Assembly: GCF_900142935.1 (NCBI RefSeq)
Contig: NZ_FSRS01000001.1
Coordinates: 196,001 to 260,000 of the forward strand
DNA: 64,000 nt
Direction of reading: 5' to 3'
Source: Rhodovulum sp. ES.010
Lineage (GTDB): Bacteria > Pseudomonadota > Alphaproteobacteria > Rhodobacterales > Rhodobacteraceae
This document shows positions 1-64,000 of this stretch, one piece after another (within the stretch, counting starts at the first letter, position 1; each line of letters starts with the position of its first letter). Below the pieces are notes generated by a model that made no database searches, was not told the DNA's origin, and saw only the letters and a list, made by a program, of their open reading frames with translations. Position numbers and translations under genes: made by a program.

Positions 1-152
1 TGATCGTGACCGAGATGGCGGTTATCGAACCTACCGAGGACGGACTCGTGCTGCGCGAGACGGGCCCCGGCGTCAGCGTCGACGACGTGCTGGCCGCCAC
101 CGCGGCGAGCCTACGCATCGAGGGCGACGTTCCCGAGATGCAGCTCTCCTGA
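1..152 (+). CDS. CoA-transferase subunit B, C-terminal end (partial)
   Basis: The window opens inside this gene; codons run from base 3 to a TGA at 150-152. The roughly 49 visible residues include IVTEMAV, then DGLVLRETGPGVSVDDV, then a short helix rich in Ala and Thr. This is the usual C-terminus of the beta subunit of 3-oxoacid (acetoacetate/succinyl or 3-oxoadipate) CoA-transferases, which move CoA between a carboxylic acid and an acyl-CoA. The catalytic glutamate region lies outside the window, so substrate specificity cannot be judged. The gene runs in the same direction as the ppsA operon, but a 122-base gap containing an FNR-type box separates them. Confidence 0.7.
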   Translation, partial: IVTEMAVIEPTEDGLVLRETGPGVSVDDVLAATAASLRIEGDVPEMQLS

Positions 153-194
153 CCGCCGGGCCAGGCCGCGTAACCGCCTGTCCACAGGGCTGCC

Positions 195-208
195 TTGACA
201 AGGATCAA
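195..208. promoter_or_regulatory. FNR/FnrL-type binding site upstream of ppsA
   Basis: TTGAC-AAGG-ATCAA matches the FNR/CRP-family consensus TTGAT-N4-ATCAA at 9 of 10 fixed positions. It lies 67 bases before the ppsA start, in a position suited to activation or repression. In Rhodobacterales such boxes bind the oxygen sensor FnrL or nitric-oxide-responsive relatives. The function here is inferred from the motif alone. Confidence 0.6.
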
Positions 209-274
209 CGCGGGCGCGTTCGGGCCGCCCCTACGCTCGGTCCCTGCAGCGACCGGACGGAGGAGGAGGAATCC

Positions 275-2640
275 ATGGCCGGCCACGTGAGATGGTTCGA
301 GCAGTTGCGCCGGGGCGACGTGGCGACCGTTGGCGGCAAGAACGCTTCGCTTGGCGAGATGGTGGCCGAACTGGCCGGCCGCGGCATCCGGGTGCCGGGC
401 GGTTTCGCCACAACCGCCGACGCCTACCGCGCCTATCTTCGCCACAACGATCTGGACGCGCGCATCGCCGAGACGCTAGCGGCGCTCGCGGCGCACCGGA
501 TCGAGTTGCACGAGGCGGGCACCACGATCCGGCGGATGATCCACGAGGGGCATTGGCCGGACGACATCCTCGAGGAAGTCAAAAGCGCTTATGCCGCGCT
601 GTCCGACCGCGCCGGGGTTGAGGACGTACCGGTGGCGGTGCGCAGCTCCGCCACCGCCGAGGACCTGCCCGATGCCAGCTTCGCCGGCCAGCAGGAGACC
701 TATCTGAACGTCCGCGGGCCAGAGGCGCTCCTGGCCGCCTGCCGGCGCTGCTTCGCCTCGCTCTTCACCGACCGGGCGATCAGCTACCGCCAGGCCAAGG
801 GCTTCGACCACGCTCAGGTGGCGCTTTCGGTGGGCGTGCAGCGCATGGTGCGCGCCGATACCGGGGGGCGGGGGTTATGTTCTCGCTCGACACCGAGACG
901 GGCTATCCCGACATCGTGCTGCTCAACGCCGCCTGGGGGCTGGGCGAGAACGTGGTGCAGGGCGCGGTGACGCCCGACGAATACCAGGTCTACAAGCCCT
1001 TCCTCGACCGGCAGGATCTGACCCCGATCCTGGAAAAGGGGCTGGGCGCCAAGGAAAAGAAGATGATCTACGGCCGCGATGGCCAGGCCACGCGCAACGT
1101 GCCGACGTCCAAGGCCGAGCGCGGGGCCTTCGTGCTGTCGGATGCCGAGATCCTCGACCTCGCCCGCATGGCCGCGATCATCGAGACGCATTACGGCTGT
1201 CCGATGGACATGGAGTGGGCGCGCGACGGCGACACGGGCGAGCTTTTCATAGTGCAGGCGCGCCCCGAAACCGTGCAGTCCCGCGCCGACGCGGCGGGCT
1301 TCCGCAGCTACACGATCCATAACAAGGGCAAGACGCTGCTGACCGGGCTCTCGGTCGGGGCCGCGGTTGCCTCGGGCCATGTCTGCGTGATCGAAAGCGC
1401 CAAGGATATCGATCGTTTCGTCGACGGCGCGATCCTGGTGACCTCGATCACCGATCCCGACTGGGTGCCGATCATGAAGCGCGCGGCGGCCATCGTCACC
1501 GATCACGGCGGGCGCACCAGCCATGCCGCCATCGTGAGTCGCGAGCTTGGCCTGCCGGCCATCGTCGGCACCGGCAATGCCACCCACATCCTGCATGACG
1601 AGCAGGAGGTGACGGTGTCCTGCGCCGATGGCGAGACCGGGTATGTCTACGACGGCATCGCCGCCTATTCCGTCAAGGATATTGCGCTCTCGGACGTGCC
1701 CGAGACCAAGACCCGGGTGATGCTGAACATGGCGAACCCGGCCGCCGCGGTGCGCTGGTGGCGGCTGCCCTCGGCCGGCGTCGGGCTCGCCCGGATGGAA
1801 TTCGTGGTCAACAACGCGATCAAGGCGCATCCGATGGCGCTGATCCATCCCGAAACGCTGGACGACGAGACCCGAGAGAAGATCGACGCCCTGACCGCCG
1901 GCTATGCCGACAAGCGCGAGTTCTTCATCGAGAAGCTGGCGATGGGCCTGTCGCGGATCGCCGCGCCGGTCTATCCCGAGCCGGTCATCGTGCGGATGAG
2001 CGATTTCAAGACCAACGAATATGCCGAGCTTCTGGGTGGGCAGGGCTTCGAGCCCAAGGAAGAGAACCCGATGATCGGCTTCCGCGGCGCTTCGCGCTAC
2101 TACTCGGATGCCTACGCGCCCGGCTTCGCGCTGGAATGCCAGGCGATCCGGCGCCTGCGCGACGCGATGGGCTTCGACAATGTCATCGTCATGATCCCGT
2201 TCTGCCGCACGCCGGAGGAGGCCAACCGCGTGCTCGATGTGATGGCCGCGAACGGGCTGGAGCGCGGCGAGAGTGGCCTTCAGGTCTACGTGATGTGCGA
2301 GGTGCCCTCGAACGTGATCCTCGCCGAGGAGTTCGCCAAGAGGTTCGACGGCTTCTCGATCGGGTCGAACGACCTCACCCAACTCACCCTGGGCGTGGAC
2401 CGGGATTCCGGCGAACTGGCCGAGCTTTTCGACGAGCGCAACGAAGCGGTCCAGTGGATGATCAAGTCGGTGATCGAGCGGGCGCATGCGGCGGGTTGCA
2501 AGGTCGGCTTCTGCGGGCAGGCGCCGTCCAACGACCCCGAGTTCGCGCGCCTTCTGGTCGGCTACGGCATCGACACGATCTCGGTCACGCCCGACAGCTT
2601 TCTCGCGGTCAAGCGCAACGTGGCGGAGGCCGAGCGATGA
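275..2640 (+). pseudogene. ppsA: Phosphoenolpyruvate synthase with an apparent frameshift
   Basis: Phosphoenolpyruvate synthase (pyruvate, water dikinase) makes PEP from pyruvate and ATP for gluconeogenesis. The start at 275 follows a strong AGGAGGAGGA. The N-terminal ATP-grasp region (VGGKNASLGEM, then VAVRSSATAEDLPDASFAGQQE) is read in one frame to about base 874. The homologous continuation (MFSLDTETGYPD onward, base 877) lies in another frame. One missing G in the tract at 863-874 explains the break. Adding it back gives a 788-residue protein, the normal family length. The phospho-histidine segment GGRTSHAAI lies near combined residue 417, and the catalytic cysteine in GFCGQAPS near 747. 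All other domains look intact, so a sequencing error, programmed slippage and a recent mutation are all possible. It leads a run of co-directional genes. Confidence 0.85.
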
Positions 2641-2672
2641 CCTGACCCCTTGAAGCCATGGGAGGAGGAGAC

Positions 2673-4408
<1,736 letters not shown>

Positions 4409-4412
<4 letters not shown>

Positions 4413-6406
4413 CCGGCGACAAACCCCATCTCACCCGCGCGCATGTCCTTGAGCTCTTGCGCCACATGATCCGCATCCGCCAGTTCGAGGACCGCTGCGC
4501 CGAAGCCTACACGCAGGAAAAGATCCGCGGATTCCTTCATCTCTACGACGGCGAGGAGGCCATCGCGGCGGGCGTGATCCCGGTGCTGGCGCCCGGCGAC
4601 CGCATCGTCGCCACCTATCGCGAACACGGCCACGCGCTGGCCCGCGGCGTGCCGATGAACGCGGTGATGGCCGAGATGTTCGGCAAGGCCTCCGGCAGTT
4701 CCGGCGGGCGGGGCGGGTCGATGCACATCTTCGACGCCGCGCACAATTTCTATGGCGGGAACGCCATCGTGGGCGGCGGGTTGCCGCTGGCCGTGGGCCT
4801 CGCGCTGGCCGACCAGATGCAGGGCGCGCCGCATGTCACCGCCTGCTTCTTCGGCGAGGGCGCGATCGCCGAGGGCGAGTTCCACGAAGCGATGAACCTT
4901 GCCCAACTCTGGGGGCTGCCCGTCCTCTTCGTCTGCGAGAACAACGGCTATGCCATGGGTTCGGCGCTGGCGCGCACCGAGGCGCAGACCGAATTGACCC
5001 GGAAGGCCGAAAGCTACGGGATGGAGGCGCAGACGGTCGACGGCATGGACGTCGTCGCGGTCGAGGCCGCCGCGCGGCTGGCTTTGGCGCGTATCCGCGA
5101 GACCGGGAAGCCGGTGTTCCTGGAGGCGAAAACCTACCGCTTCCGGGCGCATTCGATGTTCGACGCCCAGCTCTACCGCGACAAGGCGGAGGTCGAGGAC
5201 TGGCGCCAGAAGGGTCCCATCGTGAAATTCCGGACCTGGCTGTTGCAGAACGGCCTGATCCACGAGGCGGACGTGACGGGCATCGAGCAGCAGGTCGCGG
5301 CCGAGATCGACGCGGCCCTTTCCTTTGCCGAGCGAAGCGAACTGGAGCCGGTCGAGAGCCTGACCCGGCACGTCATGGCCGAGGACCGCCCGCCGCCTCC
5401 GCCCGCGCCCGAACCCTCGGGCGAGACCGTGACCATGACCTATCGCGAAGCGGTCAAGCAGGGCATCCGCGACGCGCTGCAGCGCGACGAGAGGGTGTTC
5501 CTGATGGGCGAGGACGTCGGCGCCTATGGCGGCTGCTACGCCGTTTCCAAGGGGCTGATGGCCGAATTCGGCGAGGACCGCATCCGCGACACGCCGCTTT
5601 CGGAATCGGGGTTCACCGGCGCGGGCATCGGGGCTGCGGCCGCCGGGATGCGCCCGATCGTCGAGGTGATGACGGTGAACTTCTCGCTGCTCGCGCTCGA
5701 CCAGATCCTGAACACCGCCGCCACGCTGAGGCACATGTCGGGCGGGCAGTTCGGCTGCCCCGTCGTGATCCGCATGGCGACCGGGGCGGGCAAGCAGCTC
5801 GCCGCTCAGCATTCCCATTCGCTGGAAGGCTGGTTCGCCCATATCCCCGGCCTGCGCGTGCTGGCCCCGGCCACGCTGGAGGATGCCCGCGGCATGCTGT
5901 GGACCGCGATCGAGGATCCCGACCCGGTGCTGATCTTCGAGAACGTCATGCTCTACAACCGCGAGGGCGAGATCGACGCCGCTTCCGGCCCGGTCGAGAT
6001 CGACCGCGCGGCGATCCGGCGGCCCGGCAGGGATGTCACACTCATCACCTATGGCGGTTCGCTCTGGAAGGTCATGGACGCAGCCGAGGCACTGGTGGAC
6101 CAGGGAATCGAGGCCGAGGTGATCGACCTGCGGTCCCTGCGCCCGCTGAACGAGGACACCCTTGCGGAGAGCGTGAACCGCACGCGCCGGGCTGTCGTCG
6201 TGGATGAGGGCTGGCGCAGCGGGTCGCTTGCGGCCGAGATCATCGCCCGGATCAACGAGCGCTGCTTCTGGTCGCTGGATGCGCCGCTGGCGCGTGTCTG
6301 CGCCGAGGAGGTGCCGATCCCCTATCCGAAGCACCTGGAAGAGGCGGCGATCCCGCAGGTCGCCGGCATCGTTGCGGCGGCGAAGGCCACGCTGGGGAAG
6401 GGCTGA
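4409..6406 (+). CDS. 2-oxoacid dehydrogenase E1, fused alpha and beta subunits
   Basis: A 665-residue fusion of the two thiamine-diphosphate E1 subunits of a pyruvate/acetoin-type dehydrogenase. Residues about 1-325 are E1 alpha, with the TPP motif beginning [13 protein letters not shown] and ending CENN, and the R-F-R-x-H-S-M loop ([10 protein letters not shown]). A Pro-rich linker ([12 protein letters not shown], about 325-338) leads into E1 beta, starting [15 protein letters not shown] and including GEDVGAYGG and [12 protein letters not shown]. These enzymes decarboxylate a 2-oxoacid and pass the acyl group to E2 lipoate. The start at 4409 overlaps the ligase stop (ATGA), and E2 begins 4 bases after its stop. 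Alpha and beta are usually separate genes. No E3 gene is nearby, so E3 must come from another complex. The actual 2-oxoacid is unknown; pyruvate is the conservative guess. Confidence 0.85.
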
Positions 6407-6410
6407 GGCG

Positions 6411-7613
6411 ATGGGCGTCTTCACCATGCCCTCGCTCGGCGCCGACATGGAGGCCGGCACGCTTACCGAATGGCTGGTCGCACCTGGCGACACCGTGAAG
6501 CGGGGCGATATCGTCGCCGTGGTCGAGACCCAGAAGGGCGCCATCGAGATCGAGATCTTCGAAAGCGGCACGGTGGAGCGGTTGGAGGCCGAGATCGGCC
6601 AGAAGCTGCCCGTGGGTGCCCCGCTCGCGCTGATCCGCGGCGAAGGGGAACCGGCCGCCGAGCCGCCGCCAGCGCCCGCCCCGACCGCAGCAGAGCCGCA
6701 AGCGGCCCCGCCCGCCCCGGATGCGGCGACGGCGGCCTCGCCGGCCCGCCCCGCGACACCCGCGCCGTTGCCTCCCGCCGGTATCGCCGCCTCGCCGGCC
6801 GCCAGGGCGCTCGCCGCCGAACGCGGCATCGACCTTGCCGGCCTGACCGGAACCGGGCCGGGCGGGGCCATCGTCCTGGCCGATGTCGACGCCGCGGCGG
6901 CGCCGGACGCGGCGCAGGTTCCGGTGGAACCGGAAAGCGCCTCCGATCCCCGCGCCGAGATGCGCAAGGCGATCGCCGCGGCGATGGCCAAGTCCAAGCG
7001 CGAGATCCCGCATTACTACCTGTTCCATCGCATTGACCTCCAGGCCGCCACCGACTGGCTGGCCGAGACCAATGCCGCCCGCCCGCCGGAGCGCCGCCTG
7101 CTGATGGGCGCGCTGCTCGCCAAGGCGACGGCGCGTGCCGCCCATGGCGCGAAAGCCGTCAACGGGCATTACGGGCCCGAGGGTTTCCGCCCGGCCGACA
7201 GCGTGCATCTGGGCATGGCCGTCGTCCTGCGCGGCGGCGGGCTGATCGCGCCGGCGATCCGCGATGCGCAGACGCTCACCCTTGACGAGATGATGGCGGC
7301 GATGCGCGACGTGGTGGCCCGGGCGCGCGCCGGGCGGCTCCGGAGTTCCGAGCTGACCGACGGCACGCTGACGCTGTCGAGCCTGGGCGAGAAGGGCGTC
7401 GAGGCGATGGCCGGCATCATCTACCCGCCCCAGGTCGCGCTGGTCGGCTTCGGCACGCCCGCCGCCGCGCCGGCCGCCCGCGGCGGCCAGGTGGCGCTGC
7501 GCGAGACCGTCACCGCCTCGCTCGCCGCCGATCACCGCGCAAGCGACGGGCGCGTCGGCGCGAAGTTCCTCGCCGAGATCGACCAGCGCCTGCAACACCC
7601 GGAGGAGCTATGA
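6411..7613 (+). CDS. 2-oxoacid dehydrogenase E2, lipoyl acyltransferase
   Basis: A 400-residue dihydrolipoyl acyltransferase. The N-terminal lipoyl domain (1-76) carries the lipoyl lysine K42 in VETQKGAIEI. A long Ala/Pro linker follows. A peripheral subunit-binding domain (SPAARALAAERGIDLAGL, then GTGPGGAIV) would bind E1 or E3. The C-terminal catalytic domain contains the acyltransferase motif DHRASDG near the end. The catalytic core is compact, and the protein is somewhat shorter than classical AceF/PdhC. The start at 6411 lies 4 bases after the E1 stop. The lipoyl segment (AxxMEAGTLTEW) is of the PDH or acetoin dehydrogenase type. The stop overlaps the following carrier-protein gene. Confidence 0.85.
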   Translation: MGVFTMPSLGADMEAGTLTEWLVAPGDTVKRGDIVAVVETQKGAIEIEIFESGTVERLEAEIGQKLPVGAPLALIRGEGEPAAEPPPAPAPTAAEPQAAPPAPDAATAASPARPATPAPLPPAGIAASPAARALAAERGIDLAGLTGTGPGGAIVLADVDAAAAPDAAQVPVEPESASDPRAEMRKAIAAAMAKSKREIPHYYLFHRIDLQAATDWLAETNAARPPERRLLMGALLAKATARAAHGAKAVNGHYGPEGFRPADSVHLGMAVVLRGGGLIAPAIRDAQTLTLDEMMAAMRDVVARARAGRLRSSELTDGTLTLSSLGEKGVEAMAGIIYPPQVALVGFGTPAAAPAARGGQVALRETVTASLAADHRASDGRVGAKFLAEIDQRLQHPEEL

Positions 7614-7858
7614 CCGAATACGAACTCCGCGCCGCCTACCTGGCCGCGCTCACCGATGTCGCGCCCGATCTGTCGGCTGACGAGATCGGCCCCGACGACC
7701 ACCTGCAGGACGACCTCGAACTCGATTCGATGGACGTGCTGAACCTGGTGGCCGCGCTGCACAAGGCGACGGGCGTCGACATCCCCGAAGCCGACTATCC
7801 GCAGATCGCGACCCTGCGCCTCGCCGTCCCCTATCTCGCGGGGCGGCTCGCGGCCTGA
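7610..7858 (+). CDS. Acyl carrier protein-like protein
   Basis: An 82-residue acidic protein with the acyl-carrier fold signature DDLELDSMD. Ser40 is the expected 4'-phosphopantetheine attachment site. It begins inside the E2 stop (ATGA), so it belongs to the same translation unit as the dehydrogenase and ligase. It is clearly a PP-binding domain but differs from the housekeeping AcpP sequence. Its presence next to a CoA ligase and an acyl-producing dehydrogenase suggests that an acyl group is handed to a carrier protein, perhaps by the ligase or E2. That is inference; no ketosynthase or thioesterase gene is adjacent. Confidence 0.8.
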   Translation: MTEYELRAAYLAALTDVAPDLSADEIGPDDHLQDDLELDSMDVLNLVAALHKATGVDIPEADYPQIATLRLAVPYLAGRLAA

Positions 7859-7903
7859 GCCCGGGGCTGGACCCGCGTCCCGGTTTCGGCGAAAGCTTGG
7901 GCC

Positions 7904-8347
7904 ATGCTGATTCAGGTCGTCCTCGGCACGGTCTTGATCATCCTCACGATCCTGATCGCAGCGGGTGGATTCTGGATCGCCGAGACGGTGATCACGCGAG
8001 CCAATCCCTGGCTCCTGCGCCGCTCCCACGCGCCGCGCCTCGTCATGGTGCTGATCGGCTCCGTGTTCGTGGTGCTGTCGGCGATGACGGCCTCCGTTTG
8101 GCTCTGGGCCTTCGCGTTCGTCCATCTTGGCGTGTTCGACACGCTGGAACCTGCAACGTATTTCTCCCTGGTGGCCTTTACCACGCTTGGCTTCGGGGAC
8201 ATCCTCCTGCCGGAGCAATGGCGTATCCTCGGCGGAATGACCGCGGCGAACGGCTTGCTGAACATCGGTCTCTATACCGCGCTCCTCGTCGAGTCGCTGC
8301 GCCGGGTCCGGTCAGAACAGGTGCGCGGCAGGGTGGACGAGCGCTGA
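7904..8347 (+). CDS. Small two-helix potassium channel-like membrane protein
   Basis: A 147-residue integral membrane protein of the Ion_trans_2 type. A hydrophobic N-terminal helix (VVLGTVLIILTILIAAGGFW) is followed by a second membrane segment. Next comes a pore helix and selectivity filter reading TTLGFGD, close to the TVGYGD filter of K+ channels, and then a last helix (NGLLNIGLYTALLVESL). No cytoplasmic RCK/TrkA-N domain follows. It lies 45 bases after the ACP gene in the same direction and could be the last gene of that operon. The ribosome-binding site is weak. Ion selectivity is inferred from the filter only. Confidence 0.7.
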   Translation: MLIQVVLGTVLIILTILIAAGGFWIAETVITRANPWLLRRSHAPRLVMVLIGSVFVVLSAMTASVWLWAFAFVHLGVFDTLEPATYFSLVAFTTLGFGDILLPEQWRILGGMTAANGLLNIGLYTALLVESLRRVRSEQVRGRVDER

Positions 8348-8453
8348 GCGCATGCGTCCTGCAAGAATGCGGGACCTTGGCGCATAACGTCTGGCACTGC
8401 GCGCGGTCGAGCCGTGCCGCTTCCGGAGTGTGCCTTCCGTTATGTCATCTTTC

Positions 8454-8474
8454 CGGCGGCCCTTGCGGCCGCCG
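8454..8474. terminator. Perfect hairpin between convergent genes
   Basis: CGGCGGCC-cttgc-GGCCGCCG forms a perfect 8-bp stem with a 5-base loop. It lies between the channel gene (plus) and ynjD (minus). No T-run follows on either strand, so a bidirectional terminator role is possible but weak. Confidence 0.35.
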
Positions 8475-8497
8475 CGCGCCCCGACAGGTCCGCGCCA

Positions 8498-8517
8498 CGC
8501 CCAAAGCCGGACAAGCG
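8498..8517 (+). repeat. 20-base intergenic repeat, copy 1
   Basis: CGCCCAAAGCCGGACAAGCG, matching the copy at 12242-12261 at 19 of 20 bases in the same orientation. A G-rich stretch ending GGGGCGGGAG follows both copies. The two copies bracket the ynjBCD operon. Confidence 0.6.
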
Positions 8518-8555
8518 GGGCGCTGCCTCGCGCGGGACTGGGGCGGGAGCGCCTC

Positions 8556-9191
8556 CTATCCAAGCCGCACGACCGGCCCCCCGGCCGCCTCGGCATCGGC
8601 CGGGTCATGGGTGACGAGCAGAACCGGCAGTCCGCGCTCCGCAGCCCGGTCGAAGACCAGGCCCTGGATCTGGGCGCGCAGCGCGGCGTCGAGTCTCGAG
8701 AACGGTTCGTCGAGCAGCAGCGCCCGCGGTTCGCCAAGAAGCATCCGCATCAGCGCGACGCGCGCCTTCTGCCCGCCCGACAGAGTTGCCGGGTCGCGCC
8801 CGGCAAACCCGTCCAGCCCGATCTCGGCCAGTGTCGCCTCGACCCTGGCGCGCCGGGCGGCACGGCCGCGCAGGCTGCGGGGCAGGGCGAAGGCCAGGTT
8901 GCCGCCGACGCTGAGATGCGGGAACAGCAACTCTTCCTGGTAGAGAATGCCGATGTGCCGCGCCTCGGGCGGCAGCTTCGTGACGTCGCGCCCGTCCAGA
9001 AGGACCCGGCCGGAAAGTGTGAACCCTGGCGGCAGCGTGCCCATGATGCCCGCCAGCAGCGTCGACTTGCCGACCCCCGACGGGCCCATGACGCTGAGCA
9101 CCTCTCCGGGCGCCACTGTCGCGTCCATCGCGACGAGCGCTTGGCCGTGGCGCGCGATGCGCAGCCCGTCCAGGACCAGCCCCCGTCTCAT
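8556..9191 (-). CDS. ynjD: ABC importer ATPase, YnjD-like
   Basis: A 211-residue ABC ATPase with Walker A GPSGVGKST, signature LSGGQKARVAL and Walker B ALLLDEPFSRLDA. The start at 9191 overlaps the stop of the permease gene (ATGA), which fixes it against longer in-frame starts. It would power uptake through the 561-residue permease. Sequence style and gene order (binding protein, large permease, ATPase) match the E. coli ynjBCD system. That system is related to iron/thiamine-type importers and its substrate is not firmly known. The ATPase ends shortly after the switch His (VTHDPADAE), without an extra regulatory domain. Confidence 0.75.
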   Translation of the reverse strand: MRRGLVLDGLRIARHGQALVAMDATVAPGEVLSVMGPSGVGKSTLLAGIMGTLPPGFTLSGRVLLDGRDVTKLPPEARHIGILYQEELLFPHLSVGGNLAFALPRSLRGRAARRARVEATLAEIGLDGFAGRDPATLSGGQKARVALMRMLLGEPRALLLDEPFSRLDAALRAQIQGLVFDRAAERGLPVLLVTHDPADAEAAGGPVVRLG

Positions 9192-10873
9192 GTGGCGCGC
9201 ATCTTTCGGCGGTTCGCCCAGGCGATCCGGGGTGCCGCCAGCGCCAGTGCGAAGCCGAGCACCACCACCCCGGTCTGGGCGAGGGCGGTCGCCCCGATCA
9301 CCCGGCGGTCGCCCCCCGAGGCGAGCGCCACGGCCTCGGTCGTCAGTGTCTGCACCCGCCCGCCGCCGATCAGAAGCGTCGGAAGGTATTGCCCCACCGA
9401 CACAGCGAACCCGACCGCCGCGGCGGTCAGGGTGGGGGCCAGAAGCATCGGCAGTCGCACCGTAGCAAAGACGCGCCAAGGCCCCGCCCCCAGCGCCGCG
9501 GCCACGGTTGCGTGGCGCGTGTCCCAGGCGCGCCAGGGGGCAGCGAGTGCGAGGAAGACATATGGAAGCACAAAGACCAGGTGACCGAAGATCACCGCGC
9601 CCATGCCCGTCTCGGCTCCTGCCATGAGCGCGAAGGTCTGCAGCCCGGGCAGGAACGCGACCTGCGGCACGAGAAGCGGGAGGTACAACAGCCAGAGGCT
9701 ACGCCCTCCGGGCACGACGCCGAAGCGGTACTCGGCCTCCAGGCAGGCGAGCGTGAGGACCAGCGCCAGGGCCGTGGCTGCCGCCGCGATCAGGATCGTG
9801 TCGCGGGTGGGATCGACGAGTGCCGGGCCGTCCCGGGCCCACGTCGCGACGGAGACTGCGTCGGGAAGAGCGCCCGGAAAGGCCCAGAACCCGGCCACCG
9901 ACCAGAGCGCGAGAACCCCCAACCCGGCGATCACCGCCAGCGCCGCGAGCGTGGCAAGCCCGAGGCCCAGCCCCCGTAGCGCGGCCTCGCCGTGGCGCCG
10001 CGCACCGGCCTCCGCCCAGCCCCGGCCGGCCCGCGCCGCAGCGATCTCTGCTATGTGCCAGAGCCCCAGAGCACCAAGCACCAGCGCCAGTTGCAGCACG
10101 GCCCCCGCCGCGGCCTGGAACCGGAGTGCAAGGTCCGGGTCGGCCATCCAGCGCACCACCTGCACCGCCAGCGGCGGCGGTGTGGCGGGGGCGAGGATGA
10201 TCGCCACGTCCACCACCGACATCGAATACGCAAGGACCGCGTAGACCGGCAACCGAATCTGCGAATAGACCGCCGGAAACACCGCCTTCAGCCAGCCCGT
10301 CACCCGCCCGTAGCCAAGCGCGCGGGCGATGGTCACGCGGCGGGCCGGCTGCGCTTGCGGCAACGCGGCCAGCGTCATCAGAAGCAGGAAGGGCGTCTCC
10401 TTGGCGACGAGGCCGGCCACCATCGTCGCGCCCCAGGGGTCCTGCAGGATCAACAGATCCGGCGGGCGCTCCCAGCCCGTCGCCCAAGGTGACAGCGCCC
10501 GCGCGATCCAGCCCGACGGCGCGATCAGGAAGGCGAGCCCGAAGGCCGCCGCGGCATGCGGCACCGACAACAGCGGCGACAGCGCGCGCTCCAGCACCGC
10601 CATCGCCCGCGTTCCCTGCCAGCCCGCGACGAACAGGATCACTACAGCGAGCGAGAGAGCGGTGGCCCCAAGGCCGGTGCCCAGCGACAGTGCCACCGCG
10701 CCGGGCAGCCCCGGCCAGGCCGCGAGTGCCGCAAAGGGAGCGAGGCTCACCGAGGTCCCGCCCAGCGCGGGCAGGAGCCCGACCGCAGGCAAGACCGTTC
10801 CCAGCAGGCCCGCCACGATCGGACCTAGCATGGCGACAACCGTGATCAGCGGCGCGGCGCGCAACGGGCGCAT
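9188..10873 (-). CDS. ynjC: ABC importer permease, double-length, YnjC-like
   Basis: A 561-residue permease with about 12 predicted membrane segments, equivalent to two fused 6-helix modules as in iron- and thiamine-type importers. Each half carries an EAA-type cytoplasmic loop, for example ALGYGRVTGWLKAVFP in the first half and AALGAGPWRVFATVRLP in the second. It starts at ATG 10873, 4 bases after the binding-protein stop, and overlaps the ATPase start. It should sit in the inner membrane and move the ligand delivered by the YnjB-like protein. Substrate unknown. Confidence 0.75.
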   Translation of the reverse strand: MRPLRAAPLITVVAMLGPIVAGLLGTVLPAVGLLPALGGTSVSLAPFAALAAWPGLPGAVALSLGTGLGATALSLAVVILFVAGWQGTRAMAVLERALSPLLSVPHAAAAFGLAFLIAPSGWIARALSPWATGWERPPDLLILQDPWGATMVAGLVAKETPFLLLMTLAALPQAQPARRVTIARALGYGRVTGWLKAVFPAVYSQIRLPVYAVLAYSMSVVDVAIILAPATPPPLAVQVVRWMADPDLALRFQAAAGAVLQLALVLGALGLWHIAEIAAARAGRGWAEAGARRHGEAALRGLGLGLATLAALAVIAGLGVLALWSVAGFWAFPGALPDAVSVATWARDGPALVDPTRDTILIAAAATALALVLTLACLEAEYRFGVVPGGRSLWLLYLPLLVPQVAFLPGLQTFALMAGAETGMGAVIFGHLVFVLPYVFLALAAPWRAWDTRHATVAAALGAGPWRVFATVRLPMLLAPTLTAAAVGFAVSVGQYLPTLLIGGGRVQTLTTEAVALASGGDRRVIGATALAQTGVVVLGFALALAAPRIAWANRRKMRAT

Positions 10874-10877
10874 CGGC

Positions 10878-12092
10878 TCACTCGGTCACGCCGAACCGTT
10901 CGGTCCAGTCCGCCTCGATCCGCGTCATCCAGGACGGGTGCGGCTCGGGGAGGGCCGGGCCCAGCGCGTCCGGCGGCAGCGTCGCGATGCCGAGGTTCAG
11001 CGCGTCGAACCGAGCCCGGTCCGCCGCGCTCAGCTTGTTCATCGCCAGCACCGTGCCATAGCCCAGAACGTCGGGGTCCTGCGCGCGCGCCTGCGCCTCC
11101 GGGGACAGCAGGAAGTTGGCCAGCACCATCGCGCCGGCCTTGGCCGTGGCGTTGTAGGGGATCGCCACGAAGCTGGCATTGCCGATCGTGCCGCCCTCCG
11201 GCACGTAGGTGCGCACCGTATCGGGCAATTGACCGTTGGCGATGGCCGTCGAGGCTTCGCCCGGCGAGAAGGAAATCGCAAGGTCGATCTCGCCGTCGGC
11301 CATCATCTGCAACTGGCGCGGGCCGCTTGGCGGATAGGCGCGTCCCTCCCGCCAAAGATGTGGCGTGAGCCCCTCCAGGAACGCCCAGAGCGGTGCGGTG
11401 ACGTCGGTATAGTCCACTTCTCCCGCGGGCCGCTGCAACAGCGCCGGCTCCTCTGCCAGCCCGTAAAGCGCCTGTTTCAGAAAGGTGAGGCCCAGGAAAT
11501 CCGGCGGTTGCGGATAGGTGAACCGGCCGGGATTGGCCTCGGCCCAGGCCAGCAGGGCGGGCATGGTCCGCGGCGGCGCGGGCAGCCGCGCCGTGTCGTG
11601 GTAGAAGACCACTTGCGCCATCGCCCATGGGCTCTCCAGGCCGTCGGTGGGTACCGTGAAGTCGTTGGTGACCGCGGGCTTTCCCTCGATATCGACATAG
11701 CGCCAGTTGGGCAGGTCTTCCGCCCAGGGGCCGAACAGAAGGGCGTTCTCCTTCAGCGCCGAGAAGTTGGGTCCGTTGACCCAGACCAGGTCGATGGCGC
11801 TGCCCGTGTCCTTGCCGGCGGTCTTCTCGGCTAGCACCCGGCTGACGGCGTCGGCGGTATCGGCCAGCTTCACATGCTCCACCCGGACGCCGAAGCGGTC
11901 TTCCACCACTTCGCCGGCCCAGCGGATGAACGCGTTGGTGGCCGTCGCCCCGCCCCAGGCGTTCCAGTAGACGGTCTGGCCCCGTGCCTCGGCCAGAACC
12001 GCGTCCCAGTCGGCGGGATCGGGGTCGGCGCGACCCGGCGTCGAAAGGACCACGGCGACCAGCGCGGCCAGTCCGAGAAGGCGATGCAGCAT
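10878..12092 (-). CDS. ynjB: ABC importer periplasmic binding protein, YnjB-like
   Basis: A 404-residue extracellular solute-binding protein. A Sec signal peptide (MLHRLLGLAALVAVVLSTPGRA) is followed by YWNAWGGATATNAFIRWAG, a segment typical of the YnjB group. Further conserved blocks include VWVNGPNFSALK and FLLSPEAQARAQDP. The ribosome-binding site GGAGAG precedes ATG 12092. It is the first gene of ynjBCD. The ligand is not evident; thiamine, iron or organic cation have been suggested for relatives, but nothing here decides. The promoter must lie in 12093-12300, a region crowded with hairpins and repeats. Confidence 0.75.
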   Translation of the reverse strand: MLHRLLGLAALVAVVLSTPGRADPDPADWDAVLAEARGQTVYWNAWGGATATNAFIRWAGEVVEDRFGVRVEHVKLADTADAVSRVLAEKTAGKDTGSAIDLVWVNGPNFSALKENALLFGPWAEDLPNWRYVDIEGKPAVTNDFTVPTDGLESPWAMAQVVFYHDTARLPAPPRTMPALLAWAEANPGRFTYPQPPDFLGLTFLKQALYGLAEEPALLQRPAGEVDYTDVTAPLWAFLEGLTPHLWREGRAYPPSGPRQLQMMADGEIDLAISFSPGEASTAIANGQLPDTVRTYVPEGGTIGNASFVAIPYNATAKAGAMVLANFLLSPEAQARAQDPDVLGYGTVLAMNKLSAADRARFDALNLGIATLPPDALGPALPEPHPSWMTRIEADWTERFGVTE

Positions 12093-12185
12093 GACGGCTC
12101 TCCGGCAATGACTCCTACCGCCTTATGCCAAGACCGGGCGCCCGGACGAAATAGCGCGCGCACAAGAATCCGTGCACGCGGTCGT

Positions 12186-12204
12186 CTTCTTGGCAGAAAT
12201 ACTC
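12186..12204 (+). repeat. Dispersed repeat CTTCTTGGCnnnAATACTC, copy 1
   Basis: CTTCTTGGCAGAAATACTC. Two further copies occur at 49364-49382 and 62372-62390, both inverted, differing only at three central bases; a degenerate copy lies at 62943. This copy is followed by CCGCCGGAGG and then a large GC hairpin. Confidence 0.7.
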
Positions 12205-12213
12205 CCGCCGGAG

Positions 12214-12240
12214 GCGCGCGCGGGCCTTGGCCCGCGCGCC
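12214..12240. repeat. Strong GC inverted repeat
   Basis: GCGCGCGGGCC-tt-GGCCCGCGCGC gives an 11-bp stem with a 2-base loop. It lies between ynjB (start 12092, minus) and the ask terminator. It directly follows the dispersed repeat core, so it is probably part of that element rather than an independent terminator. Confidence 0.55.
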
Positions 12241-12241
12241 C

Positions 12242-12261
12242 CGCCCAACGCCGGACAAGCG
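12242..12261 (+). repeat. 20-base intergenic repeat, copy 2
   Basis: CGCCCAACGCCGGACAAGCG, 19 of 20 bases identical to 8498-8517 and in the same direction. It continues the element that starts with the dispersed repeat core at 12186. Confidence 0.6.
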
Positions 12262-12304
12262 CGGCATCCGCCGCGCGCCGGCCGGGGGCGGGAGGGCTCG
12301 AAAC

Positions 12305-12330
12305 GCGAAAGCCCCGCCGGGGCGGGGCCT
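12305..12330 (-). terminator. Rho-independent terminator of the ectoine operon
   Basis: GCCCCGCC-gg-GGCGGGGC at 12311-12328 lies 26 bases beyond the ask stop (minus strand). Read on the minus strand, the stem is followed by TTTCGCG. This is a good candidate end for ectABC-ask transcripts. Confidence 0.65.
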
Positions 12331-12353
12331 TCATCCGTCATCTGTCCGTCAGG

Positions 12354-13787
12354 TCACGCCGCGAGCCGCGGCTGGGACTTTTTTTCCTCGACGAGCACCG
12401 CATGCAGGGCGCGAATCGCGTCGTCCATCTGGCTGCGGGGCACCACGAACTGCGCGTCGACATCGCGGGTCGTCTGCTGCACCGCGACAAGTTCGATATC
12501 GGCCGCCTCCAGCGCGGCCAGCCCGCGCGACAGCACCTTCAGGCCCGACAGCTCGCGCCCTATCGCTGCAACCACTGCGAGGTTGCGCGCCTTGAGGGTG
12601 GCGTTCGGGAACCGCTCTTCCAGGTCGCGTTCCACGCGCCGTACCGATTTCAGCGGCGCGTTGACATAGTGCGTGATCGTGTTGGCGTTCGAGGTCTTAG
12701 CAACGATCCACACCTTGTGGCGCGTCAACACATCGAGGATGCCGCTGTCATACCCCTTCACGCCGACCATGTCCTGCTCGAACAGTTCCAGCGCGTAGAC
12801 GCCGAGCCCGGTCACCATCTCGACCCGCGGCTCTTCGGCCACGGCCTCGTCGATCAGGGTGCCCGGATCGTGCGGTTCGAAGGCGTTGGTCACGCGCAGC
12901 GGGATGCCGGCCTGGCGCAGCATCTTCGCGGCCTTGGGATGCACCGCCTCCATTCCCATGTTCGAGAGCTGGTCGGCCACGTCATAGTTGGTGTGGCCAA
13001 GCTTCACCACGTTTTCTTCCCCGACGATCTTGGGGTCGGCGGAGGAGAGGTGAAATTCCTTGTGGATTATGGCTTCGGCGGCACCGGTCAGCACCGCGAT
13101 CTTGGAAAACGTGACCTCGGAATAGCCGCGGTCGAACTCCTGCATCAGGCCCTCGGCGCATTGCGCGTAGCCGGTGACGATGGGCATCTCGCGCGTCAGG
13201 TCGACGTCGCGCAGCCCCTCGACGATCCGGTCCTCGAGGCTGTGGTCGCCCTCGTCGCGCCAGCCCGACAGGTCGATGAAGCGCGCGTCGACCCCGCGGC
13301 GGCGCAGCAGTGTCGCGGTCACGAAGGCCGAATGCGCTTCGCCGAGGCCCGAGAGCAGTTCGCGGATCACCGTCATGTGGCTGGCCAGGCGGAAATGGCC
13401 GTAGGAGCAGAGCCGCTGCAGATCGATCAGGCAAGAGCGCGCGCCTTCGATCCGCTCGCGCACGAAATCGTCCGCGGCGGCGCGGTCGCCGGGGTGGTCG
13501 AGGATCGCCCCATGCGCCTCGCGCATCGCCTCGGCCACGCGGTTCAGCGCGTCCGACCATCCCTGGTCGTTGTCCGCGTTGCAAAACAGCGCATAGACGC
13601 CCGGTTCGTCGGTCTTCTTGTGTTCGAGCAGCAGGTTGGTGATGCCGGCGAAGGCCGACACGACGAAGATGCGGTTGTAGAGATCGGCCCCCTCGCGGTC
13701 GTCGATGAAGAGCGTGTCGCACAGCTCGTGGACACGGCTCATGGAGGTGCCGCCGATCTTCTCGACGGTATGTCTGGGATGGGTCAC
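12354..13787 (-). CDS. ask: Ectoine-type aspartokinase
   Basis: A 477-residue aspartate kinase of the Ask_Ect subgroup that accompanies ectoine genes. It phosphorylates L-aspartate to feed aspartate semialdehyde into ectoine synthesis, presumably escaping normal lysine/threonine feedback. The N-terminus HTVEKIGGTSMS is the kinase ATP/aspartate signature. C-terminal ACT-type regulatory segments run from about residue 340 (MVGVKGYDSGIL, then VAAIGRELSGLKVLSRGLAALEAADIELVAVQQ). The start is GTG at 13787, chosen to keep the conserved N-terminus. It is the last gene of ectABC-ask, 52 bases after ectC, with a terminator downstream. Confidence 0.9.
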   Translation of the reverse strand: MTHPRHTVEKIGGTSMSRVHELCDTLFIDDREGADLYNRIFVVSAFAGITNLLLEHKKTDEPGVYALFCNADNDQGWSDALNRVAEAMREAHGAILDHPGDRAAADDFVRERIEGARSCLIDLQRLCSYGHFRLASHMTVIRELLSGLGEAHSAFVTATLLRRRGVDARFIDLSGWRDEGDHSLEDRIVEGLRDVDLTREMPIVTGYAQCAEGLMQEFDRGYSEVTFSKIAVLTGAAEAIIHKEFHLSSADPKIVGEENVVKLGHTNYDVADQLSNMGMEAVHPKAAKMLRQAGIPLRVTNAFEPHDPGTLIDEAVAEEPRVEMVTGLGVYALELFEQDMVGVKGYDSGILDVLTRHKVWIVAKTSNANTITHYVNAPLKSVRRVERDLEERFPNATLKARNLAVVAAIGRELSGLKVLSRGLAALEAADIELVAVQQTTRDVDAQFVVPRSQMDDAIRALHAVLVEEKKSQPRLAA

Positions 13788-13839
13788 TGTATCTCGCGCC
13801 GCCCGGGTTGGCCCCGGGGGCGTCCTCGTTCTGGAATGG

Positions 13840-14235
13840 TCAGCCGGAAAGCTCGTCTGCCGAGGCGTAGGAGCCGTCTTCGCGGTGAACCTCGGTGCCT
13901 GTCACCGGCGGGTTGAAGCAGCACGCCATCACCAGGTCTTCGTCGGCGCGGATCGTGTGCTTGTCATGCTGGTCGAGCGCATACATCACGCCGGGCCGGA
14001 TATTGAAGGTCTCGCCGCTGGCAAGATCGGTGATCTGACCGCGCCCCGAGATGCAGTAGACGCTCTCGAAGTGGTTCTTGTAGTGGAACGTGTGCTCGCT
14101 GCCGGCATAGAGCGTGGTGATGTGGAACGAAAACCCCATCCCGTCATCTGCCAGTAACATCCGCACGGAGGTCCACTGGGCGTCCGAGATCGCGCGGCTC
14201 GTGTCCTTGAGCTTGTGAAAGTCGCGTACAATCAT
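13840..14235 (-). CDS. ectC: L-ectoine synthase
   Basis: A 131-residue cupin enzyme that cyclises N-gamma-acetyl-2,4-diaminobutyrate to ectoine in the cytoplasm. Recognisable blocks are MIVRDFHKLKDT, GMGFSFHITTLYAGSEHTFHYKNH (metal-binding His/Glu/Tyr area) and GVMYALDQHDKHTIRADEDL. The length is normal for EctC. The ATG at 14235 is preceded by GGAG, which overlaps the end of ectB (gap 4 bases), so the two are likely co-translated. Confidence 0.95.
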   Translation of the reverse strand: MIVRDFHKLKDTSRAISDAQWTSVRMLLADDGMGFSFHITTLYAGSEHTFHYKNHFESVYCISGRGQITDLASGETFNIRPGVMYALDQHDKHTIRADEDLVMACCFNPPVTGTEVHREDGSYASADELSG

Positions 14236-14239
14236 TGGT

Positions 14240-15529
14240 TCACTCCGCCGCCACGTTAAAAGGGAGCAGCGTCTCCACAGACTGGTCGAGTATGTCGAGC
14301 CCGGCGCGGAACTCCTCCATCGGGATGGTCAGCGGCGCCAGAACCTTGACCACCTCGTCATGGGCGCCCGAGGTCTCGATGATCAGACCGCGGCGAAAGC
14401 ATTCCGCGCAGATCCGGTCGGCCAGTTCGCCGCTGCCCACATCGACGCCGCGCATCATTCCGCGCCCCTTGATCCGGGCGCCTTCGATCCGGGCGGCGAT
14501 GTTGTGCAGCCGTTCTTCGAGGACCTGCGACTTGAGCGCGATCTGGTTGCGCAGCGTGTCATCCGACCAGAATTTCTCCAGCGCGACCTTCGCGGTCACG
14601 AAGGCATGGGTGTTTCCGCGGAACGTGCCGTTGTGCTCGGCCGGTTTCCAGATGTCATGCTCGGGGCGCACAAGCGTGCAGGCAAAGGGCAGCCCGAAGC
14701 CCGACAGCGATTTCGCCAGCGTCACCATGTCCGGCTCGACGCCCATATGGTCGAAGCTGAAGAAGCTGCCGGTCCGGCCCATGCCAGCCTGGATGTCGTC
14801 CACGATGAGCAGCGCGCCGTGCTGTTTCGCCAGCCGGGCGATTCCCTGCACCCATTCGCAGGACGCGGCATTGAGCCCGCCTTCGCCCTGCACGAGTTCA
14901 ACGATGAAGGCCGCGGGCGGCTCGATCCCGGACGAGGGGTTCGACAGCAGCGTGTCGGCCAGTTCCAGCGTGTCGACGTCGTCGCCCATGCTGTTCTCGT
15001 AGGGCAGGTGGGTCACGTCGGGCAGCGACACGCCGCCACCGCCCGCGCGCTTGCCGCGGTTGCCGGTCAGCGCCAGGGCCCCCAGCGTCATGCCGTGGAA
15101 GCCGTTGGTGAAGGCGACGACATTCTTGCGGCCCGTCACCTTGCGGGCGAGCTTGATCGCCGCCTCGACGGCGTTGGTGCCCGTCGGACCGGTCATCATC
15201 ACACGGTGATCCATGCCGCGAGGCTTGAGGATCAGGTGCTCGAACGTCTCCAGGAACGCCGCCTTCTCCTCGGTATGCATGTCGAGCGCGTGCGCGATGC
15301 CGTCGCGCTGGATGTGGTCCAGCAGCGCCGCTTTCATGTCCGGGTCGTTATGCCCATAGTTCAGCGACGAGCATCCGGCAAGGAAGTCGATATAGGTGTT
15401 GCCGTCGGCATCCGTCAGCGTCGCACCCTGTGCCTTGGAAAAGCTCACGGGGAAGCTGCGGCAGTAGGAGCGCACCTCGGATTCGCGGCGGGAATAGATA
15501 TTTGTTTCGGCTGTCTCGACAGTCGACAT
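14240..15529 (-). CDS. ectB: Diaminobutyrate-2-oxoglutarate transaminase
   Basis: A 429-residue class III PLP aminotransferase that converts aspartate semialdehyde to 2,4-diaminobutyrate using glutamate. Typical features are FLAGCSSLNYGHNDP, MTGPTGTNAVEAAIKLAR, LIVDDIQAGMGRTGSFFSF and the PLP lysine in TLAKSLSG. The start ATG 15529 gives MSTVETAETNIYSRRESEVRSY, as expected for EctB. It is the second gene in ectABC-ask, 60 bases after ectA. Confidence 0.95.
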   Translation of the reverse strand: MSTVETAETNIYSRRESEVRSYCRSFPVSFSKAQGATLTDADGNTYIDFLAGCSSLNYGHNDPDMKAALLDHIQRDGIAHALDMHTEEKAAFLETFEHLILKPRGMDHRVMMTGPTGTNAVEAAIKLARKVTGRKNVVAFTNGFHGMTLGALALTGNRGKRAGGGGVSLPDVTHLPYENSMGDDVDTLELADTLLSNPSSGIEPPAAFIVELVQGEGGLNAASCEWVQGIARLAKQHGALLIVDDIQAGMGRTGSFFSFDHMGVEPDMVTLAKSLSGFGLPFACTLVRPEHDIWKPAEHNGTFRGNTHAFVTAKVALEKFWSDDTLRNQIALKSQVLEERLHNIAARIEGARIKGRGMMRGVDVGSGELADRICAECFRRGLIIETSGAHDEVVKVLAPLTIPMEEFRAGLDILDQSVETLLPFNVAAE

Positions 15530-15589
15530 GGGGGATCCTTTTGATCTCTCTCTCGTGAAACGGGCGGGCTGCGTCGGTCGCGCGGCGCG

Positions 15590-16129
15590 TCACGCCGCCT
15601 TCTGCAGCGCCTCGGCAAGCCGGATGGTGACCATGTGCTCGGTCGCATGGCGGCCTTGGAAGTGATCGTCGCGGGTGTAGTGCGGTTCGTCGACCAGCGT
15701 CGCGCCCAGCCGGCGCGCGAACCCGCGGAAGAGGCCCCAAGAGGCCCGATTGTCGGGCGTGATAGTCGTCTGCAGGCGCATCACGCCATCACATGCCTCA
15801 CGCTCCAGTAGTTCCAGGAGCATCTTGCGGCCAAGGCCCCGGCCCCGGGCCTTGTCGGACACGGCAACCTGCCAGACGAAGAGCGTGTCCGGGTCCGACG
15901 GCACGCGATAAGCCGAAATCCAGCCGACCACTTGCCCCTCAATCTCGGACAGGATGCAGGTGTCGCGAAAATGGTCGCACTGCAACAGGTTGCAATACAT
16001 CGAGTTCTCGTCGAGCGGCTTACAATCGCGGATCAGTGACCACACTGCCGCGCCGTCCTCGTCGGTCGGTACGCGGAAAGAGATGGGGGCGTCCTTGGCA
16101 AGCGGCTTCGTGTCGATGCTCTCGGTCAT
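15590..16129 (-). CDS. ectA: Diaminobutyrate acetyltransferase
   Basis: A 179-residue GNAT enzyme that acetylates 2,4-diaminobutyrate with acetyl-CoA, the first dedicated ectoine step. The EctA signature FRVPTDEDGAAVWSLI, YCNLLQCDHFRDTCILSE and the acetyl-CoA loop ARGRGLGRKML are visible. The ATG at 16129 is preceded by AGGAGCAG. It is the first gene of the operon. The promoter and operator lie 31-68 bases upstream. Confidence 0.95.
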   Translation of the reverse strand: MTESIDTKPLAKDAPISFRVPTDEDGAAVWSLIRDCKPLDENSMYCNLLQCDHFRDTCILSEIEGQVVGWISAYRVPSDPDTLFVWQVAVSDKARGRGLGRKMLLELLEREACDGVMRLQTTITPDNRASWGLFRGFARRLGATLVDEPHYTRDDHFQGRHATEHMVTIRLAEALQKAA

Positions 16130-16159
16130 CTGCTCCTGTCCTCCGTTCGTTCGCAGTGA

Positions 16160-16197
16160 GATATATGCTTAGCCACATGAAATTTCAACAGGCTAAG
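16160..16197 (-). promoter_or_regulatory. ectA promoter with overlapping palindromic operator
   Basis: On the minus strand, TTGAAA (16188-16183) and TATATC (16165-16160) are separated by exactly 17 bases, a good sigma70-type promoter. A 30-base dyad covers 16168-16197: outer arms CTTAGCC/GGCTAAG and an inner perfect palindrome TGAAATTTCA, with 3-base spacers. The dyad spans the -35 and the spacer, a repressor position. It lies next to the divergent marR-type gene, so it is the probable EctR operator. Confidence 0.65.
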
Positions 16198-16382
16198 TTT
16201 TTTGGCGGGGACGCCTTGCAAACGCCGAAGTTTAAGGCAAAAAAATGTTAACAAGGCTGTTCGGAGCGGGTCTGGCGCGGTACGAATCGGCGAGTGCGGC
16301 GCTTAGGCCATCAAATCTTCGCCCTCTTGCGCAGCGGGGGCGATTGGTGGAAACGCAGCGCAGCTAGGGTGAAGGAGAGGCC

Positions 16383-16868
16383 GTGAAACGTTCGGATATC
16401 AGTCTGATCGCCCTGCGCCGCATCCTGCGCGCGACCGAGCTTTACGGGCGCGAACTAGCCAGGGCGGCGGGGCTGACGCCGGTGCAGATCCGGGTGCTGC
16501 AGATCGTGGCCGAAACGGGCATGAGCACGCCCAAGACCATCGCCGCGCGGATGGGCGTGGCGCAGGCCACGATGACGACGCTTATCGACCGGCTGGTCGC
16601 CAAGGGGCTCGTCGAGCGCCGGAGGTCCGAAACCGACCGGCGCCAGATGAACATCTTCATCACGCCCGCGGGCCGCGAAGTGATCGAGCGCGCGCCCGAC
16701 CCGCTGCACGACCGCTATGTCGAGGCCTTCGATCGTCTGCCGGACTGGGAGCAGGCGATGCTTGTTGCCGCGCTGGAGCGCGTCGCGGCACTGCTGCACG
16801 CCGGTCACCTCGATGCGGCCCCGGTTCTGGACCTCGGCGACATCCGGAAGAACCCGCCCGCGAGTTGA
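16383..16868 (+). CDS. ectR: MarR-family regulator of the ectoine operon
   Basis: A 161-residue MarR-family winged-helix protein. Helices around GLTPVQIRVLQIVAE lead to the recognition segment TIAARMGVAQATMTTLIDRL and a wing GLVERRRSETDRRQMNIFITPAG. It starts at GTG 16383 after AAGGAGAG and is transcribed away from ectA. The same arrangement is known for EctR1 in halotolerant methylotrophs, where it represses ectABC-ask. By position it should bind the dyad at 16168-16197. The inducing signal (osmotic or other) is not visible from sequence. Confidence 0.75.
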   Translation: MKRSDISLIALRRILRATELYGRELARAAGLTPVQIRVLQIVAETGMSTPKTIAARMGVAQATMTTLIDRLVAKGLVERRRSETDRRQMNIFITPAGREVIERAPDPLHDRYVEAFDRLPDWEQAMLVAALERVAALLHAGHLDAAPVLDLGDIRKNPPAS

Positions 16869-17001
16869 CGCCCGACCGTGGCTCGGCATTAACCGAGGGC
16901 GGTCCGATAATGCGCTATCCCTTGCAGGGGTCCGGGCGCGGCACTAAGACTCGCCAAGTCCCAAGGGCAGTCCCATCGCCCGAACTTCATGAGGCAGGCA
17001 C

Positions 17002-17628
17002 ATGACCGATCCGATCGAGCACTACATGAACAACCTCGTGCCCATGGTGGTCGAGCAGACCTCGCGCGGCGAGCGGGCCTACGACATCTTCTCGCGCCTT
17101 CTGAAAGAGCGGATCATCTTCATCACCGGGCCGGTGCATGACGGCATGTCGAGCCTGATCGTGGCCCAGCTGCTGCACCTGGAGGCCGAGAACCCGTCCA
17201 AGGACATCTCGATGTACATCAACAGCCCCGGAGGCGTGGTGACCTCGGGGCTGTCGATCTACGACACGATGCAGTACATCAAGCCCAAGGTCTCGACGCT
17301 CGTGGTCGGGCAGGCGGCCTCGATGGGCTCGTTGCTGCTTGCCGCGGGCGCGCCGGGCATGCGCTTCTCGCTGCCGAATTCGCGGATCATGGTCCACCAG
17401 CCCTCGGGCGGCTACCAGGGGCAGGCGACCGACATCATGATTCACGCGCAGGAAACGCAGAAGCTTAAAGACCGCCTTAACCAGATCTACGTCAAGCATA
17501 CTGGCCAAGACCTGCAGACGGTGGTTGACGCGCTGGAGCGCGATAACTTCATGGATGCCGAGGCCGCCAAGGAGTGGGGCCTAATCGACGAGATCGTCGA
17601 AAGCCGCGCGGCGGTGGACGGCGCCTAG
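17002..17628 (+). CDS. clpP: ATP-dependent Clp protease proteolytic subunit
   Basis: A 208-residue ClpP. The catalytic Ser107 lies in GQAASMGS and His132 in [11 protein letters not shown]. The N-terminal [20 protein letters not shown] is the conserved processing and axial-loop region. It forms a 14-mer barrel that degrades proteins fed by ClpX or ClpA. It is followed 145 bases later by clpX in the same direction, the normal pairing. Confidence 0.97.
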
Positions 17629-17773
17629 GACCGGGGCGCCTCCTCACGCGGAACGGCGTCGGGGAATTTGGCGTTGTGCCTTGAAGGGGACTGGCCTACG
17701 CTGGCCCCCGGGCATGGGGCATCCGGGCACGCGGCTCGGAAGGGCAGAGAACGGACGACCGCAGAGGACGGAA

Positions 17774-19036
17774 ATGGCGACGACTTCAGGCAGCGACTCC
17801 AAGAACACGCTCTATTGCTCGTTCTGCGGCAAGAGCCAGCACGAAGTGCGCAAGTTGATCGCCGGGCCGACGGTGTTCATCTGCGACGAATGCGTTGAAC
17901 TCTGCATGGATATCATCCGGGAGGAGACCAAGTCCTCCGGGCTGAAATCCTCCGACGGCGTCCCCTCGCCGAAGGATATCTGTGAGGTGCTGGACGATTA
18001 CGTGATCGGCCAGGCCCATGCCAAGCGCGTGCTCTCGGTGGCGGTGCACAACCACTACAAGCGGCTAAACCACGCCGGGAAGTCCGAGATCGAGTTGGCG
18101 AAGTCGAACATCCTGCTGATCGGCCCCACAGGCTGTGGCAAGACGCTGCTGGCCCAGACCTTGGCCCGTATCCTCGACGTGCCCTTCACCATGGCCGACG
18201 CCACGACGCTGACCGAGGCGGGCTATGTGGGCGAGGATGTCGAGAACATCATCCTCAAGCTCCTGCAGGCGTCGGAATACAATGTCGAGCGCGCGCAGCG
18301 CGGCATTGTCTATATCGACGAGGTCGACAAGATCACGCGCAAGTCCGACAACCCCTCTATCACCCGCGACGTGTCGGGTGAGGGCGTGCAGCAGGCGCTG
18401 TTGAAAATCATGGAGGGCACCGTCGCCTCGGTACCGCCCCAAGGCGGGCGCAAGCACCCGCAGCAGGAATTCCTGCAGGTGGATACCACGAACATCCTGT
18501 TCATCTGCGGTGGCGCCTTCGCCGGGCTGGAGAAGATCATCGCCCAGCGCGGCAAGGGCTCGGCGATCGGCTTCGGCGCCGATGTCAAGGCTGACGATAC
18601 CCGCGGCGTGGGCGAGATGTTCCGCGAACTGGAGCCCGAGGACCTTCTGAAGTTCGGGCTGATCCCCGAGTTCGTCGGCCGCCTCCCCGTGATCGCGACG
18701 TTGCAAGACCTTGATGAGGACGCGTTGGTTTCCATCCTGACCGAGCCCAAGAACGCGTTGGTCAAGCAGTACCAGCGACTGTTCGACCTCGAGGATGTCA
18801 AGCTCACCTTCACCGACGATGCGCTCATGGCGATCGCGAAGCGTGCCATTGCCCGGAAGACCGGGGCGCGGGGGCTGCGCTCGATCATGGAAGACATCCT
18901 GCTGGATACCATGTTCGACCTGCCGGGAATGGAAGGCGTCGAGGAGGTCGTGGTCAACGAAGAGGCGGTGTCGGTCGACGCGGCGCCTCTCATGATCTAT
19001 GCCGACCAGAAGAAGGAAGGCGCGACGGCGGGCTGA
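17774..19036 (+). CDS. clpX: ATP-dependent Clp protease ATP-binding subunit ClpX
   Basis: A 420-residue AAA+ unfoldase. An N-terminal zinc-binding domain ([12 protein letters not shown], then [10 protein letters not shown]) recognises substrates and adaptors. Walker A is [11 protein letters not shown], Walker [10 protein letters not shown], and the substrate-gripping pore loop contains GYVGEDVE. The C-terminal region ([16 protein letters not shown]) is typical. The start at 17774 ([19 protein letters not shown]) was preferred over a longer upstream frame because homologous sequence begins there and GGACGGAA precedes it. Confidence 0.97.
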
Positions 19037-19577
19037 GCCCAAGCCATGCCGCCCTGTGCGTCCCGAAAACGGTCATCACACGATGACCGCCACCTTTCTC
19101 CTCCAGATTCAACTCGCTCGGCGCCTAGGGGGCGCCGGGCTCTTTCACCCCGAGTGGACCGCGTCGACCGTGAGGCCCGCCGTCTCTGGGCTACCGGGTG
19201 TGCGTGGTCCGTGGTCGCGTGCGGGCCCCTCTCGATGTCAGGGCCGACACAGGCGGCCAGCAGTTCTATCACGCAGCCCATGCGATTGGGGGGCGGCGCT
19301 TGCGCGCTCCGGACGCCGGTGAGGGCGCCTCGAACGTGACGGTCGGCGACCACAAGTGACGGTTCCTCGGCGCGGCAACTCGCTGCTTGACGACTTAGGT
19401 CTAAGGTGTCCTGCAAGGGGCGGAGACGGCTGCCGGACGACAGCTTGTCACCCGTCCGCGATCGGATCGTTTGAACTCGTGCCCCATTTCGGCGGGACGA
19501 GTAATCCTACGATCCGTGTTCATCCCTCATTCGGGGCGATGCACGCCGATGCATGGCCCCGTCTGCGCATCTTGCCC
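19037..19577. other. Gene-free stretch between clpX and the chemoreceptor gene
   Basis: 541 bases between the convergent clpX and chemoreceptor genes. Apart from the hairpin at 19116-19140, no convincing coding frame (no ribosome-binding site with homologous protein), tRNA or known RNA motif was recognised. Composition is slightly less GC-skewed than in the flanking genes. Confidence 0.5.
19116..19146 (+). terminator. Hairpin downstream of clpX
   Basis: GCTCGGCGCC-taggg-GGCGCCGGGC is a 10-bp stem with one G-T pair and a 5-base loop, followed by TCTTTC. It lies about 80 bases beyond the clpX stop, a plausible weak intrinsic terminator. Confidence 0.5.
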
Positions 19578-21416
19578 TCAGAAGTCCTGCCAGTCGGCCT
19601 GTCCTTGCGCGGCGCGTTTCTGGGCGGGAAAGCTCAGACCGGCCTTCTCCGGCGCGGCGTCGGCGGCGCTGTTCTGGACGAGACGCAGCGGCGCCATCGC
19701 GCCCGGGGACTGCGCCGCCTGGGTCTTCAGCCGGAATCGTGCGACGAGGCCCTGGAGGGTTTCGGCCTCGTGGCGGAGGGTGGCCGAGGCGGCGGTGGCC
19801 TCTTCGACCATGGCGGCGTTCTGCTGGGTGACCTGGTCGAGCTGGGTGACGCCCACGTTGATCTCGCCCAGGCCCACCGACTGCTCCTGGGCGCCGGTCG
19901 CGATCTCGGAGACGAGGTCGGCGATGTTGCCCACGCGCCCGACGATGTCCGACAGCGCCTCGCCCGCGCGGTTGACCAGCGCGACGCCGGATTCCACCTG
20001 ACCCGAACTCGCCGAGATCAGCTCCTTGATCTCGCGCGCCGCTTCCGACGAGCGCTGCGCCAGCGCGCGCACCTCCGAGGCGACCACGGCGAAGCCGCGG
20101 CCCGCCTCGCCCGCCCGCGCCGCCTCGACGCCCGCGTTGAGCGCCAGGAGGTTGGTCTGGAACGCGATGTCGTCGATCACGCCGATGATCTGGCTGATCT
20201 CGTCGGAGGAGCGCTTGATCTCGCCCATCGCGTCGACGGCGTCGGAGACGACGCGGCCCGAGGCCTCGGCATCGCCGCGGGCGGACCGCACGACGCCCTC
20301 GACCTCGGCCGCGCCCTCGGCCGCCGAGCGCACCGAGCCGGTGAGTTCGTCCAGCGCGGCGGCGGTTTCCTCCAGCGTCGCGGCCTGGGTCTCGGTCCGG
20401 TGCGAGAGATCGTCCGACGCCCCGGCAATCTCCTCCGCCCGGCCGCGGATCTCGGTCGCGTTCTCCACGACCGCGGCCAGCATCTCGTTCAGCGTCGACA
20501 TCGTCGCGTTGAAATCGTGACGCAGCTGTTCGTACTCGGCGGCGAAGGCCGTCTCGATCGGCTGGGTCAGGTCGCCCGCAGCGAGCGCCGTGAGGCCCTT
20601 GCCCAGACGTTGCACCGCGTCGGCCTGGTCCGCCCGCGCGCGTTCCAGGGCGGCATCGGCGGCCTGGGCGTGTTGCAGCCGGTCGCGCAACGCGTCGAGG
20701 CTTCGCGCGATGACCCCGACCTCGTCGTGGCTCTCGGTCATCGGAATGGCCGCGTCGTAGTCGCCCCGCGAGACCTGGGTCATGGCGTCGCTCACGGCGT
20801 GGAGCGGCAGGCCGATCATCCGGCGCAGAAGGAAGGTGGCGAGACCGAGAAGAGCGAGGAAGGCGAGACCGGTCAGGGCCATAGCGGGCGCTGCCTTGAT
20901 AAGCATCTCGGCGTAAAGGCCCGCTGGCGTCCAGACCGCGCCGACCGCGCCGGTGACCTGCCCGTCGCGGTAAATCACCGGAATGGCGAGGATCATGTCG
21001 TGGTGGTTGACCGCGATCTCGCCGGTGTCGCGCGCGTCTTGGGCAAGCCGGGCCATCTCGGCGCGCGTCGCGGCGTCCGTGGCTCCGATATCGGCGAGCT
21101 GCGTGCCGGAGGCATCCCAGGCCCCAATCGCGACGAAGTGTTCAGCGGCCTTATCGGCATGGTTCTCGAGTTCGAGCATCACAGAGTCGACCTTGCCGAA
21201 CTTGATGTGGCCGCCGATGCTTCCTGCCGTGGCGTCGGTATTCGCGATCATGAGATCGACCAGGTGCTGATGCACGATCCCGTAGGCGCTGCGTTGCGCC
21301 GAAAAGAGCACCATCGCGGCCACGGCGATGGTGGTGAGCGCGACCAAGGCCGCGGCCTTGGCGAAGATGGAGGTCTGCAGGCCGCTGCGGCCGCTTGATG
21401 CCCTGGTCGCTGTCAT
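19578..21416 (-). CDS. Transmembrane methyl-accepting chemotaxis protein
   Basis: A 612-residue chemoreceptor. Membrane helix 1 ([20 protein letters not shown], about 21-40) precedes a periplasmic sensor of about 140 residues with a Cache-like region ([19 protein letters not shown], then [18 protein letters not shown]). Helix 2 is about 180-200, followed by a HAMP domain ([25 protein letters not shown]). The signalling domain is recognised by [32 protein letters not shown]. It ends DWQDF, matching the xWxxF tether used by CheR/CheB methylation enzymes. The second gene of a two-gene unit, 24 bases after a secreted sensor-like protein. The ligand is unknown. Confidence 0.88.
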
Positions 21417-21440
21417 TTTACTGCTCCTGTCGCGGTCGGT

Positions 21441-22016
21441 TCAGAGGAAGGCGTCACCGTCGACCGCGACGGTCATGGCGCCGATCGGGGCGCCGCTGGC
21501 CGGGTCGGTGATCGTGAACGAGATCTGCGCCTGGTAGGTCTGGGTCGACTCGTCGAACTCGATGTCGCCGAAATGCACGCCGTCGGGGCCGACCGCGTAG
21601 GTCATCGAGTGCTTTTCCTCGTCACCCTGCCAGTAATCGGAGGTCACGGCCGAGGTGGCGACGTTCAGGCCACGCGCGTCCATCAGGATGATCTCGGTCA
21701 CCTGGCCGCCCATCGCGTCCATCTGGCCGCGCAGGAAGTCGGCGACCGGGCCGGTGATCACCGGGTCGATCAGCGAGGTATCGGCGCTGCCGACCTGGGC
21801 GCGCCAGGTCGTGTCGAGCTCGTCGATGCGGGCCTGGTCGTAGCCGGCGGTTTCGGCGTTCTGGGCGGTGACGGCCTTGACGATCACGGGATCGGCGGCC
21901 CAGCTGCGCACGTTGGCGTCAAGGAAGTCCGACATCTGGGTGTCGAAGTCGCCAGCCGCTGCCGGCGTGGCCAGCAGGGCGACGAGCGGGGTCAGGGTCC
22001 GGAAGGTACGGATCAT
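21441..22016 (-). CDS. Secreted Cache/PDC-like small sensor protein
   Basis: A 191-residue protein with a Sec signal peptide (MIRTFRTLTPLVALLATPAAAG) and no membrane anchor or signalling domain. The mature part resembles a single Cache/PDC sensory fold, with helical N-terminal segments, then ILMDARGLNVATSAVTSDYWQGDE, and a final beta sheet ISFTITDPASGAPIGAMTVAVD. In most bacteria this fold is part of a receptor's periplasmic domain; here it is free. It lies directly upstream of a chemoreceptor with a 24-base gap, so it may be a soluble periplasmic ligand-binding partner. That role is inferred; the fold call is moderate. Confidence 0.6.
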   Translation of the reverse strand: MIRTFRTLTPLVALLATPAAAGDFDTQMSDFLDANVRSWAADPVIVKAVTAQNAETAGYDQARIDELDTTWRAQVGSADTSLIDPVITGPVADFLRGQMDAMGGQVTEIILMDARGLNVATSAVTSDYWQGDEEKHSMTYAVGPDGVHFGDIEFDESTQTYQAQISFTITDPASGAPIGAMTVAVDGDAFL

Positions 22017-22148
22017 GGTGGTCCTTTCGCTGCAGTCGGTGCCGGTTGGGTGACACCTGACCTAAGGCGTAGGCCGAATCGCCCTACCGAATCCTTAACT
22101 GCGCCGAAGACCGCATTCCGTCGCATGGCGAGGAGGAGCCCGTGGCGC

Positions 22149-22862
22149 CTATCGCGTCAGAGCCGTTCCGGCCCAGACCAGTCCGATGAGCACCGGCTGG
22201 TGAACGAGGTACAGCGCGAGGCTGTGCCGTCCCGGCCATGCGAGCGTGCGCGACAGTCGGTTGGGCCGGTCGACCGGGCGGAGCCGGGCCCAGAGGCCGG
22301 CCGCGGAGCCCAGACGCGCCAGCGCCAGTCCCGCGAGGAAGGGGGCGAGCCAGGGGAAAACCGGTTCGAAATCGACGCTGGGCCGAGGCGTCGCGGTCAG
22401 CCCCGTCCAGTCGAGCCAGGGCCGGTCGGGGCCGAGCGGGCGGGGCAGGGCGATCACGGCGGCGGCCGCGATGAGCGTTAGAAACGCGGGCAGGCGCAGG
22501 AAGGCGAGGCCGATGACGCAGGACACCGCGATGGCGTGCAGGATGCCGAAATAGACGAACCGTTCGGGAAAGACCGCGAAGGTACCGAGCGTTACCAGCC
22601 CCGCCGCGCCGCCCACCATCGCCAGCCGCCGGGCGAAGGCGCGCCAGCGCAGGCGCCGTCCGTGGGCCAGATGCAGGCTGACGCCGGCGAGGAACAGGAA
22701 GCTGCCCGCGACGAGGATGGAAAAGGTGCGCCAACCGCCCGAGACGACCGTGCCCGGCGCCAGGTGGCCGAACATTTCGAGGTCATAGGCGAAGTGAAAC
22801 ACGCCCATGCCGAGGAGCGCCGCCGCGCGGGCGTGATCGATGGCCGGGATGCGCCCGATCAA
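22149..22862 (-). CDS. DUF1624 integral membrane protein (acyltransferase-like)
   Basis: A 237-residue membrane protein of the DUF1624 / heparan-alpha-glucosaminide N-acetyltransferase-like family, with about seven hydrophobic segments. The N-terminus RIPAIDHARAAALLGMGVFHFAYDLEMFG and C-terminus GRHSLALYLVHQPVLIGLVWAG are characteristic. To include the conserved IGRIPAID segment it must start at TTG 22862, which overlaps the soxT stop as TTGA, so translation is coupled. Substrate unknown. Its attachment to soxT may simply reflect gene packing. Confidence 0.75.
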   Translation of the reverse strand: MIGRIPAIDHARAAALLGMGVFHFAYDLEMFGHLAPGTVVSGGWRTFSILVAGSFLFLAGVSLHLAHGRRLRWRAFARRLAMVGGAAGLVTLGTFAVFPERFVYFGILHAIAVSCVIGLAFLRLPAFLTLIAAAAVIALPRPLGPDRPWLDWTGLTATPRPSVDFEPVFPWLAPFLAGLALARLGSAAGLWARLRPVDRPNRLSRTLAWPGRHSLALYLVHQPVLIGLVWAGTALTR

Positions 22863-23905
22863 TCTGGCTGGAACCCGGCGATAAGCCGGCGCAGCCCCAA
22901 CAGCGCGCCGGCACAGATCGCGGCCAGCGTCACCGGCGCGGAATAGGCCAGGGTCGAGAAGGCGGTCGCTCCCTGGCCGACCGAACAGCCCAGCGCGACC
23001 ACGCCGCCGATGCCCATCAGCGCCGCCCCCACGACCTGGCGTCCGAGTTCCCGCGGGTCCTCACAGGCCTCCCAGCGGAAGCTGCCCTTGCGCCAGGACC
23101 CGATCCAGGCGCCCGCGAGCACCCCCAGCACCGAGCCGACCGAGAAGGACAGACCGCCGGCGGACGAGGTCATCAGCCACATCAGCGTGCGGCCCAGCGG
23201 CGCGGTGAAGGTGTGCCCCTCGACATCGACGGCGCCGAAACTGGCGTGGTTCAGCCAGGTCATCCCCCAGAGCGCGCCCGAGATCGCGAGTCCCACGGCG
23301 ACACCCCAGCCAATCCGGCGGGGCTCGTCCCGCAGCGGGGGGTGCGACAGGCCCCAGGCGAGGAACCCCGCCGCGATGGCCAGCGCCACGATGAGGGTGG
23401 GAATGCCCAGGTAGGCCTCGGTCAGGTGCGGAAAGCTCTGCATGCCCGAGGCGGGCAATTGCGGAAAGGCCCAGTCGCGCAAGGGCGCGAGCGGTCCCGA
23501 GAGCGTCACGAAGCCGAAGATCGAAATGACGACGACCACCACCAGCGAGCGCAGATCGCCGCCGCCAAAGCGCGACAGCGCGCCAAAGCCGCAATTCCCC
23601 GCCAGCGCCATGCCATAGCCGAAGACCGCGCCGCCGAGCACGCTGGCCAGCGGGTTCCAGGCGATCGCGTGATAGGGGGTCTTGCCGAGATCGATCCGGC
23701 CCATTGCGGCCAGCAGGTAGGTGGATGCGATCCCGGTGCCGAGGATCACCCCCCACATGCGCAGCCGGCGCTGGTCGGCGCCGTAGACTGCGCTCTCGAT
23801 GGCGCCGAGGGTGCAGAACTCGCCAAGCCGCGCGGCAAGGCCCAGCACGCCCCCGGTCACGAAGCCGATCAGCGCCGCCCAGGCGCCCACGGAAATGAAC
23901 TCCAT
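22859..23905 (-). CDS. soxT: YeeE/YedE family transporter, SoxT
   Basis: A 348-residue polytopic inner-membrane protein of the YeeE/YedE (TsuA-like) family, whose characterised members import thiosulfate or other sulfur species. Characteristic cysteine motifs are present: GEFCTLGAIES (C31), LAGNCGFGALSRFGGGD and ALGCSVGQGATAFS. About ten membrane helices are visible. The start at 23905 (MEFISVGAWAALIGF) follows GGGGAGGACCG and was preferred to an upstream extension rich in Arg. It sits downstream of soxR in the leftward sox run, consistent with SoxT, which in related bacteria moves sulfur compounds and affects sox regulation. Confidence 0.82.
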   Translation of the reverse strand: MEFISVGAWAALIGFVTGGVLGLAARLGEFCTLGAIESAVYGADQRRLRMWGVILGTGIASTYLLAAMGRIDLGKTPYHAIAWNPLASVLGGAVFGYGMALAGNCGFGALSRFGGGDLRSLVVVVVISIFGFVTLSGPLAPLRDWAFPQLPASGMQSFPHLTEAYLGIPTLIVALAIAAGFLAWGLSHPPLRDEPRRIGWGVAVGLAISGALWGMTWLNHASFGAVDVEGHTFTAPLGRTLMWLMTSSAGGLSFSVGSVLGVLAGAWIGSWRKGSFRWEACEDPRELGRQVVGAALMGIGGVVALGCSVGQGATAFSTLAYSAPVTLAAICAGALLGLRRLIAGFQPD

Positions 23906-23948
23906 CGGTCCTCCCCGGCCCGGCCCGCGATCCGCGCGGCCCGGTGCT

Positions 23949-24347
23949 TTATTTCGCGTCGTGTCCGCCTGCCATTTGCGGCGGCGGATTCTGTGCATTG
24001 CAGAACAGGTCGTGCATCAGCTCCAGCATACGGCGCGCCCGCTCGTCCGCCAGAGAATAGTAGATCGCCTTGCCCTCGCGCCGATAGTTGACCAGCCCCT
24101 CGAGCCGGAGCCGTGCAAGCTGCTGGCTGACCGCGGCCTGGCGCGAGGACAGCAGCGTCTCGAGCTCTGTGACCGACTTTTCGCCCGTCGAGAGATGGCA
24201 CAGGATCATCAGCCGCCCCTCGTGGGACAGCGCCTTGAGAAAGCTCGAGGCCGTCTCGGCATGTTCCATCATATCGTCGGCTTCGATCCCGCCCGCTTCG
24301 GGGCGTGCGGGGCCGGTGCCGTCGGTATGGGTCGAGTCCGCTACCAT
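23949..24347 (-). CDS. soxR: ArsR-family sulfur-responsive repressor SoxR
   Basis: A 132-residue ArsR/SmtB winged-helix regulator. The DNA-recognition helix is SSRQAAVSQQLARLRLEGLV and the wing YRREGKAIYYSL. Two cysteines, C50 (LMILCHL) and C116 (DLFCNAQ), are 66 residues apart, the same spacing as the persulfide-sensing pair of the related repressor SqrR (C41/C107). This supports sensing by sulfur-bridge formation rather than metal binding. It lies in the soxS-GlcG-soxR-soxT run opposite soxVW. By analogy with characterised SoxR it should repress the divergent soxS-soxV and soxX promoters. Confidence 0.85.
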   Translation of the reverse strand: MVADSTHTDGTGPARPEAGGIEADDMMEHAETASSFLKALSHEGRLMILCHLSTGEKSVTELETLLSSRQAAVSQQLARLRLEGLVNYRREGKAIYYSLADERARRMLELMHDLFCNAQNPPPQMAGGHDAK

Positions 24348-24362
24348 CCGATGCGCAGGGTG

Positions 24363-24857
24363 TCAGAACCCCATCTGCTCCTCGATCGCGGCGATGCCCT
24401 CGCGGGCGCACTCGTCGTCGAGATCGGGCCCGGGCGCGCCGGAGACGCCGATCGCGCCGACGATCGAGCCGGCATGTTCGATTGTCACACCGCCGCCCAG
24501 CGCCAGCGCCTGGTCCAGGTCGCGGATCCCGGCGAACATCGTGTCGGGCGCGGTCAGCTCGCCCAGATCCATCGTCGCGGTGCGAAAGCTCGCCGCGGTC
24601 CACGCCTTGCGCCGGGCGGTCTCCTCGACATGGGCGCCGGCATAGCGGTCTCGCACGAAGGCCTGCATCGTGCCGAAGCGGTCGGTAACCGCCACGCCGA
24701 CCTGGTAACCCTCGGACCGGCAGTACTCCATCGCGGCCACGGCGGCCTGAAGCGCCACCTCGGGCTTCAACGCCTTGAACTCCACGAACGCATCCTGGGC
24801 CGCCGCGCCGCCCGCGGGCAGCGTCAAGACCGCCACGAAAGCCAGTGTCCTCATCAT
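24363..24857 (-). CDS. Secreted GlcG/HbpS-like heme-binding-family protein
   Basis: A 164-residue protein with a signal peptide (MMRTLAFVAVLTLPAGGAAAQ) and a GlcG/HbpS domain. Blocks include YQVGVAVTDRFGTMQAFVRD, ARRKAWTAASF, LALGGGVTIEHAGSIVGAIGVSG and a final DDECAREGI. HbpS-type relatives bind heme or cobalamin-like ligands and can act in redox sensing. It begins at ATG 24857, overlapping the soxS stop (ATGA), and ends 15 bases before soxR, so it is embedded in the sox regulatory run. Its role in sulfur oxidation is not established. Heme handling for the many c-type cytochromes, or a redox accessory role, are guesses. Confidence 0.75.
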   Translation of the reverse strand: MMRTLAFVAVLTLPAGGAAAQDAFVEFKALKPEVALQAAVAAMEYCRSEGYQVGVAVTDRFGTMQAFVRDRYAGAHVEETARRKAWTAASFRTATMDLGELTAPDTMFAGIRDLDQALALGGGVTIEHAGSIVGAIGVSGAPGPDLDDECAREGIAAIEEQMGF

Positions 24858-25267
24858 CCCTCGGCTCCTCCCTTCGTCTTGTTTCCATTCTCCGCCCATT
24901 CGGGCTGTTCCCTCAGAAGTGCCTCGATCAGCCCCCAGAAGAAATCCTCCCCCGGATAGCCCTCCAGCCGCGCAATCTCTACCCCGTCGCGCAACAGCAC
25001 GAAGGTCGGCGTGAAGTGCGGCTTGCTGTCGAGGACGATGTCCTCGGGGATCGGTTTCATCAGGTCGACGCGGCGTAGCGGCGCGACCTCTCCAGCCTTC
25101 GTCTTGGGGTAGATCGGCCCGATCTCGTTGTGCCACATGGTGCAGTAGGCACATCCGATTTCCTCGAACATCGCGAGAACGAGTTCCGCCCGCGCCACAC
25201 CGGCGGAGGCCGTTGCGAGAAGCCCCGCTGAAAGCAATGCGGCAAATACTCGTTTCATTCGAGGCAT
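24854..25267 (-). CDS. soxS: Periplasmic thioredoxin-like SoxS
   Basis: A 137-residue exported thioredoxin-fold protein. Its signal peptide (MKRVFAALLSAGLLATASAGVARA) is followed by MFEEIGCAYCTMWH with redox cysteines C39/C42, and a cis-proline loop in HFTPTFVLL. SoxS in Paracoccus reductively reactivates SoxYZ by cleaving mixed disulfides, receiving electrons from SoxV. It is transcribed away from soxV with a 58-base shared promoter region. The start at 25267 was kept; an internal ATG at 25258 is an alternative and would trim three residues. Confidence 0.85.
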   Translation of the reverse strand: MPRMKRVFAALLSAGLLATASAGVARAELVLAMFEEIGCAYCTMWHNEIGPIYPKTKAGEVAPLRRVDLMKPIPEDIVLDSKPHFTPTFVLLRDGVEIARLEGYPGEDFFWGLIEALLREQPEWAENGNKTKGGAEG

Positions 25268-25325
25268 TCCCGTTACATAGAAAAATCGTAATTTGTTTTC
25301 GCATCCACGGCAAGGGAGGGCCTAG
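25268..25325. promoter_or_regulatory. Divergent soxS/soxV promoter region
   Basis: 58 AT-richer bases between the two start codons. On the minus strand TTGCCG-N17-TACGAT is a plausible soxS promoter. A GGGAGGG at 25314-25320 is the soxV ribosome-binding site. By analogy with other sox loci this should hold a SoxR operator, but no perfect dyad was seen. Confidence 0.45.
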
Positions 25326-26063
25326 ATGCTGGAAATTTCCTATGGCGGCGCCGCCATTGCGGGCATCCTGTCGTTTCTCTCGCCCTGCATCCTGCCCATC
25401 GTGCCCTTCTACCTCTGCTACATGGCCGGCATCTCGATGACCGAGCTGCGCGGCGAGGACCACATTCCCGCCGGCGCAGTGCGCAGGCTTGTGATTTCCG
25501 CGGTATTCTTCGCACTGGGGGTGACCTCGATCTTCGTGTTGCTTGGCATGGGGGCGACGGCGCTGGGCCAGGGCTTCCGTGTCTGGAAGGACGAGCTGTC
25601 CTATGTCGCGGCCGCGATCCTGTTCCTGTTCGGGCTGCACTTCCTCGGCATCCTGCGAATCCCCTTCCTCTACCGCGAGGCGCGAATCGAATCCAAGGCC
25701 GAGCCCACGACGATTCTCGGCGCCTACCTTATGGGGCTGGCCTTCGGCTTCGGCTGGACGCCCTGCGTCGGGCCGGCGCTCGCGGCGATCCTGATGGTGG
25801 CCAGCGGAATGGGCGACGTCACCAAGGGGGGGCTGCTGCTTCTGGTCTACGGGTTGGCCATGACTTTCCCCTTCGTGATCGCGGCCGCCTTCGCAAAGCC
25901 GTTCCTGGCCTGGATGCAGCGTAACCGGAAATACCTGGGCCATGTGGAGAAGGCGATGGGCGCGATGCTGATCCTGTTCGCGGTTCTGATCGCCACCAAC
26001 TCCATCGCCTACATCGCGCAGTTCATGATCGACAACGTGCCTTGGTTCTCGAGAATCGGCTAG
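25326..26063 (+). CDS. soxV: CcdA-type thiol-electron transporter SoxV
   Basis: A 245-residue six-helix membrane protein of the CcdA/DsbD-beta family. The redox cysteines are in LSPCILPIVPFYLCYM near the start and FGWTPCVGPALAAILM in the middle. It moves reducing equivalents from cytoplasmic thioredoxin to the periplasmic SoxW and SoxS. It is the first gene of the rightward sox operon, and soxW follows after 26 bases. CcdA for cytochrome c maturation is very similar, but the neighbours make SoxV the best call. Confidence 0.88.
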   Translation: MLEISYGGAAIAGILSFLSPCILPIVPFYLCYMAGISMTELRGEDHIPAGAVRRLVISAVFFALGVTSIFVLLGMGATALGQGFRVWKDELSYVAAAILFLFGLHFLGILRIPFLYREARIESKAEPTTILGAYLMGLAFGFGWTPCVGPALAAILMVASGMGDVTKGGLLLLVYGLAMTFPFVIAAAFAKPFLAWMQRNRKYLGHVEKAMGAMLILFAVLIATNSIAYIAQFMIDNVPWFSRIG

Positions 26064-26089
26064 GCTTTGAAACCAAAGGGAGGACGGAA

Positions 26090-26656
26090 ATGAGACGGAC
26101 CATGCTTCTTGCGGCCGGTTTCGTGGCGCTGGCGGCCCCGGTTCTGGCCGGCCCGCCGCTGGGCGATGACGGGCTGCACAAGCCCGACTGGCTGCGCGAC
26201 ACCTTCAAGGACGTGGGCGAGGACATTGCCGAGGCAAATGCCGAGGGCAAGCGCATGCTCATCCTCTGGGAGCAGCGGGGCTGCATCTACTGCACCAAGA
26301 TGCATGAGGAAGTGTTTCCAACCCCCGAGATCGGGGCGCTGATCGAGGAGAACTACTTCGTCGTGCAGATGAATCTTTTCGGCGATGTGGAGGTGACCGA
26401 TCTCGACGGCACCGCCCTGCCCGAAAAGGAGATGGCGCGCCGCTGGGGCGTGTTCTTCACGCCGACGATGATGTTCATGCCGGAAGAGGCGCCCGAGGGC
26501 GGCACCGCGGCGGAGGCGGCCGTCGCGACGATGCCCGGCGCCTTCGAAAAAGGCACGACGACCGCGCTCTTCGAATGGGTTCTGAAGAAGGGCTACGAGG
26601 GCGACGAGCACTTCCAGAAATACGTCGCGCGGAAGCTCGCCGAAGAGAGTAACTGA
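26090..26656 (+). CDS. soxW: Periplasmic thioredoxin SoxW
   Basis: A 188-residue exported thioredoxin. A signal peptide (MRRTMLLAAGFVALAAPVLA) precedes ILWEQRGCIYCTKMHEEVF with the redox pair C65/C68, and a cis-Pro segment FFTPTMMFM. SoxW is reduced by SoxV and is thought to serve thiol homeostasis for Sox proteins. The start at 26090 follows AAAGGGAGGACGGA; a longer in-frame start within the soxV end lacks this. It lies downstream of soxV and 145 bases before soxX. Confidence 0.88.
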   Translation: MRRTMLLAAGFVALAAPVLAGPPLGDDGLHKPDWLRDTFKDVGEDIAEANAEGKRMLILWEQRGCIYCTKMHEEVFPTPEIGALIEENYFVVQMNLFGDVEVTDLDGTALPEKEMARRWGVFFTPTMMFMPEEAPEGGTAAEAAVATMPGAFEKGTTTALFEWVLKKGYEGDEHFQKYVARKLAEESN

Positions 26657-26801
26657 TATCGGAAATACATAATTAAGTGACCTAAGCTGCGGATAACGTG
26701 GAATCATTCTCGTATGCAAGAAACTGTATTCGTTGTTGCATGCGATGGCACACCTCCGCTACAGTTCACATCAGGGAGAAGACACGGGAGGATTCTTGAC
26801 G
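26657..26801 (+). promoter_or_regulatory. soxX promoter region with imperfect dyad
   Basis: 145 relatively AT-rich bases. An imperfect dyad ATGCAAGAAAC-tgtattc-GTTGTTGCAT spans 26714-26741, and ATTC-N5-TGCA occurs twice in it. TTGCAT-N18-TACAGT is a candidate -35/-10 partly overlapping the dyad. Characterised SoxR proteins bind a soxW-soxX intergenic site, so this is the likely second operator. GGGAGGATT precedes the soxX start. Confidence 0.45.
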
Positions 26802-27281
26802 ATGAAGAAGGTTGCACTTTGCGCCCTCTGCCTGGCCGCGGGCCTGACGATGGCCCAAGCGGCCGAGGTGGCCCCCGGAGAGGTGGAGCGTGACGAATAC
26901 GGGTTCGTGCCCAAGCCGCTGACCGAGACGCCGGGCGATCCGGCGGAGGGGCGCAAGGTCGTCGGCGGCAAGAGCCTCGGCAACTGTGTCTCGTGCCACG
27001 CGATCGGCGAGATGGCGCGGGACGTGCCGTTCCACGGCGAGGTCGGACCCGAACTCGACGGCGTGGCCGGTCGCTACCCCGAAGCGATGATCCGCGGCAT
27101 CGTGACGAACTCCAAGAACGTGTTCGAGGGCACGGTGATGCCAGCCTACTACAAGGTCGATGGCTTTGTCCGGCCGGGCGAAGGCTTCTCCGGCAAGCCG
27201 GTCGAGGGTGAGGTCGAGCCGCTTCTGACCGCCCAGCAGGTCGAGGACGTGGTCGCCTACCTGATGACTCTGAAGGACTGA
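26802..27281 (+). CDS. soxX: Sulfur oxidation c-type cytochrome SoxX
   Basis: A 159-residue monoheme cytochrome c with a signal peptide (MKKVALCALCLAAGLTMAQA). The heme motif is GNCVSCHAIG (C62/C65/H66), with a likely methionine ligand in EGTVMPAYYKVDG. With SoxA it forms the SoxAX complex that joins thiosulfate oxidatively to the SoxY cysteine. The start at 26802 was chosen because GGGAGGATT precedes it and the signal peptide begins there; an upstream ATG at 26733 would put the start inside the promoter dyad region. Confidence 0.92.
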   Translation: MKKVALCALCLAAGLTMAQAAEVAPGEVERDEYGFVPKPLTETPGDPAEGRKVVGGKSLGNCVSCHAIGEMARDVPFHGEVGPELDGVAGRYPEAMIRGIVTNSKNVFEGTVMPAYYKVDGFVRPGEGFSGKPVEGEVEPLLTAQQVEDVVAYLMTLKD

Positions 27282-27320
27282 GCGCCCCCCGCGCGGGGCT
27301 GATCTCGAAAGGAGAGAGAC

Positions 27321-27740
27321 ATGGAATTCACCAGACGAGGAGCGATCGCGATCAGCGCGGGCTTCGCCGCGATGATGATGCTGCCGCCGCGCGCCGCAAA
27401 GGCCGCCCCGGATGATCGCATCGCCGAGTTCACCGGCGGCGCGTCGGTGGGCGAGGGGGGCATTACGCTGACCACGCCCGAGATCGCCGAGAACGGCAAC
27501 ACCGTCCCGATCGAGGTCGATGCCCCCGGCGCCGAGCAGATCCTGGTGCTGGCCTCGGGCAACCCGACGCCGGACGTGGTCACCTTCAAGTTCGGTCCGC
27601 TCGCCGGTGCTCAGCGCGCCTCGACCCGGATCCGGCTGGCCGGCACCCAGGACGTGGTCGCCATCGCCAAGATGGGCGACGGCAGCTTCGTGCAGGCGTC
27701 GAATACCGTGAAAGTCACCATCGGCGGCTGCGGCGGCTGA
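27321..27740 (+). CDS. soxY: Thiosulfate oxidation carrier protein SoxY
   Basis: A 139-residue periplasmic carrier. The N-terminus has a Tat-type signal (FTRRGAIAISAGFAAMMM) and the protein ends in the flexible GGCGG arm, whose cysteine carries the sulfur substrate through the Sox cycle. It pairs with SoxZ, encoded 20 bases downstream, and is probably co-exported with it. The ribosome-binding site AAAGGAGAGAG precedes ATG 27321. Length and C-terminus are typical. Confidence 0.95.
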   Translation: MEFTRRGAIAISAGFAAMMMLPPRAAKAAPDDRIAEFTGGASVGEGGITLTTPEIAENGNTVPIEVDAPGAEQILVLASGNPTPDVVTFKFGPLAGAQRASTRIRLAGTQDVVAIAKMGDGSFVQASNTVKVTIGGCGG

Positions 27741-27760
27741 GCGAACAGGAGGACAAGGAC

Positions 27761-28090
27761 ATGGCAGAAGGTGTCAAGCCCCGCGTGAAGGCCCCGAAAT
27801 CGGCGGCGGCGGGCGAATCCGTGGTCATCAAGACCTTGATCAGCCACAAGATGGAAAGCGGCCAGCGCAAGGACAGCGATGGCAACACCATCCCGCGTTC
27901 GATCATCAACCGCTTCACCGTCGACTTCAACGGCCAGAACGTGATCGACGTGGCGATGGCGCCCGCGATCTCGACCAACCCGTATTTCGAGTTCGAGGCG
28001 ATCATCCCGGAAGCCGGTGACATGAAGTTCACCTGGTACGACGACGACGGCTCGATCTACGAGGAGAGCAAGTCGATCGCCATCGGCTGA
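27761..28090 (+). CDS. soxZ: Thiosulfate oxidation carrier complex protein SoxZ
   Basis: A 109-residue beta-sandwich partner of SoxY without its own signal peptide, consistent with hitchhiker export with SoxY. Typical blocks are PRVKAPKSAAAGESVVIKTLISHKMESGQRKD, NRFTVDFNGQNV, STNPYFEF and FTWYDDDGSIYEESKSI. It follows soxY closely and precedes soxA by 32 bases. Confidence 0.95.
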   Translation: MAEGVKPRVKAPKSAAAGESVVIKTLISHKMESGQRKDSDGNTIPRSIINRFTVDFNGQNVIDVAMAPAISTNPYFEFEAIIPEAGDMKFTWYDDDGSIYEESKSIAIG

Positions 28091-28122
28091 TCCGGTTCAG
28101 ACGTTTCGAGGGAGGGAAGCGC

Positions 28123-28983
28123 ATGACAACGAGAACGCCGATCAAGGCGATGACCGCGGCGGCCGCGGCGCTGGCATTGACTGCCGGGGCCGCCGCCGCC
28201 GACCCGAATGCCGACCTGGTGGTGAACGGGGACATCCGCATGGTCACGCGGACCGACGCGCCCGAGCACATGGAGTATATCGATGAGATCCGCTCGGGCT
28301 GGACGTTCCGCACCAAGGAAACCCAGGCCCTGCAGGCCGACGACTTCGACAACCCGGGGATGATCTTCGTGGACGAGGCGCGCGAGGTCTGGGACACCGC
28401 CGAGGGCAGTGAGGGCAAGTCCTGTGCGGACTGCCACGCCACGCCCGGCGAAAGCATGACGGGCGTGCGCGCGGTCTATCCGAAATGGGTGGAAAGCGCC
28501 GGCGAGGTCCGGACCATAGAGATGATGGTGAACGACTGCCGCGAAAACCGGATGGGTGCCGAGCCCTGGAAATACGATGGCGGCGACATGCGCAACATGA
28601 CCGCCCTGATCGCCTCGGTATCGCGCGGGATGCCGGTGAGTGTTGCCATCGACGGCCCGGCCCAGGAAACCTGGGAGAAGGGCAAGGAGATATACTATAC
28701 CCGGTTCGGCCAACTCGAACTCTCCTGCGCGTCCTGTCACGAGGAGAACTACGACAACTACATCCGGGCCGACCATCTGAGCCAGGGACACATCAACGGC
28801 TTTCCGACCTACCGGCTCAAGAACGCCCGGCTGAACTCGGTCCATGGACGGTTCAAGGGCTGTATCCGCGATACCCGGGCGCACACGTTCAACCCTGGCT
28901 CGCCGGAGTTCGTGGCGCTGGAGCTTTACGTCGCCTCGCGCGGCAACGGCCTGTCGGTCGAAGGACCATCGGTCCGCAACTGA
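28123..28983 (+). CDS. soxA: Sulfur oxidation c-type cytochrome SoxA, diheme
   Basis: A 286-residue periplasmic cytochrome with a signal peptide ending near AAAAD. Two heme-binding motifs, CADCH (C101) and CASCH (C202), make it the diheme form. The active-site cysteine C247 in FKGCIRDTRAH ligates the catalytic heme and in homologs carries a persulfide modification. SoxAX catalyses the first step, attaching thiosulfate to SoxY. A terminator-like hairpin lies 10 bases after its stop, before soxB. Confidence 0.95.
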   Translation: MTTRTPIKAMTAAAAALALTAGAAAADPNADLVVNGDIRMVTRTDAPEHMEYIDEIRSGWTFRTKETQALQADDFDNPGMIFVDEAREVWDTAEGSEGKSCADCHATPGESMTGVRAVYPKWVESAGEVRTIEMMVNDCRENRMGAEPWKYDGGDMRNMTALIASVSRGMPVSVAIDGPAQETWEKGKEIYYTRFGQLELSCASCHEENYDNYIRADHLSQGHINGFPTYRLKNARLNSVHGRFKGCIRDTRAHTFNPGSPEFVALELYVASRGNGLSVEGPSVRN

Positions 28984-28992
28984 CCTGAAGCA

Positions 28993-29034
28993 CCCCGCGC
29001 CGGGGCGACCGGGCGCGGGGTTTCTTCGCTTTTA
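28993..29034 (+). terminator. Intrinsic terminator between soxA and soxB
   Basis: CCCCGCGCC-N10-GGCGCGGGG forms a perfect 9-bp stem at 28993-29020, directly followed by TTTCTTCGCTTTT. It lies inside the sox run, so it would partly separate soxXYZA from soxBCD expression, or soxBCD has a separate promoter in 29035-29085. Confidence 0.65.
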
Positions 29035-29085
29035 AATATTCAGTTTCTCGCATGTGAGACACGATCCAGAAGGGGCGCTGACACG

Positions 29086-30777
29086 ATGATTTCGCGGAGA
29101 GATTTCCTGCAAGCGGCGGTGGCGGCCTCGGCGGTCTATGGCGCCTCTGGCGTCGGCAACTGGGCCAGGCTCGCCGCGCAGCAGGCGCTGAGTCAGGACC
29201 AGCTTCTGGAATTCGACAGCTTCGGCAACGTGACCCTGATCCATGTCACCGATATCCACGCCCAGCTCAAGCCGGTCTGGTTCCGCGAGCCGGAGATCAA
29301 TCTCGGCGTGGGCGCCGTCACCGGCAAGCCGCCGCATGTGTCCGGCGAGGACTTCCTCAAGATGTTCGACATCCAGCCGGGCACGCCGCACGCCTATGCG
29401 CTGACCTATCTCGACTTCGTGTCGCTGGCGCGCGAATACGGACGCATGGGCGGGCTCGACCGCGTGGCGACCGTCATCAACGCGATCCGCGCCGACCGCC
29501 CCGAGGCGCTGCTGCTGGACGGCGGCGACACCTGGCACGGCTCCTACACCTCGCTCAAGACCGCCGGGCAGGACATGGTCAACGCGATGAACTCGCTGAA
29601 GCCCGACGCGATGACCAGCCACTGGGAGTTCACCTTCGGCATCGACCGCGTGAACGAGATCGTCGAGACGCTGCCCTTCCCCTTCCTCGGAGCCAACATC
29701 TTCGACGCCACCTGGGACGAGCCCGCCTACGAGCCCTACAAGATGTTCGAGCGCGGCGGCGCACAGATCGCGGTGATCGGCCAGGCCTTCCCCTACCTGC
29801 CCATCGCCAACCCGTCCTGGATGTTCCCCGACCTCAGCTTTGGCGTGCGCGAGGAGCGGATGGCCGAGGTGGTACAGGAGGTGCGCGACGCCGGCGCCGA
29901 CCTGGTGGTGGTGCTGAGCCACAACGGCTTCGACGTCGACCGCAAGATGGCCGGCCAGGTGCCCGGCATCGACGTGATACTGACCGGCCACACCCATGAC
30001 GCGCTGCCCGAGCCGGTGCTGGTGGGCGACACGCTGCTGATCGCGAGCGGGTCCAATGGCAAGTTCGTCACCCGGCTCGATCTCGACGTGCAGAACGGCC
30101 AGCTTCTGGGCTTCCGCCACAAGCTGATCCCGATCTTCTCGGACGTAATCGACCCCGACCCCGACATGGCGGCCCTGGTCGAGCGGGAGCGGGCCCCCTA
30201 CGCGGCGGAGATGGAAGAGGTGCTGGGCACCACCGACAGTCTGCTCTACCGCCGCGGCAACTTCAACGGCACCTGGGACGACCTGATCTGCAACGCGCTG
30301 ATCGAGGAGCGCGAGGCCGATATCGCGCTATCGCCCGGCTTCCGCTGGGGGCCCAGCCTCATTCCGGGGGCTCCGATCACCCGCGAGGATCTCTTCAACG
30401 CCACCTCGATGAGCTATCCCAACGCCTATCGCTCCGAGATGACCGGCGAAATGCTGCACATCATCCTCGAGGATGTCGCGGACAACCTGTTCAACCCCGA
30501 CCCCTATTACCAGCAGGGCGGCGACATGGTGCGCGTCGGCGGCATGGGCTACCACATCGACGTGACCAAGCCGCAAGGCGAACGCATCACCAACATGACG
30601 CTCCTGAAGACGGGCGAGCTGATCGACCCGGCCAAGGCCTATGTCGTCTCGGGCTGGGCCAGCGTCAACGAGGGCACCGAGGGGCCGCCGATCTGGGACG
30701 TGGTCGAGGCGTATATCAAGCGCAAGGGCACCGTCAGCATCGATCCGAACAAGTCGGTCAAGGTGACGGGCGCCTGA
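29086..30777 (+). CDS. soxB: Thiosulfohydrolase SoxB
   Basis: A 563-residue dimanganese enzyme that hydrolyses the terminal sulfonate from SoxY-bound intermediates to release sulfate. A Tat signal (ISRRDFLQAAVAASAVYGASG) leads to metal-binding blocks HVTDIHAQLKP, DGGDTWHGSYTS, MTSHWEFTFG, VLSHNGFDVDRKM and TGHTHDALPEP. A 5'-nucleotidase-like C-terminal domain follows, with NATSMSYPNAYRSEMTGEML. The length is normal. soxC follows after 17 bases. Confidence 0.95.
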   Translation: MISRRDFLQAAVAASAVYGASGVGNWARLAAQQALSQDQLLEFDSFGNVTLIHVTDIHAQLKPVWFREPEINLGVGAVTGKPPHVSGEDFLKMFDIQPGTPHAYALTYLDFVSLAREYGRMGGLDRVATVINAIRADRPEALLLDGGDTWHGSYTSLKTAGQDMVNAMNSLKPDAMTSHWEFTFGIDRVNEIVETLPFPFLGANIFDATWDEPAYEPYKMFERGGAQIAVIGQAFPYLPIANPSWMFPDLSFGVREERMAEVVQEVRDAGADLVVVLSHNGFDVDRKMAGQVPGIDVILTGHTHDALPEPVLVGDTLLIASGSNGKFVTRLDLDVQNGQLLGFRHKLIPIFSDVIDPDPDMAALVERERAPYAAEMEEVLGTTDSLLYRRGNFNGTWDDLICNALIEEREADIALSPGFRWGPSLIPGAPITREDLFNATSMSYPNAYRSEMTGEMLHIILEDVADNLFNPDPYYQQGGDMVRVGGMGYHIDVTKPQGERITNMTLLKTGELIDPAKAYVVSGWASVNEGTEGPPIWDVVEAYIKRKGTVSIDPNKSVKVTGA

Positions 30778-30794
30778 GCCCCCCGGAGGAGAGC

Positions 30795-32108
30795 ATGAGC
30801 GATATTTCCAGACGAGACGAGGAGGAGGGTGCAAGGATGACGGACCAGTCGCGTGGCGGGACCACCCGTCGTGGCTTCATCAAGGCCGGCCTCGCCACGG
30901 GCGGCGCCATTGCCGCGGGCGGCGCGGCCAACGCGGCGCAGGAGCCCGACCCGCTGATTACCGAGATCCAGCCCTGGGCGCAGGGCCTGGGCGACGGCGT
31001 CGACGCGGTGCCCTACGGGTTGCCCATCGAGTACGAGTCCGACGTGATCCGGCGCAACGTGGAATGGCTGACCGCCGACACGATCTCGTCTATCAACTTC
31101 ACGCCGATCCACGCGCTCGACGGCACGATCACGCCGCAGGGCTGCGCCTTCGAGCGGCACCATTCGGGCGCGATCGAGCTGCGCAAGGAAGATTACCGCC
31201 TGATGATCAACGGGCTGGTGGATACGCCGCTCGTGTTCACCTATGCCGATCTCGAACGCTTCCCGCGCGAGAACCACGTCTATTTCTGCGAGTGCGCGGC
31301 GAATACCGGCATGGAATGGGCGGGCGCGCAACTCAACGGCGCGCAGTTCACCCACGGCATGATCCACAACATGGAGTATACCGGCGTGCCGCTGCGTACG
31401 CTCCTGGAAGAGGCGGGCGTCAAGCCCGAGGGCAAGTGGATCTTCATCGAGGGCGCGGATGCCTCGTCGAATGGCCGGTCGATCCCGCTTGAAAAGGCGC
31501 TGGACGACGTGCTGGTGGCGTTCAAGGCCAATGGCGAGGCGCTGCGCAAGGAACACGGCTATCCCGTCCGCCTCGTGGTGCCGGGCTGGGAGGGCAATCT
31601 CTGGGTCAAGTGGTTGCGACGGGTGGAGGTCACGACCCAAGCGATCCAGAGCCGCGAAGAGACCTCGAAATACACCGACACGCTGGCCGACGGCACCTCG
31701 CGCAAATGGACCTGGGTGATGGACGCGAAATCGGTCATCACCTCGCCCAGCCCGCAATCGCCGATCGCCCACGGCCCCGGACCGCTGGTCATTACCGGGC
31801 TCGCCTGGTCAGGCCGCGGCGCGATCGAGCGGGTGGACGTCTCGATCGACGGCGGCAAGTCATGGCAGACTGCGCGCCTAGCCCAGCCCGGCCAGCCGAT
31901 GGCGCTCACCCGGTTCTATCTCGACATAGAGTGGGACGGCTCGGAGATGCTGCTGCAATCCCGCACGATGGACTCTGAAGGCTACGTGCAGCCGACCAAG
32001 GACGAATTGCGCGAGGTGCGCGGGCTGAACTCGATCTATCACAACAACGGCATTCAGACCTGGTGGGTCCGGGAGACCGGGGAGGCCGAAAATGTCGAAA
32101 TCTCGTAA
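30795..32108 (+). CDS. soxC: Sulfane dehydrogenase subunit SoxC
   Basis: A 437-residue molybdenum enzyme of the sulfite-oxidase family, with a Tat motif TRRGFIKAGLATGG. It oxidises the SoxY-bound sulfane sulfur in complex with SoxD. The molybdenum ligand region is YFCECAANTGMEWAGAQL, where C167 aligns best with the sulfite-oxidase ligand. A C-terminal dimerisation domain includes WSGRGAIERVDVSIDGGKSW. The start at 30795 follows CCGGAGGAGAGC; a second ATG at residue 15 is possible but has weaker spacing. It overlaps soxD by 17 bases. Having soxCD means full oxidation to sulfate without sulfur globules is expected. Confidence 0.95.
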   Translation: MSDISRRDEEEGARMTDQSRGGTTRRGFIKAGLATGGAIAAGGAANAAQEPDPLITEIQPWAQGLGDGVDAVPYGLPIEYESDVIRRNVEWLTADTISSINFTPIHALDGTITPQGCAFERHHSGAIELRKEDYRLMINGLVDTPLVFTYADLERFPRENHVYFCECAANTGMEWAGAQLNGAQFTHGMIHNMEYTGVPLRTLLEEAGVKPEGKWIFIEGADASSNGRSIPLEKALDDVLVAFKANGEALRKEHGYPVRLVVPGWEGNLWVKWLRRVEVTTQAIQSREETSKYTDTLADGTSRKWTWVMDAKSVITSPSPQSPIAHGPGPLVITGLAWSGRGAIERVDVSIDGGKSWQTARLAQPGQPMALTRFYLDIEWDGSEMLLQSRTMDSEGYVQPTKDELREVRGLNSIYHNNGIQTWWVRETGEAENVEIS

Positions 32109-33126
32109 GCTTCTGATCGCCACGGCGCTGACCGCGACGCTCTCCGCCGGTCCCGCCCTGGCCGAGCGGTTCGGCCTCGGCCGGCCCGCGTTGCCCGAGG
32201 AAATCGCCGCCTGGGACCTCGACGTGGCCCCTGACGGCTCGGGCCTGCCCGAAGGCTCGGGCACGGTGGCCGAGGGCGAAGAACTCTTCTCGATGAACTG
32301 CGCGGTCTGCCACGGCGAATTCGCGGAAGGCGTCGACAACTGGCCGCAGCTCGCCGGCGGAGAAGGCACCCTTGCCGACGCCGATCCGGTCAAGACCGTA
32401 GGCTCGTACTGGCCCTATCTCTCAACCGTTTGGGATTACGTGCACCGCTCGATGCCCTTCGGCGGCGCCCAGACTCTCACCGCCGACGAGGTCTATGCGA
32501 TCACCGCCTACATCCTCTACTCGAACTTCCTGGTGGATGACGATTTCGAGCTCTCGAACGAGAACTTCCTCGAGGTCGAAATGCCGAATGCAGACGGGTT
32601 CATCGTCGACGACCGCGATGAGGTCGAATTGCCGAAATTCGTCCGCGAGCCCTGCATGGGGAACTGCAAGGTCGAGGTCGAGATCACCATGCGCGCGGCC
32701 GTACTGGATGTGACGCCCGAGCAGGAGACCGAGGAGGCCGCCCGCGAGCGCGAGGAACTGTCCCGCGCCGCCGCAGAACAGGAGAAGGCGCCGATCAAGA
32801 TGCCCGATCCCAAGCTCGTGGCCGCCGGTGAAAAGGTGTTCCGCGAATGCAAGGCGTGTCACCAGGTGGGCGAGAACGCACAGCACCGGGTGGGGCCGGT
32901 TCTCAACGGCGTCGTTGGCCGCGAGGTCGCCCAGGCCGACGGCTTCAAGTATTCGCCCGGCCTGTTGTCCGCCGCCGAGGAGGGGATGATCTGGGATCAT
33001 GCCACGCTGGACGCCTATCTCGAAAGCCCGCGAGCGGTGATTCCGCGGGGCCGCATGTCCTTCCAGGGGTTGCGCTCCGAAGAGGATCGCGAGGCGGTCA
33101 TCGCCTATCTGCGCACCTTCAACTGA
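32092..33126 (+). CDS. soxD: Sulfane dehydrogenase diheme cytochrome SoxD
   Basis: A 344-residue exported cytochrome that accepts electrons from SoxC. A signal peptide (KLLIATALTATLSAGPALA) is followed by an N-terminal cytochrome domain (heme motif CAVCHG, C70), an acidic/Ala-rich linker, and a C-terminal class I domain (CKACHQ, C253) whose Met ligand is likely in PRGRMSFQG. It overlaps the soxC end by 17 bases, tying their translation. Last gene of the soxBCD unit. Confidence 0.95.
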   Translation: MSKSRKLLIATALTATLSAGPALAERFGLGRPALPEEIAAWDLDVAPDGSGLPEGSGTVAEGEELFSMNCAVCHGEFAEGVDNWPQLAGGEGTLADADPVKTVGSYWPYLSTVWDYVHRSMPFGGAQTLTADEVYAITAYILYSNFLVDDDFELSNENFLEVEMPNADGFIVDDRDEVELPKFVREPCMGNCKVEVEITMRAAVLDVTPEQETEEAAREREELSRAAAEQEKAPIKMPDPKLVAAGEKVFRECKACHQVGENAQHRVGPVLNGVVGREVAQADGFKYSPGLLSAAEEGMIWDHATLDAYLESPRAVIPRGRMSFQGLRSEEDREAVIAYLRTFN

Positions 33127-33153
33127 CGCAGGGGGCACTTCCGGCACGGATGA

Positions 33154-33176
33154 GCGCCCCCGGCCAGCGGGGGCGC
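33154..33176. terminator. Hairpin between soxD and the convergent chemoreceptor gene
   Basis: GCGCCCCC-N7-GGGGGCGC, a perfect 8-bp stem in the 78-base gap between convergent genes. No T-run on either side; a bidirectional terminator is plausible. Confidence 0.45.
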
Positions 33177-33204
33177 GCTTCGCGTCAGGCCCTGTCCGGC
33201 CGGG

Positions 33205-34578
33205 TCACGAGGCCCGCGGCAGCGTCGTCGCGCCGCCAAGTTGAAACCGTCCCACGAGCACGCCGAGACGGTCGGTATTCTCCCTCAGCGTGACCGCCGC
33301 GCCGAGCGTTTCCTCGACCATCGCGGCGTTCTGCTGGGTCATCCGGTCCATGTCGCCGACCGCGACGTTGATCTGGTCGACGCCGCTCGCCTCTTCCTGG
33401 GCCGAAGCCGCGATCTCCCTGAGCAGATGGTCTATTTCGGCGACCTTCTGGGTGGCCTGGCCCAGCACCGTGCTGACCTCGGCAATCACTTTCTCGCCAT
33501 TGCGGATATGTTCGCTGGTCGACGTGATCAGGCTGCGGATCGACTTGGCCTCGGCGGCCGAGCGATGGGCCAGCGCACGCACTTCCGACGCGACGACGGC
33601 AAAGCCCTTGCCCGCGTCGCCGGCCCGTGCCGCCTCGACCGTGGCGTTGAGCGCCAGAAGGTTGGTCTGCACCGCGATTTCGTCGATCACCGTGAGAATG
33701 CTCGCCATCTCCTCCGAACTTGTCGAGATCTCGCCCATCGCCTTCTCGGCGGTTTCCATCACCTCGCCGGAGCGCGTGACCATGCGGCTGGCGTCCGAGG
33801 CGGCCGCGGTCGCCTCGCGCGCGCCCTCGGACGTGCCCTTGACGGTCTCGGTGATCTCGCTCAGCGAAGCGGCGGTTTCTTCGAGCGACGCGGCCTGGTT
33901 CTCGGTCCGGCGCGAAAGGTCCTCGACGGAGGAGGCGATACTGCGCGTGCCGGAGCGGACCTCGCCCAATGTGGCTTCGATCTCGTGTAGCGCCCAGCGC
34001 AGCAGTTCGGCCGCCTCGTTGTAGTGTTCGCTTGCGCGGGCGATCTTCTCGGGGGCCTCGTCGCCGATGCGGTGGCTCAGATCGCCGGAGGCCAGGGCGG
34101 TCATCGCCGTGCCCAGCACTTCCATCGCGCGCGCGTCCGTGTCGGCCTCGGTGGCGAAGAAGTGGTGCATGGCCACCGCCACGTCGGCGAAGATCGAGTC
34201 CAGCAGACTCTGGAACAGGTCGGCGCGGACGGATTCGCGCTTGCCGCGTGTGGCCGCGCTCAGCGCCTTGACGAGGCCGCCGGCATACAGGCCGTAGGCC
34301 TCGAGATATTTCACGAAGCTGACCTGCTGCGCGATGTTCCGGGCGAGCGCGCTCTGGTCGCGGTAATAGGTGTCGGAGAAATCGCCGGTCGCGATCTGAC
34401 GGAACTTGGTCCGCTCGCCGTCGAGCACTGTCTTGGGCAATTCCGTCATCGTCGGATCGACGACGGAGTAGGCCCTGAACAGCACGTCGGGGAGGTCGCC
34501 CGAGATCAGCCTGTGAACCTCCTGCCCGCGGGTCTTGCGTGCATCGCTCCACGGCGTGATCTGCTTTTCGGTCGTCAT
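33205..34578 (-). CDS. Cytoplasmic methyl-accepting chemotaxis protein with globin-like N-terminus
   Basis: A 457-residue soluble chemoreceptor with no membrane helix. Residues about 25-160 resemble a protoglobin-type sensor (TKFRQIATGDFSDTYYRDQSALARNIAQQVSFVKYLEAYGLYAGGL), but the histidine expected to bind heme is not seen at the usual place. A HAMP-like piece (GTAMTALASGDLSHRI) and a full signalling domain ([32 protein letters not shown]) follow. The start at 34578 is set by AGGAGGACACCG. It lies between soxD and soxE on the opposite strand, which suggests chemotaxis linked to sulfur compounds or redox state. The globin-like call is inference. Confidence 0.82.
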   Translation of the reverse strand: MTTEKQITPWSDARKTRGQEVHRLISGDLPDVLFRAYSVVDPTMTELPKTVLDGERTKFRQIATGDFSDTYYRDQSALARNIAQQVSFVKYLEAYGLYAGGLVKALSAATRGKRESVRADLFQSLLDSIFADVAVAMHHFFATEADTDARAMEVLGTAMTALASGDLSHRIGDEAPEKIARASEHYNEAAELLRWALHEIEATLGEVRSGTRSIASSVEDLSRRTENQAASLEETAASLSEITETVKGTSEGAREATAAASDASRMVTRSGEVMETAEKAMGEISTSSEEMASILTVIDEIAVQTNLLALNATVEAARAGDAGKGFAVVASEVRALAHRSAAEAKSIRSLITSTSEHIRNGEKVIAEVSTVLGQATQKVAEIDHLLREIAASAQEEASGVDQINVAVGDMDRMTQQNAAMVEETLGAAVTLRENTDRLGVLVGRFQLGGATTLPRAS

Positions 34579-34867
34579 CGGTGTCCTCCTGTAGGTCGCA
34601 GGGGCGACCAGTTTTCCCCTGCCGTCGCGCATTTAATCGGGCGGCTAACACGGTGGGGATGAGGATTCCGTAAAGGCGGCCCATGCGCGCGGCGACGATC
34701 TTCGGACGCTCGCCAGGCCGGGCGGGCCGATGCGGCCGTTCGCTCGGGGTGGAGGCGCGCTCTGAAAGTCATTGAAACAGTGACTTTCTCCGTCCCGGAA
34801 GGTGCGACGAACGGCGGGGGCGCAGGATTCTCTTGATTGGTCCGGGCGTCCATTGCAGAGTTTGAAT
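34579..34867. promoter_or_regulatory. Region between the chemoreceptor and soxE, with an 8-bp-arm dyad
   Basis: 289 bases between divergent genes. The clearest element is the dyad GAAAGTCA-ttgaaacag-TGACTTTC at 34764-34788: perfect 8-bp arms with partial inner symmetry, about 80 bases before soxE. It may be an operator for soxEF. Nothing else was recognised. Confidence 0.5.
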
Positions 34868-35584
34868 ATGAGGGAGGTATTGGTTCTCGGCCTCGCGCTC
34901 GCCTTGGGAGGGGCGGGGCAGGCGCAGGCCCAAGGGTCCGCTGCGCCCATCGGCGATGCCGAGCGCGGCGCCGAGATCTGGGTCTTTTGCAGCGGTTGTC
35001 ATGAGATCGGCCGCGACGCCGAACTCGGCATCGGCCCGCCGCTGACCGGCATCTTCGGGCGGCGGGCGGCTTCGGTCGAGGATTTTCCCTATTCGAAATC
35101 GATGCGGCGGATGGGCAATGACGGGCTGGTCTGGACGCTCAGGACTCTGGACGCCTATATCGCGCATCCCACGGCGCTGGTCTCGGGCACGCGGATGAGC
35201 TTCGACGGGCTCGAGGACCCGCAGGAACGGGCCGACCTGCTCGCCTTCCTGCGCGATTTCTCTGACCGGCCTGCGAACATTCCCGAGGCGCCGCCGACGG
35301 CGCGCGCCGCGCAGCCCGAACTGTCGGAAGAAACGCTCGCCATCGTCGGCGACAGGGCCTATGGCGAATATCTCTCCAGCGAGTGCACGACCTGCCACCA
35401 GCGCGACGGCTCGGACCAGGGCATCCCCTCGATCACGCTCTGGCCAGAAGAGAAATTCGTACTGGCCATGCATGCTTACAAGCAGAAGCTCAGGCCGCAC
35501 CCGGTGATGCAGATGATGGCGAACCGGCTTACCGACGAAGAGATTGCCGCGCTCGCCGCCTATTTCGGGTCGCTGACCAACTAG
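34868..35584 (+). CDS. soxE: Diheme c-type cytochrome SoxE (sulfide dehydrogenase cytochrome subunit)
   Basis: A 238-residue exported diheme cytochrome c. The signal peptide is MREVLVLGLALALGGAGQAQAQ. Domain 1 has CSGCH (C41) and a Met-ligand stretch SGTRMSFDG. Domain 2 has CTTCH (C173). With the flavoprotein SoxF it matches the SoxEF/flavocytochrome c sulfide dehydrogenase pair, passing electrons from sulfide to the respiratory chain. The start at 34868 was chosen for the signal peptide; the ribosome-binding site is weak. soxF follows after 61 bases. Confidence 0.85.
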   Translation: MREVLVLGLALALGGAGQAQAQGSAAPIGDAERGAEIWVFCSGCHEIGRDAELGIGPPLTGIFGRRAASVEDFPYSKSMRRMGNDGLVWTLRTLDAYIAHPTALVSGTRMSFDGLEDPQERADLLAFLRDFSDRPANIPEAPPTARAAQPELSEETLAIVGDRAYGEYLSSECTTCHQRDGSDQGIPSITLWPEEKFVLAMHAYKQKLRPHPVMQMMANRLTDEEIAALAAYFGSLTN

Positions 35585-35645
35585 CGCGAGCGGCGACACG
35601 GCACCACGAGAACGCGCGAACGACTTTTTTGGGAGGATGAACCAC

Positions 35646-36911
35646 ATGGCACTGAACAGACGGACTTTCCTCGGCACGGCCGCGGCCGCCAGCGCGGCGC
35701 TGTCCGCGCCCAGGGTGCTCGGCCAGGCGAAACCCCGCGTGGTGGTCGTCGGCGGCGGCGCCGGCGGGGCCACCGCGGCGCGCTACATCGCCAAGGACAG
35801 CCAGGGCGCGATTGACGTCACCCTGATCGAGCCCACGCGCACCTATTACACCTGCTTCTTCTCCAACCTCTATATCGGCGGCTTCCGCGACTTCGCCTCG
35901 ATCGGGCACAGCTATGGTACGCTCGCCGCCGACTACGGCGTGAACGTCGTGCATGACTGGGTGACCGGCATCGACCGCGACGCGATGACGGTGACCACCG
36001 CGAACGGCGCCAGCCTGCCCTACGACAGGCTGATCGTCTCGCCGGGCATCGATTTCGTCGAGGGATCGGTCCCGGGCTGGAGCGTCGCGGCGCAGAACAA
36101 GATGCCCCATTCCTGGAAGGCCGGCAGCCAGACCCAGCTCCTCAAGGCGCAGATCGAGGCGATGCCCGAGGGCGGCACCTTCTGCATGGTCGCGCCCCCC
36201 AACCCCTATCGCTGCCCGCCTGGGCCCTACGAGCGGATTTCGATGGTGGCCCACCAGCTCAAGGCCAACAACCCCAACGCGAAGATCCTCCTGGTCGATC
36301 CCAAGCCGAAATTCTCCAAGCAGGCGCTGTTCGAAGAGGGCTGGCAGAAACATTATTCCGGCATGATCGAACGCATCGGCCCCGATTTCGGCGGCGCCAA
36401 CACCTCGGTCGATCCCGACACCATGGAGGTCGATATCGACGGCACCGTCGAGACGGTGGATGTCTGCAACGTGATCCCCGCGCAGAAGGCCGGCCATATC
36501 GCCGAGGCCGCCGGGCTGACCGACGACAGCGGCTTCTGCCCGATCGACCCCGCGACCATGCAGAGCCGGGCGGATGCGAACGTCCACGTCCTCGGCGACG
36601 CCACCATCGCCGGCGACATGCCGAAATCGGCCTTCTCGGCCAACAGCCAGGCCAAGGTCGCGGCGATGCAGGTGCGCGCCGCGCTCACCGGCTCCAACGC
36701 GTTTCCGGCGAAATACTCCAACACCTGCTGGTCGCTGATCGATACCGATGACGGGGTCAAGGTCGGCGCCTCCTACCAGGCCACCGAGGAGAAGATCGCC
36801 AAGGTCGACGGGTTCGTCAGCGCGACCGGCGAAGACGCGGCCCTGCGCAAGGCGACCTACGAGGAAAGCCTCGGCTGGTATGCTGGGATCACGTCCGACA
36901 TGTTCGGCTGA
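35646..36911 (+). CDS. soxF: Flavocytochrome c sulfide dehydrogenase flavoprotein SoxF
   Basis: A 421-residue FAD protein with a Tat signal (NRRTFLGTAAAASAALSAP). The FAD-binding Rossmann motif is VVVVGGGAGGATAARYI. TYYTCFFSNLYIGG contains C70, matching the cysteine that carries covalent FAD in FccB. Further cysteines in YRCPPGPYER and GFCPIDPATM correspond to the redox disulfide region. It oxidises sulfide with SoxE as electron acceptor. GGGAGG at 35631-35636 fits ATG 35646; ATG 35637 is an alternative too close to that site. A strong terminator follows. Confidence 0.88.
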   Translation: MALNRRTFLGTAAAASAALSAPRVLGQAKPRVVVVGGGAGGATAARYIAKDSQGAIDVTLIEPTRTYYTCFFSNLYIGGFRDFASIGHSYGTLAADYGVNVVHDWVTGIDRDAMTVTTANGASLPYDRLIVSPGIDFVEGSVPGWSVAAQNKMPHSWKAGSQTQLLKAQIEAMPEGGTFCMVAPPNPYRCPPGPYERISMVAHQLKANNPNAKILLVDPKPKFSKQALFEEGWQKHYSGMIERIGPDFGGANTSVDPDTMEVDIDGTVETVDVCNVIPAQKAGHIAEAAGLTDDSGFCPIDPATMQSRADANVHVLGDATIAGDMPKSAFSANSQAKVAAMQVRAALTGSNAFPAKYSNTCWSLIDTDDGVKVGASYQATEEKIAKVDGFVSATGEDAALRKATYEESLGWYAGITSDMFG

Positions 36912-36937
36912 TCGCGCCGCCCGCCGACGGGTCGCAC

Positions 36938-36968
36938 GGCCCCGCCCGCTCGGGCGGGGCCTTCGTCT
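36938..36968 (+). terminator. Terminator of soxEF
   Basis: GGCCCCGCCCG-ct-CGGGCGGGGCC, a near-perfect long stem at 36938-36961, followed by TTCGTCTT. It lies 27 bases after the soxF stop. Confidence 0.75.
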
Positions 36969-37171
36969 TATGGGCGAGTGCTGCAGCCGCGAAGGGATGC
37001 CGCGCCGCGGCTCGGCGACTTCTTGCCGCAGAATCGTCGCGCCCCCATGTCAAGGCGCGGTTCAAGGCGGCTATTGTGGTAATGTCGTCGGGCCGGAATT
37101 GGCCGGCGATGCCGGATCGGGGCTGCAACACACCGCTCCGGCAGGGGCCTGGTTCGGGAGGAGCCAGCACC

Positions 37172-37396
37172 ATGTGCACCACTGAAGACCACACGTCACG
37201 GGCGATGTGCCGGACGGCGTCCGGCGCACGCAAGCTGATCCGGGGCAAGCTTGGCCCGGCGCCCGGCGCCACGCTGCAAGCCATGTCGGGCTACGGGCTC
37301 AGCGAATCTGATCTCGCGCGCTATTTCGGGGTCACGCCGTCCTCGATCCGGCGGCTCAAGCGGAGTCTCAACGTCTCCGCGCCCTGCGGCGAATAG
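37172..37396 (+). CDS. Small helix-turn-helix protein, unrecognised
   Basis: A 74-residue protein starting at ATG 37172 after a strong GGGAGGAG. The C-terminal half, GYGLSESDLARYFGVTPSSIRRLKRSLN, reads as a helix-turn-helix with a typical SIRRLKR recognition helix. The N-terminal half is basic, with two Cys (MCTTEDHTSRAMC). It lies between the soxF terminator and the convergent flavin reductase gene (12-base gap). No family is recognised. Small HTH proteins of this kind may be stand-alone regulators. The ribosome-binding site and the HTH pattern support it being real. Confidence 0.55.
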   Translation: MCTTEDHTSRAMCRTASGARKLIRGKLGPAPGATLQAMSGYGLSESDLARYFGVTPSSIRRLKRSLNVSAPCGE

Positions 37397-37408
37397 CGGT
37401 CGCCGGGC

Positions 37409-37909
37409 TTACGCCTTCGTCGGACTGAAATCGCCATAGGCGCCGCTGGCGAAGACCAGCGGCGGCCCTTCGCGGCGGGCCACCGCCTCGACCCGGCCGA
37501 CGACGATGGCATGGTCGCCCGCTTCGTGCACGGCGACGCGGGCGCAAACAAACCGCGCGATCCAGCCCTCGTCGATAAGCGGCGGGCCGCTCTTCGCCCA
37601 TTCCATCGCCAACCCTTCGAACGCGCCGCCCGAGCGGGCGAACCTGTGCGCGAACGCCGCTTCGCCAGCACCCAGCACATGCACCGCGAACCGGTCGGCC
37701 TCGGTCATCGCCGGGAAGCGTCGAGACGCGCGGGCGGGCGACCACAGGATCAGCGGCGGGTCGAGCGAGACCGAGGCGAAACTGTTGGCCGTCATGCCCA
37801 CCGGCCCGTCCGGGGCCGTCACCGTGACGACCGTCACCCCCGTTGCAAAGCATCCCAAGGCGTCGCGATAGGCGCGCTGGGTGTCGGGGCCGGGGGTGAA
37901 TCGCTCCAT
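37409..37909 (-). CDS. Flavin reductase family protein
   Basis: A 166-residue flavin reductase-like domain protein (FMN-binding split barrel). Characteristic blocks are YRDALGCFATGVTVVTV, GMTANSFASVSLDPPLILWSP, RFAVHVLG and GDHAIVVGRVEA. Such proteins supply reduced FMN/FAD to two-component monooxygenases. The start at 37909 (MERFTPGPD) was preferred to an upstream one on homology grounds, with GAGAGGA about 10 bases before it. No partner monooxygenase is adjacent. Confidence 0.8.
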   Translation of the reverse strand: MERFTPGPDTQRAYRDALGCFATGVTVVTVTAPDGPVGMTANSFASVSLDPPLILWSPARASRRFPAMTEADRFAVHVLGAGEAAFAHRFARSGGAFEGLAMEWAKSGPPLIDEGWIARFVCARVAVHEAGDHAIVVGRVEAVARREGPPLVFASGAYGDFSPTKA

Positions 37910-37982
37910 CGGATGCGCGTCCTCTCGCTCGTTTCGGGGCGCGAGCATGCGTCAGATGCCCGGCGGCGGCAACCGTCGCGGG

Positions 37983-38011
37983 GTGTCATGAAAGCTTCAG
38001 CAAACTGAAAC
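37983..38011 (+). promoter_or_regulatory. Candidate Pho box upstream of phnC
   Basis: GTGTCAT-gaaa-GCTTCAG-caaa-CTGAAAC shows 11-base phasing as in PhoB sites (CTGTCAT-N4 repeats). The first half-site matches 6 of 7; later ones are weak. It sits 53 bases before phnC, a sensible position for phosphate-starvation control. Confidence 0.4.
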
Positions 38012-38063
38012 ATTCGCGTCGTGGCTCCCGGGTAGAGCGCGGTCAGGGCGAGATGGGGGTCGA

Positions 38064-38888
38064 ATGCTGCTGAGCGTGGACAACGTGACGAAGGTCTTTG
38101 GCCGCAACGTGGCCGTGGACCGTGTCAGCTTCGAGGCGGCGCGGCCCGCCTTCATAGGCATCATCGGCCGGTCCGGTGCGGGAAAATCGACGTTTCTGCG
38201 GATGGTGAACCGGCTCACCGACGCGACCGAGGGCGCGATCCGGTTCGACGGGCGCAACGTGCTGCACCTCAAGGGGAAGGCCAGGCGGGCCTGGCAATCC
38301 GACTGCGCGATGATCTTCCAGCAGTTCAACCTGGTGCCGCGGATGGACGTGGTCTCGAACGTGCTGCACGGCACGCTGAACCGCCACTCGGCGCTCGCCA
38401 GCTTCTTCAACCTCTATCCCACCGAGGACGTCCACCGTGCCATCGACATCCTCGACCGGCTGGGCATCGCCGAACAGGCCGCCAAGCGTGCCGAGGCGCT
38501 CTCGGGCGGCCAGCAGCAGCGCGTCGCCATCGCGCGTGCGCTGATGCAGGACCCGCGCATCATCCTCGCCGACGAGCCCATCGCCAGCCTCGACCCGATG
38601 AACGCGCAGGTGGTGATGGATGCACTGCGCCGCATCCACGAGGAGGACGGGCGCATGGTGATCGCCAACCTCCACACGCTGGATACCGCGCGGCGCTATT
38701 GCGACCGGGTGATCGGCATGCGCGAAGGCCGCGTCGTTTTCGACGGCACGCCCGAGCAACTGACCACCGGGGTCGCCCGCGACATCTACGGTGCGGATGC
38801 CTCGTTTTCAGAGGCGTCCACCTCCACCTCTCTAGAAACGCTCGACACGACCGCGCGGGTAATGATGGAAGAGAGCGAAGTTCTCTAA
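38064..38888 (+). CDS. phnC: Phosphonate ABC importer ATPase PhnC
   Basis: A 274-residue ABC ATPase with Walker [10 protein letters not shown], signature [15 protein letters not shown] and Walker [13 protein letters not shown], followed by the H-switch [11 protein letters not shown]. It is the energising subunit of the phosphonate importer and the first gene of the phnCDE1E2 operon. ATG 38064 is preceded by GGGGG/TCGA. The length is typical of PhnC. Confidence 0.92.
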
Positions 38889-38951
38889 TTTCAAGCCTTT
38901 CCCCGCCTTCCCGGTGTCCGGGGGGCATCCTCTAGACTGGAGTGTGCGACG

Positions 38952-39857
38952 ATGAAGAAACTGCTTGCTGCCCTCGTGGCGACCACCGCCCTGGCCGCGC
39001 CGGCCGTGGCCGAGGAAATCACCGAGTTCCGCATCGGTATCCTCGGCGGCGACAACGTCCAGAGCCGGCTGAACAACTATGAATGCCTGGCCGAGTACAC
39101 GACCGAGGCGCTGGGCGTCGAGACGAAGCTGTTCACGCCGGCTGACTATAATGGCGTGATCCAGGGCCTCTTGGGCGGCGCGCTCGACATGGCCTGGCTC
39201 GGCGCCTCGGGCTATGCCGCGACCTATCTCAAGGACCCCGAGGCGGTCGAGCCCGTCGCGGTCAAGACCAACCTCGACGGCTCCTACTCCTACCATTCCA
39301 TCGGCTTCGCCCGGAAGGACAGCGGCGTTACCGAGATCGCCGACCTGGAAGGCAAGGTCTTCGGCTTCGGCGACCCGAACTCGACCAGCGGCTACCTGAT
39401 CCCCTCGGTCGAGATCCCGGCCCAATACGACGTGACGATGGAGCCCGGCGCGTTCTTCGGCGACGTGGTGTTCACCGGCGGCCACGAACAGACCATCGTC
39501 GCGGTCTATAACGGCGATATCGACGCGGGCGTGACCTGGGCCGACGGCTTGGGCAACTGGGAGGACGGCTACAACTCGGGCGCGCTCCGCCGCGCCGTCG
39601 ACAACGGCCTCGTCGACATGAACGAGATGGTCCGGATCTGGAAGTCGAAGCCGATCCCCGAGGGCCCCGTGGTGCTGCGCAGGGCGCTGCCCGACGATGT
39701 TAAGCAAAAGATGAGCGACCTGATCACCGGCCTTTACGACCGCGACCAGGACTGCGCCTACAACGTGGCCTTCGGCGATACCGCCGGCTTCACCCCGATC
39801 GCTCACGAGGCCTACGAGACGATCATCGAGGTCCGCCGCCAGAAGAACGCCAACTGA
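38952..39857 (+). CDS. phnD: Phosphonate-binding periplasmic protein PhnD
   Basis: A 301-residue periplasmic binding protein with a signal peptide (KKLLAALVATTALAAPAVA). Recognisable blocks are FRIGILGGDNVQSRLNNYECLAEY, AWLGASGYAATYL, FGFGDPNSTSGYLIPS and FTGGHEQTIVAVYNGDIDAGVTWADG. It delivers phosphonates (or phosphate esters/phosphite) to PhnE. A perfect hairpin after the gene may stabilise its mRNA. Confidence 0.92.
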   Translation: MKKLLAALVATTALAAPAVAEEITEFRIGILGGDNVQSRLNNYECLAEYTTEALGVETKLFTPADYNGVIQGLLGGALDMAWLGASGYAATYLKDPEAVEPVAVKTNLDGSYSYHSIGFARKDSGVTEIADLEGKVFGFGDPNSTSGYLIPSVEIPAQYDVTMEPGAFFGDVVFTGGHEQTIVAVYNGDIDAGVTWADGLGNWEDGYNSGALRRAVDNGLVDMNEMVRIWKSKPIPEGPVVLRRALPDDVKQKMSDLITGLYDRDQDCAYNVAFGDTAGFTPIAHEAYETIIEVRRQKNAN

Positions 39858-39887
39858 TCCCGGCTCATCTTCACGCCTGACAATGCC

Positions 39888-39910
39888 GGACCCCGCTCCC
39901 GGCGGGGTCC
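39888..39910 (+). other. Stem-loop between phnD and phnE
   Basis: GGACCCCGC-tcccg-GCGGGGTCC is a perfect 9-bp stem with a 5-base loop and no T-run. Such hairpins after binding-protein genes often protect the upstream mRNA and reduce expression of the permease genes downstream. Confidence 0.55.
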
Positions 39911-39931
39911 CGTGTCCTCCAAGGTCCCTCC

Positions 39932-40807
39932 ATGGCAGAAATATCCCTTACCTCCGGCGGCGTGACCGCGACGCGCGCGCACTACATGGCGCTGACGCGG
40001 CGGCGGCGGCTTTACAGCGGCATCACGCTGCTCATTTTCGTGCTGCTGCTGGGCTCGGGATTTTGGATCGCCAACGACCGTAACGCGGGCGGCTTCCTCG
40101 ACGGGTTCAGGCAGATCCTCGACTTCCCCGCCGACGTGGTCTCGGAGGCCTGGGAAAAGCGCGCCGACATGCCTAGGCTTCTGTTGCGCTATTTCCCCGC
40201 GCTGGTCGAGACGCTGAACATCGCCGCGGTGTCGACGCTTCTGGGCTTTTTTGGCGGCATGGTGCTGTCGCTGCTCTCCAGCCGCGGGCTGGCGCGCTGG
40301 CCGCGTGCGATCCCGCTCTTCCGCCGCATAATGGACGTGTTGCGTGCCTTGCCCGAGATCGTGGTGGCGCTGGTGCTGATCTACATGCTGGGCGGCGGCC
40401 CGGTGCCCGCGATGATCGCCATCGCGATCCATTCCTCCGGCGCGCTCGGCAAGCTCTATTCCGAGGTGAACGAGAACGCCGATCTTAAACCCGTCGATGG
40501 GCTGGCCTCGGTCGGCGCGACCTGGCGGCAGAAGATGGCGCTGGGCGTGATTCCGCAGGTGGCGCCCAACTACCTCAGCTACGCGCTCCTGCGGTTCGAG
40601 ATCAACATCCGCGCCTCGGCGATCCTGGGCTTCGTCGGCGCTGGCGGCATCGGCTACGAACTTCGCAACTCGATGACCTGGGGCCAGGGCCGCTTCGACG
40701 AGGCAGCCGCGATCTTCCTGTTGCTGTTCACGACAATCGTCGTGGTCGACCAGATCAGCTCGCATTTCAGGAACCGTCTGACCGAGGGCAGGGAGGCCTC
40801 CGTATGA
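39932..40807 (+). CDS. phnE: Phosphonate ABC importer permease PhnE (first copy)
   Basis: A 291-residue inner-membrane permease. An N-terminal helix (LYSGITLLIFVLLLGSGFWI) precedes the permease module, with PhnE signatures LLRYFPALVETLNIAAVSTLLGF, DVLRALPEIVVALVLIYMLGGGP and the coupling loop VDGLASVGATWRQKMALGVIPQ. The length is normal. Its TGA overlaps the ATG of the second permease (ATGA), so the two are made together and probably form a heterodimeric channel. Confidence 0.92.
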   Translation: MAEISLTSGGVTATRAHYMALTRRRRLYSGITLLIFVLLLGSGFWIANDRNAGGFLDGFRQILDFPADVVSEAWEKRADMPRLLLRYFPALVETLNIAAVSTLLGFFGGMVLSLLSSRGLARWPRAIPLFRRIMDVLRALPEIVVALVLIYMLGGGPVPAMIAIAIHSSGALGKLYSEVNENADLKPVDGLASVGATWRQKMALGVIPQVAPNYLSYALLRFEINIRASAILGFVGAGGIGYELRNSMTWGQGRFDEAAAIFLLLFTTIVVVDQISSHFRNRLTEGREASV

Positions 40808-42135
40808 CCATGACCGCCGAAGCCCTAGGCGCCCGCAAACATGCCGCCGACCGGCTGATCCGGGGCAAGCGCCTCGTGGCCTTTGGGGGTCCGGCCGCGG
40901 TGCTGGTCTACCTCGTCTACATCTTTTTCAGCTTCGACATCCCCGGTCTGGCCGACCGGGCGCGGCCCGACAACGCGGCCACGCTGGTCCGCGATACCTA
41001 CAGCTACAAGACGCATGTGACGCGCAACAACCGCTCGGGCGAAATCACCGTGGCCGCCGAGGGCGAACGCGCCGGGACCTGGCCCGAGGGCGAGACGCCC
41101 GGCTGGGTCAGCCTCGGCCCCGACCGCGTCGAGATCGACCTGCCCCACGGCCACGCGGTGGCCTTCCTGCCCGGCAACGCCGCCATCTACCGCCATCCCG
41201 AGTTCGGCGAGATCCGGGTCTGGTACGAGGACGGCGTGCGCATCGCCCCCCCGGCCCAGAGCCTGCCCGACTGGGTCAGCTATTCCGGCACCCGCGTCGA
41301 TATCCGCACCGAGGCCGGCCGGCTGACCCTGACCCGCGCCCGGACCGAGACCTTCCGCTACTTCTTCGGGTGGGAGCTGTTCTGGTTCACCCTCGACAGC
41401 CCCTATCACGGCCACTCGGTCCTCGAGATCCTGTTCGGCCCGCAGATCGATCCCGCGCGCGCCAATGTCATCGGCGCGTGGGAGGATTTCTGGGGCAACA
41501 GCCTCTGGCACCACGCCAAGGTCGCCTGGGCCATCGCCGAGACCATCCTGATGGCCTTCCTCGGCACAATGGGCGCGGCGCTGGTGGCGCTGCCGCTGGC
41601 CTTCCTCGCGGCGAAGAACTTCACGCCGCTTGGGGTCATCCGCCAACTCGTCCGCCGCGCCTTCGATTTCGTGCGGGGCGTGGACGCGCTTATCTTCACG
41701 ATCCTGCTCAGCCGCGCCTTCGGGCCCGGCCCGCTGACCGGATCGCTGGCGATTCTGCTCACCGACTCCGGGTCCTTCGGCAAGCTGTTCTCCGAGGCGT
41801 TGGAAAACGTCGACGGACGCCAGATCGAGGGCGTCGCCTCCACCGGCGCGGGCGCGGTCCAGCGCTACCGCTTCGGGGTGATCCCGCAGATCACGCCGGT
41901 GCTGATCAGCCAAGTGCTCTATTTCCTCGAGTCGAACACCCGCAGCGCCACGATCATCGGTGCGATCACGGGGGGCGGGATCGGCCTGATGCTGACCCAG
42001 GCGATCATCACCCAGAAGGACTGGGAGGAGGTCACCTATTACATCCTGCTGATCGTGCTGATGGTAATCTTCATGGACTGGCTGTCGGGCGTGCTCCGGC
42101 GTCGGCTGATCAAGGGCGGGGAGGGTGGCCATTGA
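40804..42135 (+). CDS. phnE: Phosphonate ABC importer permease PhnE (second copy, extended)
   Basis: A 443-residue permease, about 170 residues longer than a standard PhnE. After the first helix (LVAFGGPAAVLVYLVYIFFSF), about residues 40-190 form a hydrophilic insert rich in beta-type segments (EIDLPHGHAVAFLPGNAAIY, VRIAPPAQSLPDWVSYSG), predicted to be periplasmic. The permease module follows, with AKVAWAIAETILMAFLGTMGAAL, DFVRGVDALIFTILL and EGVASTGAGAVQRYRFGVIPQ. Paired long and short PhnE proteins are common in this order. The insert may dock PhnD. Confidence 0.92.
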   Translation: MTMTAEALGARKHAADRLIRGKRLVAFGGPAAVLVYLVYIFFSFDIPGLADRARPDNAATLVRDTYSYKTHVTRNNRSGEITVAAEGERAGTWPEGETPGWVSLGPDRVEIDLPHGHAVAFLPGNAAIYRHPEFGEIRVWYEDGVRIAPPAQSLPDWVSYSGTRVDIRTEAGRLTLTRARTETFRYFFGWELFWFTLDSPYHGHSVLEILFGPQIDPARANVIGAWEDFWGNSLWHHAKVAWAIAETILMAFLGTMGAALVALPLAFLAAKNFTPLGVIRQLVRRAFDFVRGVDALIFTILLSRAFGPGPLTGSLAILLTDSGSFGKLFSEALENVDGRQIEGVASTGAGAVQRYRFGVIPQITPVLISQVLYFLESNTRSATIIGAITGGGIGLMLTQAIITQKDWEEVTYYILLIVLMVIFMDWLSGVLRRRLIKGGEGGH

Positions 42136-42175
42136 CTGATGGTCTTGCCCGTCCTGCGGACGTAAGAGAACACGC

Positions 42176-42793
42176 ATGCCCCGCCTGAGTGCCGCGACCC
42201 CGTTCCTGCATCCCGACTGCACGGTGACGAACTGCACGTTCGGCCGCTTCGTCGAGATCGGGCAGGGCTCCCGCCTGCTGAACGCCGAGATCGGCGACTA
42301 TTCATATTGCGACCGCTACGCCGATATCGCCAACACGAGCGTCGGCAAGTTCGCCAATATCGCCAGCTTTGCCCGGATCGGCCCGACCGACCATCCGATG
42401 GACAAGGCCAGCCTCCACCACTTCCTCTATCGGTCGGCCGATTACTGGAACGACGCCGAGGACGACCCGGATTTCTTCGCCCATAGGGCCATCCGCAGGG
42501 CGCGGATCGGGCACGACACCTGGATCGGGCACGGCGCCATCGTGCGGCCCGAGGTGACGGTAGGGGATGGGGCTGTGGTGGCGGCCGGCGCGGTCGTTAC
42601 GCGCGATGTCGCACCCTACACTGTGGTCGCCGGTGTTCCGGCGGTGCCGCTGCGCGACCGCTATGCCCCCGGGATCTCCGAACGCATGCAGCGGCTTGCC
42701 TGGTGGGACTGGGACCATGCCCGTCTGCGACGCGCCCTGCCTGACTTTCGCGCGCTCGGGGCGGCAGCCTTCCTCGACAAATACGGTGGCTAG
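42176..42793 (+). CDS. Hexapeptide-repeat acetyltransferase of phosphonate loci
   Basis: A 205-residue left-handed beta-helix acyltransferase of the phosphonate-associated hexapeptide family. Repeats such as [53 protein letters not shown] and [41 protein letters not shown] form the coil. It resembles chloramphenicol/virginiamycin-type acetyltransferases. In phn loci it may acetylate aminophosphonates or products, but no reaction is proven. It follows phnE by 40 bases and is followed by a hairpin. Confidence 0.85.
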
Positions 42794-42832
42794 GCCGCGT
42801 GGGCCTGATGCGGGACAAGTGAGCAGAAATAT

Positions 42833-42856
42833 GGGGCGGCCCGACCGGACCGCCCC
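42833..42856 (+). terminator. Hairpin ending the phnCDE operon
   Basis: GGGGCGG-N10-CCGCCCC forms a 7-bp stem with further pairing inside the loop, 40 bases after the acetyltransferase stop. It is followed by GCAGATATTGTC, so the T-run is weak. The AT-rich stretch 42935-42960 separates it from convergent phnM. Confidence 0.5.
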
Positions 42857-43029
42857 GCAGATATTGTCAAACTGTCGTGTGAAATGTCCGATCGCCCTAG
42901 AGCGCAACCATCGTAACCGATGTCCCCACCGGCCTTTAATAAAACTTAATATACACGAATCAGGTGACGTGGGGGCAACTTTTTTGTGACGCGGCCGTAA
43001 ACAGTGCGTTCGCGGGAGAGGGGGAGCGC

Positions 43030-44211
43030 CTATTCCGCGGCCATGTCGAGACCATGAATCCGGTTCGCGAGGCGATGTGCGGCTTCGCCTGCGAGATAGG
43101 TCAAACGGCCGCCGGAAATCGTCATCTCGACCGCCCGCGTGGTCTCGTTGACCACGCAGATATCGGCGCGCCGGCCGAAATCGAGTCGCCCGCGGTCAGG
43201 CAGGCGCAGGATCTCGGCCGGTTTCTCCGAGATCATCGCCCATGCCTCCGGCAGGGTCCGCAGACCGGCGTCGACCAGCCGCCAAGCGGCGTGGGCCAGG
43301 GCCGGATAGTAGTAATCCGAAACCAGCCCGTCAGACAGCCCCTGTGCGATCAGGTCCGCGGCGCAGGCATTGCCCGATTGCGATCCGCCGCGCACCACGT
43401 TCGGCGCGCCCAGCAGGACGGGGTCGTTCATCGCCTTAGCCGCGGCGGCGGCGCGGCGCGTGATCGGGAACTCGGCGATCCGCGCGCCGATCATCGAGAA
43501 CCGCTCGCGGGTCTCGCCGTCCGGGTCGTCGTGGCTGCCATAGAGCACGCCCATCTCGTCGAAGGCGTCGGCCAACCGGCACAGGTGGCGCGGAACGTCC
43601 GGGGCGCGGGCCGCCGCGGCCTCGACCAGCGCCTTGTAGGACTCGGGGTCGCGGCCCGCGCTCATCGCCCATTGATGGAAACCCATCGGGTCCTCGCGGA
43701 CCATCTCGGCGGCGTCGTCGAGATGGTTGTTGAACACGACATAGCCGATGCGGTGCCGCCGGATGGCCTCCAGCAGCCGGGCGCCGGTGTCGACCATATG
43801 CGTCTCGCAGCGGATCTGGATGCGCAGGTCGGTCAGCATCCGCGGCCGGTAGGCGTCGAGCGCGTTCATCAGCGCCTCGGCGTGGCCGGGGCCGCGACGC
43901 CCGCCTTCCCAGGACCAACTCTGCGCAAGCCAGGCGGTCGTCACGCCGTTCGCCGCGGCCTCGCGATCGGTCGCCGCCAGGCCCATGTCGAGGGCGAAAG
44001 GCGCCGCCGGGCGGGGCGCGACGTGACGTTCGAACGCGTCGCCATGCAGGTCGACGATGCCCGGCAGGATCAGATAGCCCGACAGGTCCACCTCCGGCAG
44101 GGGGCCCTTGGTGATCCGGCCGTCGGCGATCGCCAGGGACCGGCGCTGAAGTTCGCCGTCGCGCAGGATCGTCCCGCCGGTAAAGCGCAGGGGATGCAGA
44201 ATCTGGGGCAT
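43030..44211 (-). CDS. phnM: PhnM-type ribosyl methylphosphonate triphosphate diphosphatase (first copy)
   Basis: A 393-residue amidohydrolase of the PhnM family, which removes pyrophosphate from alpha-D-ribose 1-methylphosphonate 5-triphosphate. Metal-binding blocks are LPGIVDLHGDAFERH and GVTTAWLAQSW, with VVFNNHLDDA, LYGSHDDPDGETRE and GAPNVVRGGSQSGNACA following. It has DAFERH where the second copy (51370) has DNLERH, so the two are from different branches. The start at 44211 (MPQILHPLRFTGG) was chosen on homology; an Arg-rich upstream extension was rejected. It lies downstream of phnF on the same strand. Confidence 0.88.
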   Translation of the reverse strand: MPQILHPLRFTGGTILRDGELQRRSLAIADGRITKGPLPEVDLSGYLILPGIVDLHGDAFERHVAPRPAAPFALDMGLAATDREAAANGVTTAWLAQSWSWEGGRRGPGHAEALMNALDAYRPRMLTDLRIQIRCETHMVDTGARLLEAIRRHRIGYVVFNNHLDDAAEMVREDPMGFHQWAMSAGRDPESYKALVEAAAARAPDVPRHLCRLADAFDEMGVLYGSHDDPDGETRERFSMIGARIAEFPITRRAAAAAKAMNDPVLLGAPNVVRGGSQSGNACAADLIAQGLSDGLVSDYYYPALAHAAWRLVDAGLRTLPEAWAMISEKPAEILRLPDRGRLDFGRRADICVVNETTRAVEMTISGGRLTYLAGEAAHRLANRIHGLDMAAE

Positions 44212-44302
44212 TGCACTGCTCGCGTCCTCTCCTCGGGCTCTGTGGATAACCCGCCTCTGTATCGCGGGTATGACACGCGCGGGCGGCGTCGCGACGCAGG
44301 GA

Positions 44303-45013
44303 TCAGTCCGGCGTGACAACCAGGCTCACGCGGTCGCCCGCAAACCAGGTGTGGCCATATTCTACGGGCTTGCCGTCGGCATCGACATTGATCGCGACGG
44401 TGCGCAGAATCGGCGCGTCGTCGCCGATGGCGAGTTGCGCGGCCTGGGTGGGCGTTGCGCGTTTCGCGGTGATGCGGGTCGAGGCGCGGGTATAGTCGGC
44501 CACGCCCCCCCGCGCCAGCGCCGCGGTGACCGAGCCGGTCTCGACGAGGTCCGACACCAGGCCGGGAAAGCGGTCGGCCGGGAACACCGATCGAAACAGC
44601 GCGAGCGGCGCGCCATCGCCGAGCGAGATGCCCTCGTATACGTGGACAGGCGCCGTCGCGGGCAGCGCGAGGGCTTCGGCCTCGCGCGCATCGGCCTGTC
44701 GCGTCCTGGTCAGAAGTATTTTCTTGTCAGGTGTCTGTCCTGCGGCCTTGAGGTTCTGGTGGAACCGCACGCGCCGCCCGAGCGGGTAGTCGGTTGGTCG
44801 TGCCGTGACGAATACGCCCGCGCCGCGGCGCGGGTGGACAAGCCCGTCATCTGACAGCGCGGCGAGCGCGCGGCGCACCGTGTGCCGGTTTACCCCGAAG
44901 CGGCGGGCGAGGTCCGCCTCGGTGGGCAGGCGCGCGCCCGGCGGATAGTGTCCCGCGCCGATTTCGTCCCTCAGCGTCGCCGTGATGGCCGTCCAGAGCG
45001 CGTTGCGTCCCAT
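44303..45013 (-). CDS. phnF: GntR/HutC-family regulator PhnF
   Basis: A 236-residue GntR-family protein. The winged helix (ALWTAITATLRDEIGAGHYPPGARLPTEADLARRFGVNRHTVRRALAALSDDGLVHPRRGAGVFV) is followed by a UTRA ligand-binding domain typical of the HutC subfamily. It is divergent from phnG with a strong palindrome between them, so it most likely represses phnGHI and its own gene until a phosphonate-derived signal appears. Start ATG 45013. It forms a unit with phnM (gap 91 bases). Confidence 0.9.
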   Translation of the reverse strand: MGRNALWTAITATLRDEIGAGHYPPGARLPTEADLARRFGVNRHTVRRALAALSDDGLVHPRRGAGVFVTARPTDYPLGRRVRFHQNLKAAGQTPDKKILLTRTRQADAREAEALALPATAPVHVYEGISLGDGAPLALFRSVFPADRFPGLVSDLVETGSVTAALARGGVADYTRASTRITAKRATPTQAAQLAIGDDAPILRTVAINVDADGKPVEYGHTWFAGDRVSLVVTPD

Positions 45014-45069
45014 GTCACCAAATCTTCATCTCCCCCGGCTTGCGCGACACGGCCCCGGGGCGTATCAAG

Positions 45070-45097
45070 TTGTCTAGTTGTACAAATAACTAGACAA
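45070..45097. promoter_or_regulatory. Probable PhnF operator
   Basis: TTGTCTAGTT-gtacaaat-AACTAGACAA: perfect 10-bp arms around an 8-base spacer that contains part of a second palindrome, TTGTACAA (45078-45085). It lies midway between phnF and phnG and fits a dimeric GntR/HutC repressor. Confidence 0.7.
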
Positions 45098-45113
45098 ATC
45101 GGCAAGCTGTCTA

Positions 45114-45560
45114 ATGGGCGATCTCAATAACCGACCGGGCTGGATGGGGCTTCTGGCGAAGGCGCCGGCGGAGACGCTGGGCGAGTTGTGGAAAAGTCTG
45201 GGACCGGAGCCCGGATTCGTCTGGCTGCGGCCGCCCGAGACCGGGGGCGTCATGGTGCGCGGCCGGATGGGCGGCACCGGCGCGCCTTTCAACCTTGGCG
45301 AGATGACCGTGACGCGCTGCGCACTGCGGCTCGAGGGCGGCGAGGCGGTCGGTCATGCCTATGTCCAGGGTCGCGACAAGGACAAGGCGCGCCGCGCTGC
45401 CCTGGCCGATGCGCTGATGCAGACCGACCGTGCGGACGACGTGCGCACCCGGCTGCTGGAGCCGCTAGCCGCCGGATTGGCCGAGGCGCGCAGGGCACGC
45501 GCAGGGCGGGCTGCGGCCACGAAGGTCGAGTTCTTCACAATGCTGCGCGGGGAGGATTGA
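45114..45560 (+). CDS. phnG: C-P lyase complex subunit PhnG
   Basis: A 148-residue subunit of the PhnGHIJ carbon-phosphorus lyase core. The family pattern is visible in RPGWMGLLAKAPAETLGELW, GFVWLRPPETGGVMVRGRMGGTGAPFNLGEMTVTRC and GHAYVQGRDKDKARRAALADALM. First gene of the C-P lyase operon, under the PhnF operator. phnH starts 4 bases after its stop. Confidence 0.92.
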   Translation: MGDLNNRPGWMGLLAKAPAETLGELWKSLGPEPGFVWLRPPETGGVMVRGRMGGTGAPFNLGEMTVTRCALRLEGGEAVGHAYVQGRDKDKARRAALADALMQTDRADDVRTRLLEPLAAGLAEARRARAGRAAATKVEFFTMLRGED

Positions 45561-45563
45561 GCG

Positions 45564-46133
45564 ATGGAAATGTCGACGCTGACCGGCGGCTTCGCCGATA
45601 CGCCGCGCGAGGCGGCAGTCGCGTTCCGGACCGCGATGGCCGCGATGGCGCGGCCCGGTCGTATTCACGATATCGCTGGTGCAACCCCGCCCGCGCCGCT
45701 GTCGCCCGCCGCCGGCACGCTGCTGCGGGCGCTGGCGGACCCGATGACGCCGGTGCACCTGGCCGGCCGGACCGACACCCGCGCGGTCCGCGACTGGCTG
45801 ACCTTTCACACGGGCGCGCCGCCGGCCGCCCGTGCGGAGGCCGCCTTTGCGGTAGGTTCTTGGGCGGAGCTCCTGCCGCTCGATGCCTACCGTATCGGCG
45901 TGCCCGACTATCCCGACCGCTCGGCGACGCTGATCGTCGAGATGGAGGGGCTCGCCAGTGAGGGCGCGCGGCTGACCGGGCCGGGCATCGAGACCGAGCA
46001 TCGGCTGTCTTTGCCGGACATCGAGGCCTTTCGCGCCAACCGTGCGCGTTTCCCGCTTGGGTTAGATTTCTTTTTCACCGCAGGCACGCGGATGGCCGCG
46101 TTGCCGCGCAGCACGCATGTGGAGGCCGGCTGA
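45564..46133 (+). CDS. phnH: C-P lyase complex subunit PhnH
   Basis: A 189-residue PhnH protein. Characteristic segments are GGFADTPREAAVAFRTAMAAMARPGRIHDI, LLRALADPMTPVHLAG, VRDWLTFHTGAP and LTGPGIETEHRLSLPD. It forms a dimer within the PhnGHIJ complex needed to make the ribosyl phosphonate triphosphate. Its last base overlaps the phnI start (TGATG). Confidence 0.92.
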   Translation: MEMSTLTGGFADTPREAAVAFRTAMAAMARPGRIHDIAGATPPAPLSPAAGTLLRALADPMTPVHLAGRTDTRAVRDWLTFHTGAPPAARAEAAFAVGSWAELLPLDAYRIGVPDYPDRSATLIVEMEGLASEGARLTGPGIETEHRLSLPDIEAFRANRARFPLGLDFFFTAGTRMAALPRSTHVEAG

Positions 46134-47227
46134 TGTATGTCGCGGTGAAAGGTGGCGAACGGGCGATCGACAACGCCCATGACTGGCTTGCAGAGGAGCG
46201 GCGGGGAGATGCCTCCGTCGACGAGTTGAGTGTGGCACAAATCCGCGAGCAGCTTTCGCTGGCGGTCAACCGGGTGATGGCAGAAGGCTCGCTTTACGAC
46301 CCCGATCTCGCCGCGCTGGCAATCAAGCAGGCGCGCGGCGACCTGATCGAGGCGATCTTCCTGATCCGCGCCTATCGCACGACGCTGCCCCGGCTCGGCG
46401 TCTCGGCGCCGGTGGGCACGGGCGCCATGGGCTGCGATCGCCGCATCTCGGCCACCTTCAAGGACGCGCCCGGCGGGCAGGTGCTGGGGCCGACCTTCGA
46501 CTACACGCACCGCCTGCTGGACTTCAAGCTTGCCGCCGAGGGGGCGGTGCCCGAAGCGCCGCGTGCCGAACCAAGCGATGCGCCGATGCCGCGGATCACC
46601 GATTTCCTGGGCCGCGACGGGTTGATCCAAGACGAGCCTGCCACCGATGACACCCCCCCCGACCTGACCCGCGAACCGTTGGAATTCCCCGCCAACCGGG
46701 CGCTTCGCCTGCAGTCGCTCACCCGTGGCGATGAGGGCTTCGTTTTGGGAATGGCCTATTCCACCCAGCGCGGCTATGGCCGCAACCACCCCTTCGTGGG
46801 CGAGTTGCGCGTGGGCACCGTCGCGGTCGAGATGGAAATCCCCGAACTCGGGCTGACGGTCGATATCGGCGAGGTGCAACTGACCGAGTGCGAGACGGTC
46901 AACCAGTTTACCGGGTCAAAGACCGAACCGCCGCAGTTCACGCGCGGCTATGGGCTCACCTTCGGCCATTCCGAGCGCAAGGCGATCTCGATGGCGCTGG
47001 TGGACCGGGCGCTGAGATGGGAGGAACTGGGCGAGGACGACACGGGCGCGCCCGCGCAGGACGCGGAATTCGTGCTGGCCCATGCCGACAACATCCAGGC
47101 CTCGGGCTTTCTGGAGCATATAAAGCTGCCGCACTACGTCGATTTCCAGTCCGAACTGGAACTAGTGCGCAGGTTGCGGGCCGAGGCGCAGGCCACGGAG
47201 CGAGACGGCCAGGAGGCGGCGGAATGA
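46133..47227 (+). CDS. phnI: C-P lyase complex subunit PhnI
   Basis: A 364-residue PhnI. The N-terminus MYVAVKGGERAIDNAHDWLAEERRGD, the block MGCDRRISATFKDAPGGQVLGPTFDYTHRLLDF and the late segment FTRGYGLTFGHSERKAISMALVDRAL are family hallmarks. PhnI is the nucleosidase-type subunit that swaps adenine for phosphonate, helped by PhnGHL. Normally phnJ follows at once; here a 409-base gap with two antisense small genes intervenes. Confidence 0.93.
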   Translation: MYVAVKGGERAIDNAHDWLAEERRGDASVDELSVAQIREQLSLAVNRVMAEGSLYDPDLAALAIKQARGDLIEAIFLIRAYRTTLPRLGVSAPVGTGAMGCDRRISATFKDAPGGQVLGPTFDYTHRLLDFKLAAEGAVPEAPRAEPSDAPMPRITDFLGRDGLIQDEPATDDTPPDLTREPLEFPANRALRLQSLTRGDEGFVLGMAYSTQRGYGRNHPFVGELRVGTVAVEMEIPELGLTVDIGEVQLTECETVNQFTGSKTEPPQFTRGYGLTFGHSERKAISMALVDRALRWEELGEDDTGAPAQDAEFVLAHADNIQASGFLEHIKLPHYVDFQSELELVRRLRAEAQATERDGQEAAE

Positions 47228-47229
47228 CC

Positions 47230-47427
47230 CTAGTCGCCGCCATGGCCGAGGCCGCAGCCGGACCAGTAATCCGGCCCGCCCTCAGTGTCGATGAACCAGC
47301 CGCCCGGCCCGCAGACCCGGTCCGGCGTAACCAGGATCAGCACGTAGCGCAGCAGGAAGGGCATCAGAAGGAACAGCGCCACGAGCCCCCACCAGCTGCC
47401 GACGAGCGTCTGCCAGAGCTCGCCCAT
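47230..47427 (-). CDS. Small membrane protein with PDR-GPGGW motif, antisense in the phn operon
   Basis: A 65-residue protein starting at ATG 47427, only 3 bases after the stop of the related upstream ORF. One long hydrophobic helix (WWGLVALFLLMPFLLRYVLILV, about 12-33) is followed by TPDRVCGPGGWFIDTEGGPDYWSGCGLG, with three glycine-flanked or near-glycine cysteines. PDR-x2-GPGGW-x-IDT is shared with the 47431-47580 protein. It ends 2 bases after the phnI stop on the opposite strand. No known family is recognised. The repeated motif in two adjacent small frames argues strongly that both are genes. It may be a membrane-attached accessory of phosphonate metabolism, or an unrelated insertion. 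Confidence 0.55.
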   Translation of the reverse strand: MGELWQTLVGSWWGLVALFLLMPFLLRYVLILVTPDRVCGPGGWFIDTEGGPDYWSGCGLGHGGD

Positions 47428-47430
47428 CGC

Positions 47431-47580
47431 TCAGTCGCGCGCGGCAGTATCGATCAGCCAGCCTCCAGGGCCGGCGATCCGGTCGGGCAGGGCGAGGATC
47501 ATCGCCTCGCGCAGCACGGCCACGGCCACGAGGCTGAAAGCGATCTGGTCAAAGGTGATGGTCGAGATCCAGTCGAACAC
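47431..47580 (-). CDS. Very small hydrophobic protein, paralog of its neighbour
   Basis: A 49-residue protein from GTG 47580 (GGAG about 8 bases before) to TGA 47431-47433. The sequence begins FDWISTITFDQIAFSLVAVAV and continues to LALPDRIAGPGGWLIDTAARD. Its helix plus PDR-x2-GPGGW-x-IDT end matches the following 65-residue protein at 11 of 14 motif positions, indicating a tandem duplication. The pair forms a minus-strand mini-operon lying between phnI and phnJ, divergent from phnJ with a 56-base gap. Function unknown. Confidence 0.55.
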   Translation of the reverse strand: MFDWISTITFDQIAFSLVAVAVLREAMILALPDRIAGPGGWLIDTAARD

Positions 47581-47636
47581 GGGCCGTCTCCGTCTTTCGT
47601 CATCCCCGAGGTCTCGCTGGTAAATGAGGCGTTAAC

Positions 47637-48506
47637 GTGACCGAAACCGCTCAATACAATTTCGCTTATCTCGACGAGCAGACAAAGCGGATGATCCGCC
47701 GGGCATTGTTGAAGGCGCTGGCCATTCCCGGCTACCAGGTGCCCTTCGCCAGCCGTGAAATGCCGATGCCCTATGGCTGGGGCACCGGCGGCGTGCAGGT
47801 ATCGGCCGCGGTGCTGACGCCGGCCGATACCTTGAAAGTGATCGACCAGGGCGCGGACGATACGACGAACGCGGTCTCGATCCGCAAGTTCTTCGAAAAG
47901 ACCGCCGGGGTGGCGACCACGACGCATACCGCGGAGGCCACGGTGATCCAGACCCGCCACCGAATTCCGGAAGCGCCGCTGACCGAGGAGCAGATCCTCG
48001 TTTACCAGGTGCCGATCCCCGAACCCCTGCGCTTTCTCGAACCGCGCGAGACCGAGACGCGCAAGATGCACGCGCTGGAGGAATACGGCCTGATGCATGT
48101 AAAGCTCTACGAGGACATCGCGCGGCATGGCGCGATCGCCACCGCCTATGCCTACCCTGTCCGGGTCGAGGGGCGTTACGTGATGGATCCCAGCCCGATC
48201 CCGAAATTCGACAATCCCAAGCTGTCGGGCTGTCCCGCGATCCAGCTGTTCGGCGCAGGTCGCGAGCAGCGCATCTACGCCGTGCCGCCCTATACGGAGG
48301 TCGTCAGCCTCGATTTCGAGGACCACCCGTTCGAACCGAGCAAGGCCGACCACGCCTGCGCGCTCTGCGGGGCGACGGACAGCTATCTCGACGAGGTCAT
48401 TGTGGATGACGATGGCGGCCGCATGTTCGTCTGTTCCGACACGGATCATTGCGGCACACGCCGCGAGACGCAGGACGCCGCGTTCGCATCGGAGGGGCGC
48501 GCATGA
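47637..48506 (+). CDS. phnJ: Carbon-phosphorus lyase, radical SAM-type subunit PhnJ
   Basis: A 289-residue catalytic subunit that cleaves the C-P bond with a [4Fe-4S] cluster and S-adenosylmethionine. The cysteine array C-x2-C-x21-C-x5-C starts at C241 (CALCGATDSYLDEV, then CSDTDHC), exactly the E. coli PhnJ numbering. The start is GTG 47637 with GAGG upstream (TETAQYNFAYLDEQTKRMIRR). phnK overlaps its stop. Unlike most operons it is not contiguous with phnI. Confidence 0.95.
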   Translation: MTETAQYNFAYLDEQTKRMIRRALLKALAIPGYQVPFASREMPMPYGWGTGGVQVSAAVLTPADTLKVIDQGADDTTNAVSIRKFFEKTAGVATTTHTAEATVIQTRHRIPEAPLTEEQILVYQVPIPEPLRFLEPRETETRKMHALEEYGLMHVKLYEDIARHGAIATAYAYPVRVEGRYVMDPSPIPKFDNPKLSGCPAIQLFGAGREQRIYAVPPYTEVVSLDFEDHPFEPSKADHACALCGATDSYLDEVIVDDDGGRMFVCSDTDHCGTRRETQDAAFASEGRA

Positions 48507-49336
48507 TCCCGCAAACGTCTGCCGAAAAGCTGTTCGGGAACGTGTTTGAGAACGCCGCGTCCACGGAGGTGCCGCTCCTCGCCGTGCGGGACCTGTCGAA
48601 AGCCTATGGCGGTCGGGTCGGCTGCGCCGATGTCGGCTTCGATCTCTTTCCGGGGGAAGTGCTGGGCATCGTCGGCGAAAGCGGGTCGGGCAAGTCGACC
48701 CTGCTGAACTGTCTTGCCGGCCATCTTGCGCCGGATACGGGCGAGGTGGTGTTCGACACCCGCGCACATGGCCCCCGCGACGTGCTGAGGATGACCGAAC
48801 CCGAGCGGCGCCTGCTGGCGCGCACCGACTGGGCCTTCGTCCACCAGAACCCGCGCGACGGGCTGCGGATGGCGGTCAGCGCCGGCGGCAATGTGGGCGA
48901 ACGGCTGATGGCGGTGGGCGCGCGGCACTATGGGCGCATTCGCGACAGCGCGCTCGACTGGCTGGGCCGGGTCGAGATCGCAGCCGATCGCGTCGATGAC
49001 CGGCCCTCGGCGTTCTCGGGGGGCATGCAGCAGCGCCTCCAGATTGCGCGGAACCTGGTCACCGGACCTCGGCTCGTGTTCATGGACGAGCCCACCGGCG
49101 GGCTCGATGTCAGCGTGCAGGCACGCCTTTTGGACCTGGTGCGGGGCCTCGTGCGCGAGATGGGGCTGTCGGCGATCATCGTCACCCATGACCTCGCTGT
49201 CGTGCGACTTCTGGCCGACCGGTTGATGGTGATGAAGGGGGGGGACGTGGTCGAGAGCGGGCTGACCGATCAGGTGCTCGACGACCCCCAGCATGCCTAC
49301 ACGCAGCTCCTGGTCAGTTCGGTGCTGCAGGTCTGA
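48503..49336 (+). CDS. phnK: C-P lyase ABC-type protein PhnK
   Basis: A 277-residue ABC ATPase-like protein with Walker A GESGSGKST, signature FSGGMQQRLQIARNL and Walker B RLVFMDEPTGGLD. In E. coli PhnK docks on PhnJ and drives complex opening; it is not a transporter. The start at 48503 overlaps the phnJ stop (ATGA) with GGAGGGG before it; an upstream in-frame extension into phnJ was rejected. It ends in the dipeptide-importer-like C-terminal tail typical of PhnK. Confidence 0.93.
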   Translation: MIPQTSAEKLFGNVFENAASTEVPLLAVRDLSKAYGGRVGCADVGFDLFPGEVLGIVGESGSGKSTLLNCLAGHLAPDTGEVVFDTRAHGPRDVLRMTEPERRLLARTDWAFVHQNPRDGLRMAVSAGGNVGERLMAVGARHYGRIRDSALDWLGRVEIAADRVDDRPSAFSGGMQQRLQIARNLVTGPRLVFMDEPTGGLDVSVQARLLDLVRGLVREMGLSAIIVTHDLAVVRLLADRLMVMKGGDVVESGLTDQVLDDPQHAYTQLLVSSVLQV

Positions 49337-49363
49337 CGCGATGCGCGGCTGCGGCGGAGCGAT

Positions 49364-49382
49364 GAGTATTTGGGCCAAGAAG
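49364..49382 (-). repeat. Dispersed repeat CTTCTTGGCnnnAATACTC, copy 2
   Basis: On the minus strand CTTCTTGGCCCAAATACTC. It fills the short gap between phnK and phnL and ends 11 bases before the phnL start, so it lies inside an operon. Confidence 0.7.
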
Positions 49383-49393
49383 AAGGACAGGGG

Positions 49394-50074
49394 ATGATTC
49401 AAGTCGAGGGGCTGTCCAAGCGGTTTGCCCTGCACAACCAGGGCGGCGCGGTGATCGAGGTGCTGTCGGGGGCGCATCTGACGGTGGCGCCGGGCGAATG
49501 CGTGGCGCTGACCGGGGCCTCGGGCGCGGGGAAGTCAACGCTGATGCGGATGATCTACGGCAATTATCTGGCGGCGGAGGGACGAATCGCGGTGGGCGGC
49601 GTCGATGTCGCCTGCGCCACGCCGCGCGAGATCATCCGCCTCCGGCGCGAGACGCTGGGCTATGTCAGCCAGTTCCTGCGGGTGGTGCCGCGCGTGCCTA
49701 CGCTCGATGTGGTGGCCGAGCCGCTGCTGGCCGTTGGTCGGCCGGCGACGACGGCACGGGACCGGGCGCGGGTGTTGCTGGCTCGGCTCAACATCCCCGA
49801 AACGCTCTGGACGCTCAGCCCCACGACCTTTTCGGGCGGCGAGCAACAGCGGGTCAACATCGCCCGCGGCTTCGCCCATGACTACCCGGCGCTGCTTCTG
49901 GACGAGCCCACCGCGAGCCTCGATCCCGTCAACCGCGAGGTTGTGCTTGGCCTCATCGAGACGGCCAAGGCGCGCGGGGCGGCGATCCTGGGCATCTTCC
50001 ACGACGCGGAGGCGCGGACGCGCGTCTGCGACCGCGAGGTGGACGTCTCGGCCTTTACCCCGGGGCTGGCGTGA
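49394..50074 (+). CDS. phnL: C-P lyase ABC-type protein PhnL
   Basis: A 226-residue ABC ATPase with Walker A GASGAGKST, signature FSGGEQQRVNIARGF and Walker B ALLLDEPTASLDP. PhnL joins the C-P lyase complex with PhnK and assists the PhnI step. The start at 49394 (MIQVEGLSKRF) follows AGGACAGGGG. Its stop overlaps the next gene (phnN). Confidence 0.92.
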   Translation: MIQVEGLSKRFALHNQGGAVIEVLSGAHLTVAPGECVALTGASGAGKSTLMRMIYGNYLAAEGRIAVGGVDVACATPREIIRLRRETLGYVSQFLRVVPRVPTLDVVAEPLLAVGRPATTARDRARVLLARLNIPETLWTLSPTTFSGGEQQRVNIARGFAHDYPALLLDEPTASLDPVNREVVLGLIETAKARGAAILGIFHDAEARTRVCDREVDVSAFTPGLA

Positions 50075-50619
50075 TGGGGCCGGGGCGGCTTTTCGCCGTG
50101 GTGGGGCCATCGGGCGTGGGCAAGGACACGCTGATGGCGGCCGCCCAGGACCGCCGGCCCGCCCTGCACGTTGTGCGCCGGGTCGTCACCCGGGCGCCGG
50201 AGGCGGGCGGCGAGCCGTGCGAGCCCGTGACCGAGGCGGAGTTTGCCCGACGTCTGGCTGATGGCGCATTCGCACTCCATTGGCGTGCGCACGGCCTGTC
50301 CTATGGCATTCCGGCTGCGATCGACGTCTGGCTGGCCGAGGGGCGCGATGTGCTGTTCAACGGCTCGCGCGCGGTGCTGGCCGAGGCGATGGCGCGGTAT
50401 CCCGACCTGCGCGTGCTGCATGTGACGGCGTGCGTCGGGACGCTGGCAGAGCGGCTCGCCGCGCGCGGCCGGGAAAGCGCGGCGCAGATCGCGGCCCGGC
50501 TCGCACGCGCGGAATATGCGCTGCCCGCCGGCCTTTCGGTGACGGAGATTCCGAATGACGGACCTCTGGATGCGGCGGTGGACGCGCTGCTCGCCGCGCT
50601 TCAGCCCGAGAGGGTGTAG
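50074..50619 (+). CDS. phnN: Ribose 1,5-bisphosphate phosphokinase PhnN
   Basis: A 181-residue guanylate kinase-like enzyme that converts ribose 1,5-bisphosphate to PRPP, the last step of the C-P lyase pathway. P-loop GPSGVGKDTLM, then VVTRAPEAGGEPCEPVTEAEF and FNGSRAVLAEAMARYPDLRVLHVTA. ATG 50074 forms TGATG with the phnL stop; a GTG at 50071 is an equal alternative. Its last 19 bases overlap the convergent DUF1045 gene. Confidence 0.9.
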   Translation: MGPGRLFAVVGPSGVGKDTLMAAAQDRRPALHVVRRVVTRAPEAGGEPCEPVTEAEFARRLADGAFALHWRAHGLSYGIPAAIDVWLAEGRDVLFNGSRAVLAEAMARYPDLRVLHVTACVGTLAERLAARGRESAAQIAARLARAEYALPAGLSVTEIPNDGPLDAAVDALLAALQPERV

Positions 50620-51290
50620 CGATGCAGGTTGTGAAACCGGCCGTCCTCGGCCTCGCCGAACAGGCACAGGCTTGCGATCCGGTGCGGCCGGTCGATCATC
50701 GGGGCCAGTATCGGGGCGAGAACCGCGCGCGTGGCCTCGGCGTCGGACTCCGACAGCGGCCCGGTCAGCGTCATGTGGAACCGGAACTCCTCCATCACGT
50801 ACGGATAGCCCCAGCGCTGCAACAGCTTGCGCTGCCGGGCGCTAAGCCGGTCCGGGTCGCGTCGGGCGATCTCTTCGTCGGCGGGGGCCGCGCGAAACCC
50901 GTCCAGCGCCTCGACCACGCTGCCGGCGAGTGCGTTCAGGGCCGGCGCGTCACCGCGCGGCGTCAGCGCCAGAAACCCGCCGAGCCGCGACAGTACGAAC
51001 CCGTCGAGCAGCACCGGCCGAAGCTGGGCGGCCAGCGCCGCGGCCGACCGGTGCAGAAGCGTGATATCGCTGCCCTCGATCAGCCGGAAGGGCGGCTTGA
51101 GCGTGCCGTGGAACCCGTATTTGCGGGGCGTTTCGGTCAGGTCGGAGAGGCGCCGCGGCAAGCCCTGCAGCCGCAGATGCGCCCGCGTCGTGCCCGCCTC
51201 CGCGTCCCAGCCCAGCCAGGCCGCGCCGAAATCGGCCAGCGGCCCCGGTTCCGGCGCGTAGTAGATCGCGTAACGCTTGTAGCCTTCCAT
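50601..51290 (-). CDS. DUF1045 2H-phosphoesterase-like phosphonate protein
   Basis: A 229-residue protein of the DUF1045 group found in phosphonate loci. Two HxTL motifs, HGTL (H61) and HMTL (H172), place it in the 2H phosphoesterase superfamily. The C-P lyase pathway makes a 5-phosphoribosyl 1,2-cyclic phosphate that PhnP normally opens. No phnP is present here, so this protein is a candidate replacement. It is convergent with phnN, with a 19-base overlap, and divergent from phnM copy 2. Confidence 0.82.
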   Translation of the reverse strand: MEGYKRYAIYYAPEPGPLADFGAAWLGWDAEAGTTRAHLRLQGLPRRLSDLTETPRKYGFHGTLKPPFRLIEGSDITLLHRSAAALAAQLRPVLLDGFVLSRLGGFLALTPRGDAPALNALAGSVVEALDGFRAAPADEEIARRDPDRLSARQRKLLQRWGYPYVMEEFRFHMTLTGPLSESDAEATRAVLAPILAPMIDRPHRIASLCLFGEAEDGRFHNLHRYTLSG

Positions 51291-51369
51291 GCGGTGCTCC
51301 AGAACGGGTTAACGACTGCGGCCCCGATCACTCCTGCCCCAATCCGCGCGCCTCATCAAGGAGCGAGCC

Positions 51370-52509
51370 ATGTCTGAAACAGTGCTAGCCAATGCCACCC
51401 TGGTCCTGCCGGACGAGAACGTTCGGGGCGCCGTCCGGCTGGAGGGCGGCCGGATCGCCGCGGTCGATCATGGCGGCGGGGTGCCTGCGGGCGCGATCGA
51501 CTGCGCGGGCGACATGGTGATGCCGGGGCTGATCGAGCTGCACACCGACAACCTGGAACGCCACATCCAGCCGCGGCCCGTCGTCGACTGGCCGCATGCC
51601 TCGGCGATCATCGCCCATGACGCCGAACTTGCGGGCGTCGGCATCACCACCGTCTTCGACGCGCTGCGGGTGGGCTCCATACCCACCGGCAAGGCGCGCT
51701 ATCAGGCCTATGCACGGCAACTGGCCAGCGAATTGCTGGACCTCCGGGCCAAGGCGGCGCTCCGGATCAGCCACTACCTGCATCTCAGGGCCGAGATTTG
51801 TTCCGAGACGCTGACCGAGGAGATGGCGGATTTCGGCCCCGAGGACCGGGTGGGCATCGTCAGCCTGATGGACCACACGCCCGGCCAGCGGCAGTTCCGC
51901 GACGTCTCCAAGCTCAAGGCCTACGTGATGGGCAAGAACAACTTCTCCGAGGCGGACTTCATCGAGCATGTCGCTAACCTGCGCGAGCTGCGCGACCGCA
52001 ACGGCCCGGCGCATGAGCACGCGGCGGTGGCCGAGGCGCAGCGCTATGGTGCGATCCTGGCCAGTCACGACGACACTACGGCCGAACATGTGGCGGTTTC
52101 CGCCGGGCACGGGGTCGGGCTGGCCGAGTTTCCCACCACGGTGGAGGCCGCGGAGGCCTGCCACGCCCATGGCATCGCGGTGATGATGGGGGCGCCGAAC
52201 CTGATCCGGGGCGGCTCGCATTCCGGCAACGTTGCCGCAAGCGCGCTTGCCGAACGCGATCTGCTCGACATCGTCTCGTCCGATTACGTGCCGGGCGCGC
52301 TTTTGATGGCGGGCGTCATGCTGGGCGATCTGTGGGACGACATGGCCCGCGGCATCGCCACCGTGACCCGCGCTCCGGCCGAGGCCGCGCATCTGCCCGA
52401 CCGCGGCCGGCTGGAGCCGGGCGCGCGGGCCGACGTGATCAGGGTGGTCCGGATCGACGGCGCGCCGGTGGTGCGCGGCACCTGGGTGCAGGGGCGGCGC
52501 GTCGCCTGA
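51370..52509 (+). CDS. phnM: Alpha-D-ribose 1-methylphosphonate 5-triphosphate diphosphatase PhnM (second copy)
   Basis: A 379-residue amidohydrolase. The metal-site block MPGLIELHTDNLERHIQPRP is the E. coli-type PhnM signature, with DHTPGQRQFRD, LASHDDTTAEHV, GAPNLIRGGSHSGN and ASALAERDLLDIVSSDYVPG. GGAGCGAGCC precedes ATG 51370. It is the more canonical of the two PhnM proteins in this locus. Confidence 0.93.
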   Translation: MSETVLANATLVLPDENVRGAVRLEGGRIAAVDHGGGVPAGAIDCAGDMVMPGLIELHTDNLERHIQPRPVVDWPHASAIIAHDAELAGVGITTVFDALRVGSIPTGKARYQAYARQLASELLDLRAKAALRISHYLHLRAEICSETLTEEMADFGPEDRVGIVSLMDHTPGQRQFRDVSKLKAYVMGKNNFSEADFIEHVANLRELRDRNGPAHEHAAVAEAQRYGAILASHDDTTAEHVAVSAGHGVGLAEFPTTVEAAEACHAHGIAVMMGAPNLIRGGSHSGNVAASALAERDLLDIVSSDYVPGALLMAGVMLGDLWDDMARGIATVTRAPAEAAHLPDRGRLEPGARADVIRVVRIDGAPVVRGTWVQGRRVA

Positions 52510-52601
52510 CGGGCTGGAATCGCTGCAGGATTCCCGGCGGGGCCTTTGACGCCGCGTTGCGGCGCGCCTATCTTTGCTCGGGACGCGCCGCGCCAACGAT
52601 C

Positions 52602-52961
52602 ATGGACCTGACCATGCCCATAAGTTCCGCCCGCAAGGCTCCGCCCGCGCCCGTGGAGGCGACGCTCAAGGCCCAGGCCGAGGGGCTGGGCCTGATGGCG
52701 TGGCTGGGCGCGGTGTTCCTTGACCACGCGGCGCGCGCCGCCACGGAAATGGCGAGCTTCGCCCGCGATGAGGCCCGCCGCGATCTGGAGGCCCTGGGCC
52801 GCTTGGTCACCTGCCGTGACCCCGAGGCAGCGGCCCGCCTTCAGCGCACCCACCTTGTCACGAAGCTGGCGGCCAGCAGCGACGAGGCGGGCAAGCTCGC
52901 CCGGATGACGGCAGAGACCTGCGAGGTGACCCGCAAGCGGATGTCCGACTGGCGGGGATGA
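52602..52961 (+). CDS. Small phasin-like protein
   Basis: A 119-residue, mostly helical protein. After a Pro-rich start, residues about 25-119 form long amphipathic helices (AEGLGLMAWLGAVFLDHAARAATEMASFARDEARRDLEALGRLV, then ARMTAETCEVTRKRMSDW), resembling phasin-type proteins that coat polyhydroxyalkanoate granules. ATG 52602 or 52614 could be the start, neither with a strong ribosome-binding site. It follows phnM by 92 bases and is convergent with nlpD. The phasin link is tentative. Confidence 0.5.
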   Translation: MDLTMPISSARKAPPAPVEATLKAQAEGLGLMAWLGAVFLDHAARAATEMASFARDEARRDLEALGRLVTCRDPEAAARLQRTHLVTKLAASSDEAGKLARMTAETCEVTRKRMSDWRG

Positions 52962-53093
52962 GACCGCCCCGCACCGCCGCTGCGGGCGGACACGCAAGAG
53001 ACGAGGCGGCCCGCACCGTCTGTCTCACCGGGGCGCCCGTTTTCACAACGGCGAGCGCCCAGGACGCCTCCGTTGCAACGGTCCGGCCGGGAC

Positions 53094-54230
53094 TTACGGC
53101 GTGAGATAGGGCATGGGGTCGACGCTCTTGAACCCATTGCGGATTTCGAAATGCAGGAAGGCGGGCGAGCCCGCGCGTACCTTGGCCACGGACTGGCCGC
53201 GACGGACCCTGTCGCCCTTCTCGACGGCGATCCCGTCGATATTCGCATAGACCGACAAGAGGTTGTCGTCGTGGCGCACGACGAGGATCGGCACCTGGTC
53301 GGTATCGCGGGTGATCGCGGCGACCGTGCCGTCGGCGGCCGCCCGCACCGGGCTTCCGGCGCGCGCGGCGATGTCGATCCCGTCGTTCTTGCCCTTCTGG
53401 TAGCCGCGGATAATGCTGCCCCGCGCAGGCATGGCGAACCGCGCCTGCGCGGTCTGCTCGCGTTCCATGCGGGGCGAGGCGGGTTTCTCGGCCGGGGCGG
53501 GCGCCGCGTCCTGCCGTGGCAGGGGCTTCGTGGCGCTGGGCGGCGTCGGCGCGGGCGAGCCGTCGCCGGGGCGGGGTGTCCGGGGTGCGGGGGCGGCCGT
53601 CGCCTCGCGCGCGGGAACCGGGATCATCAGGTACTGGCCTTCGCGCACCGACAGATCCGCGCCAAGCCCGTTCCAGTCCGCCAGCGCCCGTGGCGTCACG
53701 TTGTAGAGCCGGGCGATGGAATAGGCGGTTTCTCCACGCGCGACCTTGTGGCGGATCGGTTCGGTCCCCGACCGGGCTGCGGAGGAGGCGCGTTCCCGGG
53801 GCGCGGCCCGCTCGATGGCGTCTCCGGCCAGTGTCTCGATGTCGATCTGGCCCTCGGAGCGGATCATCCCGTCGGAGGGCGCCGCCGCGGCGACCCGCCG
53901 GGGCAGGGCGATCACCTCGCCGTCGCGCAGACGCGCATCTTGCGGAATTCCATTGTAACGCGCGAGTTCCGCCGCCGGCAGGCCGACGCGGGCGGCGACA
54001 TCGCCGACGCTGTCGCCCCGGCGCGCCACCGCGACCTGGTAGGTGGGGTAGGAGATCACGCCGCGGGCGTCCGGTTCGGGGCGCGGGGCGGTCTCGACCC
54101 GGACGGGCGCGCTCCGGGCTTCGCCCCCGAGGTTGCGGAAGTCGTAGTCCCAGCCGCTCTCGCAGCCCGCGAGCAGCGCGACGCCCAGCCCCAGGCAAAG
54201 GGCACGGGCGGGTCGGTGGGTGCTGGCCAT
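53094..54230 (-). CDS. nlpD: NlpD-like lipoprotein with LysM and degenerate M23 domains
   Basis: A 378-residue envelope lipoprotein. The lipobox LLAGC ends the signal. Two LysM modules (about 58-105 and 155-205; for example HKVARGETAYSIARLYNVTPRALADWNGL) bind peptidoglycan. A Pro/Ala linker leads to a C-terminal LytM/M23 domain (about 270-378). The usual first zinc histidine is replaced (KNDGIDIAARAG) and the HxH region reads FLHFEIRNG, so it is probably a non-catalytic amidase activator, as in NlpD/EnvC. The start at 54230 fits GAGGA and the signal peptide. It follows surE-pcm in the conserved order. Confidence 0.85.
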   Translation of the reverse strand: MASTHRPARALCLGLGVALLAGCESGWDYDFRNLGGEARSAPVRVETAPRPEPDARGVISYPTYQVAVARRGDSVGDVAARVGLPAAELARYNGIPQDARLRDGEVIALPRRVAAAAPSDGMIRSEGQIDIETLAGDAIERAAPRERASSAARSGTEPIRHKVARGETAYSIARLYNVTPRALADWNGLGADLSVREGQYLMIPVPAREATAAPAPRTPRPGDGSPAPTPPSATKPLPRQDAAPAPAEKPASPRMEREQTAQARFAMPARGSIIRGYQKGKNDGIDIAARAGSPVRAAADGTVAAITRDTDQVPILVVRHDDNLLSVYANIDGIAVEKGDRVRRGQSVAKVRAGSPAFLHFEIRNGFKSVDPMPYLTP

Positions 54231-54283
54231 CGCTCGATCCTCACTGTTGCGGGGCCCGTTCGCGCGGGCCCTCGGTTCCGGCC

Positions 54284-54931
54284 TCAATCGTTGCCGAGCC
54301 CCTCGACCAGCGGCACGAAGCGCACCTGCCGAAGCTCGTCGTAATCGAACCCGCCCTCGTGCCGTGTCACCTTGATCAGCCGCTGCACGGTGTCCGACTG
54401 CCCCACGGGCACGATCATGATACCGCCAACGCGCAGTTGCGCCAATAGGGGGCCGGGTGGGTCCTCGGCGGCCGCGGTCACGAGGATACGGTCGAACGGC
54501 GCCTGTTCGGGCAACCCGTGCGAGCCGTCGCAGGCGATCACGGTGACGTTGGTGATCCCAAGCGACTCCAGCCGACCCTGGGCGTCGGCCACCAGCCGGC
54601 GATGGCGTTCCACGGTATAGACCCGCCGCGCGAGCTTCGACAGGACCGCCGCCTGATAACCGGAGCCGGTGCCCACCTCCAGAACCTTGTCGCGGGGCTG
54701 CGCGTCCAGCGCCTGGGTCATGATCGCCACCACCGAGGGCTGGCTGATCGTCTGGCCGCAGGCGATGGGCAGCGGCATGTCCTCATAGGCGCGGGGGGCG
54801 AAATGCCCCTTGACGAAGGCGCCCCGGTCGACCTTTTCCATCGCCTCGAGCACGCGCTTGTCCGTCACCCCCTGCGAGCGGAGGGCGAAGAGGAACTGCA
54901 TCTTGCGCTCGGCGGCGGCGTCGTCGGTCAT
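54284..54931 (-). CDS. pcm: Protein-L-isoaspartate O-methyltransferase
   Basis: A 215-residue SAM-dependent enzyme that repairs isoaspartyl residues in aged proteins. Blocks are [70 protein letters not shown] (SAM site) and [19 protein letters not shown]. The start ATG 54931 overlaps the surE stop (ATGA). Confidence 0.93.
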
Positions 54932-55713
54932 TCCAGCCTGGCCTTGAGGTCGTCCAGCGCGTCATGGGCGGTCAGGTCGGCGCGCATCGGGGTCACCGCG
55001 ATATGGCCGTCGAGGTTCAGCGCCGCGTCCGAGCCCGGCGCGGTCGGCAGGCGCTGCGGGCCGCCCTTGATCCACAGAAACTTGCGCCCCGAGGGCGAAT
55101 GGTGCGGCTCGACGCCGAAGGACGCGTCGCGGCGGTAGCCCTGCGGCCCGACCTTGAGGCCCTTGACGCGGTCGGCCGGCAGGGGCGGGAAGTTGACGTT
55201 GTAGAACAGCCGGTAGTCTGCGCTGTCCCACGGTGCGTTCTCGACCAGGGCGCGGACGGTGGCGGCGCCATGGTGGCGCGCGGCCTCGAACTGCATCGCC
55301 GCGTCGAAATTCAGCGGTCCCAGGTATTGCGACAGAGCGATCGCCGGCAGGCCCTGCAGCGCCGCCTCCATCGCGCCGCCGATCGTGCCGGAGTAAAGAA
55401 CGTTCTCGGCGGCGTTGTTGCCCCGGTTCACGCCCGAGAGGACGAGGTCGGGCCGCGCGTCCTGCATCACGTCGTAGAGCCCGGCCAGCACGCAGTCGGC
55501 CGGCGAGCCCTCGGCGGCATAGCGGCGGGCGCCGAGTTCGGCGATCATCATAGGGTGCGTGTAGGAGATCTTGTGAGCGACCCCCGATTGCTCGAAGGCG
55601 GGCGCGACCACCCAGACCTCGCCGTCGGGGCCGGCGATTTCGGTCGCGATCTCTTCCAGCACCTCCAGCCCCGGTGCATTGATCCCGTCATCGTTGGTGA
55701 TGAGAATGCGCAT
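54928..55713 (-). CDS. surE: 5'/3'-nucleotidase SurE
   Basis: A 261-residue metal-dependent nucleotidase. [21 protein letters not shown] is the metal-binding N-terminus. [24 protein letters not shown] and [30 protein letters not shown] follow. The start at 55713 places the conserved [10 protein letters not shown] first; an upstream start adds an Arg-rich tail. It is first in surE-pcm-nlpD. Confidence 0.95.
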
Positions 55714-56113
55714 CGTCCGCCTGCTTGCCCTCTCCCGCACTTCCTATGGGAGGCACAGGGGCAGGGCAACCCGGTTCGCACGGCGTTCGGCAGGCATGCT
55801 CGAACACGGGCTCTAGCGGAGGCCGGGCGCGGGGCGGCGGTGTAGCTAAGGAAGCAATGAACCCACGAGCTCCGGATTGTCGCGGAATCGTGTCGGTTGC
55901 ATCCGTCATTCGCACGCAAAAAGGCGGGTTTGACTTCCGCTCTGCACGCGCGGGTTGATCGGCAAGAATCCGGTTCCGCATGCACGGCGCAGCATAACCA
56001 AACGACACTCATGGTTAAAATTCCTTTGACTTTGCGCCGATCCTGGCTGACAAAAGATGTGGATAACTTTGTGGGATCAGGCATTTCAGATCCGCCAGAT
56101 GGTGACGTTCATT
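55714..56113. other. Intergenic region between surE and the VPLPA protein gene
   Basis: 400 bases between divergent genes, AT-richer from about 55900 on. It should contain both promoters, and TTTGACTTTG near 56027 may be part of one. No RNA gene, dyad or repeat stood out. Confidence 0.4.
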
Positions 56114-56773
56114 ATGCGCGTTTACAACATGCTGAAATCCGGAGCGGTTCTCGTGGGGCTCGCGAGCGGGTCGGCGGCACTTGCCGCGGGGATCAACTCG
56201 ATCGGCAGTCTGCTGGGTGGCGACGCGTGGGAGCGTGCAGCGCGTGGTGTGGAGTCATTGCCCCGGTCCGCCGGCGCCTACGTGGCGCAAGGTGGCCAGG
56301 TCGGCCAAGCGGATTTCGGTCTGTTCGCGCCCGGGCAGGGGGCCTCGGACCATGCTGGCGGCGGGTTTGGGGGCGGCATCGTTCCGCGCACGATCCTTGA
56401 GGGGTCGGGCAAGTTCGATTTCGATTTCGGCGCGGGCGGGCAACGCATGGCGCCCATGCGCCCCTTCCAGCTTGGTGCCGCTTCTTCGGGCGGGGCGGGC
56501 GCAAACCTCACCGCAGCCGAGTCTGCCCGGAGCGTCTTCACGCCCCGTAGCGGCGCCATGGGCACGAGTCCGGGCATGCGGCAGCTCGCGTCCGGAACGG
56601 TCCCGGGGCCGCTCGCCGAGGCCGCACCGTTGTCCTTTGCCGACACGGAAGCTGGCGCGGTCAGCGATCCGCTCGATGTGGAGAGCATCGCGCCCGTGCC
56701 GCTGCCGGCCGGCGCATTGCTGATGCTCAGCGCTCTCTTCGGTCTTGGCGCCGTGCGAAGCTTGCGCGCCTGA
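56114..56773 (+). CDS. Secreted VPLPA-CTERM-type protein
   Basis: A 219-residue exported protein. The signal peptide (MRVYNMLKSGAVLVGLASGSAALAA) is followed by a low-complexity Gly/Ala/Ser-rich region (GGGFGGGIVPRTILEGSGKFDFDFGAGG). It ends APVPLPAGALLMLSALFGLGAVRSLRA. That is a VPLPA motif, a single hydrophobic helix and a basic tail, the tripartite signal processed by exosortase-type enzymes. The start among 56057, 56099, 56114 and 56129 is uncertain; 56114 gives the best signal peptide. Function unknown, probably surface or matrix associated. A clear terminator follows. Confidence 0.65.
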   Translation: MRVYNMLKSGAVLVGLASGSAALAAGINSIGSLLGGDAWERAARGVESLPRSAGAYVAQGGQVGQADFGLFAPGQGASDHAGGGFGGGIVPRTILEGSGKFDFDFGAGGQRMAPMRPFQLGAASSGGAGANLTAAESARSVFTPRSGAMGTSPGMRQLASGTVPGPLAEAAPLSFADTEAGAVSDPLDVESIAPVPLPAGALLMLSALFGLGAVRSLRA

Positions 56774-56796
56774 CGTTATCGCCAGTCCTGTTTTCG

Positions 56797-56832
56797 ACGC
56801 CCGCGGATGGTCCTGCGGGCGTTTCGCTTTCG
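56797..56832 (+). terminator. Terminator after the VPLPA protein gene
   Basis: ACGCCCGC-N10-GCGGGCGT, a perfect 8-bp stem at 56797-56822, followed by TTCGCTTT. It is located between convergent genes. Confidence 0.7.
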
Positions 56833-56836
56833 CGGG

Positions 56837-57502
56837 TCAGGCGAGACCCATTTCGCGCAGCATCCGGGCAGCCTCGTCCGCGGGTTGGGCAAGGGTGCCG
56901 GTGTCCTCGCCCGGATAGAAGCGGTGACGGTGTGCGGTCGCCATCGGCTGCGGCAAGAACCGGTGCACATGCACGTCCTGCAAGCGCGCCTGTTCCGCCG
57001 ACCACGCGTCGAAGAGCGCGCGCTGCGCGGCCTTGCACGCCCCATAGGCGGCAAGAAACGGGCCGGTGGCTGCGTCGTCGTCCACGAGGATGGCGGTGCC
57101 ACCGCCGTCGGGCACGCGCAGAAGCGGGCCGAGAAAGCCGATCAGCACGGCCGTCGCCTCGATATTGGCGGCAACGGCCTTGTGCCAGAACGGCAGATCG
57201 ATCTGCTCGGCCGGGCTCATCGGCGGGGTCTGGATCGCGGCATGGACCCAGAGGTCGACCAGGCCCCAGCGGTCGAATATGCCGCGGCAAAGCGTGCGCA
57301 TCGCATCGGTGTCGGCGATGTCCATGGGCGCCAGCGTGGCCTGCCCCCCGGCGGCCTGGATGCGGTCGTCGAGCTCCTCGAGCCCGCCGGTGGTGCGCCC
57401 CACCGCGACGACGTGATAGCCGGCCGCGGCCAGCGCTTCGGCCGCCGCCGCGCCGAAGCCGCGCGAGGCACCCGTGACAAGTGCGATTTTCTGATCGGTC
57501 AT
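56837..57502 (-). CDS. Short-chain dehydrogenase/reductase family protein
   Basis: A 221-residue SDR. The NAD(P)-binding motif TGASRGFGAA and catalytic YGACK (Y-x3-K) are present. The catalytic serine before it appears replaced by Asp (ILVDDDAATG), and the NAG motif reads HAAI, so activity may be altered. The start at 57502 (MTDQKIALVTGAS) was chosen because the fold begins there. Substrate unknown. It is separated from purF by 90 bases. Confidence 0.8.
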   Translation of the reverse strand: MTDQKIALVTGASRGFGAAAAEALAAAGYHVVAVGRTTGGLEELDDRIQAAGGQATLAPMDIADTDAMRTLCRGIFDRWGLVDLWVHAAIQTPPMSPAEQIDLPFWHKAVAANIEATAVLIGFLGPLLRVPDGGGTAILVDDDAATGPFLAAYGACKAAQRALFDAWSAEQARLQDVHVHRFLPQPMATAHRHRFYPGEDTGTLAQPADEAARMLREMGLA

Positions 57503-57592
57503 GGCCGGTCTTTGGAATACCTGAGCGGTGGGGTCAAGATACCCTGGGCCTCCGATGGACGCGGGCGCCAGCGACACGCGCGCGCAGCGGGT

Positions 57593-59089
57593 CTACTCGG
57601 CCGCCTTCACCTGAAAGCCCTTCTCGATCATGTCGCTGGGCGCCACCGGGTAGTCGCCCGAGAAGCAGGCGTCGCAGTATTGCGGGCACTTGGCGTCGCG
57701 GCCCTGTGACTCGCCCACGGCGCGGTAGAGGCCGTCGAGCGAGATGAAGCGCAAGCTGTCCACCTGCAGGTGCTGGCGCATCTCCTCCTCGGACATGTGG
57801 GAGGCCAACAGCTTTTCGCGTTCGGGCGTGTCGACGCCGTAGAAGCAGGGCCAGGCGGTGGGCGGGCTCGCGATGCGGAAATGCACCTCGCGCGCGCCGG
57901 CATCGAGGATCATCTCCTTGATCTTCTGGCTGGTGGTGCCGCGGACCACCGAGTCGTCGACCAGGATCACCCGCTTGCCCTCGATCAGCGCGCGGTTGAC
58001 GTTCAGCTTGAGGCGGACCCCCATGTTGCGGATCTGCTCGGTCGGTTCGATGAACGTGCGGCCCATATACTGGTTGCGGATGATCCCCATGCCGTAGGGA
58101 ATGCCGGATTCGTGGGCATAGCCAATCGCCGCGGGCGTGCCGGAATCGGGCACCGGGCAGACGAGATCGGCCTCCACCGGCGCCTCGCGGGCCAGTTCCA
58201 CCCCGATCTGGCGGCGCGTTTCGTAGACCGAGCGCCCGCCGAGGATCGAGTCGGGGCGCGAGAAGTAGACATGCTCGAAGATGCAGAAACGCGGATTCGC
58301 ACGCTCGAAGGGCTGGAAACTTTCCACTCCCTTTTCGGGCGAGATCACGACCATCTCGCCCGGTTCCACGTCACGCACGAACTCGGCGCCGATGATATCC
58401 AGCGCGCAGGTCTCGGAACTCAGCACCCAGCCCTCGCCGAGGCGGCCAAGCACCAGCGGGCGCACGCCCAGCGGATCGCGCACGCCGATCAGTTTCGTGC
58501 GCGTCATGGCGACCACAGAGAACGCACCCTCGACGCGCCTCAGCGCGTCCTTCATCCGTTCGGGGATGGTTTTCTGGAAGGACCGCGCCATCAGATGGAT
58601 GATGCATTCGCTGTCGCTGGAACTCTGAAAGATCGAGCCGCGGTCGATCAACTCGCGCCGCAGCTGCTCGGCATTCACGATGTTGCCGTTATGCGCGATC
58701 GCCGCGCCGCCCATCGAGAACTCGCCGAAGAAAGGCTGCACGTCGCGGATCGCGGTATGGCCCTTGGACCCGGTGGTGGAGTAACGCACATGGCCGATCG
58801 CCAGCGTTCCGGGCAGCGTCTCCATCAGGCTGGCCTTGGTGAAGTTGTCGCGCACATAGCCGAAGCGGCGGGCCGAGTTGAAGCCGGTTTCGGGTTCGTA
58901 ACTCACGATACCGCCCGCCTCCTGACCACGGTGTTGCAGGGCGTGCAGGCCAAGGGCCACGAAATTGGCGGCGTCGGCCAGGCCGATCACGCCGTAGACG
59001 CCGCATTCCTCGCGCAGTTTGTCGTCATCGAAGGGATGGGCAGGGGGCAGATCGCCTTGCGGCGTATCATGCGGGGACGTCGGGCGCAT
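57593..59089 (-). CDS. purF: Amidophosphoribosyltransferase
   Basis: A 498-residue enzyme of the first committed purine step (PRPP + glutamine to phosphoribosylamine). The N-terminal glutaminase nucleophile is C29 in REECGVYGV, presumably exposed by propeptide cleavage. HALQHRGQEAGGI and HNGNIVNAEQLRREL belong to the same domain. The C-terminal phosphoribosyltransferase domain has the PRPP motif VILVDDSVVRGTT. YCDACFSGDYP and other cysteines fit the Fe-S-containing Bacillus-type PurF. Confidence 0.96.
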   Translation of the reverse strand: MRPTSPHDTPQGDLPPAHPFDDDKLREECGVYGVIGLADAANFVALGLHALQHRGQEAGGIVSYEPETGFNSARRFGYVRDNFTKASLMETLPGTLAIGHVRYSTTGSKGHTAIRDVQPFFGEFSMGGAAIAHNGNIVNAEQLRRELIDRGSIFQSSSDSECIIHLMARSFQKTIPERMKDALRRVEGAFSVVAMTRTKLIGVRDPLGVRPLVLGRLGEGWVLSSETCALDIIGAEFVRDVEPGEMVVISPEKGVESFQPFERANPRFCIFEHVYFSRPDSILGGRSVYETRRQIGVELAREAPVEADLVCPVPDSGTPAAIGYAHESGIPYGMGIIRNQYMGRTFIEPTEQIRNMGVRLKLNVNRALIEGKRVILVDDSVVRGTTSQKIKEMILDAGAREVHFRIASPPTAWPCFYGVDTPEREKLLASHMSEEEMRQHLQVDSLRFISLDGLYRAVGESQGRDAKCPQYCDACFSGDYPVAPSDMIEKGFQVKAAE

Positions 59090-59166
59090 GGGCAGCGGGG
59101 CTCCGAATCCATATGGCGGGAACTGGCCTCTCTCTACGCTCTCGGGCGCGCGGTGTCACGAAAGGA

Positions 59167-60180
59167 TCACATAAAGGCCGCGTCATGCGTTGCTGCGCGG
59201 TTTTCGGCCAGGCGACGCGCCACGCGGTTGGCAAGGATCGGGCGCACCGGCATGGCCGGCCCGGGGGCGGCGGTGGGGGCGTCGCCATAGGCCGCCATCA
59301 TGCGCAGCGCCTCGGGGCCGGGCAGCAGGCTTTCAACCGGCGCGCCTTCGGCCCGGACCAGGGCGTGCCGGGGCAGCAGCAGGTGGTAATAATCGACGCC
59401 GAAGGGCGGGCAGGTCTGCGCCACGCCCGGCAGCGCCGCCTGGGTATGGGCGGCGGCCAACGCCTCGGGGTGACCGGTCAGCCGCACGAGGTCGCCGCCG
59501 CTCAGCAACACCCGATGCTGGCGCGACAGGTTGAGCGTCCGGTACGGCAGATCGGGCCCCAGCGTGCCTGGCCCAAAGCTGAACGGGCGCAGCTTGGGAT
59601 TCTGCCGCAGGTCGCGTGCCGTGACCGTGCGTCGACCGATCCAGACGATGGGCTGCGGCCCCGTATCCAGCGTGAGCACCGGTTGGCCTGCGCGCAACCA
59701 TTCGACCGGGCGGGGGCCGTCCGGGGTGTCGATCCGCGTGCCGCGGGCGAAACAGATCACGCCCGTAGTCGAGAAGGCCGAATAGTAATTGTAGTTCGGC
59801 GAGGACACCGAGGTCACGGTGTAGGTCGTGTTCAGTTCGGGGGGAGGATCCTTGAAGATGTAGTAATAGCTGTTCGACGCGGCGATATAGACCCGTTGCA
59901 TTACATGTATATTGCTGCCGTCCCACAGCTCGTACTGCTGGCGGGGCTGGATCTGGCCTGACGTTTCGGTCTGGCCGGACTCGTCATAGACCACCGCGGT
60001 CTGGTTCCAGTCCTCGTCGTCGCGGTCGTCTGTGCCGTCGACCAGATAGATATCGTTGTCGGTGATCTCGATCTGGTGGTTCGCTGCGAAGGTAAACGTG
60101 ATCGTTTGCCCGGTCCATGGCGAGCCGCCCGGGAAGAACAAGTCATCGTCATCGTAGCCTGCAAAGACGTATGTTGCCAT
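59167..60180 (-). CDS. Hint-domain protein
   Basis: A 337-residue protein. Residues 1-140 are acidic and Tyr/Asp/Thr-rich with beta-type segments (ATYVFAGYDDDDLFFPGG, ITDNDIYLVDGTDD, SNSYYYIFKD). From C143 a Hint_2 domain begins: VICFARGTRIDTPDGPRPVEWLRAGQPVLTLD, with the later HRVLLSGGD and HLLLPRHALVRAEGAPVESLLPG. Hint domains cleave or splice autocatalytically at the leading cysteine; Rhodobacterales have many such proteins of unknown role. The start at 60180 follows GGGGCGGATC. It sits between cvpA and purF, which are usually adjacent. Confidence 0.82.
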   Translation of the reverse strand: MATYVFAGYDDDDLFFPGGSPWTGQTITFTFAANHQIEITDNDIYLVDGTDDRDDEDWNQTAVVYDESGQTETSGQIQPRQQYELWDGSNIHVMQRVYIAASNSYYYIFKDPPPELNTTYTVTSVSSPNYNYYSAFSTTGVICFARGTRIDTPDGPRPVEWLRAGQPVLTLDTGPQPIVWIGRRTVTARDLRQNPKLRPFSFGPGTLGPDLPYRTLNLSRQHRVLLSGGDLVRLTGHPEALAAAHTQAALPGVAQTCPPFGVDYYHLLLPRHALVRAEGAPVESLLPGPEALRMMAAYGDAPTAAPGPAMPVRPILANRVARRLAENRAATHDAAFM

Positions 60181-60244
60181 GATCCGCCCCGTTCGGGGCC
60201 GGAATGAAGGATAGCCGTTTACATTCGGTGAATCGGCATCCGCT

Positions 60245-60826
60245 TCATTGGCCAAGGGGGGCGTCGACGGCGGGCTGGCCGCAGGCGCCCATAAGCTGCT
60301 CATACTGCGTGGTCAGCCAGCCCAGTGCCTTGTCCGGGTCGGTCTCTGCCAGCCGGTCGGTGAGCGAGGCGAAGACCTCGGCCGACCGGGAGTTGTCCAC
60401 CGCCGGATAGTCCTCGTTGGTGACCACCATCTGGTAGACGAAGAACGCCACCGCCACCAGCAGGACGCCGCGCGCCACCCCGAAGAGAAACCCCAGCCCC
60501 TGGTCGAGCCCGCCTAGCACCGAGCCCTGGATCATCGAGGACAGGAGTGGCGTGAACAGCGAGACCGCGACCAGCGCGACGATGAAAACGAGCGCGAAGG
60601 CCGAGAGCATCGCCAGTTCGCACGATCCCGCGATGATCCCGCCGAGCACAGGTATCTCGTGCATCAACGGCTCGGCCTGGGGGGCGAAGATGAAAGCGAC
60701 AACGGCGGCCACGACCCAGCCCGCGATGGCCATGACCTCGCGCACGAGGCCCCGCGAATAGGCGAGGATCGCCGATAGCAGGATGACGACGGCGACCACC
60801 CCGTCGATCACGGTAAAGCCTTCCAT
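60245..60826 (-). CDS. cvpA: CvpA family membrane protein
   Basis: A 193-residue integral membrane protein of the CvpA (colicin V production) family. Four hydrophobic segments are visible, with FTVIDGVVAVVILLSAILAYSRGLVREVMAIAGWVVAAVVAF at the N-terminus and DQGLGFLFGVARGVLLV later, both hallmarks. It is usually paired with purF. It starts 18 bases after radA ends. Confidence 0.9.
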   Translation of the reverse strand: MEGFTVIDGVVAVVILLSAILAYSRGLVREVMAIAGWVVAAVVAFIFAPQAEPLMHEIPVLGGIIAGSCELAMLSAFALVFIVALVAVSLFTPLLSSMIQGSVLGGLDQGLGFLFGVARGVLLVAVAFFVYQMVVTNEDYPAVDNSRSAEVFASLTDRLAETDPDKALGWLTTQYEQLMGACGQPAVDAPLGQ

Positions 60827-60844
60827 GGCTGTCCCTCCTCGGCC

Positions 60845-62212
<1,368 letters not shown>

Positions 62213-62396
62213 GGCCTTTCCTGCCCCAGGCAAGCGCAACGGGCAAGGGGACTCCCACCCCCGGGCCGGCGCCGGGCATGCGCCCGCCGTGTTCGGGGGT
62301 GGGCGTGGCGCGGCCCGTGCCGGGCCGCGCGGGGGGCGCTGCCCCCGTCGCCCTGTCGGGCGACTCCCCCGGAGTATTGCCGCCAAGAAGAAGCGG
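62213..62396. repeat. Hairpin-rich intergenic element with dispersed repeat copy 3
   Basis: Three strong stems lie in a row: GCGCGGCCC/GGGCCGCGC, GGGGGC/GCCCCC and GTCGCCC/GGGCGAC. The repeat core CTTCTTGGCGGCAATACTC follows on the minus strand at 62372-62390. The composite lies between the PqiA-like gene stop and radA, and resembles the element at 12186-12330. It may be a REP-like non-coding repeat and also end transcription. Confidence 0.6.
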
Positions 62397-62906
62397 TCAG
62401 GCGCCGGGCAGGTGTCGCCTGGTGAGGAGCGAGAGGGTGAGGGAGCCGAGCACGCAGGCGGTGCAGAGGTAGAGGCCCCAGGCGGTTTCCACGCGGGCCA
62501 ATCCAACGCCCTTCACGATGACGATGTAAAGAGCGATCAGGAAGATGTCGGCCATGGCGAGCTTGCCCATCAGGTGGATCGCCGGAAGCAGGCGCGGAGG
62601 GGCATGGCCGAACTGGAGGAGGGCGAGGCCGACGGTTTTCAGGTAGGGGGCGACTAGGGCGAAGACCGTGACCGCGAGGGCCAAGAGGATGTCGGTTTGC
62701 CAGAGCGCGGCGAGGCCGGAGAGCACGGATATCTCCGAGAGTCCGAAGACGGGCAGGAGGCCGGCGCGCATCAGCGGGGCGAACCAGGCCAGCGGGAAAA
62801 GGATCAGAAGGGCGAGATTGCCGAGTTTCAGAAGCTGCATCGTGGAAAGACCATGCCAGTCTTTGGTGGGAATGCCTTGTGGCGGCGCGTTGTTCGTGCC
62901 TGTCAC
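62397..62906 (-). CDS. PqiA-like (paraquat-inducible A) membrane protein
   Basis: A 169-residue single-domain PqiA-type protein. Four hydrophobic segments are present, with LKLGNLALLILFPLAWFAPLM and the family block IHLMGKLAMADIFLIALYIVIVKG. PqiA relatives act with Mce/Mla-type lipid transport, and mlaF-mlaE lie directly upstream on the same strand. The start is uncertain: GTG 62906 gives the full frame, while ATG 62840 would start at MQLLKLGNL. Confidence 0.75.
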   Translation of the reverse strand: MTGTNNAPPQGIPTKDWHGLSTMQLLKLGNLALLILFPLAWFAPLMRAGLLPVFGLSEISVLSGLAALWQTDILLALAVTVFALVAPYLKTVGLALLQFGHAPPRLLPAIHLMGKLAMADIFLIALYIVIVKGVGLARVETAWGLYLCTACVLGSLTLSLLTRRHLPGA

Positions 62907-62942
62907 GCTAGATCGTTCCGGGACCGCTGTCTGCGCTGGCTT

Positions 62943-63017
62943 CTTCTTGGTTCAAGTACTTCCTTGGGGCGGGGCGGCAGCCCACACCGGCGGGTCGCCT
63001 TGGCCGTGCCAAGGCGA
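62943..63017. repeat. Degenerate dispersed repeat copy and 10-bp hairpin
   Basis: CTTCTTGGTTCAAGTACTT at 62943-62961 matches the dispersed repeat at most positions. Shortly after, TCGCCTTGGC-cgt-GCCAAGGCGA (62995-63017) is a perfect 10-bp stem, 38 bases past the mlaF stop on the minus strand. No T-run follows. Confidence 0.45.
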
Positions 63018-63054
63018 AACCCGGGGCGACCAACGCCGGTCGACCGTCGGTCGT

Positions 63055-63801
63055 CTAGCGCACCGCCTCGATCGGACCCTCCGCGCGGCCGTGGATGAAT
63101 TGCTGCAAGTAGGGGTCGGGGGCGACGTCCATGTCCTTGACCGGTCCGGTCCACTGAATCACGCCGTCATGGAGCATGGCCACATCGTCGGCGATCGCGC
63201 GCACGCTGGCCATGTCGTGGGTGATGGTCATGGCGGTGGCGCCCATCTCGACCACGATCTCGCGGATCAACTCGTTGATGACGCCGGCCATGATCGGGTC
63301 GAGGCCGGTCGTGGGTTCGTCGAAGAAGATGATCTCCGGTTCCGCGGCGATGGCGCGGGCCAGCCCGACGCGTTTCTGCATGCCACCGGAGAGTTCGGCG
63401 GGGAAGAGGTCGGCCACCTCCGCCTTCAGGCCGACGCGGCGCAGCTTTTCCACCGCGATCTCGCGGGCCTCGGCCTTGGGCCGCTTCTCCGCGCCCCTCA
63501 GCAGGCGGAACGCCACGTTCTGCCAGACGGTGAGCGAGTCGAAGAGCGCGCCGCCCTGAAACAGCATCCCGAAGCGCGCGAGGAAAGCGTCCCGGTCGAC
63601 GCGGGTGACGTCCTGCCCGTCGATCAGAATCTGGCCGGCGTCGGGCTTCACAAGCCCGAGAATGCATTTCAGCAGAACCGATTTGCCGGTGCCCGAGCCG
63701 CCGATGATCACCATGCTCTCGCCCCTGGGCACGGTCAGGTCGATGCCCCTGAGCACCCGGTTCGCGCCGAACGCCTTGTGGATGCCCGACAGCGCGATCA
63801 T
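63055..63801 (-). CDS. mlaF: Phospholipid transport ATPase MlaF
   Basis: A 248-residue ABC ATPase of the Mla lipid-trafficking system, which maintains outer-membrane asymmetry. Walker A GGSGTGKSV, LSGGMQKRVGLARAI and IIFFDEPTTGLDPIMAGVINELI match MlaF closely. Its start overlaps the end of mlaE (ATGA-type, 63798-63801). Confidence 0.9.
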   Translation of the reverse strand: MIALSGIHKAFGANRVLRGIDLTVPRGESMVIIGGSGTGKSVLLKCILGLVKPDAGQILIDGQDVTRVDRDAFLARFGMLFQGGALFDSLTVWQNVAFRLLRGAEKRPKAEAREIAVEKLRRVGLKAEVADLFPAELSGGMQKRVGLARAIAAEPEIIFFDEPTTGLDPIMAGVINELIREIVVEMGATAMTITHDMASVRAIADDVAMLHDGVIQWTGPVKDMDVAPDPYLQQFIHGRAEGPIEAVR

Positions 63802-64000
63802 GCCGAGAAGAACAGTTCGGTCAGCAGGTAGTTCGCCGCGAGGATCAGAACGGACGCGGTGACCACCGCCTGTTTCGTGGCGCGGCCCACGCCCTGCGCC
63901 CCGCGCCCCGAATTCATCCCGAAATAGCAGCCCACCAGCGCGATCAAGAAGCCGAAGACCGCGCCCTTTATGAGGCCCGAGGTCACGTCCCAGAGTTCGA
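63798..64000 (-). CDS. mlaE: Phospholipid transport permease MlaE (partial)
   Basis: The C-terminal 67 codons or so of MlaE; the gene continues beyond the window. ELWDVTSGLIKGAVFGFLIALVGCYFGMNSGRGAQGVGRATKQAVVTASVLILAANYLLTELFF is the conserved MlaE/YrbE end, with an amphipathic helix, a GxxxG-like turn and the last membrane segment. It pairs with MlaF. Confidence 0.9.
   Translation of the reverse strand, partial: ELWDVTSGLIKGAVFGFLIALVGCYFGMNSGRGAQGVGRATKQAVVTASVLILAANYLLTELFFSA

Follow-up and report, generated by a model that had tools for sequence, protein, structure and literature searches.

The C-P lyase operon of Rhodovulum sp. ES.010 carries, on the strand opposite to phnI and phnJ, the gene for a 49-residue microprotein, s49, that is real and conserved in Rhodobacteraceae and scattered over related bacteria. 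The gene is lodged inside the phn operon, but this location is not its function. The s49 family is under purifying selection, has been duplicated in tandem at this locus, occurs independently of the phosphonate genes, and shares a conserved element upstream of its start codon. We give about even chances to the explanation that s49 is an inner-membrane microprotein of an envelope-stress regulon of the ChvG-ChvI type, and that its gene has a promoter and a regulatory site of its own. For Rhodobacteraceae, these observations provide a selected microprotein family that has had no name, a conserved element upstream of it, and a regulon, as yet a candidate, comprising s49 and a pilin-like family.

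Organisation of the phnI-phnJ interval

The window referred to here is the stretch of 64,000 nucleotides that was analysed (contig NZ_FSRS01000001.1, positions 196,001 to 260,000), and coordinates are those of the window (Table 1). The 409 bases between the end of phnI and the start of phnJ contain both of the minus-strand frames, of 49 and 65 codons, that a first-pass annotation had placed there. The initiation codon of s65 lies three bases past the s49 termination codon (TGA-GCG-ATG), a spacing suggestive of a single short operon.

Table 1. Coordinates of the genes and of the upstream element at the s49 locus
Feature	Position	Strand	Description
phnI	46133..47227	+	PF05861 (Pfam); host operon, convergent with s65
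s65, 65-residue tandem paralogue	47230..47427	-	ATG start; tail PDRVCGPGGWFIDT and Gly-rich extension
s49, 49-residue microprotein gene	47431..47580	-	GTG start; one short helix and one long hydrophobic helix containing an R-E pair, then the invariant tail PDRIAGPGGWLIDT
s49 conserved upstream element	47614..47641	-	GTCACGTTAACGCCTCATTTACCAGCGA; GYC-N8-GCC direct repeat and flanks; overlaps phnJ start codon
phnJ	47637..48506	+	PF06007 (Pfam); host operon, GTG start under the element, divergent from s49

The premise that phnI and phnJ normally abut holds for some loci and not for others. Among 30 phnJ loci, our own included, the gap is shorter than 60 bases in 11, contains the microgene in 8, and measures 190-809 bases without a microgene in 11. 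Likewise, the description of the frames as ending at a phnJ promoter needs amendment, since the stretch in question also carries the microgene's own conserved element, lying over the phnJ start codon. In four relatives that have no microgene (L233, L237, L229 and L235), the gap of 589-809 bases contains, on the sense strand, a frame of some 200 codons, which we take from its sequence to resemble a HAD-type hydrolase; the phnI-phnJ junction thus accepts various inserts. The gap of L224 holds a sense frame of 188 codons, presumably with a likeness to a small endonuclease-like protein.

A conserved family under purifying selection

At E<=0.1 the s49 family amounts to 88 database proteins, the window's own counted, and the other 87, from Rhodovulum, Albidovulum/Defluviimonas, Celeribacter, Aliiroseovarius and others, are hypothetical or uncharacterised where they are named at all. 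With s49 as a single-sequence query, which may miss distant copies, matches at E<=0.01 were obtained in 60 of 394 genomes of the bacterial family, and 59 of the 60 have one match only. Neither s49 nor s65 matches a Pfam or NCBIfam entry at the library cut-offs. Against Pfam, the 89 aligned members gave isolated weak matches to five families, one member each (best E 0.048), and four s49-type members had no match in NCBIfam. No relative of s49 was found in the viral contigs searched.

Conservation is concentrated in the near-invariant tail, LPDxxAGPGGWLIDT, which is preceded by one long helix. Seven residues (P32, G37, P38, G40, W41, D44 and T45) are invariant across 89 aligned sequences that include s65. 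The 56 named loci considered below were gathered by a scan with the pattern AGPGGWLI, so the invariance of this core among them is biased; beyond the core, LPD is kept in all 56, D44 in 52 (N in the other 4) and T45 in 53 (changed in 3), and the codons of the tail vary at synonymous positions. The sole locus outside the Alphaproteobacteria, L119, was rejected as a family member, being an apparent chance match to AGPGGWLI that has no start codon, and was left out of the codon counts.

Over the 39-codon core of 57 sequences, mean pN is 0.288 and pS 0.606, and in the tail the values are 0.071 and 0.544, respectively. None of the 57 sequences has a stop in the s49 coding frame, as compared with 4 to 57 sequences in the five other frames. 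One antisense frame likewise has a pS (0.495) above its pN (0.310), yet it is interrupted by stops in 20 of the 57. Synonymous-biased substitution, by which the first-pass annotation had proposed to judge the frames, is therefore found, in the form of frame-specific purifying selection on s49.

The tandem duplicate

The s65 gene is a diverged tandem copy directly adjoining s49. Aligned over 33 residues, s49 and s65 give a z of 17, a score reached by none of 1000 shuffles, and tblastn against the organism's own genome recovers the homology at E=1.5e-6. The earlier argument that the shared motif exceeds chance and marks a duplicated small family is thus sustained, as is the description of that family as probably membrane-bound. 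Divergence between the copies (pN 0.33, pS 0.47) indicates selection on s65 mildly at most. When s65 as such was sought elsewhere, the only candidate was s65 itself. In a relative from the same genus, L066, a 65-codon frame occupies the s65 slot with an identical TGA-N3-ATG junction; its first half is weakly s65-like (z=4.6, 2 of 1000 shuffles) and the tail is absent, suggesting that the duplication may predate this species, with decay elsewhere.

A conserved element upstream of the microgene

An element of about 28 bp, with the consensus G[CT]CA..tTtc.GCCCc.tTT..C.G.cA, starts between 52 and 68 bases ahead of the start codon in 56 upstream regions, representing 55 loci and the window (L115, with a short flank, was left out of the motif search). 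At width 20, the EM motif reaches a log-likelihood of 446, compared with 63-67 in three mononucleotide shuffles, for which fewer starts were used. The exact repeat GYC-N8-GCC is present in 54 of the 56 regions, and of 4384 background windows of 120 bp, 766 also contain some GYC-N8-GCC site; the bare repeat is therefore not rare, and what is rare is its fixed place together with its flanks. The element is present alike in phn, TruA and DUF475 contexts. Eight of the 56 regions score below 11.4, the lowest being the TruA-context loci L085 (3.1), L099 (5.3) and L096 (6.4). The site listed in Table 1, whose first half-site is GTC and not GCC, is the sole place in the window with a motif score above 9.

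A pattern search with the element returned 4 places in the organism's own genome and 2 to 14 per genome in 16 genomes of the genus, for a total of 96 places versus 19 with a reversed control pattern. Downstream sequence was read for 52 of the 96, of which 20 were chosen by eye as motif-like. It includes pilin-like genes, a 33-residue microprotein in three genomes and what we presume from its sequence to be a chemoreceptor-like gene, and many places fall inside coding sequence. The 33-residue protein (FWGG...GT; L126, L144 and L154) is a second hydrophobic microprotein with the same upstream element; a search of 120 genomes of the bacterial family gave no match to it, which with so short a query carries little weight. 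In L158 the element precedes a 69-codon gene whose small hydrophobic product carries a GGGGWFGDCDDGG tail.

The pilin-like genes found downstream of the pattern (GAVTVDWVVLTAA) belong to a family that we take to be Flp-like, and one of the proteins, when compared with Pfam and NCBIfam, had no match. For this family, 49 upstream regions were collected by protein search. The matrix trained on s49 loci scores 11.4 or more in 15 of the 49, versus 0 of 682 control genes, with 34 of the 49 falling below this value; 4 of the 15 came originally from the pattern search, and several of the pilin-like genes stand in tandem within a single genome. De novo motif discovery on the full pilin upstream regions returned only the coding start, and the element emerged on sequence restricted further upstream, where 46 regions yield GCC.aa.T...GCCcCatTc; this is again the s49 element, scoring 259 where a single shuffle gave 81. 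At 10 of the 46 pilin-like sites, the element runs directly into ATAT.

A candidate regulator of s49

The genome encodes, beside pckA, an OmpR-type response regulator (Response_reg and Trans_reg_C domains) that we take, from synteny, to be ChvI. About 110 bases before this putative chvI, a GCC-N8-GCC repeat is found in 6 of 15 genomes of the genus. For ChvI of S. meliloti, the consensus is reported as N-GCC-N8-GCC in a study whose own analysis in C. crescentus derived TTGC-N3-GCAA (PMC9731502). The s49 element agrees with the former in its 11-bp direct-repeat spacing and its half-sites, that consensus being from Sinorhizobium, a member of another order; since these GC-rich genomes contain the two half-sites alone quite often, as the background windows show, the match by itself is weak. 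CenR was also considered and rejected, because its consensus, TGA-N8-TGA (PMC9275681), does not match the element. The literature search, in the parts of the papers available, turned up a CenR consensus for Rhodobacter and no ChvI consensus for Rhodobacteraceae. Among candidate regulators ChvI thus comes first, though unproven, by analogy with another order.

Under the envelope-stress explanation, stress on the cell envelope would activate a response regulator of the ChvI type in the OmpR family, which would bind the GYC-N8-GCC direct repeat starting about 60 bases ahead of the s49 start codon and recruit polymerase, thereby switching on s49. The s49 protein, and here also s65, would then be produced and inserted into the membrane, where s49 probably acts as other small membrane proteins do, with its invariant tail docked on a larger partner there. 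A possible parallel comes from an S. meliloti lipid mutant with apparently active ExoS/ChvI, in which many of the transcripts reported as induced code for small proteins that have a transmembrane helix (PMC8343143). These proteins resemble s49 in being small, in having one helix and in their link to ChvI, which for s49 would consist of the matching site alone; they come from a different order of bacteria, and the likeness drawn here does not derive from sequence.

It is possible, though on balance we think it unlikely, that the same microprotein answers to another regulator at this element, either a different OmpR-family protein or an alternative sigma factor, and to a signal other than envelope stress. 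Conservation in the full 28-bp element extends to positions beyond GCC-N8-GCC, chance alone often produces the bare repeat, and chvI itself has the site in fewer than half of the genomes inspected, all of which would suit another regulator. Against this, the spacing and half-sites fit the reported ChvI consensus (PMC9731502), and that of CenR does not fit (PMC9275681). As for a special sigma factor, the pilin-like sites that reach ATAT would be better suited to an activator positioned over an ordinary -10.

Structure and likely nature of the protein

The best structure model of s49 (pLDDT 95; the other four 88-91) has helices at residues 3-7 and 10-30, followed by a compact tail containing two strands or bridges, both very short. 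A PDB sequence search with s49 gave no match, and a Foldseek-based look returned no chain for the model. The long helix at 10-30 corresponds to the single hydrophobic helix of small membrane regulators, and s49 is probably membrane-bound, the inner membrane being the most likely site of insertion. Bacterial small membrane regulators such as MgtS, AcrZ and KdpF have about 30-50 residues and one membrane helix. Apart from these shared properties, s49 may also resemble them in binding a large partner; we know of no counterpart among them to its invariant PGGW tail.

An invariant tail, a confident model and the occurrence of one match in nearly every matching genome would also be expected if s49 were a small subunit, constitutively present, in some larger complex of the membrane, such as a transporter or respiratory or wall machinery. 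We consider this doubtful, since, with the single-sequence query, so few genomes of the bacterial family match, and since the neighbours of the microgene vary, so that no fixed partner operon is seen.

Relation to the phosphonate genes

Physically, s49 lies inside the C-P lyase operon phnGHIJKL, here and in 8 of the 56 named loci (L063-L066, L101, L106, L111 and L112); it differs from the operon in its strand, in having its own upstream element, and in its independent occurrence. A PhnJ search matched 203 of the 394 genomes of the bacterial family, and phnJ is present in 26 of 53 microgene-bearing genomes (7 of the 60 matching genomes, with E of 1.1e-4 or worse, were dropped), that is, the two occur independently (Fisher p=0.77). 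Neighbouring genes were assigned by codon-based gene calling, which fails for L103. By this measure, the microgene adjoins TruA in 15 of the 56 loci and DUF475 in 7. A further 11 loci (L067, L068, L093, L097, L098, L102, L105, L107, L109, L114 and L116) have at least one phn-cluster-type gene among the nearest four, with no intact phnI or phnJ beside the microgene; these neighbours match DUF1045, Amidohydro_3 and, weakly, AAA in Pfam, and we presume from position that phnM and phnN are among them.

In some relatives, the phn genes have been lost or have decayed while the microgene persists. For instance, the intact microgene of L107 and that of L068 each have next to them a phnJ start that is decayed yet legible (z 14.6 and 7.6); a search of the 47 non-nested loci for decayed phnJ gave no other clear case, with L097 borderline (z 3.1). 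Within the genus, the microgene is nested in 8 of 14 phnJ-bearing genomes, and in G008 it stands apart, next to a phnJ remnant, a separate phnJ elsewhere having a 589-base gap. A gene inside an operon can thus survive the loss of that operon, which cautions against deducing function from nesting.

Because the element here covers the start of phnJ, a side effect on phn expression is possible. Transcription from the element would head away from phnJ and into phnI, and the regulator and polymerase bound there could block or collide with phn transcription, splitting phnGHI from phnJKL under envelope stress. We regard such a role as improbable; if it were true, the nested stress microgene would slow the breakdown of phosphonates in the lineages concerned, with its protein serving the envelope.

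Less probable still, and very unlikely in our view, is that the s49-s65 pair tunes phosphonate metabolism, whether through the peptides or through an antisense RNA covering phnI-phnJ. The nesting in named loci and in genomes of the genus would favour such tuning, as would the position of the element, where a bound regulator could hinder phnJ. The first-pass annotation had suggested both forms. Tuning as such is not supported, given the independence from phnJ, the 48 of 56 loci that lie outside phnI-phnJ, and the intact microgenes beside decayed phnJ. Antisense RNA across the operon, for the same reason of location, cannot be the general function of the family, and survives as a possible local side effect. 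Rfam contained no family at the gathering score, with two sub-threshold matches, both on the plus strand (E 0.2 and 0.49), and no paper on phosphonate together with small membrane proteins of Rhodobacteraceae came up in a literature search.

That s49 is the hydrophobic toxin of a type I-like system, as its small size, its hydrophobicity and its antisense position in phn loci might suggest, is hardly credible given that conservation is strongest in the tail and not in the helix, and that matching genomes have, with one exception, a single match.

A CorA-like transporter gene lies between phnK and phnL, inside the phn operon, in L101, L106 and L111, and a gene of this kind also neighbours the microgene in several phn-less loci.
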